Shown here one piece after another: positions 1-64,000 of a stretch of DNA of 64,000 nucleotides. Each line of letters starts with the position of its first letter. Position 1 is the stretch's first letter. The notes under the pieces were generated by a model. It saw only the letters and a program-made list of their open reading frames with translations. It was not told the origin of the DNA and searched no databases. The DNA lies in the NCBI GenBank assembly GCA_947460615.1, contig CANHHG010000002.1, forward strand, positions 1 to 64,000. Direction: 5' to 3'. Source of the DNA: Bacteroidota bacterium. GTDB lineage: Bacteria > Bacteroidota > Bacteroidia > Flavobacteriales > Flavobacteriaceae. The translations under genes and the position numbers were made by a program.

Positions 1-1
1 A

Positions 2-589
2 ACTTTCATCAATGAAAATGGAAAAAAAGAGACCAAATCATATGTTGTGAATAAAGATGAAGGTCCTAGAGCAGCAACTTCGTTAGAAGCTTTGGCTGGA
101 CTACGTCCTGTCTTTGCTGCAGACGGAAGCGTAACCGCTGGAAATTCATCACAAATGAGTGACGGTGCGGCATTTGTATTAATTATGAGTGAAGAAATGG
201 TTAAAGAACTTAACCTCACTCCTATTGCAAGATTAGTCAATTTCGCATCCGCTGGTGTAGAACCTAGAATTATGGGAATTGGACCCGTAAAAGCCATTCC
301 AAAGGCATTGAAACAAGCAGGTTTGAAATTAAAAGACATTGATTTAATCGAATTAAACGAAGCCTTTGCCTCGCAATCATTAGCCGTAATTCGAGAATTA
401 GATTTAAATCCAAATATCGTAAATGTTAATGGTGGAGCAATTGCTTTAGGACATCCACTTGGCTGTACAGGAGCAAAATTATCCGTTCAATTGTTTAATG
501 AGATGAAATTGAGAGGTAGCAAATACGGAATTGTGAGTATGTGTGTAGGAACTGGTCAAGGGAGTGCAGGAATATTTGAGTTGTTATAA
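2..589 (+). CDS. Acetyl-CoA C-acyltransferase (thiolase), C-terminal part; 5' end truncated by window edge
   Basis: Frame is open from position 2 (TFINENGKKETKSYVVNKDEGPRAATS...); thiolase motifs NVNGGAIALGHPLGCTGAK and CVGTGQGSAGIFE. Confidence 0.93.
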   Translation, partial: TFINENGKKETKSYVVNKDEGPRAATSLEALAGLRPVFAADGSVTAGNSSQMSDGAAFVLIMSEEMVKELNLTPIARLVNFASAGVEPRIMGIGPVKAIPKALKQAGLKLKDIDLIELNEAFASQSLAVIRELDLNPNIVNVNGGAIALGHPLGCTGAKLSVQLFNEMKLRGSKYGIVSMCVGTGQGSAGIFELL

Positions 590-618
590 TTAGAAAAAAG
601 TATCAAAAAAACTAAGTA

Positions 619-2409
619 ATGAACGAAAAAACAAGAGGAGGTCAATTCCTCGTAAAAGAGACAAAATGTGAAGCAATTTTCACACCAGAAGATTTGAATG
701 AGGAACAAATAATGATGCGTGAATCCGTTAAAGAATTTGTAGATAAAGAAATTTGGCCTTACAAGAATAGGTTTGAAAATAAAGATTTCGCTTTAACATT
801 GGAAACTATGAAAAAAGCAGGTGACCTTGGCTTTTTAAGCGTTGCAGTACCTGAAGCTTATGGTGGTATGGGAATGGGATTTGTTAATACTGTTTTGGTT
901 TGTGATTATATTTCGGGTGCTACAGGTTCTTTTTCAACAGCTTTTGGTGCGCATACAGGAATTGGAACAATGCCAATTACATTATATGGAACTGAAGAAC
1001 AAAAACAAAAATACGTTCCAAAACTAGCTTCTGGCGAATGGTTTGGAGCTTATTGTTTAACAGAACCTGGAGCTGGGTCTGATGCTAATTCAGGGAAGAC
1101 AAAAGCAGTTTTATCTGATGACGGAACACATTACAAAATTACAGGACAAAAAATGTGGATTTCAAATGCCGGATTTTGTTCTTTATTTATAGTGTTTGCA
1201 AGAATTGAAGATGACAAAAATATTACTGGTTTCATAGTCGAAAATGACCCTAGTAATGGGATTTCAATGGGCGAAGAAGAGCATAAATTAGGAATTCGTG
1301 CTTCCTCCACTCGCCAAGTGTTCTTTAATGAAACAAAAGTACCAGTTGAAAATATGTTGTCTGAAAGAGGAAATGGATTTAAAATAGCCATGAATGCTTT
1401 AAATGTTGGTAGAATAAAATTGGCTGCAGCTTGTTTAGATGCTCAACGAAGAGTGACTACAGGAGCTATTAAGTATGCTGTGGAGAGAGTACAATTCAAT
1501 ACTTCCATTTCACAATTTGGGGCTGTAAGACAAAAAATAGCGGAAATGGCAACTTCTTGTTATGCTGGTGAAAGTGCGACTTATAGAGCGGCAAAAGATA
1601 TTGAAGATAGAATAACTGCAAGAGAATCAGAAGGAGCATCACATCAAGAAGCAGAATTAAAAGGGGTTGAAGAATATGCAATTGAGTGTTCAATTCTGAA
1701 AGTAGCCGTTTCTGAAGACGTTCAAAATTGCGCAGATGAGGGGATTCAAATCTTCGGTGGAATGGGTTTTTCTGAAGACACTCCAATGGAAAGTGCATGG
1801 CGTGACGCGAGAATAGCTCGTATATATGAAGGTACAAATGAAATTAACCGAATGCTATCAGTTGGAATGTTAATTAAAAAAGCCATGAAAGGTCATGTTG
1901 ATTTATTAGGACCTGCATCACAAGTTCAAGAAGAGTTAATGGGTATTCCTTCATTTGATGTGCCGGATTATTCAGAACTTTTTGCTGAAGAAAAAGAAAT
2001 GATAAGTAAAATTAAAAAAGCGTTTTTAATGGTTGCTGGTGGAGCTGTACAAAAATATGGTCCAGATTTAGAAGGTCACCAACAATTATTAATGGCTGCT
2101 GCCGATATGCTAATTGAAATTTATATGGCAGAAAGTACCATTCTTAGAACAGAAAAAATAGCTAAAAAAAGTGGCGAAGAAAAAGTTCAAGAACAAATTG
2201 CAATGGCAAAATTATATTTATATAATGCAATTGACATTATAAATCTAAAAGGTAAAGAAAGTATTATTTCATTTGCTGAAGGTGACGAACAAAGAATGAT
2301 GTTAATGGGGCTAAGAAGATTTACAAAATACACAAATATGCCAAATATTGTTGGTTTAAGGGAAATAATTACCTCAAAATTAGTTGAGAAAAACGAATAT
2401 TGTTTTTAA
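619..2409 (+). CDS. Acyl-CoA dehydrogenase family protein
   Basis: 596 aa; AYCLTEPGAGSDANSGKTKA, QIFGGMGFSEDTPMESAWRDARIARIYEGTNEINR; directly downstream of thiolase. Confidence 0.95.
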   Translation: MNEKTRGGQFLVKETKCEAIFTPEDLNEEQIMMRESVKEFVDKEIWPYKNRFENKDFALTLETMKKAGDLGFLSVAVPEAYGGMGMGFVNTVLVCDYISGATGSFSTAFGAHTGIGTMPITLYGTEEQKQKYVPKLASGEWFGAYCLTEPGAGSDANSGKTKAVLSDDGTHYKITGQKMWISNAGFCSLFIVFARIEDDKNITGFIVENDPSNGISMGEEEHKLGIRASSTRQVFFNETKVPVENMLSERGNGFKIAMNALNVGRIKLAAACLDAQRRVTTGAIKYAVERVQFNTSISQFGAVRQKIAEMATSCYAGESATYRAAKDIEDRITARESEGASHQEAELKGVEEYAIECSILKVAVSEDVQNCADEGIQIFGGMGFSEDTPMESAWRDARIARIYEGTNEINRMLSVGMLIKKAMKGHVDLLGPASQVQEELMGIPSFDVPDYSELFAEEKEMISKIKKAFLMVAGGAVQKYGPDLEGHQQLLMAAADMLIEIYMAESTILRTEKIAKKSGEEKVQEQIAMAKLYLYNAIDIINLKGKESIISFAEGDEQRMMLMGLRRFTKYTNMPNIVGLREIITSKLVEKNEYCF

Positions 2410-2440
2410 TATTTATCGCTAAAAATATTGATTTTGATGG

Positions 2441-2480
2441 AAAATTCACTTAGTATTTATTTACAAAGTGAATTTTTTTT
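2441..2480 (+). terminator. Rho-independent terminator-like hairpin
   Basis: aaaattcactt ... aagtgaatttt followed by T-run, 3' of the acyl-CoA dehydrogenase gene. Confidence 0.65.
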
Positions 2481-2567
2481 GCAGTAAAATTTTAATATAA
2501 AATTAAGAAAATTAACCCTTTTTATAATTTTTAATAACTAATTTTATAAAAAAATAAATTTAAAATT

Positions 2568-3095
2568 ATGAAAAAAATAATAGTTTCTATCTTAATCCTA
2601 ATTGCAGTTATAATTGGCTGTAAAACAAATTCTTCAAACGGAGTTACCTCAAAAATAGACGTGACTTTTGAACCAAAAAGTAGCAGTAATGTGAATGGTA
2701 CTGGAATTTTCAAAGAGAAAAATGGGCAAGTTACTTTAACAGCAAATTTCACCGGATTAAAACCTGGAATACATGCCATTCATATACATGAAAAATCAGA
2801 TTGTAGTGCCGCAGATGGAAGTTCTGCAGGTGGACATTGGAATCCTACTTTCACAAAACATGGTAAATTAGGAGAAGGAGATGCTCACAAAGGGGATATT
2901 GGTAATTTTACAACTGATGAATTTGGAAATGGTACTGTTGAATTTACAACCACTGAATGGTGTATTGGATGTGGTGATATGAATAAAGACATTGTTGGAA
3001 AAAGCTTAATTGTTCATCAAGGACCTGACGATTATATTTCTCAACCTTCAGGCAATTCAGGAGCTAGAGTAGCATGTTCAGCGATTATCAAATAA
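2568..3095 (+). CDS. sodC: Superoxide dismutase family protein (Cu/Zn type), lipoprotein
   Basis: Lipobox-like IAVIIGCKT; HAIHIHEKSDC, GGHWNP, HKGDIGN, IVHQGPDD, GARVAC. Confidence 0.9.
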   Translation: MKKIIVSILILIAVIIGCKTNSSNGVTSKIDVTFEPKSSSNVNGTGIFKEKNGQVTLTANFTGLKPGIHAIHIHEKSDCSAADGSSAGGHWNPTFTKHGKLGEGDAHKGDIGNFTTDEFGNGTVEFTTTEWCIGCGDMNKDIVGKSLIVHQGPDDYISQPSGNSGARVACSAIIK

Positions 3096-3164
3096 AAATT
3101 AATTTTGTGTAAAACTCATTTTTAATATCATAAATTATATAAATTTGTTGGTATAAAATATGAA

Positions 3165-4361
3165 ATGATAAACCCATCTGCTTCAGGCTGGATAGATAAA
3201 TTTTTCTCTGATCAAAAGTCGATAACAATTCCTATTGTTGAAAGTACTGACGTTTTTTATTCAAATACCAGAAAGACAGGATTTATTTACGGATATATTG
3301 TTAGTTTAGATACTAAATTATCTGTAGATATAAACGGATGGACCGAAGATGAAATTTCTAAAGTTGCATTATTAAATTCCTTATTTGGCATTTATAAAAT
3401 TAATAACAAAGACTCAAATTCTGATGACTTTATTTCTAAAACAGTTTTGTTTTATAATGAAATGCATCCTCAAGGCTTTAATTTATTAAAGAAAATTCTC
3501 CCAAACAATTCCACTTCAACTAATTTAGAGAAGATAATTGACGGACGAATTCAAACCAATATTGATATTATTAATAAGCAGTTTTCTCATGTTTTAACTA
3601 ACGCCCTTCTTTTTATTGATATTCTAGCCTTTAATTACTATCTTTCAAATGGAACAATTCCAGAAAAATATATAAAAAAAATTGAGGAAACAATCATAGG
3701 CATAGTCTCCTTGGCACTTAAAATTAAATCCAATAAAACGAACTATGACGATTTACTAATCAAATTATTAGAGGCATCTGTTCGTTATAGTAAGTTTTCT
3801 AATATCAGTATTCAAAATCTAGAAGAATTGAATTTAGATAATTTTAATTTAAATATAGAAAAATATTACCTAATTGATTTGGCTGGAATGGCATTATGGA
3901 GTGATGAAAAAATTGAAAAAAACGAAGCTTTTTTCCTACATCATTTAGCTGAAATATTATCGGTTTCAGATCAATTTGTTGAAGACAGTATTTATAATAC
4001 CAACGAATTTATTACTAAATACAAAGAGGAAATCCCCTATTTCAAGTATTCAAATCCTGTAAAACACTTTTTTGATCATACTTCACAAAACGTTGAAGTA
4101 CTCATTAGCAGAAATAAAATTCGATTAATAAAAGAAATAACGGAAAGCAAAGAATTAATGCTACTACTTGCCAAATCTACCCGAAGAGATTTAGATGAAA
4201 AAGAAAAGAAAAAGGTAAAAAAACAATTGTTAGACATCTGTAAAACAATTCCCTCACTCACCATTTTCTTGTTACCTGGCGGTTCGTTATTGCTTCCTGT
4301 ATTAATTAAATTTATTCCTAAATTATTGCCTTCTGCTTTTAATGAAAACTTGGAAGAGTAA
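3165..4361 (+). CDS. LETM1-like domain protein (LETM1-related)
   Basis: C-terminal KKQLLDICKTIPSLTIFLLPGGSLLLPVLIKFIPKLLPSAF resembles the LETM1 core; N-terminal about 300 aa not recognised. Confidence 0.7.
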   Translation: MINPSASGWIDKFFSDQKSITIPIVESTDVFYSNTRKTGFIYGYIVSLDTKLSVDINGWTEDEISKVALLNSLFGIYKINNKDSNSDDFISKTVLFYNEMHPQGFNLLKKILPNNSTSTNLEKIIDGRIQTNIDIINKQFSHVLTNALLFIDILAFNYYLSNGTIPEKYIKKIEETIIGIVSLALKIKSNKTNYDDLLIKLLEASVRYSKFSNISIQNLEELNLDNFNLNIEKYYLIDLAGMALWSDEKIEKNEAFFLHHLAEILSVSDQFVEDSIYNTNEFITKYKEEIPYFKYSNPVKHFFDHTSQNVEVLISRNKIRLIKEITESKELMLLLAKSTRRDLDEKEKKKVKKQLLDICKTIPSLTIFLLPGGSLLLPVLIKFIPKLLPSAFNENLEE

Positions 4362-4384
4362 TAACAAAAAACACTCGAAAGTAG

Positions 4385-5020
4385 TTAGAATTTTAATTGG
4401 TATACATCATCTAAGTCTTTATCAGAACTAAAATTTACTTTTAAATCGGTTACAAAACCAGAATTCAATCCATAAGTCCAACCATGAAGTGTTAAATTTT
4501 GACCACTTTTCCAAGCCGACTGAACAATTGATGTTTTAGCTAAATCATAAACTTGCTCTTTAACATTCAGTTCCACGAAAGTATTAAATCTCTCATTGTC
4601 ATCGGAAATTGAGTCTAAATAATCTTGGTGCAAACGGTAAACATCTTTAATGTGACGGATCCAGTTATCAATAATACCAATTGAATCATTACTCATAGCC
4701 GCTTTTACACCTCCACAACCATAATGTCCACAAACAATTACATGCTTAACTTTTAAGACATTAACTGCATAATCTAAAACGCTTAACATGTTCATATCGG
4801 AATGTATTACCATATTAGCAATATTTCGATGAACAAAAACTTCACCAGGCTTGGCTCCAATAATCTCATTTGCTGGAACACGACTATCAGAACATCCAAT
4901 CCATAAAAGTGGTGGCGTTTGGCCTTTTGCCAAGTCTTTAAAATAATTAGGATCTTTTTCTAATGCATTTTCAACCCAAGCTTTATTATTGTCTAATATT
5001 TTTTTATAGAAGTCACTCAT
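4385..5020 (-). CDS. Beta-class carbonic anhydrase
   Basis: LLWIGCSDSRVPANEI and HVIVCGHYGCGGVKAA (Cys-Asp-Arg and HxxC zinc/dyad motifs). Confidence 0.95.
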   Translation of the reverse strand: MSDFYKKILDNNKAWVENALEKDPNYFKDLAKGQTPPLLWIGCSDSRVPANEIIGAKPGEVFVHRNIANMVIHSDMNMLSVLDYAVNVLKVKHVIVCGHYGCGGVKAAMSNDSIGIIDNWIRHIKDVYRLHQDYLDSISDDNERFNTFVELNVKEQVYDLAKTSIVQSAWKSGQNLTLHGWTYGLNSGFVTDLKVNFSSDKDLDDVYQLKF

Positions 5021-5117
5021 TTTTTATGGAATTTAATTATAGAATAAATTTAATATAATTTTATTATTTGATTAAAAATAGACAGAAATTAATCGGTCTA
5101 TTATCTAAGTTATTTTA

Positions 5118-5738
5118 TTAATAAAATAAAACCTCTCCATTTGAGATGATATGCATTCCTCCAATTATACCTATCTCACCACTTTCAATCATTTCTTTTA
5201 GGATAGGACTTCTTTCAACAATGGCATGAACAGTTCTGTTTACATTAATAGAAGCTACTTTCTCTACAAATTCTGAATTAGTTGAATTTCTATTTTCTAA
5301 CACTGATTTTTCATCGAAAACAGCCGGTTGAATTTTACTTAGCAAAGCAGTCAAATTACCCATTTCAACATGATCACAAGCACCTTTAATAGCGCCGCAT
5401 TTTGAATGACCCAAAACAACGATTAACTTTGCTCCTGCCACTTTACATGCAAATTCCATACTTCCAAGAATATCTTCATTTATTATATTTCCAGCAATTC
5501 TAACGCTAAAAACATCTCCTAATCCCTGATCAAAAATCAATTCTGCAGAGGTTCTAGAATCTATACAACTTAGAATAACCGCAAATGGATGTTGCCCTTC
5601 GGAAGTGTCGTTTACTTGCTCTAATAAGTTTCTATTCGCTTTAAGATTGTTCATAAACCTCTTATTTCCCTCTTTTAATATCTGAATGGCTATTGATGGT
5701 GTAATAGCTGCCTGCATTTCTTTATTTAATGTTTTCAT
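5118..5738 (-). CDS. Beta-class carbonic anhydrase (second, divergent)
   Basis: VILSCIDSRTSAELIFDQGLGDVFSVRIAGN and VVLGHSKCGAIKGA. Confidence 0.93.
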   Translation of the reverse strand: MKTLNKEMQAAITPSIAIQILKEGNKRFMNNLKANRNLLEQVNDTSEGQHPFAVILSCIDSRTSAELIFDQGLGDVFSVRIAGNIINEDILGSMEFACKVAGAKLIVVLGHSKCGAIKGACDHVEMGNLTALLSKIQPAVFDEKSVLENRNSTNSEFVEKVASINVNRTVHAIVERSPILKEMIESGEIGIIGGMHIISNGEVLFY

Positions 5739-5740
5739 AT

Positions 5741-6415
5741 TTAATTATTATTAAATGGTAAATTGTTAAAAATCACAATTTGAAATTGATTGCGATTCGA
5801 TTGTTCTAAAATTTGTGACATGACACCTGCTTCAACTTTAAAATTTATATTAATTACAAATCCTAAAGCTACATAAATTCTATTTCTATCAAAAAATGAC
5901 TTTTCTGTATTCACAAAAATCTCATTGTAAGCAGATAAATAAATAGCATTTTTATCAAGTGTTTTTTTATTTAATGGTATGTTTATATTCATAAAGTACC
6001 GAAGTCGAACCTGAAAATCATCAGATATAAACCGTTCTTCTAATCTGCATCTATGAAGCAAATAAAATCTGCCGAAATTCTGTTTATTGATAAACTGTTG
6101 AAAAATTCGATGTTCGTTAGATTCTATTTTTTGATCCGAATTCGGAATATACTTATGGGTATTAACAAATGCATACCCTAATAAAACATTATCATTATTC
6201 TCTGTAAGGTTATATCCTATACCCGTTCTTAGTAATAACTGGTTGGTATCGCCAAAAAAATCATAATTTCGATATTGGATTTCGTTATGCCAATTCCAAT
6301 TTTGATTTAACTTTTGATTACCAAAATAAATAAGCCAATTTCCGATTTCTGATTTCTGAGAATACACAGTATAATTAAAACCTAGCAAAAATAAAATAAA
6401 CAGAAAAATCCTCAT
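5741..6415 (-). CDS. DUF2490-like outer-membrane beta-barrel protein
   Basis: Signal peptide; GNWLIYFGNQKLNQNWNWHNEIQYRNY, EHRIFQQF, RCRLEERF, RNRIYVALGF. Confidence 0.75.
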   Translation of the reverse strand: MRIFLFILFLLGFNYTVYSQKSEIGNWLIYFGNQKLNQNWNWHNEIQYRNYDFFGDTNQLLLRTGIGYNLTENNDNVLLGYAFVNTHKYIPNSDQKIESNEHRIFQQFINKQNFGRFYLLHRCRLEERFISDDFQVRLRYFMNINIPLNKKTLDKNAIYLSAYNEIFVNTEKSFFDRNRIYVALGFVININFKVEAGVMSQILEQSNRNQFQIVIFNNLPFNNN

Positions 6416-6426
6416 TTCTATTGTTA

Positions 6427-8025
6427 TTATTTTTTAGATTCTACAAAAACATGTTTGTCTTCTTCTCCAGTTTCAACTAATCCGTACGCTTTTTTAAATC
6501 CAACTAACTTTACTTTAATTTCAAGTTCTTTAGAAGTAATTTTTTTAAATTCTTTAATTAAATCTAAAATATCATGAGCAATATAAACCGTATCAGTAGC
6601 ATTAATAACTACTTTAGATTGATTAGGAATACTCGCTAAGGTATCTTTAATTGCAGCCTTATTCAAAAAAGAAACTTCTTGCGCTAAATCTATATGAATA
6701 ATATCTCCATCATGAAATTCTTCTTTTCTAAATTTATAAGCTCTTTGCATATTTCCTTTAAGAACAAATACAATACTAATGATCATTCCTAATGCTACTC
6801 CTTTTAACAAATCAGTAAATACAACTGCGATAAATGTAGCAATAAATGGTATAAATTGGTACTTTCCTTTCGCCCAAAAATGTAAGATAGTTTTAGGATT
6901 TGCTAATTTATAACCTATTAATAGCAATACAGCAGCAAGTGTTGCTAATGGAATTTTGTTTAAAATGGAAGGAATGGATAAAACGCAGATTGTTAACAAT
7001 AAACCATGAATTATAGTTGAAAGTTTTGATTTTGCCCCCGCAGTATTATTTGCTGAGGTTCTTACTACAACTGAAGTCATTGGCAAACCACCAAGTAACG
7101 AACTAATTATATTTCCAATTCCTTGGGCTTTTAATTCAACATTGGTATTGGTGAATCGCTTTTGTTGATCCATTCTATCAGCGGCTTCGATACACAATAA
7201 GGTTTCTATGGAAGCAACAATAGCTATTGTAATTCCTACAATCCAAACTTTGGTATTTGCTAGAGCTGAAAAATTAGGTAAAATAAATATACTCTTGAAT
7301 TCCTCTATTGAACCTGGAACAGGCAAACTAACTAAATGCTCGCTTTTTATAGAAAAACTACTTCCTGAAAAAATGAAAAACTCGTTCAATAAAATACTCA
7401 CAATTACAGCTACCAATGCAGGTGGAACTAGTTTAATTTTCTTTAAAAATTCAACTTTAGTCCAAATAATTAAAATAAATAGCGATAGTAATGTAATAAT
7501 TATAGATCCTAACTGAATGTGGCTAACTAAATGAAAAATTTCAGAAAAAGTATTTTCAGAATCAGGCTGTAAGAAAGCTAGGTCACCTTCGTAATCCTTA
7601 TCATAACCAAAGGCATGCGGAATTTGCTTTAAAAATATGATAACCCCAATACCAGCCAACATTCCTTCAATTACATTAGTTGGAAAATAATTTGAAATGC
7701 TTCCAGCCTTGATAAATCCTAAAATTAGTTGGATAATTCCAGCAATAAAAACAGCAGTCAAAAAGATATCAAAAGCACCTAAATCAGTAATTGCTGTTAA
7801 AACAATAGCAGTTAAACCAGCTGCTGGTCCTGAAACACTTAAATGTGAAGTACTTAAATAACCAACGACTAATCCACCAACTATACCTGAAATAATACCT
7901 GAAAATAAGGGAGCTCCAGAAGCCATTGCAATTCCTAAACACAATGGTAAAGCAACTAAAAAAACTACTAAACCTGAAGAAAAATCAGATTTAAAGTTTG
8001 CAAAAAAATTATTGTTTTTTGTCAT
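6427..8025 (-). CDS. SulP family inorganic anion transporter
   Basis: 532 aa; LPLCLGIAMASGAPLFSGIISGIVGG, VSGPAAGLTAIV, LLGGLPMTSVVVRTSANNTAGAKSK; C-terminal STAS-like region. Confidence 0.93.
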   Translation of the reverse strand: MTKNNNFFANFKSDFSSGLVVFLVALPLCLGIAMASGAPLFSGIISGIVGGLVVGYLSTSHLSVSGPAAGLTAIVLTAITDLGAFDIFLTAVFIAGIIQLILGFIKAGSISNYFPTNVIEGMLAGIGVIIFLKQIPHAFGYDKDYEGDLAFLQPDSENTFSEIFHLVSHIQLGSIIITLLSLFILIIWTKVEFLKKIKLVPPALVAVIVSILLNEFFIFSGSSFSIKSEHLVSLPVPGSIEEFKSIFILPNFSALANTKVWIVGITIAIVASIETLLCIEAADRMDQQKRFTNTNVELKAQGIGNIISSLLGGLPMTSVVVRTSANNTAGAKSKLSTIIHGLLLTICVLSIPSILNKIPLATLAAVLLLIGYKLANPKTILHFWAKGKYQFIPFIATFIAVVFTDLLKGVALGMIISIVFVLKGNMQRAYKFRKEEFHDGDIIHIDLAQEVSFLNKAAIKDTLASIPNQSKVVINATDTVYIAHDILDLIKEFKKITSKELEIKVKLVGFKKAYGLVETGEEDKHVFVESKK

Positions 8026-8088
8026 AATACTATATAAATTTAATTCAAAGAGACTAACGCAAAATAATTGCGAAAATAAAATGATGTA

Positions 8089-8370
8089 TTAAATAGTATC
8101 AGGTGGTGGTATTACTATTTTCTTAGAAATAGTATCGTGTTTATTTAAATTCTCGGAAAGAATAGTAATTGATTTTTTTTTAAGATTAAATAAAGGGTAA
8201 GTTAAGGATAAGAAAATAAAATCAGTTTTAAGTTCTTTTTGAAATTCATCAGATTCAGAATTGTCATAACTAAATGAAATAGCCACTTTCTTTTCTACTA
8301 AACTTACTATTGTAGGTGTTGAAAGAAAAGTTAGAAAAAATACAATCAAAAATTTTACAATAATTTTCAT
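8089..8370 (-). CDS. Hypothetical small exported/membrane-anchored protein
   Basis: 93 aa, N-terminal hydrophobic segment, intact ORF in otherwise empty interval. Confidence 0.5.
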   Translation of the reverse strand: MKIIVKFLIVFFLTFLSTPTIVSLVEKKVAISFSYDNSESDEFQKELKTDFIFLSLTYPLFNLKKKSITILSENLNKHDTISKKIVIPPPDTI

Positions 8371-8518
8371 CAGACAAAACTAATTTTTATTTACTAATAA
8401 ACCACAATAATATTAAAAATAAATATAATAAACATTAAAATTAATTATTAGAAATAGGCATAAAATTATACTATAAATTAAATTGATTGTTTTTATATTT
8501 GCATAACAATTTGCTATT

Positions 8519-9460
8519 ATGACTATCACTCAACTTCAATATGTTTTAGCTGTTGCTGAACATAAAAATTTTACACTTGCTGCCGATAAGTGTTTTGTTA
8601 CTCAGCCTACATTGAGCATGCAAATTCAAAAGGTTGAAGAGGAATTAAATATCCAGATTTTTGATCGAACAAAGAAACCAATTCAACTAACTGAAATTGG
8701 TCAGAAAATAGTGAATCAAGCCAAGAATATTGTCAATGAAGCCGATCGAATGAAAGATATCGTTGAGCAACAAAAAGGTTTTATTGGTGGTGAATTTAAG
8801 TTAGGTATTATTCCAACGGTAATGCCAACTTTATTACCAATGTTCCTCAATACATTTGTAAAAAAATACCCGAAAGTTAAGCTTATCATTGAGGAGTTAA
8901 ACACTGATGATATCATCGTTAGATTGAAAAATGGTAATTTAGATGCTGCAATTGCTGCTACTCCTCTAAACGAAGAAAAATTAAAAGAAATAGTCATTTA
9001 TTACGAACCATTTGTAGCATATATTCCCGAAAAACATAGAATAGCCGATAAAAAAGAAATTGAAGTATCCGATTTAAATTTAGATGAAATTTTACTTTTA
9101 CAAGACGGACATTGCTTTAGAGATGGAATTCTGAATTTATGTAAAAATCAAGATGTTGCTCCTGCCAATAATTTTCAAATTCAAAGTGGAAGTTTTGAAA
9201 CACTAATAAAATTAGCGGATGAAGGTTTAGGTCTAACGCTACTTCCCTACTTACATACGTTGGATTTAAAAGAAACTGACAAACTAAAATTGAAACATTT
9301 TAAAGATCCAAAACCAGCAAGAGAAATCAGTCTGATTTTCCCTAAAACAGAATTAAAAATTCAAATAATTGATGCCTTAAGGCAATCAATAACAGGAGTT
9401 ATTCGAGGGGCAATTGCATTTCAAAATGTAGAGATTATAAATCCTCTTCCTAAGAAATAA
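8519..9460 (+). CDS. oxyR: LysR-family hydrogen-peroxide-inducible activator OxyR
   Basis: LysR HTH MTITQLQYVLAVAEHKNFTLAADKCFVTQPTLSMQIQKVEEEL; LLLQDGHCFRDGILNLC has the two-cysteine OxyR redox motif. Confidence 0.88.
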   Translation: MTITQLQYVLAVAEHKNFTLAADKCFVTQPTLSMQIQKVEEELNIQIFDRTKKPIQLTEIGQKIVNQAKNIVNEADRMKDIVEQQKGFIGGEFKLGIIPTVMPTLLPMFLNTFVKKYPKVKLIIEELNTDDIIVRLKNGNLDAAIAATPLNEEKLKEIVIYYEPFVAYIPEKHRIADKKEIEVSDLNLDEILLLQDGHCFRDGILNLCKNQDVAPANNFQIQSGSFETLIKLADEGLGLTLLPYLHTLDLKETDKLKLKHFKDPKPAREISLIFPKTELKIQIIDALRQSITGVIRGAIAFQNVEIINPLPKK

Positions 9461-9492
9461 AAAACAGTTTAACTAGGAACACTTAATTGAAT

Positions 9493-10152
9493 TCATTTCG
9501 TTGCTCTAAACATTTCTCTTTTTCCTGGTGGACCCGGTAGTTTTTCAACTTTAAAACCTACTTCAATCATACTTCGCTTTACCACGCCACGAGCGGCATA
9601 AGTTACAAGAGTACCTTCTGATTTTAGCGACTTATACATTTTTCTAAAAATTTCAGTACTCCATAATTCTGGTTGAACACGATAACCAAATGCATCAAAA
9701 TAAATTAAATCAAATTGATCTTCATCACTGATTTGTTCGAAAAATTGTTTTCTTTTTGTTAATGAGAAAAGAGTCGAAATATCTTTATTAATTTCCCATT
9801 CACAATCATGCATAAGTTTAAAAACTTCACTTTCTGAAGTTGCATCTAACTCAGTCACATAATTCATTTGTAAAATTTCTTCAGGGGAAATAGGATAAGC
9901 TTCTACTCCATAATAATCAATCTTTTGATTTGATTTCTTACCTTCTAAATAGGTAATAAAGGCATTTAAACCTGTTCCAAAACCAATTTCTAATATACAA
10001 ACTGGTTGGCAATTGAAAGTGCTCAATCCATTTTGAATAAAAACATGATACGCTTCTTGAATAGCACCATGCTTAGAATGATATGATTCATCCCAATCAG
10101 GCAAATGTATAGTGGTGGAGCCATCTAATGTTCGAAGGATTTCTCTTTTCAA
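9493..10152 (-). CDS. mnmD: tRNA (5-methylaminomethyl-2-thiouridine)(34)-methyltransferase MnmD
   Basis: ILEIGFGTGLNAFITYLE, FDLIYFDAFGYRVQPELWSTEIFRKMYKSLKSEGTLVTYAARGVVKRSM, LPGPPGKREMFRA; methyltransferase domain only. Confidence 0.9.
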   Translation of the reverse strand: MKREILRTLDGSTTIHLPDWDESYHSKHGAIQEAYHVFIQNGLSTFNCQPVCILEIGFGTGLNAFITYLEGKKSNQKIDYYGVEAYPISPEEILQMNYVTELDATSESEVFKLMHDCEWEINKDISTLFSLTKRKQFFEQISDEDQFDLIYFDAFGYRVQPELWSTEIFRKMYKSLKSEGTLVTYAARGVVKRSMIEVGFKVEKLPGPPGKREMFRATK

Positions 10153-10153
10153 A

Positions 10154-10591
10154 CTATTTGATATATAACTTTTTTATCTTAGGGATAGGACCTCCACATT
10201 TCACTTGATGACAGCTAACACAAGCATTTATTCCTTCATTAAAATGTTGTTTTGCATTTTTTGGGTCTTTATAAATCATCTCCTGAGACGTAATAAAAAG
10301 CGAAGCTTGTTCCTTAAAAAATTGATCATTGTCTGACTCATCGGTCATAACTGCTTTGTGAATATTAAGAAAATGGCTAGGAAATTTACCTATAGTGTCT
10401 CCTTTTTTAATTCTCTCTTTTAGTTTTTCATTTTCAATATACATACTTTCCATCAAAGCTGCCATTTCTGACATTTGGTACATTTCAAACTGTTTGTCCG
10501 ATTGATTAGACGCATTACATTCTGACTTCTCTGCATTTTTATTACAGGACAGAAAAAAGAAAATAGAGATAAATAAAAGTAAAGCTCTCAT
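10154..10591 (-). CDS. Putative monoheme cytochrome-c-like lipoprotein
   Basis: Lipobox-like FFLSCNK; C-terminal ACVSCHQVKCGG contains one CXXCH. Confidence 0.6.
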   Translation of the reverse strand: MRALLLFISIFFFLSCNKNAEKSECNASNQSDKQFEMYQMSEMAALMESMYIENEKLKERIKKGDTIGKFPSHFLNIHKAVMTDESDNDQFFKEQASLFITSQEMIYKDPKNAKQHFNEGINACVSCHQVKCGGPIPKIKKLYIK

Positions 10592-10592
10592 T

Positions 10593-11084
10593 TTACTTTT
10601 TAATTAAAACTCCATCTGCCATGAATGAATAGTTAATTTTAGGCGCTACGATACTATCAATTGCAGCTTGAGATTTGCCCTCATCTTTAGCGTAATGCTT
10701 TAATTCTTCTACAGATTCAATACTCACAAATGCTTTTCCATTAACTATAACTTCCCCTTTTTGTGCATTTTTAGGAACAAAAAAAGCATAATCTTTAAAC
10801 TTTACGAAAGCTTCTTTACCCGAAGGTAATTCAATAGTCATCCAACAACCTTTCTTCTGACAAACATTTTTAATTTTAGATTTAAATTTAATGTCTAACG
10901 TGTCTCCCGGTTTTAGTTTATTGTATTGAACTAACATGTCTTCAGAAGTAACGGCTTTATCAGCAGAGATACTGTCTCCAAAAATTGCATAATCACTAGT
11001 ATTAACTGAAGAAATAGATTCTTTTTTACAACTAGTTAAGGCTAAAAAGCTAATTATTAGGTAAGCGATTTTTTTCATAATCAA
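10593..11084 (-). CDS. DUF4920-like lipoprotein
   Basis: Lipobox ALTSCKK; KFKSKIKNVCQKKGCWMTIELPSGKEAFVKFKDYAFFVPKNAQKGEVIVNGKA. Confidence 0.75.
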   Translation of the reverse strand: MIMKKIAYLIISFLALTSCKKESISSVNTSDYAIFGDSISADKAVTSEDMLVQYNKLKPGDTLDIKFKSKIKNVCQKKGCWMTIELPSGKEAFVKFKDYAFFVPKNAQKGEVIVNGKAFVSIESVEELKHYAKDEGKSQAAIDSIVAPKINYSFMADGVLIKK

Positions 11085-11353
11085 GTATTTAGTTGATGAA
11101 TTTTATTACACCTGCAAAAATATGAGAAATTTTGAAATAAATTAGCAGAATTGTCATAAAAACAGTAAAACTAAATACTGATTTTATGATATTTTTATTT
11201 TTTTTAATAAAAATAGATTGTATCAACATAAAAGAATGGTTTTTTTATTAATTTAGCCGATATTTTTAAATATCATTAATTTAATGATCAGAAATCATAA
11301 ATTATTCATTTAGAATTGTTTATAATAATTAATTGTAATAATGTTTCATTATC

Positions 11354-12421
11354 ATGAATTCAAACAACGAAAATAAAATTCAAATTTCTAAAATTTCAAC
11401 CTCAAAACTTGAATCCATTGATTTTGATCACTTACCATTTGGTGAAGTTTTTACAGATTATATGTTGACCTGTGACTTTGTAAATGGAGAATGGGGAACT
11501 CCAACTATTGTTCCCTATGCCCCATTTTTGATGGATCCATCGGCTAAGGTTTTTCATTATGGACAAGCTATTTTTGAAGGAATGAAGGCCTATAAAGACG
11601 AAAGTGATTCTGTTTGGTTGTTTCGTCCAGAAGAAAATTTTATTCGTTTTAATAAATCAGCGGTAAGAATGGCAATGCCAGAAGTACCTGAGTCTATTTT
11701 TATGGATGGATTAAAACAATTAGTAGATTTAGAAAGAAATTGGGTAAAAAAGGGTATTGGAAGTACCTTATATATAAGACCCTTTATGATTGCTACCGGA
11801 ACCGGGGTGATCGCATCCCCTTCAAACGATTATAGATTCATGATATTACTATCTCCAGCTAAATCCTATTATTCTGGAGAAGTAAAAGTTATAATTGCTG
11901 AACATTTTAGCCGTGCGGCAAATGGTGGAATTGGAGCTGCAAAAGCTGCTGGTAATTATTCAGCACAATTTTATCCAACTAAATTAGCTAATGAAAAAGG
12001 ATACCAACAAGTAATTTGGACTGATGATGCAACCCATACAAAGTTAGAAGAATCAGGAACTATGAATGTTTTTTTTAGAATAAATGATACATTATATACC
12101 GCACCAACAAGTGAAAGAATTCTAGATGGTGTTACTAGAAAAAGCTTAATTGCGATTGCAGAAAGAGATGGAATTGAATTGGCAGTTAGACCTGTATTAG
12201 TAGATGAGCTTGTAGAAGCTGCAAAAAATGGTTCTTTAAAAGAAATTTTTGGCGCTGGAACTGCAGCAGTTGTTACAATAATTAAAGGATTCTCCTACCA
12301 GGATAATTATTATGAATTACCGAAAGTAGAAAATTCTTATTCAATGGACTTAAAAAACAAACTAACCGCTATCCAGCATAAACTTGCGGAGGATACTTTT
12401 GGATGGACAGTCAAAATATAA
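11354..12421 (+). CDS. ilvE: Branched-chain amino acid aminotransferase
   Basis: 355 aa; FHYGQAIFEGMKAYK, RPFMIATGTGVIASPS, KAAGNYSAQFYPTKLANEKGYQQVIWTD, EESGTMNVFF. Confidence 0.95.
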   Translation: MNSNNENKIQISKISTSKLESIDFDHLPFGEVFTDYMLTCDFVNGEWGTPTIVPYAPFLMDPSAKVFHYGQAIFEGMKAYKDESDSVWLFRPEENFIRFNKSAVRMAMPEVPESIFMDGLKQLVDLERNWVKKGIGSTLYIRPFMIATGTGVIASPSNDYRFMILLSPAKSYYSGEVKVIIAEHFSRAANGGIGAAKAAGNYSAQFYPTKLANEKGYQQVIWTDDATHTKLEESGTMNVFFRINDTLYTAPTSERILDGVTRKSLIAIAERDGIELAVRPVLVDELVEAAKNGSLKEIFGAGTAAVVTIIKGFSYQDNYYELPKVENSYSMDLKNKLTAIQHKLAEDTFGWTVKI

Positions 12422-12428
12422 ACATAAA

Positions 12429-12454
12429 AAACCCTTAAAATAAGGGTTTTTTTA
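12429..12454 (+). terminator. Rho-independent terminator
   Basis: aaacccttaaaataagggttttttt. Confidence 0.75.
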
Positions 12455-12464
12455 TATGAAATTA

Positions 12465-12845
12465 TTAAATAATTTTTGTGAAATCCGGTTTAAAATAATT
12501 AGGCCCTTTCATCACTTTTCCATCTTCACGATAAATAGGTTTTCCATTACTACCCAACTTACTCATATTACTTCGTTGGATTTCTTCAAAAACGGCTTCT
12601 ATTTTATCATGCAAGCCATGTTCAATGATAGTTCCACATAATATATAAAGCATATCCCCAAGTGCATCTGCAATTTCAATAAGATCATTATTTTGTACAG
12701 CATCTAAATACTCTTCATTTTCTTCTTTCATCAAATTATATCTTAAAATATTTTTAGATTCTCCCAAATTTGCTTTTGGGCTTTCACTATAACCTATTTC
12801 AAAGGCAGTATGAAATTCTTTAACGGCATTAAGTTGTTTAATCAT
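12465..12845 (-). CDS. MazG-like / phosphoribosyl-ATP pyrophosphohydrolase-like nucleotide pyrophosphohydrolase
   Basis: LMKEENEEYLDAVQNNDLIEIADALGDMLYILCGTII: ExxE...EIADxxGD motif of all-alpha NTP-PPases. Confidence 0.85.
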   Translation of the reverse strand: MIKQLNAVKEFHTAFEIGYSESPKANLGESKNILRYNLMKEENEEYLDAVQNNDLIEIADALGDMLYILCGTIIEHGLHDKIEAVFEEIQRSNMSKLGSNGKPIYREDGKVMKGPNYFKPDFTKII

Positions 12846-12920
12846 AGTTTAGTTATTTAATTGATATTGGAAATAGTTACTTTTGAATACAAATTTAGTA
12901 TTTTTGTGTAAAATAATTAT

Positions 12921-13109
12921 ATGTTTAGTCAAGGTCAATTAATTTTTGCGGCAATATTCTTTGTTTCATTTGTAATAGCAATTTCCTATTCTTACAGAAA
13001 AGACATTCTTGTTCACCAAAGAATATATAAAGGGAGTTATAAAATAGTAATTGGTTTTATCGTATTTATACTTTTATTATTTGTCATTAAAATTTTTCTC
13101 AAGCATTAA
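12921..13109 (+). CDS. Hypothetical small membrane protein
   Basis: 62 aa with two hydrophobic segments. Confidence 0.6.
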   Translation: MFSQGQLIFAAIFFVSFVIAISYSYRKDILVHQRIYKGSYKIVIGFIVFILLLFVIKIFLKH

Positions 13110-13145
13110 ATATATTTCAAGCCAAATAAATTAAATTCTAAACTT

Positions 13146-14237
13146 ATGAAAATATTAAAATATTTATTTCTTCTTGTATTATTACTCTCGGTTGGGGGTA
13201 GCGTTTTTATAGCTACTCAAAAAAACAATTTCAAAACAGTTAAATCTATTGTAATCAAAACGTCAAAATCATCTGTTTACAATTATTTAAATGACAACAA
13301 AAATTACAAAGATTGGTTTGTATTCGATAAAAATAACTCGTTAATTAATTTAGAATATTCTAAAAATTTCTCTGGAGTCGGAAGTCATTTTTCATGGTCA
13401 GGAAGTGAAGGAGATGGGAAAACAATTGTTTATTTTACAAAAGAAAATGATAGTATTGTTCAAAAAACCAATCTAGATGGCGCTTTTTCGGAAACCGTTT
13501 GGAAATTGAAAGATACAATTGGAGGTACTAAAGTAACTATTGTTTCAAAAGGAGAAATGTCATTTTCCAACAAACTTAATTCCTTTATAAATGGTGGAGT
13601 TGAGAAAGTAATAGCGAGAAAAATTGAACTTAGTTTGAAAAATTTAAATCGAAGTTTGGATTATGAATTAAATACTTATTCAATTGTTTCAAATGGTGTA
13701 GTATATAAAAAAGGTTGTTATTATTTAAAACATACTATTAATACGAAATTATCAAGGTTGAATTACAATGTGAAAATTTTGATTCCCTATTTGATTAATT
13801 TTTCAAATCAGAATCAAATTATAATTTCGGGAAAACCATTTGTTCTTTACAACTCAATTGATGAAAATAAAGAAATAACAAATATATCAGTGTGTTTACC
13901 CATTAAAAAAAGAATATTTACAAGTTCAGGTAGTGACATAATTTGTAACGAATTGGAAGGTTATACTTCATTTAAAACTACTTTGAATGGAGATTACTCC
14001 CATAGAAAAACAGCTTGGAAAAAAACTAAGGAATTTATAAATAAAAATAGAGAAACTTTAAATAAATCTATTCCGGTTTTAGAAGTTTACAATACAAGTT
14101 CTATTGATGGTTTAAGTCCTTCAAAATGGCAAACTACTTTATATATGGCGGTTCAACCTATAAGAAATTCTACTCTTTCAGCTTCAACTACTACAACTAC
14201 AATTGACAATAAAGAAACTATAGAATCAGAACAGTAA
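13146..14237 (+). CDS. SRPBCC-like / GyrI-like effector domain protein, membrane-anchored
   Basis: TM-like N-terminus, then KTSKSSVYNYLNDNKNYKDWFVFDKN and SWSGSEGDGKTIVYFT (polyketide cyclase/START-like); C-terminal half GyrI-like. Confidence 0.6.
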   Translation: MKILKYLFLLVLLLSVGGSVFIATQKNNFKTVKSIVIKTSKSSVYNYLNDNKNYKDWFVFDKNNSLINLEYSKNFSGVGSHFSWSGSEGDGKTIVYFTKENDSIVQKTNLDGAFSETVWKLKDTIGGTKVTIVSKGEMSFSNKLNSFINGGVEKVIARKIELSLKNLNRSLDYELNTYSIVSNGVVYKKGCYYLKHTINTKLSRLNYNVKILIPYLINFSNQNQIIISGKPFVLYNSIDENKEITNISVCLPIKKRIFTSSGSDIICNELEGYTSFKTTLNGDYSHRKTAWKKTKEFINKNRETLNKSIPVLEVYNTSSIDGLSPSKWQTTLYMAVQPIRNSTLSASTTTTTIDNKETIESEQ

Positions 14238-14303
14238 TATATTATTTCACCTGTTTAATTAAACCTTAACTCCTTATATGAATCTTATAATAAAATTATT
14301 TAT

Positions 14304-14843
14304 TTGGAAGAAAAAGAGTTCATATCACAACTGTTAAACCCAATAACTCAAAACAACGCGTTTCAAAAATTATTGTATGATTATAAGCGACCACTTTATA
14401 ATCATATAAGAAATATAGTTTTGGATCACGATGACACCAATGATGTATTACAAAATACATTTATCAAGGTTTATCAGAATTTAAATAAATTTAAAGGGGA
14501 AAGCAAATTGTATTCTTGGATTTACAGAATTGCCACTAACGAATCGATTACTTTTATTAATAAAAAAGCAAAATTAAGAGGTACTTCAAGCAGTGAACTA
14601 AAATCAAAAATAGTTGATAATCTTGAGGCTGACTCCCATTTTAATGGTGATGAAATCCAACTTAAATTACAAAAAGCAATACATACCTTGCCTGAAAAAC
14701 AACAATTGGTCTTTAAAATGCGCTATTTTGAAGAAATGAAATATGGGGAAATGTCTATTATTTTGGGGACATCAGTTGGAGCACTAAAAGCCTCTTATCA
14801 CCTTGCTGTAAAAAAAATTGAAATTTTAATGACAAAGGATTAA
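14304..14843 (+). CDS. RNA polymerase ECF sigma factor (TTG start)
   Basis: DYKRPLYNHIRNIVLDHDDTNDVLQNTFIKVYQNLNKFKGESKLYSWIYRIATNESITFIN; LPEKQQLVFKMRYFEEMKYGEMSIILGTSVGALKASYHLAVKKI. Confidence 0.93.
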   Translation: MEEKEFISQLLNPITQNNAFQKLLYDYKRPLYNHIRNIVLDHDDTNDVLQNTFIKVYQNLNKFKGESKLYSWIYRIATNESITFINKKAKLRGTSSSELKSKIVDNLEADSHFNGDEIQLKLQKAIHTLPEKQQLVFKMRYFEEMKYGEMSIILGTSVGALKASYHLAVKKIEILMTKD

Positions 14844-14873
14844 ACCAAAATAAAATTAAATTGTCTAAAAAGC

Positions 14874-15284
14874 ATGAATAAGTTTAAATTAAATAATGAA
14901 AATAAAATTCCCTCTGGATTTATAATTCCTGAAGGGTATTTTGAACAATTTACAGTTGAATTAAATAACAAAATAAACCTACCTAAATCTAGGGTTAAAG
15001 TTATTTCGATGAATACTAAAAGAGGGATAACTTCAATTGCGGCAATATTTATTGTAGCTTTATCAGTAAGCATTTATTCAAAAATGGCGGTGAGTAATTC
15101 TGATAAAAATAATACAACTGAAAATTACCTCACAAATCATTCTGAAATTAGCCAATACGATTTAATTACATTATTGGATAAAAAAGACATTGAAAATTTA
15201 AGTATTGAATTGAATAGTGACAACTCAAAAATTGATGAGGAATTTGCCAATACAAATGAAATAGAGAATTATTTAACAGAATAA
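14874..15284 (+). CDS. Hypothetical single-TM protein, candidate anti-sigma factor
   Basis: Directly downstream of ECF sigma; one TM segment GITSIAAIFIVALSVSIYS. Confidence 0.6.
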   Translation: MNKFKLNNENKIPSGFIIPEGYFEQFTVELNNKINLPKSRVKVISMNTKRGITSIAAIFIVALSVSIYSKMAVSNSDKNNTTENYLTNHSEISQYDLITLLDKKDIENLSIELNSDNSKIDEEFANTNEIENYLTE

Positions 15285-15294
15285 AAAATAAAAT

Positions 15295-15756
15295 ATGAAA
15301 ACTAAAAACACCTTACTAGCGATCTTACTTTTAGTTTCTTTTAGCCTAGTTGCTCAAGGGAAAAAAATGTTGGAGAAAAAAGAAGAAATATTTGCTTTAA
15401 AAGTAGCCTTTATTACCAATAAACTTCCATTAACTAGTAGTGAAGCCGAAAAATTTTGGCCAATTTACAATGCTTTTGAAGACAAACAATTTGAACTAAA
15501 ACACGAAAAATCATTGGTTTTTTTAAAAAGAATGGATGATGGAGCATTAAGCAAAATGTCTGAAAAAGAGGCCGCTTCTTTGTTGGCCAAAATGGAATCT
15601 AATGAAGAAGAAATTTTTCAAATGCGAAAAAAATTATTAATCAGTTTAAAACCTATTCTAAGCCAAGTAAAATTAATAAAGCTTAGAAAAGCAGAAGAAG
15701 AATTTAATAAAAAATTATTACAACAATATATGAAAAAAGGGCCTAGAAATAACTAG
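15295..15756 (+). CDS. Hypothetical exported protein, Spy/CpxP-like candidate sensor of the ECF cassette
   Basis: Signal peptide ending SLVAQG; helical KVAFITNKLPLTSSEAEKFWPIYNAFEDKQFEL...; third gene of ECF operon. Confidence 0.6.
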   Translation: MKTKNTLLAILLLVSFSLVAQGKKMLEKKEEIFALKVAFITNKLPLTSSEAEKFWPIYNAFEDKQFELKHEKSLVFLKRMDDGALSKMSEKEAASLLAKMESNEEEIFQMRKKLLISLKPILSQVKLIKLRKAEEEFNKKLLQQYMKKGPRNN

Positions 15757-15765
15757 GTCCTTTTT
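15737..15765. terminator. Probable bidirectional terminator overlapping the stop codon of the 15295-15756 CDS
   Basis: aagggcctag aaataa ctaggtcctt ttt with A-run 5' and T-run 3'; lies between convergent genes. Confidence 0.65.
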
Positions 15766-15767
15766 AA

Positions 15768-16379
15768 TTATTCAAATTCAAAAACAAAAGGCTCAACTAA
15801 CATTTTATCTGCGATTAAATCTATCCTTTCAGAGAGATAATCTGAGAATATCAACCGTTGTGTTTTGATTATACTATTAGAAATCCTAACAATTTTAGTG
15901 TCATGGCGCAATTTTAAAATAGTATCGGCATCATCAATTACAAACATTTTCAATCGATTTACATTATAACCAGCAGTAGAAAACATATTGCTTAACCGGT
16001 TTGGTGTACCAATTAAAACATCTATTCCAGTAGAAATATAGTTTTTATCATATTCGAGATCGCCTTTGTCGTGAACACCATAAACTCTTAAATTGGTTTT
16101 ACTTCCCAATTTTTCGAAAAGTTCTTCCATTTCAAGCACTTTCACTTTGTCTTCAACAATAATCAATGCTCTTGGTGATTCCTCACCTTCACTAACCAAT
16201 TGCTGAATAACATTTAATACAATCGTTACTGATTTACCTGATCCTATTGGAGAAATTACAATACAATCCGCGCCACTTTTTATGGTTGAAAAAGTTTCTC
16301 TTTGCATTTGATTTGCATCAGTCAATCCTGATTCTTCGAGAGCTTCTTGTAATTTTTCGTTTATTTTTTTTAGTTTCAT
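15768..16379 (-). CDS. DEAD-box helicase-like protein, N-terminal RecA domain only
   Basis: Q-motif-like region, Walker A SPIGSGKS, GTPNRL, divergent motif II VIDDADTIL; ends after motif III region, no second helicase domain. Confidence 0.75.
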   Translation of the reverse strand: MKLKKINEKLQEALEESGLTDANQMQRETFSTIKSGADCIVISPIGSGKSVTIVLNVIQQLVSEGEESPRALIIVEDKVKVLEMEELFEKLGSKTNLRVYGVHDKGDLEYDKNYISTGIDVLIGTPNRLSNMFSTAGYNVNRLKMFVIDDADTILKLRHDTKIVRISNSIIKTQRLIFSDYLSERIDLIADKMLVEPFVFEFE

Positions 16380-16434
16380 TTTCTAATTTTAGATTCAGAA
16401 TTTAGATTTAGATTTAGGAATTAATAATCAAAAA

Positions 16435-16602
16435 TCATTTAAAATCACATTCACATTTTTCATAATTCCAACTACCACTTTTATCCAAACAATTATCAAT
16501 TTGAATAAATCGGAATATTTTATATCCAATAAAAAGGAGTATTATCAAAATCGTTATCAATACGCTCAATTTCTTTTTGAAATCTAAGTTTCTTAGTCTC
16601 AT
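16435..16602 (-). CDS. Hypothetical small membrane protein with C-terminal Cys motif
   Basis: MRLRNLDFKKKLSVLITILIILLFIGYKIFRFIQIDNCLDKSGSWNYEKCECDFK; internal ATG chosen to avoid overlap. Confidence 0.45.
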   Translation of the reverse strand: MRLRNLDFKKKLSVLITILIILLFIGYKIFRFIQIDNCLDKSGSWNYEKCECDFK

Positions 16603-16630
16603 ATAAATTTGTAAATCTTTGTGTAATAAT

Positions 16631-17794
16631 TTATTTACTTGCAAATAAATGAATGTCCGTTTCAGAAATTTCACTTCCACTCAGTATAATTAATCTTTCT
16701 ACAATATTTCTTAATTCTCTAATATTTCCTGTCCAATCGTATTCTTGCATCAATTTTATTGCTTCATTAGAAAATGATTTAGGTGCAATTCCTTGTTCTG
16801 CAGTAATTTTTTCAGTAAAATGGTTTATTAATAAAGGAATATCGTCACGTCTTTCGTTTAATCCTGGAACTTTAATTAAAATTACTGCCAAACGATGGTA
16901 TAAATCTTCACGAAAACGTCCTTTTTCAATCTCCTTTTTTAAATCTTTATTTGTTGCAGCAATTACGCGGACATCCACTTTAATGTCTTTATCTGCTCCC
17001 ACTCGCGTAATTACATTTTCTTGCAGTGCTCTTAAAACTTTTGCTTGGGCGGATAAACTCATGTCCCCTATTTCATCTAAAAATAAAGTTCCTTTGTCGG
17101 CTGCTTCAAATTTTCCAGCCCTATCTTTTATTGCAGAGGTAAAAGCACCTTTAACATGACCAAAAAGTTCACTCTCTATTAATTCAGATGGAATCGCAGC
17201 ACAATTAACTTCAATCAAAGGAAAATTAGAACGTTCACTTTTGTCATGAAGTTGATGCGCAACCAATTCTTTCCCTGTTCCGTTTGGTCCAGTAATCAAA
17301 ACTCGAGCTTCAGTTTTAGCTACTTTATCAACCATCAATTTAATATGATTAATGGCCTCGCTTTCGCCAATCATTTCATAGTTTTTGCTAACAATTTTCT
17401 TTAGAATTTTATTTTCTACCACCAATTGCTTTTTATCTAAAGCATTTCGAACTGTGTTCAATAATCGATTTAAATCCGGTGGTTTTGAAATATAATCAAA
17501 AGCACCTAGACGCATGGTTTGAATAGCTGTTTCCATATCTCCGTGACCTGAAATCATTACAACTGGAATTTCGGGTTTAATTTTTTTAACTGCTTGAAGT
17601 AATTCAACACCGTCCATTTTGGGCATTTTAATATCGCACAAAACCAAATCATAATCGAATTGAGCTATTTTTTCATATCCAATACTACCATCCTCAGCCT
17701 CTTCTACTTGATAAGTTTCGTTTTCTTCAGATAGAATTTTTGTTAAAACCCTTCTAATTGACGCTTCGTCTTCAATAATTAATATCTTACTCAT
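16631..17794 (-). CDS. NtrC-family sigma-54-dependent response regulator (REC + AAA+), no C-terminal HTH visible
   Basis: Receiver VLCDIKMPKMDGVELL; AAA+ ITGPNGTGKELVAHQLH, ELFGHVKGAFTSAIKDRAGKFE, GTLFLDEIGDMSLSAQAKVLRAL, WTGNIRELRNIVERL; ends shortly after. MSKILIIED start preferred over 17812. Confidence 0.93.
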   Translation of the reverse strand: MSKILIIEDEASIRRVLTKILSEENETYQVEEAEDGSIGYEKIAQFDYDLVLCDIKMPKMDGVELLQAVKKIKPEIPVVMISGHGDMETAIQTMRLGAFDYISKPPDLNRLLNTVRNALDKKQLVVENKILKKIVSKNYEMIGESEAINHIKLMVDKVAKTEARVLITGPNGTGKELVAHQLHDKSERSNFPLIEVNCAAIPSELIESELFGHVKGAFTSAIKDRAGKFEAADKGTLFLDEIGDMSLSAQAKVLRALQENVITRVGADKDIKVDVRVIAATNKDLKKEIEKGRFREDLYHRLAVILIKVPGLNERRDDIPLLINHFTEKITAEQGIAPKSFSNEAIKLMQEYDWTGNIRELRNIVERLIILSGSEISETDIHLFASK

Positions 17795-17812
17795 TCTATT
17801 ATAATTTATCAA

Positions 17813-19117
17813 TTAGTATTTTAACCACTTGTATAATTCTTTCCAAGTTGGTTTTTTACCATACATTAATATACCAACACGGTAAATTTTTGATGCAAAC
17901 CACACTACAAAAAAGAAGGTTCCAAAGAGAATTGTAATTGAAATTAGTATTTGCCACCAAGGAACACCAAAAGGTATTCTCATTAACATAACAATTGGAG
18001 AAGTCAGAGGAATCATTGAAAAGATTGTTGCGACATTCCCATGCGGATCATTCATAACAGTGAAAAAACCTATATAAACACCTAAAATTAGCGGCAATAT
18101 TATTGGTAACAAAAATTGTTGAGAATCAGTTTCATTGTCAACAGCTGCGCCAATTGCAGCGTAGAATGAACTGTATAAAAAGTAACCACCAATAAAATAA
18201 ATTACAAAACAAATTAAAAGTGAAGCTATTGGCAAATTCAATAATTCATTGAAGTACAATTGAGCAATTGAGCCAAATTCCTGCTGTGCACTATGAAGCA
18301 TTTCAGGAGGAATATTAGATGTTGGAGTCGCATTTATTCCGAAGAAAATGGAAACAGAAAATACTAATGTCAAACCAACTATGGTCCAAATTAAAAATTG
18401 TAAAATTCCCGCTAATGAAGTTCCAATGATTTTTCCCATCATTAATTGAAATGGTTTAACCGAAGAAATAATAATTTCAATAATCCTATTGGTTTTTTCT
18501 TCGATCACACTTCTCATAACCATATTGCCATAAATAACAATAAACATCATTATTAGATACCCAAAAGCCCCACCAATTGCAATCTTTATTTCATTAATTC
18601 CCTTCAAACTATCTTCACCAGTAGCTTTCTTGAGTTCCAAATTGACTTCAGCTTGAGCGTTATTAATTGCTAATGTATCGAGTTTAGCTAATTTAAAATT
18701 TTCATTGGTGATTTTATTTGAAATAACTTCTTGCACATGATCTACAAAAGTAATACTCGGACTATCATTGGAAACATATTGGATTTTACTTTCTAATAAT
18801 TTAATATCATTCGTTTTTGGAATATAAATTAGTCCTTCATAACGCTCCTTTTTAATACTATCTTTAATACTATTTACATCAATATTTGATAAATTTATGT
18901 AATTATATTCCTCAGAATTTTTAAATTCGGCTACAAATATTCCAGTCTCATCATGAAGAGCAACTTGTTTAACATCCGCTTTTAAGGAACTCAAATAACT
19001 TACAAAAACACCGATTCCAACAAACAACAACGGACTCAAAAAAGTCATTACAATAAATGATTTATTTCGAACTTTGGATATAAATTCTCTCCTTATAATT
19101 AATACTATTATGCTCAT
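17813..19117 (-). CDS. ABC transporter permease (NatB/ABC-2 type)
   Basis: 434 aa; MSIIVLIIRREFISKVRNKSFIVMTFLSPLLFVGIG, VIEEKTNRIIEIIISSVKPFQLMMGKIIG. Confidence 0.92.
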   Translation of the reverse strand: MSIIVLIIRREFISKVRNKSFIVMTFLSPLLFVGIGVFVSYLSSLKADVKQVALHDETGIFVAEFKNSEEYNYINLSNIDVNSIKDSIKKERYEGLIYIPKTNDIKLLESKIQYVSNDSPSITFVDHVQEVISNKITNENFKLAKLDTLAINNAQAEVNLELKKATGEDSLKGINEIKIAIGGAFGYLIMMFIVIYGNMVMRSVIEEKTNRIIEIIISSVKPFQLMMGKIIGTSLAGILQFLIWTIVGLTLVFSVSIFFGINATPTSNIPPEMLHSAQQEFGSIAQLYFNELLNLPIASLLICFVIYFIGGYFLYSSFYAAIGAAVDNETDSQQFLLPIILPLILGVYIGFFTVMNDPHGNVATIFSMIPLTSPIVMLMRIPFGVPWWQILISITILFGTFFFVVWFASKIYRVGILMYGKKPTWKELYKWLKY

Positions 19118-19128
19118 GGCTTTTTAAT

Positions 19129-20049
19129 TTATTTACTTACAGTTTGAATAAAAATATCATTTACGCTTGGAATTTTCTCAACAAAATGGGTTACTTGACC
19201 TTTACTGGTTAATATATTCAATAACTCATTTGGCAATGAATTTCCAAGGTTTATTTCTAATTTTAATTCGTTGTTTAGTGATTTGAAGTTAGTAGGCTGA
19301 ATGGTGTAATTTTGAGTAATTGCTAGTATTAAACCTTCTACATTATCGGTTAAAATTCCTACTTCAAAACTATTAGTTCTAAATTGTTTTTTTACGTCAT
19401 CTAAACGGCCTTCAATAAGTTTGTTTGACTGATGAATTAATGCAATATGATCACATAGTTCTTCAACACTTTCCATTCTATGTGTTGAGAAAATAATGGT
19501 TGAACCTTGTTCTTGAAGTGCTAAAATTTCGTCTTTTATTATATTTGCATTTACTGGATCAAAACCTGAAAAAGGTTCATCAAAAATTAATAATTTAGGT
19601 TTATGTAAAACACAAACTACAAATTGAATTTTCTGAGCCATTCCTTTAGAAAGTTCCTGGATTTTTTTGTTCCACCAACCTTGAATTCCCAGTCTATCGA
19701 ACCAATAATCCAATTGAATTTTAGCTTCTGCTTTAGACAATCCTTTCATTTGTGCTAAATACAAGCATTGCTCACCCACTTTCATTGATTTATACAATCC
19801 TCTCTCTTCTGGTAAATATCCAATATGCTGAATATGTTTTGGACTTAACTTTTCACCATCAAGTATTATATCGCCACTATCGGGAATAGTAATTTGATTT
19901 ATAATCCGAATTAAAGAAGTTTTTCCGGCACCATTTGGACCTAATAGTCCGTAAATACTACCTTTAGGCACAGATAATGATACTTCATTGAGTGCTGTAT
20001 AATCTCCATATTTTTTTACAACTTTATTAACTTCAAGAATAGTACTCAT
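19129..20049 (-). CDS. ABC transporter ATP-binding protein (NatA-like)
   Basis: GLLGPNGAGKTSLIRII, LSKGMAQKIQFVVCVLHKPKLLIFDEPFSGFDPVN, FSTHRME. Confidence 0.95.
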   Translation of the reverse strand: MSTILEVNKVVKKYGDYTALNEVSLSVPKGSIYGLLGPNGAGKTSLIRIINQITIPDSGDIILDGEKLSPKHIQHIGYLPEERGLYKSMKVGEQCLYLAQMKGLSKAEAKIQLDYWFDRLGIQGWWNKKIQELSKGMAQKIQFVVCVLHKPKLLIFDEPFSGFDPVNANIIKDEILALQEQGSTIIFSTHRMESVEELCDHIALIHQSNKLIEGRLDDVKKQFRTNSFEVGILTDNVEGLILAITQNYTIQPTNFKSLNNELKLEINLGNSLPNELLNILTSKGQVTHFVEKIPSVNDIFIQTVSK

Positions 20050-20104
20050 TTGTATAATTATTTATGTAAAAGTATTGAATTTGATATAAAAAGAATTATA
20101 ATTT

Positions 20105-20140
20105 ATAAAAAACCCACCCTTATTTTCACAAGGATGGGAA
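20105..20140 (-). terminator. Terminator-like hairpin 3' of dnaJ
   Basis: cccaccctt attttcac aaggatggg, preceded (minus: followed) by A/T run. Confidence 0.55.
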
Positions 20141-20168
20141 AAATGCTGTAATCTATTACAACAAAAAA

Positions 20169-21290
20169 TTAGGAAAACATATCTTTAACTTTTTCAAAAA
20201 ACGATTTATCCCCTTTTTCAGGATTTGGAATAAAATTGTCCTCTGTTAACGCCTTTTCGAAAAACTGTTTTTGCTCTTTATTTAAAGTTCTAGGTGTCCA
20301 AACATTGATATGAATTAACAAATCTCCATTGCCATATCCATTGATATTAGGAATCCCTTTTCCTTTTAATCTTAATATTTTACCAGATTGAATACCTTCT
20401 TCAAGTTTAATTCTAACTTTACCTTTTACGGCTTCAATGTCTTTAGAAACGCCAAGAACCGCTTCAGCAAAACTAATATATAAGTCTAAATGGAGGTTTT
20501 CACCTTCACGCTTTAAAGACTCATGCTCGATTTCTTCAATTACAACAATTAAATCACCAGGGACACTGTTTCCCGGAGCATCGTTACCCTTATTAGAAAC
20601 TTTAAGTTGCATTCCATCAACTACACCCGCAGGAATTTTTATTGAAACTGTTTCATCATCTACTATCATCCCTTGAGAATCAGCATTGGAAGGTTTATGA
20701 TCTAATAATTGCCCAGAACCTCCGCAGTTGGAACATGTAGTTGCCGATTGCATTCTACCTAAAATAGTATTGGTAACTCGCATAACTTGACCTTGACCAT
20801 TACAGGTCGAACAGGTTTTATAAGTTACGCCTGGAGCTTGAACTTTACGTTTAACTTTGACTTTTTTCTCCACCCCAAAAGCAATTTCTTCAAGGGTAAG
20901 TTTAACTTTTATACGAAGATTACTTCCTTTTACTCTTCTTGGTCCACCACCACCTCCAAATCCTGATCTGCCTCCAAAAGCACCACCGAAAATATCGCCA
21001 AATTGGCTAAATATATCGTCCATATTCATATGACCGCCTCCAAAACCGCCTCCACCTTGTCCACCATTTTCAAAAGCTTGATGTCCATATTGATCATATT
21101 TGGCTTTCTTTTGAGGATCACTCAAAATTTCGTATGCTTCTGCGGCTTTCTTGAAATTATCTTCAGCAACTGCATCACCAGGATTTTTATCAGGGTGAAA
21201 TTCAATCGCTTTTTTTCGATAAGCCTTTTTTATTTCCGATGCATCAGCATTTCTTGAAATACCTAAAATTTCGTAAAAATCTTTTTTCAT
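20169..21290 (-). CDS. dnaJ: Chaperone protein DnaJ
   Basis: MKKDFYEILGISRNADASEIKKAYRKKAIEFHPDKNPGD; Gly-rich region; CxxC zinc-binding repeats. Confidence 0.97.
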   Translation of the reverse strand: MKKDFYEILGISRNADASEIKKAYRKKAIEFHPDKNPGDAVAEDNFKKAAEAYEILSDPQKKAKYDQYGHQAFENGGQGGGGFGGGHMNMDDIFSQFGDIFGGAFGGRSGFGGGGGPRRVKGSNLRIKVKLTLEEIAFGVEKKVKVKRKVQAPGVTYKTCSTCNGQGQVMRVTNTILGRMQSATTCSNCGGSGQLLDHKPSNADSQGMIVDDETVSIKIPAGVVDGMQLKVSNKGNDAPGNSVPGDLIVVIEEIEHESLKREGENLHLDLYISFAEAVLGVSKDIEAVKGKVRIKLEEGIQSGKILRLKGKGIPNINGYGNGDLLIHINVWTPRTLNKEQKQFFEKALTEDNFIPNPEKGDKSFFEKVKDMFS

Positions 21291-21345
21291 TTTATGATGT
21301 CTTAATCAAACTAAAGCCGTTTTGGCAATAATTAGTTTCATTGAT

Positions 21346-21921
21346 TTAGTTTCCAATTACTACTTTGGGAAAACGAATAATTTTATCTCCTAATTGGTAT
21401 CCTTTTTCAAGAACATCTACAATTTTACCTTTTAAATTTGGTGAAGAAGCAGGAATTTGAGTAATTGCTTCAGCAAAATCGGCATCAAATAAATCACCAG
21501 GTTTTAAAGTCACTTCCTCTAAACCCTTAGAAAACAAAGTGCTTTTTAATTTATCATGAATCAATTCCACTCCTTTCAATAAAACTTCATCTTCTGATTT
21601 TTTTATTTCGATTATGGCTCTGTCAAAATCATCTAAAACAGGTAAAATTGCCAATAAAACTTCTTGATTAGCGGTTTTAAACAATTCAATTCTCTCTTTT
21701 GAAGTCCTTCTCTTATAATTTTCAAATTCAGCAAAAAGTCTTAAATGTTTGTCTTTTTCGTTTGCTAAATCTTGTATTAATTGCTCTTCAACACTTAATT
21801 CCTCAACTTTAACTTGCTCCTCATTTTCATTGTTTTCTAATGCTGTGGTGTTAAGTTCTTGATCCATTTCCGTATTTTCAGTAGTCATTTTATCCGTATT
21901 TTTAAAAAATTTTTTAAACAT
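21346..21921 (-). CDS. grpE: Nucleotide exchange factor GrpE
   Basis: LRLFAEFENYKRRTSKERIELFKTANQEVLLAILPVLDDFDRAI; adjacent to dnaJ. Confidence 0.96.
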   Translation of the reverse strand: MFKKFFKNTDKMTTENTEMDQELNTTALENNENEEQVKVEELSVEEQLIQDLANEKDKHLRLFAEFENYKRRTSKERIELFKTANQEVLLAILPVLDDFDRAIIEIKKSEDEVLLKGVELIHDKLKSTLFSKGLEEVTLKPGDLFDADFAEAITQIPASSPNLKGKIVDVLEKGYQLGDKIIRFPKVVIGN

Positions 21922-22184
21922 TATCTTTTGTTCTTTTCATTTAATAACAAAATTACTGCCAATTACTTAATAATGTCAAATTGTCACTATTTATTTATGA
22001 TACTAATTTTAATAATTCTCATTCAACAGAATTTAAAAATAAAAATTAACTAAAGTAAGGCAAAACTTTAATAAAATATTAGGATTAAATAAATGAGATT
22101 GGAGTAATTTTGTTTTTGTAGAAGGTTAAAATCTATTTTTTACAAAAAATAGAGGTAATATTGTTAATTCAAACTTAAATATTG

Positions 22185-22217
22185 AAAAAAGCTCCGTCAA
22201 AAACGGAGCTTTTTTTA
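22185..22217. terminator. Rho-independent terminator hairpin
   Basis: aaaaaagctccgtcaaaaacggagctttttt. Confidence 0.75.
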
Positions 22218-23120
22218 TGCTAAAATATTTTTCAAAGCATTATCGATAGTTTTGAATTTAAAGACAAAACCTTCGTCAATAATTTTATTTGCACTTAAAT
22301 GTCTATTTTCAAATAATAATTCATGCATTTCTCCAAGAATTAATTTCATAATAAACTTTGGGATATTAGGCATAAATAGCAGTTTTTTCAGGACTTTCGC
22401 AATTGAAAAGGTTAGTTCCTCATTGGTAACCGGATTTGGAGAAACGGCATTATAAACACCTTCTAAATTATTATTAATTGCAAAATAATAAAGTGCTGCA
22501 ATATCATGTATATGGATCCAAGATTGAATTTGTTTTCCCGATCCAAAAGAAGATCCCAATCCTAGTTTTATAGTTTTTAGCATCTCAACCAAAACTCCCC
22601 CTTTTGTAGAGAGCACTATACCTGTTCTAAGTTTACAAACTTTCAAACCTAAAGTTGCAAACTTATCAGTAGTTTCTTCCCATTTTACAACCACATTCCC
22701 TAAAAAATTATCATTAACCTGAGTTGAATTTTCGTCAAAAATAATTGTATCACTATTTGGATAAATTGAAGTTCCTGAGGCTGATACAATTTGTTTTACT
22801 TGATTGGGATTGCTTTTAACTGCTTTAAATAATAATGCAGAAGATAACAAACGACTTTCAATAATTTCTTGTTTGTAGGAATTCGTCCATCGTTTAGAAA
22901 TATTTGCCCCAGCTAAATTTATTATTGAATCGACGCCCATTAAACAATTTTCATCGATTATACCTTGCTCTGGGCTCCAATAAAATCCATTATAATTTAA
23001 TTCATTAATAATTTTATTCTTGGATGTAGTTAGGTAATTTACGGTAATTCCATTTTGGAGAAGAAGGGAAACCAATTCTGTTCCAATTAAACCTGTTGCA
23101 CCTGTAATTAAAACTTTCAT
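22215..23120 (-). CDS. TIGR01777-type NAD(P)-dependent epimerase/oxidoreductase
   Basis: MKVLITGATGLIGTELVSLL, NLAGANISKRWTNSYKQEIIESRL, LRTGIVLSTKGGVL, WIHIHDIAALYYFA. Confidence 0.92.
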   Translation of the reverse strand: MKVLITGATGLIGTELVSLLLQNGITVNYLTTSKNKIINELNYNGFYWSPEQGIIDENCLMGVDSIINLAGANISKRWTNSYKQEIIESRLLSSALLFKAVKSNPNQVKQIVSASGTSIYPNSDTIIFDENSTQVNDNFLGNVVVKWEETTDKFATLGLKVCKLRTGIVLSTKGGVLVEMLKTIKLGLGSSFGSGKQIQSWIHIHDIAALYYFAINNNLEGVYNAVSPNPVTNEELTFSIAKVLKKLLFMPNIPKFIMKLILGEMHELLFENRHLSANKIIDEGFVFKFKTIDNALKNILA

Positions 23121-23215
23121 TTTATTATTTTTATAATATTCAAAATTACGTTTAATATAAAATAAAATAATTCAAATTAAGTTGGATTTAACTATCGTTA
23201 ATTGTAAACTCGGGA

Positions 23216-23668
23216 TTATTTAATTTTGATACTCCATTCAAAATCCATTTCTGATACTTGAGCTCCTGTTTCATCAACTCCAATTGATTTCATCCAAAAG
23301 GTTTGTCCTTCTCCAGTAGCTATAGTTTGATTAATTGCAGATTCAATTTTATCACCATCAAGGCAGGTGAATGTTATCTTACCCGTGGCTTTTTTGGTGA
23401 AATTAGCTTTATTATTGGCAACCAACATGGATATTTTTTTATTGCTTTTTTTAATTTGATACATAACCAAAGCTCCAGTTGACAACTCGGCAGCCATTGC
23501 TTGAACCGCAAAATACATCGAATTAAATGGATTCTGATTGATCCATCTGTGCTTTACTGTAACCACACCTCTGGATGCTTCCAATTGTTTAACACGAACA
23601 CCACAGATAAATGCAGAAGGCAATTTGAAAAACAGAAAAGTGTTTATTTTACTAGGGGAAAGTTCCAT
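23216..23668 (-). CDS. DUF4442-like (hotdog-fold) protein
   Basis: RWINQNPFNSMYFAVQAMAAELSTGALVMYQI matches hotdog/thioesterase-like helix context. Confidence 0.75.
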   Translation of the reverse strand: MELSPSKINTFLFFKLPSAFICGVRVKQLEASRGVVTVKHRWINQNPFNSMYFAVQAMAAELSTGALVMYQIKKSNKKISMLVANNKANFTKKATGKITFTCLDGDKIESAINQTIATGEGQTFWMKSIGVDETGAQVSEMDFEWSIKIK

Positions 23669-23758
23669 ATTGAAATGAATTTTAACGAATATAGTGATTT
23701 ATTTTATAAAAAAATAGATTATTATATTATTTCAAAAAGTTAATAAAAAGTTAATTTT

Positions 23759-23783
23759 TAGTACTATGTAAAACATGGTACTA
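23759..23783. promoter_or_regulatory. 25-bp near-perfect palindrome, candidate operator for the PadR-like regulator
   Basis: TAGTACTATGT AAA ACATGGTACTA; 11-bp arms, one T/G position mismatched. Confidence 0.55.
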
Positions 23784-23850
23784 TTTAAAAGATATATATT
23801 TACATAAGAAATTACTGAAAATAATTATAGATGGATAATTGTAATACTAA

Positions 23851-23924
23851 AATCCTTAGCCCCGATTGCAGAGAAAATCCCAGGCTTTTTGCCTGGATTG
23901 AAACGGAAAGCGGGAAATAGCTCC
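23851..23924 (+). ncRNA. Candidate structured RNA / conserved intergenic element, possibly Flavo-1 RNA motif
   Basis: AATCCTTAGCCCCGATTGCAGAGAAAATCCCAGGCTTTTTGCCTGGATTGAAACGGAAAGCGGGAAATAGCTCC: hairpin 23876-23899, closing CCCG/CGGG pairing; resembles the recurring Flavobacterial GATTGAAxCGGAAAGCxGGA..AGCTCC element. Confidence 0.6.
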
Positions 23925-23951
23925 AAAAGAAAAAAATAAAATGAGAAAAAT

Positions 23952-24278
23952 ATGAATATTGAAAATACAAAAGCACAAATGCGAAAGGGAGTGCTCGAAT
24001 TTTGCATCTTATCTGTATTGAAAGAGAAAGATGCCTATACTTCAGAGATTTTAGACACCTTAAAAAAGGCAAAATTATTAGTCGTTGAAGGTACGGTTTA
24101 TCCACTATTGACGCGTTTAAAAAATGACGGATTGCTAAACTATCGTTGGGAAGAATCGATATCTGGTCCTCCAAGGAAATATTATGGATTAACTGAAGAA
24201 GGTCGTGAATTTTTAACAGAATTAAACAGCACCTGGACGGAATTATCAGGCGCTGTGAATTTAATAACAACCAAATAA
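23952..24278 (+). CDS. PadR family transcriptional regulator
   Basis: MRKGVLEFCILSVLKEKDAYTSEILDTLKKAKLLVVEGTVYPLLTRLKNDGLLNYRWEESISGPPRKYYGLTEEGREFL. Confidence 0.95.
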   Translation: MNIENTKAQMRKGVLEFCILSVLKEKDAYTSEILDTLKKAKLLVVEGTVYPLLTRLKNDGLLNYRWEESISGPPRKYYGLTEEGREFLTELNSTWTELSGAVNLITTK

Positions 24279-24285
24279 TAACAAG

Positions 24286-25968
24286 ATGAATAAGACAGTA
24301 AACATAAACTTAGGAGGATTCGTTTTTCATATTGATGAAGACGCATACCAAAAATTGACGAATTATTTTGAAGCTATAAAGCGCTCTTTGTCAAATACTT
24401 CAGGTCAAGAGGAAATCATTAAAGATATTGAAATTAGAATTGGCGAAATCATTTCAGAGAAACACACGAGTGATAAACAAGTGATCAGTTTACGAGAAGT
24501 TGAGGAAATTATTTCGATTATGGGACAACCCGAAGATTACAGAATTGAAGGTGACGAACCCATAAATGCTGAACCTATTTATAGCAATAATAAAATTAAC
24601 AAAAAACTATATCGCGATGAAGAAAATGCTGCGATTGGTGGAGTTCTTGCTGGTTTGGGTCATTATTTTGGTATTGACAAAGCAATATTAAGAGTAATTT
24701 TATTGATCATGGTTTTTGCATGGGGAACTGGAATTGTAGCCTATATAATATTGTGGATTGCAATGCCGGCAGCAAAAACAACCTCTGAAAAATTGGAAAT
24801 GCGGGGCGAAGCGGTTACTATTTCGAATATTGAAAAGAAAGTAAGAGAAGAGATTGAAACACTATCTGAGAAAATTAAATCAACTGATTTTGAGGGTGTT
24901 AAAAAAGGTCTGCAATCAAATGGGAATAAGCTAAAAGATTCATTTGGAGAGGTTTTAAGCTCTATTATAAACATTTTTGCAAAAGTAATTGGGACATTTA
25001 TGATATTAGCAAGTATTGCTATATTAGTTGTGTTTTTGATAGGTGTATTAGCTTTTGGAACGACCAATTTTGAAGGGTTTCCTTTCCATTCATTTATTGA
25101 ATTAGGAAATTTCACGGATTATCCAATTTGGTTTTTTGGAATGTTGTTCTATTTGGCAGTGAGTATTCCAAGTGTATTTGTATTATTATTAGGAATAAAA
25201 ATTATTGCTCCAACTAGTAAATCGATTGGTGCAATAGCCAAATATGTTTTATTAGCGATTTGGATTATTGCAATTGGAATTTTAATATCAATTGGGGTAA
25301 AACAAGCCTCAGAATATGCTTATGATGGAAGAGTTTATGAGAAACATACCATCAATTTGAATAAAAATGATACTCTGTATATAAAATTTAAGAACAACGA
25401 TTATTATTCAAAAGATATTAATGATTACCATGAATTTAAAGTTACTAAAGATTCATTGAGCCAAGACGTGGTGTATTCAAATAGTATTTCATTTCAAATT
25501 GATAAAACAGATGAATTAATACCTTATATAAAAATTAACAAAGAGGCTAAGGGAAATTCTTTTGAAAATGCAAAAAAGAGAGCTGAAAAAATTAAATATG
25601 GATTTAAAATAATTGGTAACCAATTGGTTTTAGATAACTATTTAATTACCAATTTGAAAGATCAATATAGAGATCAAAAAATAGAAATTAAATTATATTT
25701 ACCTAAGGGAACTTTATTTAAGGTCAATTCGAGTGTAAATAATTATGATTACTCAGACAACTCTTTTTTCAATCTACATACAAGTTCTGATAAATACGTA
25801 TATAATGTAAATGATTCTCAAGTTAAATGTTTGAATTGTCCATTAGACGAAAACGAATATGAAGATATTGAAAATGATACAACCGACCGAGTTGAAACTA
25901 CCACCGTTTCAGTAAAAGTGGGAGGGAAAGAAGTATTAGAAACAGTCACAAAAAAACCAATTAATTAA
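24286..25968 (+). CDS. PspC domain-containing membrane protein
   Basis: KKLYRDEENAAIGGVLAGLGHYFGIDKAILRVILLIMVFAWGTGIVAYIILWIAMP; further TM segments. Confidence 0.93.
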   Translation: MNKTVNINLGGFVFHIDEDAYQKLTNYFEAIKRSLSNTSGQEEIIKDIEIRIGEIISEKHTSDKQVISLREVEEIISIMGQPEDYRIEGDEPINAEPIYSNNKINKKLYRDEENAAIGGVLAGLGHYFGIDKAILRVILLIMVFAWGTGIVAYIILWIAMPAAKTTSEKLEMRGEAVTISNIEKKVREEIETLSEKIKSTDFEGVKKGLQSNGNKLKDSFGEVLSSIINIFAKVIGTFMILASIAILVVFLIGVLAFGTTNFEGFPFHSFIELGNFTDYPIWFFGMLFYLAVSIPSVFVLLLGIKIIAPTSKSIGAIAKYVLLAIWIIAIGILISIGVKQASEYAYDGRVYEKHTINLNKNDTLYIKFKNNDYYSKDINDYHEFKVTKDSLSQDVVYSNSISFQIDKTDELIPYIKINKEAKGNSFENAKKRAEKIKYGFKIIGNQLVLDNYLITNLKDQYRDQKIEIKLYLPKGTLFKVNSSVNNYDYSDNSFFNLHTSSDKYVYNVNDSQVKCLNCPLDENEYEDIENDTTDRVETTTVSVKVGGKEVLETVTKKPIN

Positions 25969-26010
25969 AATACATTAGGTTAATTATTGCATAAGATTCT
26001 TAATAAAAAA

Positions 26011-26042
26011 GCATTCAAATACTATTTGGATGCTTTTTTTTT
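26011..26042 (+). terminator. Rho-independent terminator
   Basis: agcattcaaatactatttggatgcttttttttc. Confidence 0.75.
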
Positions 26043-26074
26043 CTATTTTTGATGAAATTAATTATTTATAAAAA

Positions 26075-26911
26075 ATGAAAAAATTAGCATTATTATTTAT
26101 TGCCGTTTTAATAACTGGATTTTCTTATGGCCAAAAAAGAGAAAAAGTAAAAGGATCAAAAAATGTAACTATTGAGAAAAAAGAAATAGGGAATTTTGAA
26201 AATTTAGAGATTGAAGACAACCTTGATGTACTTCTCATTAAAAGTGATAAATGTTCTATAGAAATTGAGGCTGATGATAATTTGCATAATGAGATAAATA
26301 TCAATTCTAATGGAAATACCCTTCGATTAACTACATCAAAAGAGGTAAGTGGATTTAAAAAATTTTTAGTAAAAGTTTTTTATAATAATGATTTTAAGTT
26401 ATTGCTTGCAAAACATGAATCAATAATTACTGCTACTTCTGAAATTGAATTAGATAACTTTACAGTTAAAAGTTTTGATTTTTCTAAAATTTTCATGAAT
26501 GGAAAAATTAAAACATTCACCATAATGCAAAATGACAAATCCAAATCGGAATTGAACTTAAAAGCAGAAATGGCAACAATAGAACTAAGTAAAAATGCTC
26601 AATTAAAAGCATTAATAAGTTCAACACAATTAAAGGTTGACCTTTATCAAAAATCAAGTGCTGTAGTTGAAGGAGATGTTGCTGAATTAAAATTAAGACT
26701 AGATAATAGTTCAGAATTTACCGGAATGAATTTAATTACAAAAACGGCAGAACTTATAGCTGAGGCTAATTCCACAACTAAAATTAATGTTATCACAAAT
26801 GCTACTATAGAAGCTTCAGGAAAATCAGAAATTCAGTTTTATGGTGATGCAAAAATAGAACTTAAGAAGTTTACGGAAAATACAGTTATCATGAAAAAGA
26901 CTTTAAAATAA
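26075..26911 (+). CDS. DUF2807 (head GIN domain) exported protein
   Basis: Signal peptide; repeated beta-helix-like segments (FENLEIEDNLDVLLIKSDKCSIEIEADDNLHNEI...). Confidence 0.8.
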   Translation: MKKLALLFIAVLITGFSYGQKREKVKGSKNVTIEKKEIGNFENLEIEDNLDVLLIKSDKCSIEIEADDNLHNEININSNGNTLRLTTSKEVSGFKKFLVKVFYNNDFKLLLAKHESIITATSEIELDNFTVKSFDFSKIFMNGKIKTFTIMQNDKSKSELNLKAEMATIELSKNAQLKALISSTQLKVDLYQKSSAVVEGDVAELKLRLDNSSEFTGMNLITKTAELIAEANSTTKINVITNATIEASGKSEIQFYGDAKIELKKFTENTVIMKKTLK

Positions 26912-26933
26912 GTTTTCAAATAGACCAAAATAA

Positions 26934-26963
26934 AAAATCCAAACGTAAAGTTTGGATTTTTTT
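26934..26963. terminator. Bidirectional terminator hairpin between convergent genes
   Basis: aaaatccaaacgtaaagtttggattttttt. Confidence 0.75.
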
Positions 26964-26985
26964 ATATCATTAAATTAACTATTTC

Positions 26986-27933
26986 CTATTCTTTCGCAGC
27001 AATGTATCTTTCAGCATCTAAAGCTGCCATACATCCTGTTCCTGCAGCTGTAATTGCTTGACGATAAACATGATCGGCAGCATCACCAGCAACGAATACA
27101 CCAGCAATATTTGTTTTAGATGTACCTGGAGTGTTAATAATATATCCAGTTTCATCTAAATTAAGAAAATCTTTAAAAATATCTGTATTTGGTTTGTGAC
27201 CAATAGCAACGAAGAAACCGGTAGCAGGAATGTCAAAAATCTCACCTGAGGTTTTATTTTTAGCTTTAACTGCTGAAACTACTTGACCGTCACCTAGAAC
27301 TTCAATAGTATCATGATTCATTAGAATTTTAATATTCTCGGTTTTACGAACTCGCTCTTCCATAATTTTAGAAGCTCTGAAGGACTCACTTCTAACTAAC
27401 ATCGTTACTTTAGTACATAATTTTGACAAATAATGCGCTTCTTCACAGGCGGAATCCCCTGCCCCAACAATTACTACTTCTTGATTTCTGTAGAAAAAAC
27501 CATCACATACAGCACAAGCAGAAACACCACCGCCGGTTTGTAAATAGTGTTGCTCAGAAGGTAAACCCAAATATTTAGCAGTAGCTCCTGTTGAAATTAT
27601 AACCGTTTCACAATGCAACTCTTTGGTATCATTAATCCAGACTTTATGTATATCTCCAGAAAAATCAACTTTTGTAGCCCAACCATCTCTAACATCTGTG
27701 CCAAATCTTTGAGCTTGTTGTTGCAATTGAATCATCATTTCAGGTCCAGTCACTCCATCTACATATCCAGGGAAATTTTCAACTTCATTAGTAGTGGTTA
27801 ATTGACCCCCAGGTTGCGTTCCTTGATATAAAACTGGATTCATATTAGCTCTTGCAGCATAAATTGCAGCTGTATAACCAGCAGGTCCAGAACCAATAAT
27901 TAGACATTTAATATTTTCAACCGTATTTGACAT
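26986..27933 (-). CDS. trxB: Thioredoxin-disulfide reductase
   Basis: IIGSGPAGYTAAIYAARANM, GGGVSACAVCDGFFYRNQEVVIVGAGDSACEEA, GVFVAGDAADHVYRQAITAAGTGCMAALDAE. Confidence 0.97.
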   Translation of the reverse strand: MSNTVENIKCLIIGSGPAGYTAAIYAARANMNPVLYQGTQPGGQLTTTNEVENFPGYVDGVTGPEMMIQLQQQAQRFGTDVRDGWATKVDFSGDIHKVWINDTKELHCETVIISTGATAKYLGLPSEQHYLQTGGGVSACAVCDGFFYRNQEVVIVGAGDSACEEAHYLSKLCTKVTMLVRSESFRASKIMEERVRKTENIKILMNHDTIEVLGDGQVVSAVKAKNKTSGEIFDIPATGFFVAIGHKPNTDIFKDFLNLDETGYIINTPGTSKTNIAGVFVAGDAADHVYRQAITAAGTGCMAALDAERYIAAKE

Positions 27934-28046
27934 CTTAATTTTATTTTATTAATAACCACAAAGGTAAGTTATATTTGAAATAATTAAAATAAAAACAGAC
28001 GACTTATTTCAATAGATTATAAATATTTTTCTAATTTATAATTCAG

Positions 28047-28076
28047 TTGTATAAATGAAAAATAGTTATATATTTG
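28047..28076 (+). promoter_or_regulatory. Bacteroidetes-type promoter for tRNA-Pro
   Basis: TTG (28047-28049), 19-nt spacer, TATATTTG (28069-28076); matches TTG-N19-TAnnTTTG. Confidence 0.7.
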
Positions 28077-28087
28077 CACACTGAATT

Positions 28088-28162
28088 CGGGGTGTAGCGT
28101 AGCTCGGTTATCGCGCCTGCTTTGGGAGCAGGAGGCCGCAGGTTCGAATCCTGCCACCCCGA
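28088..28162 (+). tRNA. tRNA-Pro (anticodon TGG)
   Basis: Acceptor CGGGGTG/CACCCCG, anticodon arm CCTGC-TTTGGGA-GCAGG, T-loop GGTTCGAATCC; CCA not encoded. Confidence 0.97.
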
Positions 28163-28164
28163 CA

Positions 28165-28198
28165 AAAAAAAGCTGGACCATATTGTTCAGCTTTTTTT
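28165..28198 (+). terminator. Terminator of tRNA-Pro transcript
   Basis: aagctggaccatattgttcagctttttt. Confidence 0.7.
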
Positions 28199-28418
28199 AT
28201 TTTATTTCTATCCTTACTTTAATGCTCCATCAGTAACAATTTTTTTCATAAATTAAATTAATTTTTGAAGTAGACCTTGATGATTTACAATAAAAATCCC
28301 AATGTTAAAAATTAAAAAAAATGTCAAAAAAAGGGTTGTAAACAAACGTTAAATAATCAAACCCGTACGTAAACTAAATATTATATAATTTATATAAAAA
28401 ATAGTATAAATTCGTAAT

Positions 28419-29177
28419 ATGAATAAAATTATTATTATTGATGACTCCTCTACTTCAAGAATAACATTGGAAAAATTTTTGACAAAAAATTTTTCTGAAA
28501 ATTTCGAAATTGTAGGAATTTGTGAAGATGTAGAATCTGCAAAAAAAGCAATTAGAGCTAAAAAACCTGATTTAGTTTTTTTAGATATCGAAATGCCAAA
28601 TAAAAATGGTTTCGAATTATTGAAAGAAATAAAAGTTATTAAATTTGAGGTAATATTCACAACCGCACATACAGATTACGCTATTAAAGCTATTAAAGCT
28701 AATGCATTGGATTATTTGATTAAACCTATTAACTTGAAAGATCTAACCATTGCATTACGAAGATATGAAAATAAAAAAATTTTAAAAGACAATAAAGATA
28801 CTAAAGTAATTATAGCAAAAACAGGAAATGAATTAATTAAAAAAATTGCATTTTCCACCGACACCGGTTACGAATTTATTAATATTAATTCAATATTGTT
28901 TTGTGAAGCAAATAGTAACTATTGTCGAATTTTCTGCGCTGATGGTCGAGAAATACTTTTAGCAAAAACGTTAAAAAATATAGAAGAACAACTAGTGGCA
29001 ACCAATTTATTCCATAGAATTCATAAATCGTACTTAGTTAATTTAAACTACATATTAAGGTTAAATAAATCAGGATCATTAGAAGTAGAACTTCAAAACG
29101 GAATTAAATTGCCTGTTTCATTTAGGCAAAAAGATAAATTCCTTAATGCATTTAAGGAGAATGTTGAAAAAAAATAG
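28419..29177 (+). CDS. LytTR-family response regulator
   Basis: Receiver DLVFLDIEMPNKNGFELL, LKAN/ALDYLIKPI; C-terminal LytTR FHRIHKSYLVNLNYI...LPVSFRQKDKFL. Confidence 0.94.
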   Translation: MNKIIIIDDSSTSRITLEKFLTKNFSENFEIVGICEDVESAKKAIRAKKPDLVFLDIEMPNKNGFELLKEIKVIKFEVIFTTAHTDYAIKAIKANALDYLIKPINLKDLTIALRRYENKKILKDNKDTKVIIAKTGNELIKKIAFSTDTGYEFININSILFCEANSNYCRIFCADGREILLAKTLKNIEEQLVATNLFHRIHKSYLVNLNYILRLNKSGSLEVELQNGIKLPVSFRQKDKFLNAFKENVEKK

Positions 29178-29194
29178 GTTGGTTGGTTACAAAT

Positions 29195-29225
29195 AAAAAA
29201 GCCTCGCAATTGCGAGGCTTTTTTA
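29195..29225. terminator. Perfectly palindromic bidirectional terminator
   Basis: aaaaaa gcctcgcaattgcgaggc tttttt between convergent genes. Confidence 0.8.
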
Positions 29226-29242
29226 TTATTTAGCAAAGTACT

Positions 29243-32212
29243 TTAAGAATTGTGCTCTTGCTCAATTCTTTTGTGTTCTGCATCTGAGATTGTATCTACT
29301 AACACTGGGGTTGCAATAAATAATGATGAATAAGTACCTACAACTATTCCTATTAACATTGCGAAGATAAATCCTCTGATTGACTCCCCACCAAAAATAA
29401 ACATGATTAACAATACAAGTATCATTGTTAATGATGTGTTGATTGTTCGTGACATAGTTGAATTAATAGATTGATTTACAATAGAATTGAAATTACCTTT
29501 CGCTTTACCTCCTAAGTATTCACGAACTCTATCAAATACAATTACGGTATCATTCATAGAATAACCAATAACCGTCAATATTGCAGCGATAAAATGTTGG
29601 TCAATTTCCATTCCAAATGGCATGTATTTCCACAATAAAGAATAAATTCCTAGTACAAAAATAACATCATGCGCAACAGCTGCAAGTGCTCCAAGTGAAT
29701 ATTGCCATTTTCTGAAACTTACCACAAGGTATAAACCAACAATTAACATTGCTCCAATAACAGCCCAATAAGAATTAGTTTTAATATCATCAGCAACAGT
29801 TGGTCCAACTTTTGAAGCTTGAAGAATACCTAATTTTTTACCATCATAACTATTAACGAATTTATCATAAGTCATTGTAGCATCAAAATGCTTTTTCAAG
29901 TTTTCAAAAAGAATTTTATTAACTGCTTGATCAGCTTCTGTTCCTGCTTCCGCTACTTTATATTTTGTAGTAATTTTTAATTGGTTGTCTTTACCAAAAA
30001 TTTTAGCTTCCGCACTACCATCAAATACTTTAACTAAATCTTGTTTCACTTCTTCAGCAGAAACTGGTTTTTCAAAACGTACTTGGAATGTTCTTCCTCC
30101 AACAAAATCTACCCCTTGGTTCAAACCGTTGGTAGAAAGTGAAATAATACTTACTACTACTACTACGCTTGAAAATATATAAGTGAATTTTTTTACACCT
30201 AAGAAATCAAAGTGGAAATTAGTAAAGAAGTTTTTAGAAAAACCTGTTACAAAAGTTAATTTGTTTCCTTTATTAATACTCCAATCTAATAATATTCTAG
30301 TAATGAAAATTGAAGTAAACAATGATGTTGCTATACCTATTAATAGTGTAGTAGCAAAACCTTGAATAGGACCCGTTCCAAAAATTAATAACACGGCACC
30401 TGTTAAAACGTGAGTTACATTCGCATCAACAATTGAACGCATTGCTCCTTTCCAACCGAATGAAGCTTTAACAGCATCATCAATAGTTTTGCCAGCACGA
30501 AGTTCTTCTTTTGCACGTTCGTAAATAATAATATTCGCATCTACCGCAGTACCCATGGTTAAAACGATACCTGCAATTCCAGGAAGTGTCAATACAGCTC
30601 CTAAACTTGCCAAAATACCGAATAAGAACAATAAGTTAATTGCTAAAGCGATGTTCGCATAAAATCCAGATTTACCATAGTAAATCATCATCCAAAGAGA
30701 TACAATTAACAAACCAATAATAGCAGAATTAGTTCCATTATCAATCGCCTCCTGACCTAAAGACGGACCTACCACTTCTGATTGAACAATTTCTGCGGCA
30801 GCTGGTAATTTACCTGCTCTTAATACGTTAGCTAAATCTTTAGTTTCAGTGATATCAAATGTTCCTGAAATTTCAGATCTTCCGCCTGAAATTGGTCCGC
30901 TTGAAACCCCTGGCGCAGAATAAACTACATCATCTAATACTATTGCAATATTACTTTTTTGTGTATACGCTCTTCCTGTTAATTCCTCCCAAGCTTTAGC
31001 TCCTTGTCCACTCATTTGCATAGTAACAGATGGCTTTCCTAATTGATCAAAAGAATCTTTGGCATCAGTAACTACTCCACCGCTCATAGCAGCTTGATTA
31101 TCTCTATTACCTTTTAAAGCATATAATTCAACTGTTTCGGTTGCTTTTTTTGTTTTTTCATCAACGATTGATGTAGGCTTACCCCAAACAAATTTCGCAT
31201 AACGCTTATCAGCAGGTAATAATATTCTAATATCCTGACGTTTAAAATAACCATTAATTGCAGCTGTATCTTTAGGCTCAACTACTCCCAAAATTGGACC
31301 ACCTCCACCAGGTAAAAATCTTTTCAATAATGGACCTAAATCTTTTTTATCCGATACAGTATCTTTTGCTTTATCAGTCAATAAAGTATCAATTCCTGTT
31401 TTTGCAGTTTCTTTAACTTCAACAGCACCTTTCTCAGTTATTTTCAAGGTGTTGTTAGCTGCCATTAAGAAATTACTTAATTCGTCCACTTTATAGGTTT
31501 CCCAAAACTGTAATTGTGCCGTACTTGATAATATTTTTTTAATACGATCTACATCTTTTGCCCCCGGAAGTTCAACTAAGATTCTTCCTGATTCACCTAA
31601 TTTTTGGATATTTGGTTGAGTAACTCCGAATTTATCGATACGCTTTCTTAATACTTCAAAAGCACTTTCGATTGACTCATCAACTTTTCTTCTTATTACT
31701 TTTTTAACCTCATCATCTGTTTTTTTGAAGTTCACTTCATCACCTAATATTTTGTTTGCAAAAATATCTGGAGAGGATAATTTTATTTTTCCATTAGCAG
31801 CTTTTTCAAATTCAGCAAAAAACACATCTAAATAATCTTGATTTCCTTGTCTGTTTTTTGATGCTTCAGCTAAAGCTTGATTGAAAATTGGATTTTTAGA
31901 ATTATTAGATAATCCTTTAATAATGTCTTTAACAGAAATTTGAAGTTGTACATTTATACCACCCTCTAAGTCTAATCCTTTGTTGATTTTTTTGTCTTTT
32001 ACTTCATTGTAAGTAAAATCTGTAAATCCAAGATTAAATACTTTCTCTTTTCCAATTGAATCTAAATATTTTAATTCTTTATCAGAATTACCATTAGCAT
32101 AGGTTTTGGCATCACTTTCTATTTTTTGTGAAATAAAAGTGAATGAAAGTTGGTAAATGCTCACCAATGCAAATAAAATTGCGAAAAATTTAATAAGTCC
32201 TCTATTCTGCAT
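29243..32212 (-). CDS. secDF: Fused protein translocase subunit SecDF
   Basis: 989 aa; SecD part GLDLEGGINVQLQISVKD..., GTAVDANIIIYERAKEE; SecF part GVDFVGGRTFQVRF, GYSMNDTVIVFDRVRE. Confidence 0.96.
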   Translation of the reverse strand: MQNRGLIKFFAILFALVSIYQLSFTFISQKIESDAKTYANGNSDKELKYLDSIGKEKVFNLGFTDFTYNEVKDKKINKGLDLEGGINVQLQISVKDIIKGLSNNSKNPIFNQALAEASKNRQGNQDYLDVFFAEFEKAANGKIKLSSPDIFANKILGDEVNFKKTDDEVKKVIRRKVDESIESAFEVLRKRIDKFGVTQPNIQKLGESGRILVELPGAKDVDRIKKILSSTAQLQFWETYKVDELSNFLMAANNTLKITEKGAVEVKETAKTGIDTLLTDKAKDTVSDKKDLGPLLKRFLPGGGGPILGVVEPKDTAAINGYFKRQDIRILLPADKRYAKFVWGKPTSIVDEKTKKATETVELYALKGNRDNQAAMSGGVVTDAKDSFDQLGKPSVTMQMSGQGAKAWEELTGRAYTQKSNIAIVLDDVVYSAPGVSSGPISGGRSEISGTFDITETKDLANVLRAGKLPAAAEIVQSEVVGPSLGQEAIDNGTNSAIIGLLIVSLWMMIYYGKSGFYANIALAINLLFLFGILASLGAVLTLPGIAGIVLTMGTAVDANIIIYERAKEELRAGKTIDDAVKASFGWKGAMRSIVDANVTHVLTGAVLLIFGTGPIQGFATTLLIGIATSLFTSIFITRILLDWSINKGNKLTFVTGFSKNFFTNFHFDFLGVKKFTYIFSSVVVVVSIISLSTNGLNQGVDFVGGRTFQVRFEKPVSAEEVKQDLVKVFDGSAEAKIFGKDNQLKITTKYKVAEAGTEADQAVNKILFENLKKHFDATMTYDKFVNSYDGKKLGILQASKVGPTVADDIKTNSYWAVIGAMLIVGLYLVVSFRKWQYSLGALAAVAHDVIFVLGIYSLLWKYMPFGMEIDQHFIAAILTVIGYSMNDTVIVFDRVREYLGGKAKGNFNSIVNQSINSTMSRTINTSLTMILVLLIMFIFGGESIRGFIFAMLIGIVVGTYSSLFIATPVLVDTISDAEHKRIEQEHNS

Positions 32213-32388
32213 TATTACTATAGTTAATTAATTTTTATTCTATTATTATTTGTAAAATTGTTAAAAATAAACAAAGTTCTAAGTATTTTAAATAAAATAC
32301 AATTTCTTTATCTAATTTTAATATTTTTTAGCTGACAAATATATAATTCTCCAAGAGATTAACCAATTTATTTAATGATTAATATCAA

Positions 32389-32415
32389 AAAAGACTGCAT
32401 TTTTGCAGTCTTCTT
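32389..32415. terminator. Terminator-like hairpin 3' of mdh
   Basis: aagactgcatttttgcagtctt. Confidence 0.6.
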
Positions 32416-32433
32416 TAAAAGTAGATTTATTAT

Positions 32434-33369
32434 TTAAGCTAAAACTGATTTTAAATCTGCATTCATATTACGAACTGCATCTGCACTTTTAGCAAATAAC
32501 GCTTTTTCTGCCTCATTCAATTTTATTTCTAAAATTTCTTCAACACCATTTTTCCCAATGATACATGGAACTCCAATACAAATGTCGTTTTGACCATATT
32601 CCCCTTCTAAAAACACGGAACATGCAATCATTTTTCTTTGATTATTTAATATTGAATCGACTAGATAAGCCACAGAAGCTCCTGGCGCATACCAAGCCGA
32701 TGTTCCTAGTAGACCCGTTAATGTTGCTCCGCCAACCATGGTTGCTGCCGCTACTTTCTCTAACTCTTCAGATGACAAGAATTCAGAAACTGGAATACCA
32801 TTATAAGAAGCCAATCTAGTTAAAGGAATCATTGTAGTGTCCCCGTGACCACCTATTACCATGGCAGAAATATCATTTGAAGGAGTTGCTAAAGCATCTG
32901 CTAAATAATATCTAAAACGAGAACTATCTAAAGCACCACCCATTCCAATTATTCTGTTTTTTGGCAAACCAGTCGCTTTTAAAGCTAAATAAGTCATGGT
33001 GTCCATAGGATTTGAAACTACTACGACAATTGTATTTGGAGAGAATTTTAAAACATTTTCTACTACTGTTTTTACAATCCCAGCATTAATACCAATTAAT
33101 TCTTCGCGTGTCATTCCAGGTTTTCTTGGTATCCCTGAAGTTATAACTACCACATCACTGTTTGCTGTTTTTGAGTAATCATTTGTAACTCCAGAAACTC
33201 TAGTATTAAAACCCGTATTGGTAGCACATTGCATGATATCCATAGCTTTACCTTCAGCAAAACCTTCTTTGATATCTAATAATACTACTTCACTAGCAAT
33301 CCCTCTGTATGAAATTGCGTCTGCACAAGATGCTCCCACATTCCCTGCTCCTACTATTGTAACTTTCAT
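32434..33369 (-). CDS. mdh: Malate dehydrogenase
   Basis: MKVTIVGAGNVGASCADAISYRGIASEVVLLDIKEGFAEGKAMDI, VVSNPMDTMTYLALKATGLPKNRIIGMGGALDSSRFR, VIGGHGDTTMIPLTRL; MKV start preferred over 33411. Confidence 0.96.
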   Translation of the reverse strand: MKVTIVGAGNVGASCADAISYRGIASEVVLLDIKEGFAEGKAMDIMQCATNTGFNTRVSGVTNDYSKTANSDVVVITSGIPRKPGMTREELIGINAGIVKTVVENVLKFSPNTIVVVVSNPMDTMTYLALKATGLPKNRIIGMGGALDSSRFRYYLADALATPSNDISAMVIGGHGDTTMIPLTRLASYNGIPVSEFLSSEELEKVAAATMVGGATLTGLLGTSAWYAPGASVAYLVDSILNNQRKMIACSVFLEGEYGQNDICIGVPCIIGKNGVEEILEIKLNEAEKALFAKSADAVRNMNADLKSVLA

Positions 33370-33388
33370 TTTTATTGTTTTATGTTTA

Positions 33389-34399
33389 TTAAAATTCGTA
33401 CTGTACTGCAAAATTTGAATTTACAAATTTACCAAAAGCAAAGGTAGATTGTAAAAACACTTTATTAATTTTATACCTACAAGAAACTTCCCCTAAATAG
33501 TTGGTTTTAGTTTTGTAAATTTCTTTGATTTTTTCATTAAAAACAGACTGAAATGGAATTGCTTGTCCAGGAGGAACTTCTCCAATAAATTTATATTTTA
33601 TATCGCTTATATTGGCAATTATTCCAGCCATAATTTCAAACTTTTTAAATTCTTTTGATACATTATATTGAAACTGCCACGTATCCACCAGGCCGTTTAT
33701 TTCATCTATTCCTAGGTCAGGACCATTATTTGAAGCTGGTGTAATAAATCCAAAACTGATATTCTCATTTGAATAACATACCAAACCCGACATATTGATT
33801 TTATTTTTTATAAATGAATTGAAATATTGGTCGATATTGTGTTTTAATCCATAACCATAAACTTGGTAATTTCCACTTTTCAATTTAGTAACTGGAGAAT
33901 ATTTCAAAATTAATTCTGTTCCATACCAAATTGCAACGGATCCCGTAAAATGGGAATAGTAAACCTGCTCTGCGTTAACTCCTTGTGGGGTTTGAAAAAA
34001 CACTTGATCGTTACCAATATAACCATTCAAATTATACTGTTGATTCGTTCCTAATGCTGTTGGCACGGTAGCTGATGAAACTGGTGTCCAATTTGGTTCT
34101 GTGTAAATACTAAAAAAGGTAAAATCGGAATTTTTAATTTCGAATTCTCTATCTGCCTTTGGTACAAAAAATACGTTATTATTAAATCCTAAAGTTACCT
34201 CCCATAATTTTCGTTTTTTTGGAGAGGTTACCCAACCCGAAGATGCTTGATAAATTGCAGCATCTGAAACCGGTGTTATGTATTTATCGCAATAAAAAAT
34301 AGCATCATTTAATAAACGACCAAAAGTCTCTAATTCTTGAGGAGTTTGTGAAAACGAAATATTAGAAACTAATAAAAAAAGGAAAACTATTTTTTTCAT
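33389..34399 (-). CDS. DUF6588-like exported protein
   Basis: Signal peptide; outer-membrane-like periodic pattern ending in F; DAAIYQASSGWVTSPKKRKLWEVTLGFNNNVFFVPKADREFEI. Confidence 0.6.
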   Translation of the reverse strand: MKKIVFLFLLVSNISFSQTPQELETFGRLLNDAIFYCDKYITPVSDAAIYQASSGWVTSPKKRKLWEVTLGFNNNVFFVPKADREFEIKNSDFTFFSIYTEPNWTPVSSATVPTALGTNQQYNLNGYIGNDQVFFQTPQGVNAEQVYYSHFTGSVAIWYGTELILKYSPVTKLKSGNYQVYGYGLKHNIDQYFNSFIKNKINMSGLVCYSNENISFGFITPASNNGPDLGIDEINGLVDTWQFQYNVSKEFKKFEIMAGIIANISDIKYKFIGEVPPGQAIPFQSVFNEKIKEIYKTKTNYLGEVSCRYKINKVFLQSTFAFGKFVNSNFAVQYEF

Positions 34400-34402
34400 T
34401 AA

Positions 34403-36403
<2,001 letters not shown>

Positions 36404-36487
36404 TTAATATTGTCTTAAATCGCTTGATTTGTAGCTTAAGTTATCAACATATATCGGTTAATTACTACTGTAATTTATACTAATAAA

Positions 36488-36512
36488 AAACGCTTACTAA
36501 TAGTAAGCGTTT
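36488..36512. terminator. Terminator-like hairpin 3' of asnB
   Basis: aaacgcttactaatagtaagcgttt. Confidence 0.6.
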
Positions 36513-36535
36513 AGAAACAAAATGCAATAAAAAAA

Positions 36536-38155
36536 CTAACTAAAAATTACATTTGTTTTAGCAATATCTGTATCTGCATTTACGTGTGCAGCATTCGCTC
36601 TTCCACTAGGATCTTGATTTTCCTGCCATTTCGGTATCCATTTTCTAACGGTTTCTGAAGCACTCGATTGCGGATAATATTTATAAAAAATAGTTCTGTA
36701 ATAATAGGCTTCTTTAGTAGTAGGCGTATTATAAGGAAATAATAAAGCCGCAGATTCCAATTCGATATCTGTAACTTTAGTCGAACAATATTCTATTAAC
36801 TGATCGATCCAATTGTAACCTACACCGTCCGAAAATTGCTCTTTTTGTCTCCACAAAACCTCATCAGGTAAATAAGGATTTTCTGGAGTATCGAAAGCTT
36901 TTCTAAGAATGTATTTTTCTTTACCGTCATAAGTTTTAGGTTGTTTTTCTTCAGCTTTGATAAGCATCGAATTAGCTAAAAAATCTTTATCCAAAAAAGG
37001 GACTCTCACTTCTAATCCATGTGCCATAGTAGATTTATCTGCTCTTAACAAATCCGCTGTAAATAATTTCTGAACTCTTTCTATGGTTTCTTTTTGGAAA
37101 TCTTCAGCCGTTGGAGCATTTCTAAAATACAAATAACCACCAAAAATTTCATCGGCTCCTTCACCTGATAAAACTACTTTTATTCCTAAATCAGTAATTG
37201 CTTTTGACAAGAAAAACATTGGGGTGCTTGCTCGAATTGAGGTCACATCATACGTTTCTAAATGCCAAACTAATTGATCTAGTATTTCAATTCCCTGCTC
37301 TATAGTAAAGTGAATTTCATGATGTTCGGTTCCTAAATAATCTGCCACTTTTTTAGCCGCTAAAGCATCAGGAGCATTGGCATCTAAACCAATTGAAAAA
37401 GAGTGTAATTTCTTACCGCTTTCCGCGAGTAATCTAGAAGCTATTGAAGAAGTTAAAGAGGAATCTAATCCTCCTGAAAGCAAAACACCAATTGGCACAT
37501 CACTCATTAATCTTTTTCGAGTTGCTTCCGTCAACGTTGTTCTAATTAATTCCAAATCCAACTCATGATCCGCTTTTAAGCAATCTTCATATTCAGGTTG
37601 GTAATATTTTACAAATCCAGTTGTGGGAGTGTAATAATGGCCTGGAGGAAATGTAGAAAATGTTTTACATTGATCGGCAATAGATTTCATTTCGGAGGAA
37701 AAGTAAGTCCGTCCTCTTTCATCCAATCCATAATATAAGGGCTTAACTCCCATTGGGTCTCGACCAGCAATATAATCATCCCCATCTACAATTACGAATG
37801 CCCAATCTCCATCTAAAATGTTGCAAAAATCATATCCAAATTCTTCATATAAATGCACAATAACTTCAGAATCAGATTTAGTTCTGAAAGTATGATGTTT
37901 TAATATTCCATCTCGTAATTGCTGGTGATTGTATATTTCTCCATTGTGCACCATCCAGGCTGAATTTGAGCCTTGTATGGGTTGCTTTCCAGAATGTAAA
38001 TCTATGATTGATAAACGCTCGTGACTTAAAATATGACCTTTTTCTGTAACATGTAGGTCACTTTCATCTGGACCACGATGCGACATTCTTTTAGAAAGCC
38101 ACTTTACTAACTCTTCGTCTTTTCCTTTTCCAATAATGGCTAAAATTCCACACAT
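36536..38155 (-). CDS. asnB: Asparagine synthase B
   Basis: MCGILAIIGKG with N-terminal Cys nucleophile; VPIGVLLSGGLDSSLTSSIA, VVLSGEGADEIFGGYLYF; Met before Cys chosen. Confidence 0.95.
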   Translation of the reverse strand: MCGILAIIGKGKDEELVKWLSKRMSHRGPDESDLHVTEKGHILSHERLSIIDLHSGKQPIQGSNSAWMVHNGEIYNHQQLRDGILKHHTFRTKSDSEVIVHLYEEFGYDFCNILDGDWAFVIVDGDDYIAGRDPMGVKPLYYGLDERGRTYFSSEMKSIADQCKTFSTFPPGHYYTPTTGFVKYYQPEYEDCLKADHELDLELIRTTLTEATRKRLMSDVPIGVLLSGGLDSSLTSSIASRLLAESGKKLHSFSIGLDANAPDALAAKKVADYLGTEHHEIHFTIEQGIEILDQLVWHLETYDVTSIRASTPMFFLSKAITDLGIKVVLSGEGADEIFGGYLYFRNAPTAEDFQKETIERVQKLFTADLLRADKSTMAHGLEVRVPFLDKDFLANSMLIKAEEKQPKTYDGKEKYILRKAFDTPENPYLPDEVLWRQKEQFSDGVGYNWIDQLIEYCSTKVTDIELESAALLFPYNTPTTKEAYYYRTIFYKYYPQSSASETVRKWIPKWQENQDPSGRANAAHVNADTDIAKTNVIFS

Positions 38156-38317
38156 AATAGTATTTTTTCTTCTGCAAAAATGGCTATTATGATTTATATT
38201 TAAAATCAAATTAAAATATTTAGTTATAATTATAAACAAAAAAGTTTAATTTAATATAAATACGAAAGTAAAAAAGGTTTTTATTATACGTGAAGTTTTA
38301 AATCGTAATAAATGAAA

Positions 38318-38767
38318 TCACGAAATACTATCGATTTGATATTTGGTTCCGTTAATTTCGAACTCAAATCCTACTTTATTTCCCATTAATTTTTCTCCAA
38401 GCGGAGATTGTGGTGAAAGTGCTATTATATTAACTTGATCGATCACAATTTTAGGTAGAGCCAAACTTAAATACAAATAAATCCCGTTGGCTTGAACCAA
38501 ACTTCCTAAGGAAATTGTAGTGTGCAGCAAACTTGAATCTATTTTTTCTAATATCCCTTTTTGATCTAGGACTTCTTTGAGTTTATAATTGAGTTTTTCC
38601 TGTTCCAAATGCATCATCGACAAAGCAGTTTCGTGTTTGTCCCCAGCCGATCCTTTCGCATCATTCTTTGAATCTTCAGTCAATGCTGATATCATATCTC
38701 TAAAAATATCAATTTTATCTTGAACCTGTCGGGAATAATACTGGTGGATTTTTTGTTTTAAAGTCAT
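38318..38767 (-). CDS. GreA/GreB-family-like protein
   Basis: VDQVNIIALSPQSPLGEKLMGNKVGFEFEINGTKYQIDSI resembles GreA C-terminal domain; helical N-terminus. Confidence 0.65.
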   Translation of the reverse strand: MTLKQKIHQYYSRQVQDKIDIFRDMISALTEDSKNDAKGSAGDKHETALSMMHLEQEKLNYKLKEVLDQKGILEKIDSSLLHTTISLGSLVQANGIYLYLSLALPKIVIDQVNIIALSPQSPLGEKLMGNKVGFEFEINGTKYQIDSIS

Positions 38768-38915
38768 TTAATATGAGGTACGTAGATTTTGAAATGCAAA
38801 GATACGAAGGTAAATACTCTTTGAAGATATAACGTTATAAACAATTTAGGAATTACTTTAACACCATTTCACATCAACTATGCCCGCTTTAAACTTTCTT
38901 CGCTTTTGAACTTTA

Positions 38916-40661
38916 TTAAAAATCAAATTTATAGCTTGCTCCTAACAACACTTGAAGTCCTTGAACTGGGTAATTCATCCATTTTTGGTAAGATTGATTG
39001 GCGATATTATTGAATTTTAAAAATCCTGTTAATCGTTCGCTGTGCTGGTAGCCAACATTAAAATTAGCATCAAAATAACTCTTTAAATTCGTTATTTCAG
39101 GATAATATGCCGGAGGAAAAATAGTAATCATGCTTTGAATGTAAACAATGTCTTTTCTTTCCCCAACATAGAACACATTGGCACCAGCAAACCATTTTTT
39201 AGTAATATTTACATTAAGAGTAGCCCCTAATTTTAAAGTTGGTAAATTCCAAGCTTCCTCTTGAAAGGTGGAGAAAAATCGACTGTAAGAACCATTTAAA
39301 CCAATGGTTGCATTTTTAGAAAAATCGGCTTTCAATTCTCCAAACAAATTCATGGTTCTAATGTCATCATACACTACACCAAAAGAATTTCCAAATTGGT
39401 AGCTCTCCGAATTTGTTGCAAACATATTGAATTCATTGCTCACAAATAGCGGCTTGTTTTTTTCATTTTGCACTGCTCCGCGAAGGTTATAGCTAAGATT
39501 ATTAGATAATTTACCTTTAAATCCCGCAAATAAATTAAATTGTTTGTCTGTAGGAGCAATTACTAATGTAGGCGAAACAAAAGGATTTTCATTTGAGAAA
39601 TCACGATAAGAATTTTGATTTAAACTACCTTCAACTCCGGTGTAAAAAATCATTAAATCACCAACAAGTTTTATAGAGGCATTCACTTGCGGATATACAA
39701 ATATTTTACTGCTACTATTTTGATTGTCGGCACTATAAAATACTGAAGCTCCAATGTTTAAAGCCCAATCATTTTTATTTACAACGATACTTGGATGAAT
39801 TCCAAAATTGGCGAAACCATATTTTATCGTATTGGTTCCGAAGAAGTTTTTCTCAAAATTTCCACCTAAATAATCAACAATAAAATTCGTTTTTATCTTT
39901 TCATTAAAGAGTCCGAATTCAAATGATGGTTTTACAAAAATTCTATTTTCAATTGATCCATTAGTATCCCAAAAACGATTGTATTTAAAACTAGCTTCTT
40001 TAAAAAAGCTGTCACTTAAACTTAAATTTGTTCCAAGATAAAAATTATTAAAGGTATGTTTAGGGTTGATTCTATCAATTGTTGTCTGAGTAAAATTTTC
40101 TGGGATACCATACCAATTATAGATTTGATTTTGATACCCTAAATCCGAAATCCAAGTCAAATTTTGAAGTTGGTTACCGTAGGTTAAATCCAAAGAAGTA
40201 GTATAAAAATCATTATTCAATGCAACGTCTTTTATACCACCTTGAGACGAAAGATGTCTAAACATGCCCCCTACATACTCGTGATCGCTGATATTCTCAG
40301 TTACAAAAAGTTCAGCGTTTAAAGTAGTATAATTACCTAAGCCTAAATTGACGAAATTTTTATATAATTTCTCAGCTTGTGATTTATCAACATTAGCAGC
40401 GCGCCCCTTTAAAGGAACAAAAGTAGAAGCTACGGGAAAGGAAAAAAAATTATATTTAATAGCCTCTTTTTTAGAATTATCAGCATCTTCAAGAGAAGGT
40501 ATTTCCTTTACTTTAAATGCGTCAGAAATTGTTGGAGTGTATGGTTTTACTACGTTTACTACTTCAGTTCCTATATTCTCGTCTTTCTTTTGAGCATAAG
40601 AAAGATGGCAAGTAAGAAGAACTAAAACTAATCCTTTAGTATTTTGAAATATCTTTGTCAT
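38916..40661 (-). CDS. TonB-dependent-receptor-like outer-membrane beta-barrel protein
   Basis: Signal peptide, long aromatic beta-barrel pattern, terminal ASYKFDF; no clear plug domain. Confidence 0.7.
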   Translation of the reverse strand: MTKIFQNTKGLVLVLLTCHLSYAQKKDENIGTEVVNVVKPYTPTISDAFKVKEIPSLEDADNSKKEAIKYNFFSFPVASTFVPLKGRAANVDKSQAEKLYKNFVNLGLGNYTTLNAELFVTENISDHEYVGGMFRHLSSQGGIKDVALNNDFYTTSLDLTYGNQLQNLTWISDLGYQNQIYNWYGIPENFTQTTIDRINPKHTFNNFYLGTNLSLSDSFFKEASFKYNRFWDTNGSIENRIFVKPSFEFGLFNEKIKTNFIVDYLGGNFEKNFFGTNTIKYGFANFGIHPSIVVNKNDWALNIGASVFYSADNQNSSSKIFVYPQVNASIKLVGDLMIFYTGVEGSLNQNSYRDFSNENPFVSPTLVIAPTDKQFNLFAGFKGKLSNNLSYNLRGAVQNEKNKPLFVSNEFNMFATNSESYQFGNSFGVVYDDIRTMNLFGELKADFSKNATIGLNGSYSRFFSTFQEEAWNLPTLKLGATLNVNITKKWFAGANVFYVGERKDIVYIQSMITIFPPAYYPEITNLKSYFDANFNVGYQHSERLTGFLKFNNIANQSYQKWMNYPVQGLQVLLGASYKFDF

Positions 40662-40673
40662 TTGTTTTTTTAT

Positions 40674-43600
40674 TTAATTTGTAACCGATGAATTTGTCTT
40701 AGCCTCCTCGGTTTTAATACTATCCAATTCCTTTTGAGCTTCTTCAACAACATCGGGAAATGAAGTAAAATTCTTGATCACACTATCCAAAATATAGGTA
40801 GCTTGAAAGCTATCTTTCAATCCGTAGAAATTTTTAGCCATTACCACCAAGCCTTTTGCCCCAAAATATTTATAACCAGAATAATCTTTAGTTAATTTTT
40901 GAACTACCGTATTTGAATCCTCAAATTTCCCGTCGGAATTCTTAAAATAAGCATCATAATACAACGCTTCGGCGGCAAACTCTCCTTTTGCGATAGCCAA
41001 TAACTTTATGTAGGCTTGACGTGCCTTGGTCAAATCACCAGAATAAAAAGCTGCTCTAGCAATAATTATTTGAGCATCGCTTTTTACTTTATCATCTGTT
41101 TTTGTGTTACTTAATACTTTTTCAGCATACAAAACGGAATTTACATAATCCTTTTGTTCATAATACGTTTTCATTAAATTTGCCTGAGCAAATGTTATAT
41201 TCTGAGGAAAATCTGCTTCCGTTTCTAATCGTATTAATATAGGAACTAACTTAGTATTATCATTTGATTTAATGAAAATCTCCGCCAACCTTGCCAAGGC
41301 TTGTTCTGTAAATTCATTTCTCGATTTTGAAATTACATACTCGTAATTCGCAACAGCACTGGATTCTAATCCATCGGCATAATAGGATTGTGCTAAATAG
41401 AAATTAGCATTTAATGCATGGTTTCCATTAGGAAATTTAGAAATATAACTACTAAAACCAGAAATTGCTTGTTTGGTATTGTTTTGCAAAAATTGTTTCT
41501 CAGCAGCTTCAAATGTGTCGTTATCTAATTCCGCATCGGTCACCGAAACAAAATCTAAGGTTCTAACCCAAGTAGCATATTCATCGACTTTTCCATTATC
41601 TACATAAATTATTCTAGCGGTAGAAACTGCTTCTAATGCTTCGGGCGATTTAGGATACTCCGCAGCAACTTTTTTAAATTTTGCAATTGCTAATTCGTCT
41701 TTTTCAGTGTTATAATAAATCAATCCTTGACGCAAAATCGATTTAGAAGCATAGGAACCTTTTTTAAATTCATTAAGTAGTTGCTCATAGGTTTTAATTG
41801 CTAAATCAAAATTTTTCTCCGCAACATAAGTATTCCCTAGTTCAAATAACGCATCATCACGGTATTGGGATTTTAAATAGGTTGCAATTAACTTTGTCAA
41901 ATCTTCAATTTTCTTATCATTTTTAGATACAAAACCATAGCTGATTCCTTTTTGAAATGCCGCATAATCGGCATCGATACTTTTCAAATCAATGGCCTTA
42001 TTGTAAGCATCCATTGCGGGCCAGTATTTTGCAGTTACAAATCGACTATCACCCAAACGTAAATAAGAATCATTAAGACGTATTTTATCGTCTTTAACTA
42101 CTTCAATATGTTCTTGAAAAAAATCTCCAGCTTGATCATAGTCTTTGATTTTAAAATAGGCATAAGCAATGTTATAATTTATGTTTTTAAATTCTGAAGT
42201 ATTTTTCGATTCAGGAAACGCCATAAATTGTTTGAAACTTATCAATGATTCATTGAAATTATCTAGCACAAATTCTGTTTCCCCTTTCCAAAAAGTAGCG
42301 CGAGAAGTAAATTTAGCCTCTTGCTGCTCACCGATTGATTTCTTGAACATCGATAATGCTTCTTGGTAATTTCCGTCTGTAAATAATTCTAAACCTCTGT
42401 AAAATGTTACTTTTTGATACGCTTGTTTATTCGCAAAACTCTTATTCTTTTCTAATATTTCCAACGCACCTTTGTAGTTTTTTGAAGTGATAAATGAATT
42501 GATTAAAAGTGTTTCAACATCTGTTTTGCTAGGAGAATTTGGATATTTATTTAAAAACGAAGTCAAAACATCAGGAACACTCTGATAAGAATTTCCAATA
42601 TCATAACTCAATTTCGCATAATTAAGAAACGCATCTTCTTGAATTTTTATATCCAAAACCATTTCTGAAGAATTTTTAAATGCATTCAAAGCTTGTTGCT
42701 TCCTATTGGTTTTTAAATAACTTTGACCTAAATGATAATAGGCATTTTGGGCAACAATATCATTCCCATCAATTATTTTATTAAATTGAGTAATTGCATT
42801 TTCAAAATCATTTTGCTGATAATAGGCAAATCCTAATTGGTAATAATCAGTATTGTTCCACTTTCCTTTTTTACCTTTATACATATTTAAAAAGGGAATG
42901 GCTTTGTCAAATTGGTTTAAATTAAAATAGCTTTCTCCAATAATTTTATTCAATTCTGATTTTTCTATTGCATTTGATTTTGATAATGCTACTGAACCAA
43001 GATCAATAGCATTTTGAAAATTTCCAGATTTAAAACTCATGTCTGCCTGAAAGTAAGACAACTTTTCTTTGTATTTTTCCTCCCCCGCTACTTGATCGAA
43101 ATACCGATTCGCATTTTTATAATCATCTCCTTCATAGGCCATAAATCCTAAATAATATTTAGCTTGAGCTCCATATAGTTTTGAATTTTGTACTTTACTA
43201 AAATAAGTAGTAGCCTGTGATTTATTTTTGGCTGCGAAAAAAGCATATCCTTTTTGAAAATTAAATTGATCAATATCATCACTACTTAATGTGCTTTCAT
43301 CTATTTTTTCGAACCATTTTAAGGATAAGGTAAAACTTCCTTGGTCAAAATAATATTTCGCAATTTCTATATAAGCAATATTTAGTTTTGTACTTGTAGG
43401 ATGGTCAAAAATAAAATTCTCCATTAACACATCTGAATTCGATTGATTCAGTTTTATTGCACACATTGCATTGTAAAAGGCACAATCCGATTGCACTTCT
43501 TGTTCGTGATTTTCCCATTTTACTTTTTCAAAAATGATTTGAGCAGATAAATATTGTTTGTTGTTAAAGAGGAATATCCCCTTATTAAAAGCTTCTAAAT

Positions 43601-43688
43601 CATTATTGTATAACTCCGATTTTTGGGCAGAAACTGAAGTAATTATCATTAAAACCAAAAATATAAGGAAACGGGGTGAATTTTTCAT
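40674..43688 (-). CDS. Large tetratricopeptide repeat protein
   Basis: Many TPR units (e.g. AQNAYYHLGQSYLKTNRKQQALNAFKNS, DDALFELGNTYVAEKNFDLAIKTYEQLLNEF); signal peptide from MKNSPRF. Confidence 0.9.
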   Translation of the reverse strand: MKNSPRFLIFLVLMIITSVSAQKSELYNNDLEAFNKGIFLFNNKQYLSAQIIFEKVKWENHEQEVQSDCAFYNAMCAIKLNQSNSDVLMENFIFDHPTSTKLNIAYIEIAKYYFDQGSFTLSLKWFEKIDESTLSSDDIDQFNFQKGYAFFAAKNKSQATTYFSKVQNSKLYGAQAKYYLGFMAYEGDDYKNANRYFDQVAGEEKYKEKLSYFQADMSFKSGNFQNAIDLGSVALSKSNAIEKSELNKIIGESYFNLNQFDKAIPFLNMYKGKKGKWNNTDYYQLGFAYYQQNDFENAITQFNKIIDGNDIVAQNAYYHLGQSYLKTNRKQQALNAFKNSSEMVLDIKIQEDAFLNYAKLSYDIGNSYQSVPDVLTSFLNKYPNSPSKTDVETLLINSFITSKNYKGALEILEKNKSFANKQAYQKVTFYRGLELFTDGNYQEALSMFKKSIGEQQEAKFTSRATFWKGETEFVLDNFNESLISFKQFMAFPESKNTSEFKNINYNIAYAYFKIKDYDQAGDFFQEHIEVVKDDKIRLNDSYLRLGDSRFVTAKYWPAMDAYNKAIDLKSIDADYAAFQKGISYGFVSKNDKKIEDLTKLIATYLKSQYRDDALFELGNTYVAEKNFDLAIKTYEQLLNEFKKGSYASKSILRQGLIYYNTEKDELAIAKFKKVAAEYPKSPEALEAVSTARIIYVDNGKVDEYATWVRTLDFVSVTDAELDNDTFEAAEKQFLQNNTKQAISGFSSYISKFPNGNHALNANFYLAQSYYADGLESSAVANYEYVISKSRNEFTEQALARLAEIFIKSNDNTKLVPILIRLETEADFPQNITFAQANLMKTYYEQKDYVNSVLYAEKVLSNTKTDDKVKSDAQIIIARAAFYSGDLTKARQAYIKLLAIAKGEFAAEALYYDAYFKNSDGKFEDSNTVVQKLTKDYSGYKYFGAKGLVVMAKNFYGLKDSFQATYILDSVIKNFTSFPDVVEEAQKELDSIKTEEAKTNSSVTN

Positions 43689-43847
43689 AATGGTATAAAT
43701 TATTACTATCAAATATATCGAAATCTATTCCCTATAACGAACTTAATCTCATTATTATTATGAACATATTTTTAAACAATAAATAAGAAAATTGAAATTG
43801 GTATTTCACTAAAACTTATTACTTTTACAAATTAAACAATTAATCCT

Positions 43848-44531
43848 ATGTCACAACCTATTTTATTTTTAAGAAACGTTTCCATATATCAAGAACAAAA
43901 AGTGATTTTATCCAATGTTAATTTGGAAGTAAATCAAGGTGAGTTCATTTATTTAATTGGAAAAACAGGATCTGGAAAGAGTAGTTTTATGAAAACATTA
44001 TATGCTGATTTACCTTTAACTGAAGGTCAATCGAATATTGTTGATTTTGATTTAGCAACTTTAAAAGAAGATGATATTCCATTTTTAAGAAGAAAATTAG
44101 GGATTGTTTTTCAAGATTTCAAACTTTTACCAGACAGATCTATTAACGAAAATATGATTTTTGTTTTAAAAGCAACTGGTTGGGTTGATCAAAATGATAT
44201 GCAAAATAAAATTGATGAAGTTCTTGACAAAGTAGATATGAAGTCATTTGCTGCTAAAATGCCTCATCAACTTTCTGGTGGAGAACAGCAACGCGTTGCA
44301 ATTGCGAGAGCTTTACTTAATGATCCAGAACTAATATTAGCAGATGAACCAACTGGGAATCTTGATCCACAAACTAGTATTGAAGTTATGGAAGTTTTAA
44401 GAAAAATAAATGCTTCAGGAAAAACAGTGATTATGGCGACACATGATTATGCCCTTTTGATGAAATATCCATCAAAAACTTTAAAATGTGAAGACAGTAA
44501 TATTTTTGAGGTAGTTCAAAAAATAGCTTAA
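43848..44531 (+). CDS. FtsE-like ABC ATP-binding protein
   Basis: LIGKTGSGKSSFMKTLYADL, LPHQLSGGEQQRVAIARALLNDPELILADEPTGNLDPQTS. Confidence 0.9.
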   Translation: MSQPILFLRNVSIYQEQKVILSNVNLEVNQGEFIYLIGKTGSGKSSFMKTLYADLPLTEGQSNIVDFDLATLKEDDIPFLRRKLGIVFQDFKLLPDRSINENMIFVLKATGWVDQNDMQNKIDEVLDKVDMKSFAAKMPHQLSGGEQQRVAIARALLNDPELILADEPTGNLDPQTSIEVMEVLRKINASGKTVIMATHDYALLMKYPSKTLKCEDSNIFEVVQKIA

Positions 44532-45430
44532 TGCTCTCAATTCTAATTCCAATATTTAATTACAATGCTTATCCATTAGTTTTGGAACTTCATAAGCAAT
44601 GTATGGAATGTGGTATTGATTTTGAAATTTTATGCCAAGATGACGCATCAAATTCTGAGTTGAACTTAGAAAATGAAAAAATAAATTCGTTATCCAATTG
44701 TAATTTTAAGCAGCTTAAAGTAAATATTGCTCACAGGCAAAATAGAAATCTTCTAGCTAAAACAGCTCAATATGAGCATCTGCTTTTTATAGATGGAGAT
44801 TCTATTATCATTCAGAATAATTATATCTCAAACTATATTGCTTTAATAACTAATTTTGATATCATTTATGGGGGCAGATTACATCCTAAAATGTGCCCGT
44901 CAAACAATCAAAAACTACGGTGGAAATACGGAAGGTTTATAGAAGATAAAACGACAGAACAAAGAAACCTAACTCCATTTTCCTCTTTGTTGTTTAATAA
45001 CACCGTAATAAAAAAAGCAGTTTTTGATAAAGTTAAATTTGATTCAAACCTAACAAAATATGGCCATGACGACACACAGCTTTCATGTCAACTGAGTTTA
45101 CTTAATTTAAAATTAAAACACATTGACAATCCAGTTGAACATGGCGATATTGATTTTAACAAAGACTATTTGAAAAAATCCAAAAGCTCTTTAGAAAATT
45201 TGATCCTTTTGTTCGAAGAGGGAAAAATAAATTCGAAATTTTCAAGGTTAATTTCATTATTATTAATTTTTAATAAACTAAAAATTACTTACCTCATTTC
45301 ACTATTTCACAAGACAATAGAAAGGTCACTTATTAAAAATTTAGAGGGGAAAAATCCTAATTTAATAATATATAATATTTTTAGAATCGGCTATTTATGT
45401 AAAATTAGCTCCGAAAAAACTAAGAACTAG
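44531..45430 (+). CDS. Glycosyltransferase family 2
   Basis: MLSILIPIFNYNAYPLVLELHKQ, CQDDAS, LLFIDGDSIII; start overlaps ftsE-like stop (TAATG). Confidence 0.9.
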   Translation: MLSILIPIFNYNAYPLVLELHKQCMECGIDFEILCQDDASNSELNLENEKINSLSNCNFKQLKVNIAHRQNRNLLAKTAQYEHLLFIDGDSIIIQNNYISNYIALITNFDIIYGGRLHPKMCPSNNQKLRWKYGRFIEDKTTEQRNLTPFSSLLFNNTVIKKAVFDKVKFDSNLTKYGHDDTQLSCQLSLLNLKLKHIDNPVEHGDIDFNKDYLKKSKSSLENLILLFEEGKINSKFSRLISLLLIFNKLKITYLISLFHKTIERSLIKNLEGKNPNLIIYNIFRIGYLCKISSEKTKN

Positions 45431-46526
45431 ATTTAGATTTTATCTCTTTAAAAAGAGAATCCCAGAGAGGCATAATAGTATCAATATGATAATTCAAACT
45501 CTTCTGTTTCGCATTTTTGCCCATTTCAATTCTTTTTGATTCATTATTTATTAATAATAAAGTAGCGTCAACAAAATCAGATTCACTACCATTTTCAATT
45601 AAAAAACCATTCACTTTATTTTCAATGATGGCTTTTGGCCCACAAGGACAATCGTAGGCAATACAAGGTAATCCGGACGCCATAGCTTCAATTAACACCA
45701 TTCCAAAACCTTCAAATCTTGAAGTCATTAGGTAAATTGAATTCTCTTGATATTTAGAAACTATATCAATTGTAGGCGCAAAAAAACTTACACTATTTGT
45801 TAAATTTAATTTTGAAGTTAGCCTTTGTAGAAATAAATCATCACTAGATTTTCCATAAATATCTAAATGCCAATCTGGATGTTTTTTTACAATTTGTTTC
45901 CAAATGTGAAGTAATCGATCAAAACCTTTTTCGTATACATGTCGGCCTACAGCTATAACCTTTTTTGAATTTAGCTTAGCTGATTTGTCCGAATGAAACC
46001 ATAAAGGATTTGGAATAACAATTCCGTTTGGCACATTCCATTCTTTAATACTTTCAGGAGTTTCTACAACAAAATTATCGAACTTTCTGGCAACCAATTT
46101 CTTGAATAAAATTGATAATTGTGTCCCGATTAATTTAAAAATAGAATCGTTTTCCTTTTCAACAACACTTAACGAACTATGTATCTCTAAAACGACTGGT
46201 ATTTTTGTTTTTAAAATAAATGGAAGTAAAAAAGCTTTAAATCCATTATCACATACAACAATAATATCAGGGTTTAGCAATTCAATTTGCTCATTCAGTT
46301 TTCTTTTATAGTCCAATATAAACTGAATAGGATTTCCTTGCAACAGCATGTCATGAAATCCAATCTTCTTATTAAAATTATAAAAATGCGGGAAACTACC
46401 TTTGTTTTGCGTCAGAAAATCAATATGATAATTCCATTTCTCAATAAGATAGTACGTTTTAATGGCTAAAACTCTTGCAACTCCTCCTTCATTATTTACA
46501 TTTGGAACTAGGTAAAGTAATTTCAT
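45420..46526 (-). CDS. Glycosyltransferase family 4
   Basis: VIAVGRHVYEKGFDRLLHIWKQI, SRFEGFGMVLIEAMASGLPCIAYDCPCGPKAII. Confidence 0.93.
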   Translation of the reverse strand: MKLLYLVPNVNNEGGVARVLAIKTYYLIEKWNYHIDFLTQNKGSFPHFYNFNKKIGFHDMLLQGNPIQFILDYKRKLNEQIELLNPDIIVVCDNGFKAFLLPFILKTKIPVVLEIHSSLSVVEKENDSIFKLIGTQLSILFKKLVARKFDNFVVETPESIKEWNVPNGIVIPNPLWFHSDKSAKLNSKKVIAVGRHVYEKGFDRLLHIWKQIVKKHPDWHLDIYGKSSDDLFLQRLTSKLNLTNSVSFFAPTIDIVSKYQENSIYLMTSRFEGFGMVLIEAMASGLPCIAYDCPCGPKAIIENKVNGFLIENGSESDFVDATLLLINNESKRIEMGKNAKQKSLNYHIDTIMPLWDSLFKEIKSKSSS

Positions 46527-46927
46527 TATTTGGTTTTCAAAAATTCATTATAATCACGAATATAGTCTACTTCTTCAAATACATCCGAAGCTAAAACTAA
46601 ACAAACCGCACCGGAAGAAAAGTTTTCCAATTCACGCCAAATACCTGTTGGGATATGTAATCCTATATTCGGTTTATTCAACAAATAACTTTTCTTTTCT
46701 TTTCCATCATTTAAAGTAACTTCAAAACTTCCGCTCAAAGCAATTAATATTTCATGCTGTTTAATATGGGAATGACCACCTCTAAAGGCAGTACTAGGAA
46801 CATCAAATAAGTAGTAAATTCTTTTCAGTTCAAATGGAATAACCTCCTCCTGAACATAAGCTAAATTTCCACGTAAATCTTCAATCGTTGGTATTTGAAG
46901 TAACTCTATTTCACTAATTTTAGTCAT
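46526..46927 (-). CDS. FdtA/QdtA-type dTDP-keto-6-deoxyhexose isomerase (WxcM-like cupin)
   Basis: EVIPFELKRIYYLFDVPSTAFRGGHSHIKQHEILIALSGSFEVTLNDG, GLHIPTGIWRELENFSSGAVCLVLASDVF. Confidence 0.9.
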   Translation of the reverse strand: MTKISEIELLQIPTIEDLRGNLAYVQEEVIPFELKRIYYLFDVPSTAFRGGHSHIKQHEILIALSGSFEVTLNDGKEKKSYLLNKPNIGLHIPTGIWRELENFSSGAVCLVLASDVFEEVDYIRDYNEFLKTK

Positions 46928-46930
46928 AGT

Positions 46931-48034
46931 CTAGTTATTTAATTTCATTAAATCCAGCCATTGTTTCCCTATAGTTTCAATAGAAAAATGTTGGCAACTT
47001 GGTAACGCATTTTCCTTGCAAATAGTATATAAATCTGTGTTTTCAATAAATAAATTCATTGCTACTGTCAATTGTTCAACCTTCTGATTTTCAACTAACA
47101 AGCCATTGCTTTTATCGTTAATCATTTCGTTTGGACCAGATAAACAATCAAAAGAAACAACTGGGATACCACAAGCCAAAGCCTCTAAAATTACATTAGG
47201 CATTCCTTCATTTAAACTACTTAAAACAAAAAATTTAGCTCCTTTAAGATAAGAATATGGATTCTTTTGAAAACCTAAAAAATGTACTTTATCTGAAATA
47301 TTAATTTGCTCAACCATTTGGATATACTCTTGCATTTTAATTCCTTCGCCAAGTAAAACTAAGTGAATATTTAAATCAGGTAATTTTGAATTTGAATAAG
47401 CAGTAATCAATTTATCAAATTGCTTAACCTCGGTTTCCATTTGACCCACTCCAATAATATATTCGAAATTAAGATCGATAGGTTCATTGCTCATTGAATG
47501 AATTTCTTCAATATTTATTGGATTATAAATAGTTTGAACATTAGCCAATTGGTGTTTTTGTACAATCAATTCTCTAGTTTTATTAGTAATTGTAATAATT
47601 TTGAAGGAATCTTTATAGGTAAATCGTGTTAAAAACGACCAATTTGACATGTAGTGATCGATCAAAAAACTATGAACTGTGAAAATAGTTTTCGTTTTAT
47701 ATAGAAATTTTGAAATTAATAATTCCTGAAATGGCTTGTTTCTAAAACGAAAATCTATAATAAAATTGAAATTATTTTCACGCAAATAGTTCTTTAAAAA
47801 TAAATACCTATTGAGTTTATTAACTAACCCATTAGATTTGTTTTTTAACTTCCCTAAGTTGATTAATTTACCTGAAAAATTGTAGGAAACTTCATCAATA
47901 ACAATAATATTATGGACTTCTATTCCTTGTTTTTCAAAAAAAACTGACAAATTTGCCATCACTCTTTCTGCGCCACCAATTCCTAATCGGTAACCAATTA
48001 AAGCAATTTTAGTTTTTTTGTTAGGTATTATCAT
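46931..48034 (-). CDS. Glycosyltransferase family 4
   Basis: LIGYRLGIGGAERVMANLSVFFEKQGIEV, SSLNEGMPNVILEALACGIPVVSFDCLSGPNEMI. Confidence 0.93.
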   Translation of the reverse strand: MIIPNKKTKIALIGYRLGIGGAERVMANLSVFFEKQGIEVHNIIVIDEVSYNFSGKLINLGKLKNKSNGLVNKLNRYLFLKNYLRENNFNFIIDFRFRNKPFQELLISKFLYKTKTIFTVHSFLIDHYMSNWSFLTRFTYKDSFKIITITNKTRELIVQKHQLANVQTIYNPINIEEIHSMSNEPIDLNFEYIIGVGQMETEVKQFDKLITAYSNSKLPDLNIHLVLLGEGIKMQEYIQMVEQINISDKVHFLGFQKNPYSYLKGAKFFVLSSLNEGMPNVILEALACGIPVVSFDCLSGPNEMINDKSNGLLVENQKVEQLTVAMNLFIENTDLYTICKENALPSCQHFSIETIGKQWLDLMKLNN

Positions 48035-48080
48035 TAACGTTTTCTTATTTTCGTATCAAATATAACTCTTTTAGAAAAAT

Positions 48081-48980
48081 ATGCAAGAAAATCCACTTGT
48101 ATCAATAATTTGCTTGGCTTACAATCACGAGAATTTTGTGGTAGAGACTTTGAATTCTGTTATACAACAAAATTACCAACCAATTGAGTTAATAATTGTG
48201 GATGATTACAGTAAGGATAGAACTAAGTTGGAGATTAATAATTGGCTATTATCTCATCCTGAAGTACAATTTATTGCCAATGAATTTAATATTGGAAATA
48301 CCAAATCATTTAATAACGCACTAAAAATTGCTAAAGGAGAGTATATAATTGATTTAGCAGCAGACGATTTATTACTACCCAATGGTATTCAAATGCAGGT
48401 TAATGCATTCCAAAAAAGTAAATTCAAAAACCTAGGTGTCGTGTATGGAAATGCTGAAATTATCAATGAAGACGGGAGTTTTAATTCCTTTTACTTCCCC
48501 GTTGATAAAAATGGAAAAGTAATTTCAAAAAGAATTATTGGCGATATTTATAGCTCTGTGTTATCAACAGGAGATAGTATTTGTTCTGTATCGGCGTTGA
48601 TTAAAAAAAGCGTATTTGACTTCTTGGGCGGCTACGATGAAACTTTAGCCTATGAAGATTTGGATTCTTGGATCAGAGCTTCGAGGGAATATGAATTTGA
48701 TTTTATAGATGAAGTATTAGTCCGAAAAAGAATGGTTACCAACTCATTAGGGTCTAATTTTTATAAGAAAAAACACAAAATCAATATCTCAACTTATAAA
48801 ATTCTTAAAAAGGGAATAAAATTAAATCGTTCAAAAATGGAGGATTTGGCACTTCTAAAAAGAGTTCATCACGAAATTATTCACTCTTTTAGAAATCAAA
48901 GTTGGACTTTGCTAATTAAAAATATAAATCTCAAATTGGTCATTTCATGGAGAATAAATTTCAAGAACTATTCGGATTAA
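48081..48980 (+). CDS. Glycosyltransferase family 2
   Basis: VSIICLAYNHENFVVETLNSVIQQNYQPIELIIVDDYSKDRT. Confidence 0.93.
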   Translation: MQENPLVSIICLAYNHENFVVETLNSVIQQNYQPIELIIVDDYSKDRTKLEINNWLLSHPEVQFIANEFNIGNTKSFNNALKIAKGEYIIDLAADDLLLPNGIQMQVNAFQKSKFKNLGVVYGNAEIINEDGSFNSFYFPVDKNGKVISKRIIGDIYSSVLSTGDSICSVSALIKKSVFDFLGGYDETLAYEDLDSWIRASREYEFDFIDEVLVRKRMVTNSLGSNFYKKKHKINISTYKILKKGIKLNRSKMEDLALLKRVHHEIIHSFRNQSWTLLIKNINLKLVISWRINFKNYSD

Positions 48981-50038
48981 TGGCTATTTTTTCTAATCCA
49001 TCTATTTAGTGGGGTTTCGATGTAAAGATACAGTACAATTGAAATTAAATTTAAAGAGATAAATTTAAACCACTGATTTGAAGCAATTTTATTTAAAATA
49101 GTAACGAATATTCCAAGGTGAATTAGATAGAAAATATAGGAACTTTTACCTAATAATTGTAGCGCTTTGGAACTTAAAAAATCGGAAATTAAAGTCTTTT
49201 CTTTTATTAATCCGAGAAACAAAGGCGCTATTCCAATAACAGGTAATACAATTGTATTTATTGCTTTTCCAGTCAGTGTATCAACTCCAAAGCCACTTTC
49301 ACCATTCAATGAAACAAGAGCGCAAATACTGAGGATAATTCCTAATAATCCGAAATAAGTCATCCCTTTAAATATTGACGAATATTTTCTAATTAATAAA
49401 GCTAATCCTATACCTACAAAAAATTCTGAAATTCTTCCGAAGAAAGTGAAATCCAACATGAAACTAGTCGATTTCATAAAACCATTATACTCAAATCCAC
49501 TAAAATAAGTAACCAATAAAAGTCCCAACCCAATAAAAATCAAAGGAACTAAAATTAGATAAACCCTACTTTTACTGATTAGAATAAAAAAAATAGGAGC
49601 TGTAAAATAGAACACTTCTTCCACAGTTAGGGACCAACCTTGGGCAATTCCCGTAAATTTAAGATCGTCTGAGAAGCCTTTTAAAAAAGTTATATTATAA
49701 AAATAATTATATAAATCAATCCAAGTATTCTGAGAATAAACAAATGCAAAAAATACAAATGTAAGAGAGGTTAGAATAAAATACATTGGATAAATTCTAG
49801 CTACCCGTTTAATTATATAATTTTTGAAATTAAAATTAGGTTCATCAAAATACCGGTTACAAATTAGAAAGCCACTCAATACAAAGAAAACCGTAACGCC
49901 AATATGAAACTCATTAAAAAAATCGTGAATATTTTTTCCGAATATTTCAATTGAAAAAGGATTGAAGTGATGGATATAAACCATAAATGCGGCAATCGCT
50001 CGAATTCCTGTTAGCGCCGGAAAATTGACCTTATTCAT
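48977..50038 (-). CDS. Acyltransferase family 3 (OafA-like)
   Basis: FPALTGIRAIAAFMVYIHHF, HIGVTVFFVLSGFLICNRYF, multi-TM. Confidence 0.92.
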   Translation of the reverse strand: MNKVNFPALTGIRAIAAFMVYIHHFNPFSIEIFGKNIHDFFNEFHIGVTVFFVLSGFLICNRYFDEPNFNFKNYIIKRVARIYPMYFILTSLTFVFFAFVYSQNTWIDLYNYFYNITFLKGFSDDLKFTGIAQGWSLTVEEVFYFTAPIFFILISKSRVYLILVPLIFIGLGLLLVTYFSGFEYNGFMKSTSFMLDFTFFGRISEFFVGIGLALLIRKYSSIFKGMTYFGLLGIILSICALVSLNGESGFGVDTLTGKAINTIVLPVIGIAPLFLGLIKEKTLISDFLSSKALQLLGKSSYIFYLIHLGIFVTILNKIASNQWFKFISLNLISIVLYLYIETPLNRWIRKNSH

Positions 50039-51533
50039 TGCGTTTAAATTTGTTTTTAATCTTTATTAAATAAGGATAAATAGCCACTCGATTGTTTAAT
50101 TCTTTATAAGAATAGAGCATTGAAAAAACTAAAATTAGGCCTAGAGGATAGTATGCATAAGGATAATCAATTGTAAAAGTGATCGTGCATGCAGCTATAC
50201 CAATCAATAAGCTAATCAATAGTATCTTCAAAGTGTCTTTTCTAATTGAAAAATCGTATTTGTTTTTCAAAATTGGAATTATATAGCATCCATACAGTAT
50301 AAATTGAATTAAACTAGCGATTCCAATTCCTACTAATCCGAAATAATGATAGAAAAAAACAGTTGTAACTAATAGGAATATATCACTGATTATCTCTTGC
50401 TTAAAATACAATTTGTTATCCCCTTTTGCTAATATTACAAACGCTAATGGCCAAATAATTGCTTTTATAATTATTGCAAATAAAGCGGCTTTAAAAATCA
50501 ACAAAACACCTAAAAAATGATTCGAATAAAGCAATTTTATTATAACTGGACCACAAAAATACATGAAAATTATAGCTGGAGTAATCAATAACAATCCCAT
50601 TTCAATTTGATCGTTAACTAGTTCTTTAACTTTGGAATTGTCATTTTGAACTTCGGTAATTCTGGGATAAAAATCGGTTCCCATAGCATTAAAAATAAGG
50701 CCAACATAGGAAATTAAAATCACAGAACTTACCTCAAATAATCCTAATATTTCGGTACTAGAACCATTTACATTCAAGTATAATTTTATCAGATAGCTGC
50801 ATATTTGCCCGAAAATTACATTAATAGAAAGTAAAAATCCCATTTTTATTAATGGTTTTCCTTTTTGAAATGTTTCAGCAAAAGAAAGAGAAACTTTATC
50901 GATTGGAATCTTTCTAGTAAAATAGAAGTTCACTAGTAAATTGATAAAACTAGACACCAAAATAACCGCAATGATTCCATCAAATTTAAAAAAATAACAG
51001 ATTGGAACAGAAGCCAATGTAATTAAAATAGAACTTAAAACATTTGAAATAGCAATTGATTTTACCATACGTAGTCCTTGTAATAGTGCAACGCGGGTAG
51101 AAGTTAAATTTGCAAAAACATAATTAACGGATAGGGCAATAAACCACAAATAATATTCAGAGGTTCCAAAAGTTAATTTACTAAGCAACTTAGAAAAAAT
51201 GATGGTCACCAATGCTCCAAAAATACTTGCTATAATAGCCCATCGTTGAAGAACTATAAATCGTTTTGAAAATTGATCTTGATCCTTTTCAGCATAGGCT
51301 AAACTGACTTCGCGCACTCCAGTAATATTGATTCCAAAGCTAGTAAAAGAGCTAATAATCGCAACTGTAGTGTTTAACAATCCTACAATTCCAATACCAA
51401 AAGGACCTATAAAAATGGCCACAAACTTAGAACCTACAATACTGACCAATATTTTCATCACTTGTGCAAGCCCAAATATGCCGGTAGCCTTTAGAATCGT
51501 TTTATGTGAATTATCTTTGTTTATTATTTCCAT
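50031..51533 (-). CDS. O-antigen translocase (Wzx-type flippase)
   Basis: 12-TM MATE/polysaccharide-flippase pattern; ATGIFGLAQVMKILVSIVGSKFVAIFIGPFGIGIVGLLNT. Confidence 0.9.
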   Translation of the reverse strand: MEIINKDNSHKTILKATGIFGLAQVMKILVSIVGSKFVAIFIGPFGIGIVGLLNTTVAIISSFTSFGINITGVREVSLAYAEKDQDQFSKRFIVLQRWAIIASIFGALVTIIFSKLLSKLTFGTSEYYLWFIALSVNYVFANLTSTRVALLQGLRMVKSIAISNVLSSILITLASVPICYFFKFDGIIAVILVSSFINLLVNFYFTRKIPIDKVSLSFAETFQKGKPLIKMGFLLSINVIFGQICSYLIKLYLNVNGSSTEILGLFEVSSVILISYVGLIFNAMGTDFYPRITEVQNDNSKVKELVNDQIEMGLLLITPAIIFMYFCGPVIIKLLYSNHFLGVLLIFKAALFAIIIKAIIWPLAFVILAKGDNKLYFKQEIISDIFLLVTTVFFYHYFGLVGIGIASLIQFILYGCYIIPILKNKYDFSIRKDTLKILLISLLIGIAACTITFTIDYPYAYYPLGLILVFSMLYSYKELNNRVAIYPYLIKIKNKFKRNE

Positions 51534-52550
51534 TTAGTCAATATTACAGCCGAAAGTTAAATATTGATTTTTAAATTCGGAAACCCATTTTTTCCATTCC
51601 GAATTAGACGCTTCAGGAAGATTAGCTCCAACTAATAATTCTTCGATTTTATTTTGATTTAAATCTTTTGGAAAGTTTTCCATTGGATCAAAAACGTCAT
51701 TAAACCATGCTTGATTTACAATTTTATTGAAAGCAAAAAGGTCTAAATTAACTTTTTCATATTTTTTACCTTGATTACTCGCAGAAGAAAGGAAGCCTGT
51801 TTTCATTAATTCTGTATTGGTAAACCCAAAAAATTGTTGCTTTTTTTTACTAGCAATATATTTAACGGCGTTACTCAACTGAAGTCCTTCATCAACTTTA
51901 TTATTATGATTTTTCCATAATTTCAAAAAATATTTCTTTTTAAAAATAGCTCCTGAAGTTGCATAAATAGTATAATAATTTAATAACCGATCCAAAGAAT
52001 AAATCCCTAGTAAAGTTAGTATTTTTCTAATTTTAAAACGGTGGATTCTGAAAACTAAGTTAAATAAAAAAGGATTTTTAGTATATAGATTTGGAGTAAA
52101 TATAGAATATTCATCATTAAATTGATAACTTTTCTTGGGCAATAAATTTGGATTTCCAAGCCAACATAATTTCAACATTTTAATTTTATCAGATTCTAAT
52201 TTCAACCTGATCTTATTTAAATTAAAGGGTGTTGTAAACCAAAAATCATCTTCAATAAAAAGAAAATAATTAGATGCGTTTTCCGCAGCGCTTAACCACA
52301 AATCAATAGGTATTTTGGGATTTACAACAAGATCTTCATTTAGAATTGCTTTGGATTTTTCAAGATATAAATCAGATTTTAAAATAACAATACCCGGGTA
52401 TTTATCCACCAATTTATCAAGGTATTTTTGAGGAGTTCCATCGTCTAATACAATAATATTGAAATCATTATCTAAAATATTTAAATGTATACTTTGAATA
52501 CATCTGTCCAAATAATAGGGTCTATTAAATGATTTGATTAAAAGATCCAT
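51534..52550 (-). CDS. Glycosyltransferase (GT-A like)
   Basis: MDLLIKSFNRPYYLDRCIQSI, IIVLDDGT, YFLFIEDDFWF. Confidence 0.8.
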   Translation of the reverse strand: MDLLIKSFNRPYYLDRCIQSIHLNILDNDFNIIVLDDGTPQKYLDKLVDKYPGIVILKSDLYLEKSKAILNEDLVVNPKIPIDLWLSAAENASNYFLFIEDDFWFTTPFNLNKIRLKLESDKIKMLKLCWLGNPNLLPKKSYQFNDEYSIFTPNLYTKNPFLFNLVFRIHRFKIRKILTLLGIYSLDRLLNYYTIYATSGAIFKKKYFLKLWKNHNNKVDEGLQLSNAVKYIASKKKQQFFGFTNTELMKTGFLSSASNQGKKYEKVNLDLFAFNKIVNQAWFNDVFDPMENFPKDLNQNKIEELLVGANLPEASNSEWKKWVSEFKNQYLTFGCNID

Positions 52551-53632
52551 GAATTCATTTTTTGTATCACAAAATCAACTTCTTCAACAGTCATTACTGG
52601 GCTAATTGGCAAACTCAAAACCTCATCATGTATTTTCTCTGTAATGGGCAATTGCAAATTATTCCATTGCGTAAATGCCTTTTGAAGATGAGGAGCAACA
52701 GGATAATGTATCAATGTTTCAATTCCATTTTGCTTTAAATAATCTTGTAATTCTCTTCTTTTTGGAGTTCGAATTACAAATAAATGAAAAACGTGGTTGT
52801 CAGAAAAATCCCAAAATGGTAGAATCACATTATCATTATTTATTTCTAATAAATAACGCTTGGCAATATCTTTTCTAATTTGATTTTCGGTATCTAAATT
52901 GCATAATTTCACATTTAAAAATGCAGCTTGAAGCTCGTCTAAACGGGAATTAACTCCAATGAAATCATTAGAATATTTAACTTGAGAACCGTAATTTCGA
53001 AGAGAAAATAATATTTCGGCCAATTGATCATCATTGGTTATCACTGCGCCAGCATCTCCTAAAGCACCTAAATTTTTTCCTGGATAAAAACTATAAGCTT
53101 GCGTATTTTTGGATTTTTTATTGTTTAAAACCGCTCCATGAGATTGAGCAGCATCTTCCACTACAATCAAATTATGTTGTTTGGCGATTTCGTTAATAGT
53201 ATCTAAATCTGCCAATTGTCCATAAAGGTTAACAACTAAAATGGATCTTGTTTTATTAGTGATTTTTTCAGCTATTAAACTTGGATTTATAGTGTAGGTT
53301 TCTAATTGTGGCTCAACTAAAACTGGCACTAAATCAGCTTGGATAATTGATAAAATTGTTGCTATATAAGTATTTGCTGGAACAATAACCTCATCCCCTT
53401 TTTGCATTTTTCCTAACTCGATATAGGCTTTAAAAATTAAAGTCAATGCATCCAATCCATTTCCCACTCCAATACAATGTTTTGCATCACAATAGCTTGC
53501 GAAATTTTGTTCAAAAAGTTTTACTTCTTTACCTAATACATACCAACCACTATCTAGAACGCTTTTCAATTTATTTTGAAAAGCATTTTCATAGGGTTGA
53601 TTAATCTTATTCAAGTCAAGAAATTTTATCAT
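52538..53632 (-). CDS. DegT/DnrJ/EryC1/StrS aminotransferase (FdtB-like)
   Basis: CIGVGNGLDALTLIF, VIVPANTYIATILSI, VVEDAAQSHGA, SFYPGKNLGALGDAGAVITND. Confidence 0.93.
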   Translation of the reverse strand: MIKFLDLNKINQPYENAFQNKLKSVLDSGWYVLGKEVKLFEQNFASYCDAKHCIGVGNGLDALTLIFKAYIELGKMQKGDEVIVPANTYIATILSIIQADLVPVLVEPQLETYTINPSLIAEKITNKTRSILVVNLYGQLADLDTINEIAKQHNLIVVEDAAQSHGAVLNNKKSKNTQAYSFYPGKNLGALGDAGAVITNDDQLAEILFSLRNYGSQVKYSNDFIGVNSRLDELQAAFLNVKLCNLDTENQIRKDIAKRYLLEINNDNVILPFWDFSDNHVFHLFVIRTPKRRELQDYLKQNGIETLIHYPVAPHLQKAFTQWNNLQLPITEKIHDEVLSLPISPVMTVEEVDFVIQKMNSWIF

Positions 53633-54612
53633 ATCAAAATGGAATCTAATAGGTGATAATTTGAAGTTTCTATTTCATAAAAATTTTGAACTAGCGTTTG
53701 CGCCCCAAAACTCTCTTTCCAAAAATTAATATTTTTTACAATATTCAATCCATTATTTTCATGTGAAGGACCAAAATCAAAAAACTTTTTCCCTTTAGAT
53801 ACTTCATTGATTAAGAAATCGTATAAATAATCAATACTCCCTAATAAGTTATTGTCTTCATTCCCTGAAATGTATTGGGGTTTTATGACATCATTAGTAA
53901 TAAAAAGAGTAGTTCCGCAAACTAACTTGTCATTGTGATAAACATTAAAATGCTTAATATTTTTAGGGAATTTTTCTTTTAAATGTAGAATTTCTTCAAT
54001 AGAATGTACCGGTTTAGAATTGTATTTCTCCATTAAATTTGGGATCAGGATATCGTTCCAAAATAATTCTAAATTCTCTTCTTCTTTAATCACTAAATTT
54101 AACTTTTTCCCTCTGTTGATACATTCTCTTCTTGATTTAGAAATCTTAAAATTTGAATCTAAATTGATTACCGAAACAGCGTGTTTCATTTTTGTAATTC
54201 CTTTACAAATTGAAACTAAATAATCGGTTTCATCTGAAAAAGTATCGCAATAAATAGAAGGAATTTTTTTGATGTTAAAAGTTGAAATTGCATTTTCGTT
54301 TAAAAATGATAAAATAGACTTAAAGATAAAAATTACATTGTATAATTTTGAATTTGGAGGTAAAACCAACCCTCCGTAGGTTAATCCTTGATGAGAAAAA
54401 ACTGTTGCTCCTACTCTATTTGCAGGCAATACGGCAACCAATTTCTCTTGATCATAAATCATTAGGGAAAAGTCTTTGAAACGATCAGAATGATATTCCA
54501 TAAAATCCCTATTGAATAAGAAAGTAGCGTTTTTGGCGGTGCTAATAAATGCATTCCAATCATCAAAATATTTAGACTCGTACCGTTTTACTGTGTAATT
54601 TTTCAATTTCAA
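53629..54612 (-). CDS. FemAB/GNAT-like acyltransferase
   Basis: FIFKSILSFLNENAISTFNIKKIPSIYC, FPKNIKHFNVYHNDKLVCGTTLFI, GSIDYLYDFLINEVSKGKKFFDFGPSHENNG. Confidence 0.75.
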   Translation of the reverse strand: MKLKNYTVKRYESKYFDDWNAFISTAKNATFLFNRDFMEYHSDRFKDFSLMIYDQEKLVAVLPANRVGATVFSHQGLTYGGLVLPPNSKLYNVIFIFKSILSFLNENAISTFNIKKIPSIYCDTFSDETDYLVSICKGITKMKHAVSVINLDSNFKISKSRRECINRGKKLNLVIKEEENLELFWNDILIPNLMEKYNSKPVHSIEEILHLKEKFPKNIKHFNVYHNDKLVCGTTLFITNDVIKPQYISGNEDNNLLGSIDYLYDFLINEVSKGKKFFDFGPSHENNGLNIVKNINFWKESFGAQTLVQNFYEIETSNYHLLDSILI

Positions 54613-54702
54613 TTTTTAAACATTGGAAAATTAATCATTTAATTTTATTCGAACATTATTTTATTAAAATAAATTAGTATTTTTAATCAATTATTTTAAA
54701 TA

Positions 54703-56508
54703 ATGAAACAACTGATTCAAAACGCTCTTATTGCGAGTTTATTACTTATCACAAGTGCCATTTTTGGTCAAGACGTATCATTATTCCAACAATTTAATGG
54801 AAAATATGATTTTGTTTTTATTGGTAACACCCTAAATCCAATAGAAAATTCATTTCAAACAACACCTGCTGTATTAACGTCCTCTTCCGCACAATTGTCC
54901 TTAAATACCAATGACGAAATTGAAAAGGCTTATTTGTATTGGGCTGGTTGTGGAACCGGTGACTTTGAAGTGAAATTAAATGGCCAAATTATTAGACCTG
55001 ATAGAACTTTTAGTCTACAAAGAGTAGTGTCAAATCTTGTTTTTGATTATTTTAGTGCTTTCAAAGATATAACAAATCAAGTTCAAGCCTCAGGGAACGG
55101 GACCTATACACTCTCAGATCTTGATGTTTCCTCTTTTATAGATTTTCATTCACAGCGAAGTACAAATTTTGCTGGATGGGCCATTATTGTAGTATACAAA
55201 AATCCAAATTTATCTTTAAATCAATTGAATGTTTATGACGGAATGCAAGCTGTTCCGGACGAAGTAAATATCACGTTAAATAGTTTAAATGTAATTGATA
55301 ATAATGATGCAAAAATAGGTTTTCTAGCATGGGAGGGAGATTCAGGAATTGCTGTAAATGAAACACTTCGAATCAATGGATCTCCTATTGGCAATCCACC
55401 TCTAAATCCTGTAAATAATGCCTTTAATGGCACAAATAGTTTGACCAATTCCAACCTATTGTACAACATGGATTTGGATGTATATCCTATACAAAATAAT
55501 ATTTCTGTTGGTGATACATCAGCTCAAATTCAGCTTACTTCAAGTCAGGATTTTGTAATGATCAATGCAATTGTAACCAAATTAAATAGCCAACTTCCAG
55601 ATGCCATAATTGGGATAAACAGTATAGACAAACAGTGTGACTCTAGGGCAATTACAATAAGTTATAGAGTAACCAACCCAAATTCTACGGCTATTTTACC
55701 TTCCAATACACCTATTTCAATATATGCAAATGATGTTTATTTGAGAACGATCAATACTCAAACAAGCATCCCTATTGATGGTGAAGAAATAGGGGTAGTT
55801 ACTGTGGTAATTCCAAACTCAATCCCAAATAATTTTAATATCAAATTAGCTGTAGATGAAACCGAAACTGGGACCGGAATTGTTCCAGAAATAAACGAAA
55901 TAAATAACAAATCTGTGAGTCCGGTGGTGCTTTCAAGATCGCCCTCATTCCAATTTGTACCAAATTTAGAATCTTGTAATCTTGGAAATTCAAAGGGCCT
56001 ATTTAATTTCTCCGATTATGAAGGATTGGTAAAAACAATAATTTCGGATCGTGTGGGCTTTTTTGAGTCATTATCAAACGCCCAAAATAACATCAATCAA
56101 ATTCTAAATACCACAAATTATATTGCATTGACTACTCCTAAAACTATATTTATCCGTTTGGATAATGGAGAAGGTTGCTACAGTGTTACGTCTTTTGTGT
56201 TAACAACAAAAAATTGTCCTCCAATTGTCAATAATTTTGTATCACCCGACAATGACGGTTTCAATGACACTTTCCATATTGAAGGATTAAAAGACATCTT
56301 TTTGAATCATAAAATATCAATTTATAATCGTTGGGGGCAATTAGTTTGGACAGGTGATAACAATTCAAATGAATGGGATGGTTTCGCTAATAATGGATTT
56401 GTGATGAAAGAGAATCAAATCCCTTCTGGCACCTATTATTATTTAATAGAATTAAACGATAATGATTATTCTGAACCATTAACAGGCTATTTGTATTTAA
56501 CAAAATAG
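54703..56508 (+). CDS. T9SS type B (gliding motility-associated) C-terminal domain secreted protein
   Basis: Signal peptide; C-terminal VSPDNDGFNDTFHIEGL...ISIYNRWGQLVWTGDN...WDGFANNGF...IPSGTYYYLIELND...GYLYLTK. Confidence 0.92.
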   Translation: MKQLIQNALIASLLLITSAIFGQDVSLFQQFNGKYDFVFIGNTLNPIENSFQTTPAVLTSSSAQLSLNTNDEIEKAYLYWAGCGTGDFEVKLNGQIIRPDRTFSLQRVVSNLVFDYFSAFKDITNQVQASGNGTYTLSDLDVSSFIDFHSQRSTNFAGWAIIVVYKNPNLSLNQLNVYDGMQAVPDEVNITLNSLNVIDNNDAKIGFLAWEGDSGIAVNETLRINGSPIGNPPLNPVNNAFNGTNSLTNSNLLYNMDLDVYPIQNNISVGDTSAQIQLTSSQDFVMINAIVTKLNSQLPDAIIGINSIDKQCDSRAITISYRVTNPNSTAILPSNTPISIYANDVYLRTINTQTSIPIDGEEIGVVTVVIPNSIPNNFNIKLAVDETETGTGIVPEINEINNKSVSPVVLSRSPSFQFVPNLESCNLGNSKGLFNFSDYEGLVKTIISDRVGFFESLSNAQNNINQILNTTNYIALTTPKTIFIRLDNGEGCYSVTSFVLTTKNCPPIVNNFVSPDNDGFNDTFHIEGLKDIFLNHKISIYNRWGQLVWTGDNNSNEWDGFANNGFVMKENQIPSGTYYYLIELNDNDYSEPLTGYLYLTK

Positions 56509-56575
56509 TTTTCAATTAATAAATAACCTCAATTTCTCTGATTATATTTGCATCATATAAATTAACATTCCCATT

Positions 56576-57364
56576 TTGAAACAAATCACATCTGCTCAAA
56601 ATCCATACATAAAATCCCTTTTACTACTTCAGGAAAAGGCAAAGGCAAGAAAACAAACCGGTACCTTTTTAATTGAAGGACAAAGAGAAATTTTATTAGC
56701 GATTAAAGGCGGTTATCCAATTGAAACCTTATTATTCTACTCGGAATTAATTTCGGAGAAGGAAATAGACCAATTAGTTCAAAGCGCAACCAATGTCATT
56801 GAAATAAATAAAGACGTTTTTGAAAAATTGGCTTATCGAGAAAGTACAGAAGGAGTTATTGCTGTAGCTAAATGCAAAAGTTTTGGTTTATCCGATTTAA
56901 AACTTAAAGAAAATCCTCTGATTCTAATTGCAGAAGCTCCAGAAAAACCAGGGAATATTGGCGCTTTATTAAGAACTGCTGATGCAGCAAATCTTGATGC
57001 AGTTATTATAGCAAATCCAAATGGAGATTTATATAATCCAAATATTATTCGTTCCAGTGTGGGCTGTTTGTTTACCAATCAAATAGCAATTGGAACAACT
57101 ACGGAAATTATTTCGTTTTTGAAAGACAAGAAAATAAGTTTTTATTGCGCTACATTGCAAAATTCAATTTCTTATCATACTCAAGATTACACAACACCTT
57201 CGGCTTTAGTTGTGGGGACAGAAGCTACTGGATTGTCACAAGAATGGCGCGATGCCGCAACCAAAAATATTATTATTCCTATGCAAGGAGAAATTGATTC
57301 AATGAATGTTTCAGTAGCTGCAGCTATTTTAATTTTTGAAGCTAAAAGGCAACGAGGATTTTAA
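56576..57364 (+). CDS. TrmH/SpoU family RNA methyltransferase (TTG start)
   Basis: ITSAQNPYIKSLLLLQEKAKARKQTGTFLIEGQREI, EKPGNIGALLRTADAANLDAVII, VGTEATGLSQEW, MNVSVAAAILIFEAKRQR. Confidence 0.93.
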   Translation: MKQITSAQNPYIKSLLLLQEKAKARKQTGTFLIEGQREILLAIKGGYPIETLLFYSELISEKEIDQLVQSATNVIEINKDVFEKLAYRESTEGVIAVAKCKSFGLSDLKLKENPLILIAEAPEKPGNIGALLRTADAANLDAVIIANPNGDLYNPNIIRSSVGCLFTNQIAIGTTTEIISFLKDKKISFYCATLQNSISYHTQDYTTPSALVVGTEATGLSQEWRDAATKNIIIPMQGEIDSMNVSVAAAILIFEAKRQRGF

Positions 57365-57420
57365 ATAATTTTTAATAATTAACATTTGCACAACTAATAA
57401 CTTATTCATAATTTTAAAAA

Positions 57421-59655
57421 ATGAATGAAATAGCTATGACAGAAATCGAAATAAAGAAAGAAAACAAGGCTATTGCCCAAGAATACAAAGAACTACTCCG
57501 AATAAGTTATCAGAAATTATCTACTGAAGATAAAAAATTAATCCGAAAAGCTTTTGATGTTGCGGTTGATGCTCATCAAGAACAAAGAAGAAAATCTGGA
57601 GAAGCATATATATTTCATCCCATTGCTGTCGCAAAAATTGTAGCCTCACAAATAGGTTTAGGTCCCACTTCAATAGCAGCAGCATTACTACATGATGTGG
57701 TTGAAGATTCTGAAATTACAGTTGAAGATATTGAAAATATGTTCAATCCGAAAGTGGCACAACTTGTGGATGGTTTAACTAAAATTTCAAAAATTCAGAA
57801 AGACTTAAATTCTTCCATGCAAGCGGAAAATTTTAGAAAAATGATTCTGACATTGAATGATGATGTGCGAGTAATATTAATAAAATTGGCTGATCGACTA
57901 CATAATATGCAAACTATGGAATCGATGGTGGACTACAAACAAACAAAAATTGCTTCTGAAACTTTATACATTTATGCCCCTCTCGCACATCGTTTAGGCC
58001 TTTATAATATTAAAACTCAACTAGAAGATTTAGGTTTAAAATATACCGAACCAGCTGTTTATAAGAATATAGTTGACAAAATCAAAGAAACAAAAGAAGA
58101 GCAAGACGAATACATCAAGAATATTTCTGATGTTATAAAAAAATCTCTTGATGAAGAAGGTATTGACTACATTATTAAAGGCCGCCCAAAATCAATTTAT
58201 TCAATTCGAAGAAAAATGAAAGCTCAAAACGTGAGTTATGATGAAGTATATGACAAATTTGCTTTACGAATTGTTTATAAATCAAATGCCCATGATGAGA
58301 AATTTTTGGCTTGGAAAATCTATTCAATAGTTACGGATCATTACCGACCAAGCCCTAGTAGATTACGCGATTGGATTTCCTCACCAAAATCAACGGGGTA
58401 TGAAGCACTTCACATTACCGTTATGGGACCTTTAGGACGCTGGGTTGAAGTACAAGTTCGAAGTGAACGAATGGATGAAATTGCTGAAAAAGGATATGCT
58501 GCTCATTATAAATACAAACAAGGAGCTACCGAAGAAAGCGGTTTGGATATTTGGTTAAACCAACTAAAAGAAGCACTAGAAAACCAAGAAAAAAATGCAG
58601 TAGACTTTGTTGAAGATTTTAAAATGAATCTTTATTCCAAAGAAATTTTTGTTTTTACACCTACAGGAGAAATAAAATCACTTCCTAAAGGAGCAACCAC
58701 CTTGGATTTTGCTTTTAGTATTCACTCCGCTATTGGAGTAAGAACCAGAGGAACAAAGGTAAACGGAAAATTGGTGCCACTCAATTACGAATTAAAAAGT
58801 GGGGATCAAATAGAGGTAATTACTTCAGATAATCAAAAGCCAACACCACACTGGTTAAATTACGTAACGACTTCAAGAGCAAGGACCAAAATTAAGAACG
58901 TATTAAATGAAAATACCAAGAAAATTGCCGAGGAAGGAAAAGAACTTTTAACCCGAAAACTGAGACATTTAAAAGTAACTTTAAATGAAAAAACTATTAA
59001 TGAATTGGTAGTTTTCCTCAAACTTAAAACAAGCTTAGATTTATTTTATAGAGTTGGAAATGGAACGATAGAAAATCAAAAATTAAAAGATTTTGCAGCA
59101 CTAAAAAGCAATTCTTTCATTAATTTCTTCAAAAACAAAATTAAACGTTCCCCGTCTGCAAATGTTGAACAGATATCAAAAGAGGAAATTATTTCCAATT
59201 ATGATTTATTGGTTTTCGGACCGGAACAAGATAAATTGGAGTACAAATTATCCGCTTGTTGTAATCCCATTGTTGGAGATGATGTGTTTGGTTTTTTAAC
59301 CATAAACGAGGGGATAAAAGTTCATAAAAAAGATTGCCCAAATTCATTAAGCTTGCAATCCAACTACGCATACCGAGTTATAAAAGCTAAATGGATAGAT
59401 TCCTCTCAACAAGAATTTAAAGCCGTATTAATAATCACTGGGATGGACTTTTTAGGACTTACTAATGAACTCACCAAAGTAATCTCAAGTAATATGAATA
59501 TAAACATTCAGAGTATTTCACTAACCACTGAAGCCGGGTTATTTAATGGTAAAGTTGCTGTAATTGTTAAAAACAATACTATACTTGAAAAAATGATGGC
59601 GAAAATCCGAAAAATTGAAGGCATTGATAAGGTTACCAGGGTTTACAAAAATTAA
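57421..59655 (+). CDS. RelA/SpoT-family bifunctional (p)ppGpp synthetase/hydrolase
   Basis: HD domain YIFHPIAVAKIVA, ALLHDVVEDSEIT; synthetase GRPKSIYSIRRKM; TGS FVFTPTGEIKSLPKGATTLDFAFSIHSAIG; ACT. Confidence 0.96.
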   Translation: MNEIAMTEIEIKKENKAIAQEYKELLRISYQKLSTEDKKLIRKAFDVAVDAHQEQRRKSGEAYIFHPIAVAKIVASQIGLGPTSIAAALLHDVVEDSEITVEDIENMFNPKVAQLVDGLTKISKIQKDLNSSMQAENFRKMILTLNDDVRVILIKLADRLHNMQTMESMVDYKQTKIASETLYIYAPLAHRLGLYNIKTQLEDLGLKYTEPAVYKNIVDKIKETKEEQDEYIKNISDVIKKSLDEEGIDYIIKGRPKSIYSIRRKMKAQNVSYDEVYDKFALRIVYKSNAHDEKFLAWKIYSIVTDHYRPSPSRLRDWISSPKSTGYEALHITVMGPLGRWVEVQVRSERMDEIAEKGYAAHYKYKQGATEESGLDIWLNQLKEALENQEKNAVDFVEDFKMNLYSKEIFVFTPTGEIKSLPKGATTLDFAFSIHSAIGVRTRGTKVNGKLVPLNYELKSGDQIEVITSDNQKPTPHWLNYVTTSRARTKIKNVLNENTKKIAEEGKELLTRKLRHLKVTLNEKTINELVVFLKLKTSLDLFYRVGNGTIENQKLKDFAALKSNSFINFFKNKIKRSPSANVEQISKEEIISNYDLLVFGPEQDKLEYKLSACCNPIVGDDVFGFLTINEGIKVHKKDCPNSLSLQSNYAYRVIKAKWIDSSQQEFKAVLIITGMDFLGLTNELTKVISSNMNINIQSISLTTEAGLFNGKVAVIVKNNTILEKMMAKIRKIEGIDKVTRVYKN

Positions 59656-59716
59656 AGTTTTTAACAATCAAGTTGAAACATTTTATTATTAAAATAATAA
59701 TTTATCTTTGCAGAAT

Positions 59717-60172
59717 ATGACACTCATTTCAGTTGATAATAGTAAGAATCAAGAAATTGTAAAAAATGTTTTTACATTATACCTTGAAAATAATGGCCAC
59801 AGGAAAACACCTGAACGCTATGCTATACTGCAAGAAATTTACGATAGTGTTGATCATTTTGATGTAGAAAATCTCTATGTGAAAATGAAAAATAAAAATT
59901 ATAGAGTGAGTCGTGCTACACTTTATAATACAATTGAGCTTTTATTGGATTGTGGTTTAGTTAGGAAACACCAATTTGGTCAAAATCAAGCTCATTATGA
60001 AAAGTCCTATTTTGATAAACAACACGACCATTTAATTATGACTGATTCGGGGGAGGTAATTGAATTTTGCGATCCTAGAATTCAAATGATTAAAAAAACT
60101 ATTGAAGAAATATTTGACATCGACGTGCACAATCACTCTTTGTATTTATACGGAACAAAAAAGGTTAAATAA
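59717..60172 (+). CDS. Fur family transcriptional repressor
   Basis: [65 protein letters not shown] at 59717 preferred over TTG 59708. Confidence 0.93.
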
Positions 60173-60396
60173 TGAAAGGGAGTGACTATTTTAAAACAAC
60201 ATTTGTTTTCGTATTTGTTTTTTCTTTAGCCTACAGAATTGTATTTCAATTATTTGATGGTATTAACTCTTTTAGTTTGAAGTTCTTTTTTAAAACTCTA
60301 TTTGTTAGTATACTAACCGCACTAATTTTAGGAGGCTTAAATTATTTTTTTAAAGTAGAATTTATCAAAAAAAGCAATAAAAAAAACAATAAATAG
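60172..60396 (+). CDS. Hypothetical small membrane protein
   Basis: 74 aa, two TM segments, start overlaps fur stop (TAATG). Confidence 0.6.
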   Translation: MKGSDYFKTTFVFVFVFSLAYRIVFQLFDGINSFSLKFFFKTLFVSILTALILGGLNYFFKVEFIKKSNKKNNK

Positions 60397-60421
60397 CAAC
60401 AACACACAAACAACAAGTAGA

Positions 60422-61693
60422 ATGACCGTAGATTTATTATTAGGATTACAGTGGGGAGATGAAGGAAAAGGAAAAATTGTAGACGTACTTACGTCAAAAT
60501 ATGATATTATTGCCCGTTTTCAAGGTGGCCCAAATGCAGGACATACCCTAGAATTTGATGGAATTAAACACGTTTTAAGAACAATACCTTCAGGGATTTT
60601 TCATAAAAATTCAATCAATATCATTGGAAATGGGGTAGTTATAGATCCCGTAGTTTTTCAAAAAGAAATCGAAGGTTTGGAACGCTTTAATTTGGATATC
60701 AAAAATAAATTGATCATTTCAAGAAAAGCACATTTAATTTTACCAACACACCGTTTATTAGATGCTGCTTCAGAAGCTTCAAAAGGAAAAGCTAAAATTG
60801 GATCTACTTTAAAAGGTATTGGTCCAACCTACATGGACAAAACAGGTAGAAATGGGTTACGTGTTGGAGATATTGAATTGGAAGATTTCAAAGAGCGTTA
60901 CAGAGCTTTAGCAGACAAACACGAAGCCATGATAAAATTTTATGATGTTGCCATTCAATACAATCTTGCAGAATTGGAAGTTGAATTTTTTGAAGCTATT
61001 AAAGACCTTAAAAAGCTCACTTTCATTGATAGCGAAGAATATTTACACCAAGCTCAAAAAGAAGGGAAATCTATACTTTGTGAAGGTGCTCAAGGCTCAT
61101 TATTAGATGTTGACTTTGGAACTTACCCATTCGTAACTTCTTCCAATACTACTGCTGCTGGCGCTTGTACTGGTTTAGGAATTGCTCCAAATAAAATCAA
61201 AGAAGTTTACGGAATTTTCAAAGCCTACACCACCCGTGTTGGAAGCGGCCCCTTCCCTACTGAAGATTTTGAAGAAGATGGAGCAACGATGGCTAGAGTT
61301 GGTAATGAATTTGGTTCGGTTACAGGAAGACAAAGACGTTGCGGATGGTTGGATTTAGTAGCTTTAAAATATGCTATTCAAGTGAATGGGGTTACCCAAT
61401 TAATGATGATGAAAGGAGACGTTTTATCTGGATTTGAAACTTTAAAAGTTTGCACAGAATACAGTTATAAAGGGCAAAACATTGCTCATTTACCTTACAA
61501 TATTGAACCTGAAAACGTTACACCAATTTACAAAGAATTCAAAGGCTGGAAAGCTGATTTAACTGGAATGACCACTTACGATGAACTTCCTGTAGAATTA
61601 AAAAACTATATAGACTTTATTGAAAAAGAAGTTGAAGTGCCTATTAAAATAGTTTCTGTTGGCCCTGATCGTAAACAAACAATCACAAAATAA
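60422..61693 (+). CDS. purA: Adenylosuccinate synthetase
   Basis: LLLGLQWGDEGKGKIVDVLTSKYDIIARFQGGPNAGHTLEF, CEGAQGSLLDVDFGTYPFVTSSNTTAAGACTGLG. Confidence 0.97.
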   Translation: MTVDLLLGLQWGDEGKGKIVDVLTSKYDIIARFQGGPNAGHTLEFDGIKHVLRTIPSGIFHKNSINIIGNGVVIDPVVFQKEIEGLERFNLDIKNKLIISRKAHLILPTHRLLDAASEASKGKAKIGSTLKGIGPTYMDKTGRNGLRVGDIELEDFKERYRALADKHEAMIKFYDVAIQYNLAELEVEFFEAIKDLKKLTFIDSEEYLHQAQKEGKSILCEGAQGSLLDVDFGTYPFVTSSNTTAAGACTGLGIAPNKIKEVYGIFKAYTTRVGSGPFPTEDFEEDGATMARVGNEFGSVTGRQRRCGWLDLVALKYAIQVNGVTQLMMMKGDVLSGFETLKVCTEYSYKGQNIAHLPYNIEPENVTPIYKEFKGWKADLTGMTTYDELPVELKNYIDFIEKEVEVPIKIVSVGPDRKQTITK

Positions 61694-61700
61694 TAAAAGA

Positions 61701-61727
61701 AACGCTTTGAGAAATCAAGGCGTTTTA
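61701..61727 (+). terminator. Terminator-like hairpin 3' of purA
   Basis: aacgctttgagaaatcaaggcgtttt. Confidence 0.55.
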
Positions 61728-61746
61728 TCATTACAGCAAAATAAAT

Positions 61747-62883
61747 ATGAAAGAAACCAATTTATTCAAAGCCTTTTTTGAAAGTGAAAAAGCAGGTGGA
61801 TTTATATTAATATTTGCAACCTTAATATCTCTACTTTTAGCCAATTCTATTTTCCAATTGGAGTACCTTCAAATATGGAATTTCGAGATTGGAAAACACA
61901 GTTTTACTGAATGGATTAACGATGGGTTGATGACCCTTTTCTTTCTCTTAATTGGATTAGAATTAGAGCGTGAAGTTTATATTGGAGAACTTTCCACACT
62001 AAAAAAAGCAGCATTGCCATTAATAGGGGCCCTTGGCGGAATGATAATTCCGGCATTGATTTATGCAGCGTTTAATTATGGCACTATAACTCAATCAGGT
62101 GTTGGAATTCCAATGGCAACAGACATTGCGTTTGCAATTGGTATACTTTCGCTCTTGGGTAATCGAGTGCCAACCTCTTTAAAAATATTTCTTACTGCCT
62201 TGGCTGTTATAGATGATTTAGGTGCTATAATTGTCATTGCCATTTTTTATACTTCAAGTATTTCCTTTTTGAATTTAGGAATTGCATTAGGAATTTTAGG
62301 ATTTTTATTTATTCTAAACCGACTAAAAGTGAACCACCTAATTCCCTATTTAATTGGGGGAATTCTGATGTGGTATTTTATGTTAAATTCAGGAGTTCAC
62401 GCAACAATTACTGGAGTTTTATTGGCTTTTGTCATCCCTTTTGGAGATGGAGGTAAGAAAAATATTTCATATAAATTACAACATATACTACACCAACCTG
62501 TCGCATTGATTATCTTACCTTTATTTGCTTTGGCAAACACGGGTATCGTGTTGAATTCCAACTGGTATGAAAGTTTGAATCATTCTAATAGTATCGGGAT
62601 TATTTTGGGGTTAATTATTGGAAAACCATTAGGAATTTGGCTGTTTTCCTATTTAGGCGTACTTGTTGGAATTGGAGTTTTACCAAAAGATTTGAAATGG
62701 AGTTCCCTATTTGGAGCGGCTATTTTGGGCGGTATAGGATTTACAATGTCCCTATTTATAAGTCTTTTAGCATTTGATAATAATGAGGATATAATCCTCT
62801 CAAAAATTGCAATTTTAATTGCTTCAACAATCGCTGCAATTACGGGATTTATCTATTTGAAATTCAAACTGAAAAAAGATTGA
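61747..62883 (+). CDS. nhaA: Na+/H+ antiporter NhaA
   Basis: WINDGLMTLFFLLIGLELEREVYIGEL, PMATDIAFAIGILSLLGNRVPTSLKIFLTALAVIDDLGAIIVIAIFYT. Confidence 0.96.
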   Translation: MKETNLFKAFFESEKAGGFILIFATLISLLLANSIFQLEYLQIWNFEIGKHSFTEWINDGLMTLFFLLIGLELEREVYIGELSTLKKAALPLIGALGGMIIPALIYAAFNYGTITQSGVGIPMATDIAFAIGILSLLGNRVPTSLKIFLTALAVIDDLGAIIVIAIFYTSSISFLNLGIALGILGFLFILNRLKVNHLIPYLIGGILMWYFMLNSGVHATITGVLLAFVIPFGDGGKKNISYKLQHILHQPVALIILPLFALANTGIVLNSNWYESLNHSNSIGIILGLIIGKPLGIWLFSYLGVLVGIGVLPKDLKWSSLFGAAILGGIGFTMSLFISLLAFDNNEDIILSKIAILIASTIAAITGFIYLKFKLKKD

Positions 62884-62970
62884 TCAAATTCCTGATTAGC
62901 AATTTATAATTATATCATAATTTGATGTGCCATTACTTCCTTTTTCTTAAATTTGGCAAAAATTAAACCT

Positions 62971-64000
62971 TTGAAAAAGTACTTATTTCTTATTAATAGT
63001 TTTATTCTGCTTTTTAGTTTGAATGTTGTAATGGCTCAAGCTCCTAAGAAAATTATCATAGAACATTCCGACTTTGCAGATATAAACCAATTAGAAATTC
63101 CAGATGCTGCATTACTAACGGGTAACGTTCGTGTGAATCATGACGGCGCAATATTAACCTGTAATAAAGCCTATTGGTTCCAAAAAGAAAACTATATAAA
63201 AGCCTTTGGAAATGTACAAATTATCCAAGGAGATTCTCTAACCATGACCAGCAAATATGCCGAATACAATGGCAATATAAAACAAGCCTATGCTACCGGT
63301 GAAGTAGTTTTAAGATCTCCAGATATGTCTTTGGTTACTGATACTTTAAACTTTAACAGAAATAGCCAAGAAGCTTTTTATACTACAGGCGGTGTGATTA
63401 ATAACAAAGGGAATACATTAAAAAGCAAGTCAGGAAAGTATTTTGTTACACAAAAAAAATACCAATTTTTAACCGCTGTAATCATAAAAACGCCTGAAAA
63501 TACAATCAAATCAAATCACTTGGATTATTACACAAATTCTGGTCATTCGTATTTGTTAGGGCCTTCAACAATTGATGGGAAAGATAATAAAATCTATACT
63601 GAAAATGGATTTTACGATACCAAAAAAGACATTGCAAGATTGCAACGAAATTCAAAAATAGAATACAATAATCGTTTGATAGAAGGCGATAGTTTATTTT
63701 ATAATAAGAAAAGAGGGTTTGCCTCTGCTACCAATAACGTGAAAATCACCGATACCGTTAATAAAATAATTGTAAAGGGACATTATGCCGAAATTTACAA
63801 GTTCAAAGACTCCGTTTATGTTACCAAAAGAGCTTTAGCGATCAGTTTAATTGAAAAAGATTCCGTTTATATTCATGCCCAAAAATTAATGATCACAGGT
63901 AAAGAAAATAATAGAATTATCCGTGGTTTTAAAGACGCTAAATTCTACAAATTGAATTTAAGTGGAAAGTGTGATTCCATTCATTCCGATCAGAAAAAAG
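62971..64000 (+). CDS. OstA/LptA-like exported protein, truncated by right window edge (probable TTG start)
   Basis: Own translation: LKKYLFLINSFILLFSLNVVMAQAPKKIIIEHSDFADINQLEIPDAALLTGNVRVNHDGAILTCNKAYWFQKENYIKAFGNVQIIQGDSLTMTSKYAEYNG...; no stop before window end, so absent from ORF track. Confidence 0.85.
   Translation, partial: MKKYLFLINSFILLFSLNVVMAQAPKKIIIEHSDFADINQLEIPDAALLTGNVRVNHDGAILTCNKAYWFQKENYIKAFGNVQIIQGDSLTMTSKYAEYNGNIKQAYATGEVVLRSPDMSLVTDTLNFNRNSQEAFYTTGGVINNKGNTLKSKSGKYFVTQKKYQFLTAVIIKTPENTIKSNHLDYYTNSGHSYLLGPSTIDGKDNKIYTENGFYDTKKDIARLQRNSKIEYNNRLIEGDSLFYNKKRGFASATNNVKITDTVNKIIVKGHYAEIYKFKDSVYVTKRALAISLIEKDSVYIHAQKLMITGKENNRIIRGFKDAKFYKLNLSGKCDSIHSDQKK

Follow-up and report, generated by a model that had tools for sequence, protein, structure and literature searches.

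The Flavo-1 element upstream of padR is one copy of a dispersed intergenic repeat with evidence for a strand-specific fold

The window analyzed here, a 64,000-nucleotide stretch of a Flavobacteriaceae genome (G000), contains a padR gene followed by a pspC-like gene, and the region upstream of padR holds an inverted repeat, a promoter-like box and a copy of the Flavo-1 motif (Table 1). The inverted repeat lies directly upstream of the -7-like box, and similar repeats precede padR in several members of the genus; judged from its sequence, it is a candidate site for PadR autoregulation. The -7-like box, which reads TATATTTG in the sister species, would place the padR transcription start near 23809 and the Flavo-1 copy inside the predicted 5'UTR. 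Two minus-strand ORFs covering the element, which looked spurious to the first-pass annotation, matched no Pfam family and are both antisense to padR, in support of that judgement. Elsewhere in the window, sub-threshold Leu_leader matches on both strands at 29099-29260 (33 bits, cut-off 50) probably come from an inverted repeat and not from a leader.

Table 1. Features of the padR region and of its Flavo-1 copy (window coordinates)
Feature	Position	Strand	Basis
Candidate PadR operator, inverted repeat AGTACTATGT-AAA-ACATGGTACT	23760..23782	+	read from sequence
Predicted promoter -7-like box TATATTTA (Bacteroidota TAnnTTTG)	23795..23802	+	likeness to TAnnTTTG
Flavo-1 core match (RF01705, model 1-76)	23854..23921	+	cmscan 57.7 bits, Rfam gathering cut-off 42
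Outer helix AGC 23858-23860 / GCT 23920-23922	23858..23922	+	84-87% of cells paired, few changes; DNA-parameter fold forms helix
Helix P1, CCCG 23861-23864 / CGGG 23911-23914	23861..23914	+	covariation among copies
Conserved core GATNGNAGNG (23864-23873) / CGNANAGC (23904-23911)	23864..23911	+	copy alignment
Variable hairpin P2, bulged C (23880), T5 loop (23886-23890)	23877..23898	+	replaced or compensated between species
Conserved 3' tail, CC + A-rich tract	23923..23936	+	position-specific composition, 78 copies
padR (Pfam PadR)	23952..24278	+	PF03551, E 5e-19
pspC-like gene	24286..25968	+	PF04024, PF22571, PF22744

The 74-nt sequence singled out in the first-pass annotation is found letter for letter at 23851-23924, its end lies 27 nt before the padR ATG (23952) as described there, and both the CCCG/CGGG pairing and the enclosed hairpin (23876-23899) were confirmed. 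The suggested likeness to Flavo-1 was borne out by the covariance-model search proposed along with it: the complete RF01705 model aligned to the plus strand when the whole window was scanned against Rfam (E 6e-10). Conservation extends slightly beyond the unit first drawn (approximately 23854-23936), the whole reading YYTAGCCC...GGAAATAGCTCC plus an A-rich tail. The single-sequence RNA fold of this copy is unremarkable, many shuffled sequences folding as well (z -0.95), and when folded as DNA the plus strand gave z -1.61 and the minus strand -0.36; thus, the evidence for structure is comparative.

Covarying pairs, which the first-pass annotation had advised looking for among homologous copies, are present in P1, the core and the hairpin. 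Among 39 copies, two-sided changes occur in 126 cells versus 36 in shuffles, and 90% of cells are paired versus 30-42% when slid; 67 copies from other species replicate this result (213 two-sided cells versus 55) and follow the same plan. In this plan, an outer AGC/GCT helix, which is absent from the Rfam consensus structure and carries a 3'-side bulge AAATA (23915-23919 in the padR-site copy), is followed by P1 (CCNG/CNGG), the core GATNGNAGNG / CGNANAGC, and a hairpin that contains a bulged C and otherwise varies freely in sequence; the 3' end of the unit reads GCTCC before the A-rich tract. For the P1 pair 23863-23912, all four Watson-Crick types are found among copies. The core consists of near-invariant juxtapositions A.G, G.A and A.G (A14.G80 in 39/39, G17.A77 in 31/39 and A19.G75 in 36/39 copies) around a covarying N-N pair (23867-23908; AU, UA, GC or CG). 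We regard both the Flavo-1 identity and the fold at the padR site as real with high confidence. The hairpin tip behaves as if any inserted hairpin were tolerated. In L030, L189, L172 and other copies, the tip sometimes bears a second palindromic repeat, e.g., ATTGNGAGG..CGAAGCAAT or GTTGCC..GGCAAC.

The padR-site element is a genuine copy of an already known family and one of several dozen in its genome. The assembly as searched (2.11 Mb, 109 contigs, 88% complete) contains 48 Flavo-1 matches at E<=1e-3, all of them intergenic and 33 over the cut-off. Another copy in this genome is found just past the right edge of the window (G000:C2:65800-65883, minus strand). All 17 sampled relatives from the genus, which is probably Flavobacterium, carry Flavo-1, with 4 to over 100 copies each; of 11 genomes sampled from other families of the order, nine lack it and the remaining two contain 14 and about 40 copies. 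No match was obtained in 14 control genomes, and blastn of the padR-site copy against phage and plasmid collections returned no match in either. Three subtypes were distinguished in the genome, CCCNGAT...GGAAATAGCTCC (including the padR-site copy), GCGTGAGGGAT...AGCCCGACC and GATNGAAGGGA...GGATTNGGAATGATAGC. A second subtype, represented by copies 29, 32, 33, 34, 36, 39 and 45, has the outer sequence GCGTGAG..GACC and shares the core, but its P1 differs and its 3' bulge is longer.

Comparison with the sister species (G097) revealed that 24 of 30 G097 copies occupy the site of a G000 copy in the same orientation, the flanks being mostly 83-93% identical where alignable. The 23 aligned same-site pairs contain 36 two-sided stem changes, 30 of them still paired, versus 7.7 expected under independence; wholesale replacement (4-5 of the 23 sites) could imitate compensation at those sites, and with four sites of wholesale replaced hairpins set aside 9 changes remain versus 1.9 expected, 8 of them paired. 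At five of the 23 sites, four of them clear, the copy is closer to a paralogue than to its orthologue, which suggests exchange in place. At one other site two species carry a copy and three do not, and a further site holds a decayed remnant. These comparisons show that the fold is maintained by compensatory change at fixed sites, and that most sites are inherited, with copies now and then gained, lost or exchanged wholesale in place. At the orthologous sites L001/L222, L031/L218, L006/L230 and L030/L231, the entire element has been swapped for another subtype between unchanged flanks.

Relative to genes, 39 copies are in sense and 59 in antisense orientation (p 0.05). Isolated hairpin mismatches read on the Rfam strand are 42 G.U to 5 A.C in the larger set without duplicate sites and 35 to 6 in a smaller count, both based on symmetric arm alignment, a procedure used in place of folding the two strands separately, which counts alternative pairings and gave 66:66 for G.U. 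The family model prefers G.U to A.C, a mild ascertainment bias that is softened by a ratio of 21:3 at pairs outside those scored by the model. Where a copy is antisense to the genes on both sides, the ratio is 20:3 (p 0.0005), and antisense same-site pairs show the most compensation (19 compensated two-sided changes versus 4.4 expected). There is thus good support for the Rfam strand being the one that must fold, whatever the direction in which the neighbouring genes are read. Since this strand is constrained in antisense copies as well, a role of those copies inside the neighbouring mRNAs is excluded, which leaves single-stranded DNA or a separate antisense RNA. DNA also tolerates G.T better than A.C, so the strand bias cannot separate RNA from DNA, and antisense RNAs from unconserved promoters would yield the same bias.

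The first-pass annotation had offered two roles for the element, as part of a padR-pspC leader or as an independent RNA. As a cis-acting leader, the transcribed element would fold in the 5'UTR and modulate elongation or translation, and its position agrees with this: on the coding strand, a promoter-like site precedes it and the ATG follows it, and all 14 padR-linked copies in the genus are in sense, with the ATG 22-139 nt downstream. However, a conserved leader is contradicted by 76 of the 90 padR loci examined in the genus, which have no Flavo-1. The 14 copies fall into two contexts, lying between padR's own promoter-like site and its ATG in three genomes (G000, G097 and G014) and between the upstream gene and padR at the other eleven loci, and in G101, G107 and G008 the corresponding spacer is present without the element; a conserved leader function is thus unlikely. 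We discounted the uniform sense orientation at padR, since two contexts probably reflect few insertions. Copies elsewhere are as often antisense, with the fold of the same strand kept, and we consider a regulatory leader improbable. There is good evidence that Flavo-1 is not padR-specific, and in the padR 5'UTR it is probably a passenger, which may still give that mRNA a modest RNA hairpin; padR should not be annotated here as riboregulated. The proposed independent RNA, generalized to a family in which every copy yields a short trans-acting or antisense RNA from the Rfam strand, would accord with the strand bias of the fold and with the sRNA type assigned by Rfam, and antisense RNAs have been reported in Flavobacterium psychrophilum (PMC9723704). 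In the 70 nt upstream of the copies we found no promoter conserved at a fixed distance (TAnnTTTG occurs in 4 of 83 upstream flanks, at scattered positions), no U-tract follows the hairpin on the Rfam strand, and the variable tip provides no single seed sequence. A transcriptome study of F. psychrophilum, moreover, found Flavo-1 hits in sense and in antisense relative to transcribed regions without distinction, and many outside such regions (PMC9723704); on transcription of Flavo-1 as an RNA, the evidence from this species is equivocal. An independent RNA thus went unsupported, and the family-wide sRNA is unlikely.

The dispersed, intergenic and palindromic copies (~50-100), the presence/absence variation at some sites and the in-place exchange of subtypes would also fit a selfish, REP-like non-autonomous element that depends for its movement on a Y1/RAYT (IS200-like) transposase. 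Y1_Tnp, however, had no match in G000 or in G004, G011, G012 and G016, which carry 12-100 Flavo-1 copies; 1 of 30 Y1 loci lies within 1.5 kb of a copy, which is not above expectation; copy positions are stable between species; and two complete genomes show no replichore bias (38 leading, 51 lagging). RAYT/IS200 mobilization was rejected because Y1 transposases are not linked to Flavo-1, and a selfish element of this kind is quite unlikely. An integron-like array was likewise rejected, the four-copy cluster in G016 not being a cassette array. Copies lie near stop codons, at a median distance of 16-29 nt, and some are 8-10 nt away from a start codon; their neighbours, by inspection of the sequences, are varied and unrelated core genes with no common theme. 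With gene calls made by a simple ORF rule, 69 copies lie between codirectional, 33 between divergent and 7 between convergent genes, close to the 73, 23 and 13 predicted from intergenic space, divergent pairs being slightly over-represented (p 0.03, with orthologous copies double-counted). An intrinsic terminator on the minus strand, serving the gene that ends beside the element, is suggested by a terminator-like site on that strand at padR and by antisense copies 10-12 nt past a stop codon; yet the T-run is only 3-4 long, the strand bias points to folding of the opposite strand, and copies between convergent genes are few (7/109), so that we regard a terminator as very unlikely. In the G012/G077/G126 clade, copies L172, L176, L177, L178, L180, L184 and L187 adjoin a repeated stretch that appears to resemble an rRNA-operon upstream region.

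We propose, with a probability of roughly 0.55, that Flavo-1 is a dispersed, vertically inherited, intergenic structured repeat that acts via its folded Rfam strand and is neither a padR leader nor an sRNA gene transcribed from a promoter of its own, the strand acting most likely as single-stranded DNA and possibly as an antisense RNA. The DNA level is favoured by the missing conserved promoter and by copies that lie indistinctly in sense or antisense, often outside transcribed regions (PMC9723704), from which we infer action on DNA with moderate confidence. The Rfam strand would extrude as single-stranded DNA during replication or repair or under supercoiling and would expose the conserved G.A-rich core to a putative protein, whereas the tip would need only to be a hairpin. 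No cognate protein was found for Flavo-1, which counts against this explanation. The more specific proposal, that Flavo-1 is no RNA gene but a single-stranded DNA structural site for such a protein, folded at fixed chromosomal sites and occasionally exchanged in place, is put forward tentatively and at less than even odds. The family has had no assigned function since its description in 2010, and a constrained strand independent of gene direction argues against leader RNA and ordinary sRNA roles, thereby making a DNA-level structure a concrete, testable alternative.

Several known systems invite comparison. Integron attC sites require a folded single strand and combine a conserved core with a variable terminal hairpin. 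By analogy only, Flavo-1 would resemble them in having a strand that must fold, a conserved core and a variable terminal hairpin; it differs in that no cassette array was seen at the copies examined. With the REP/RAYT extragenic palindromes it shares short, dispersed intergenic hairpins in dozens of copies, but Flavo-1 lacks a linked Y1 transposase, has a conserved non-Watson-Crick core and occurs both between divergent genes and in other intergenic regions. The closest relation is to Flavo-1 RNA itself (RF01705), described by Weinberg et al. (2010; PMC2864571) and counted as one of the most abundant sRNA families annotated in bacteria (PMC9029176). The padR-site element agrees with it in sequence, P1, core pairs and hairpin over a full-length match above the curated cut-off, whereas the annotated sRNA gene contrasts with the orientation-blind dispersed repeat indicated here, to whose described structure the outer AGC/GCT helix and the A-rich tail are now added.
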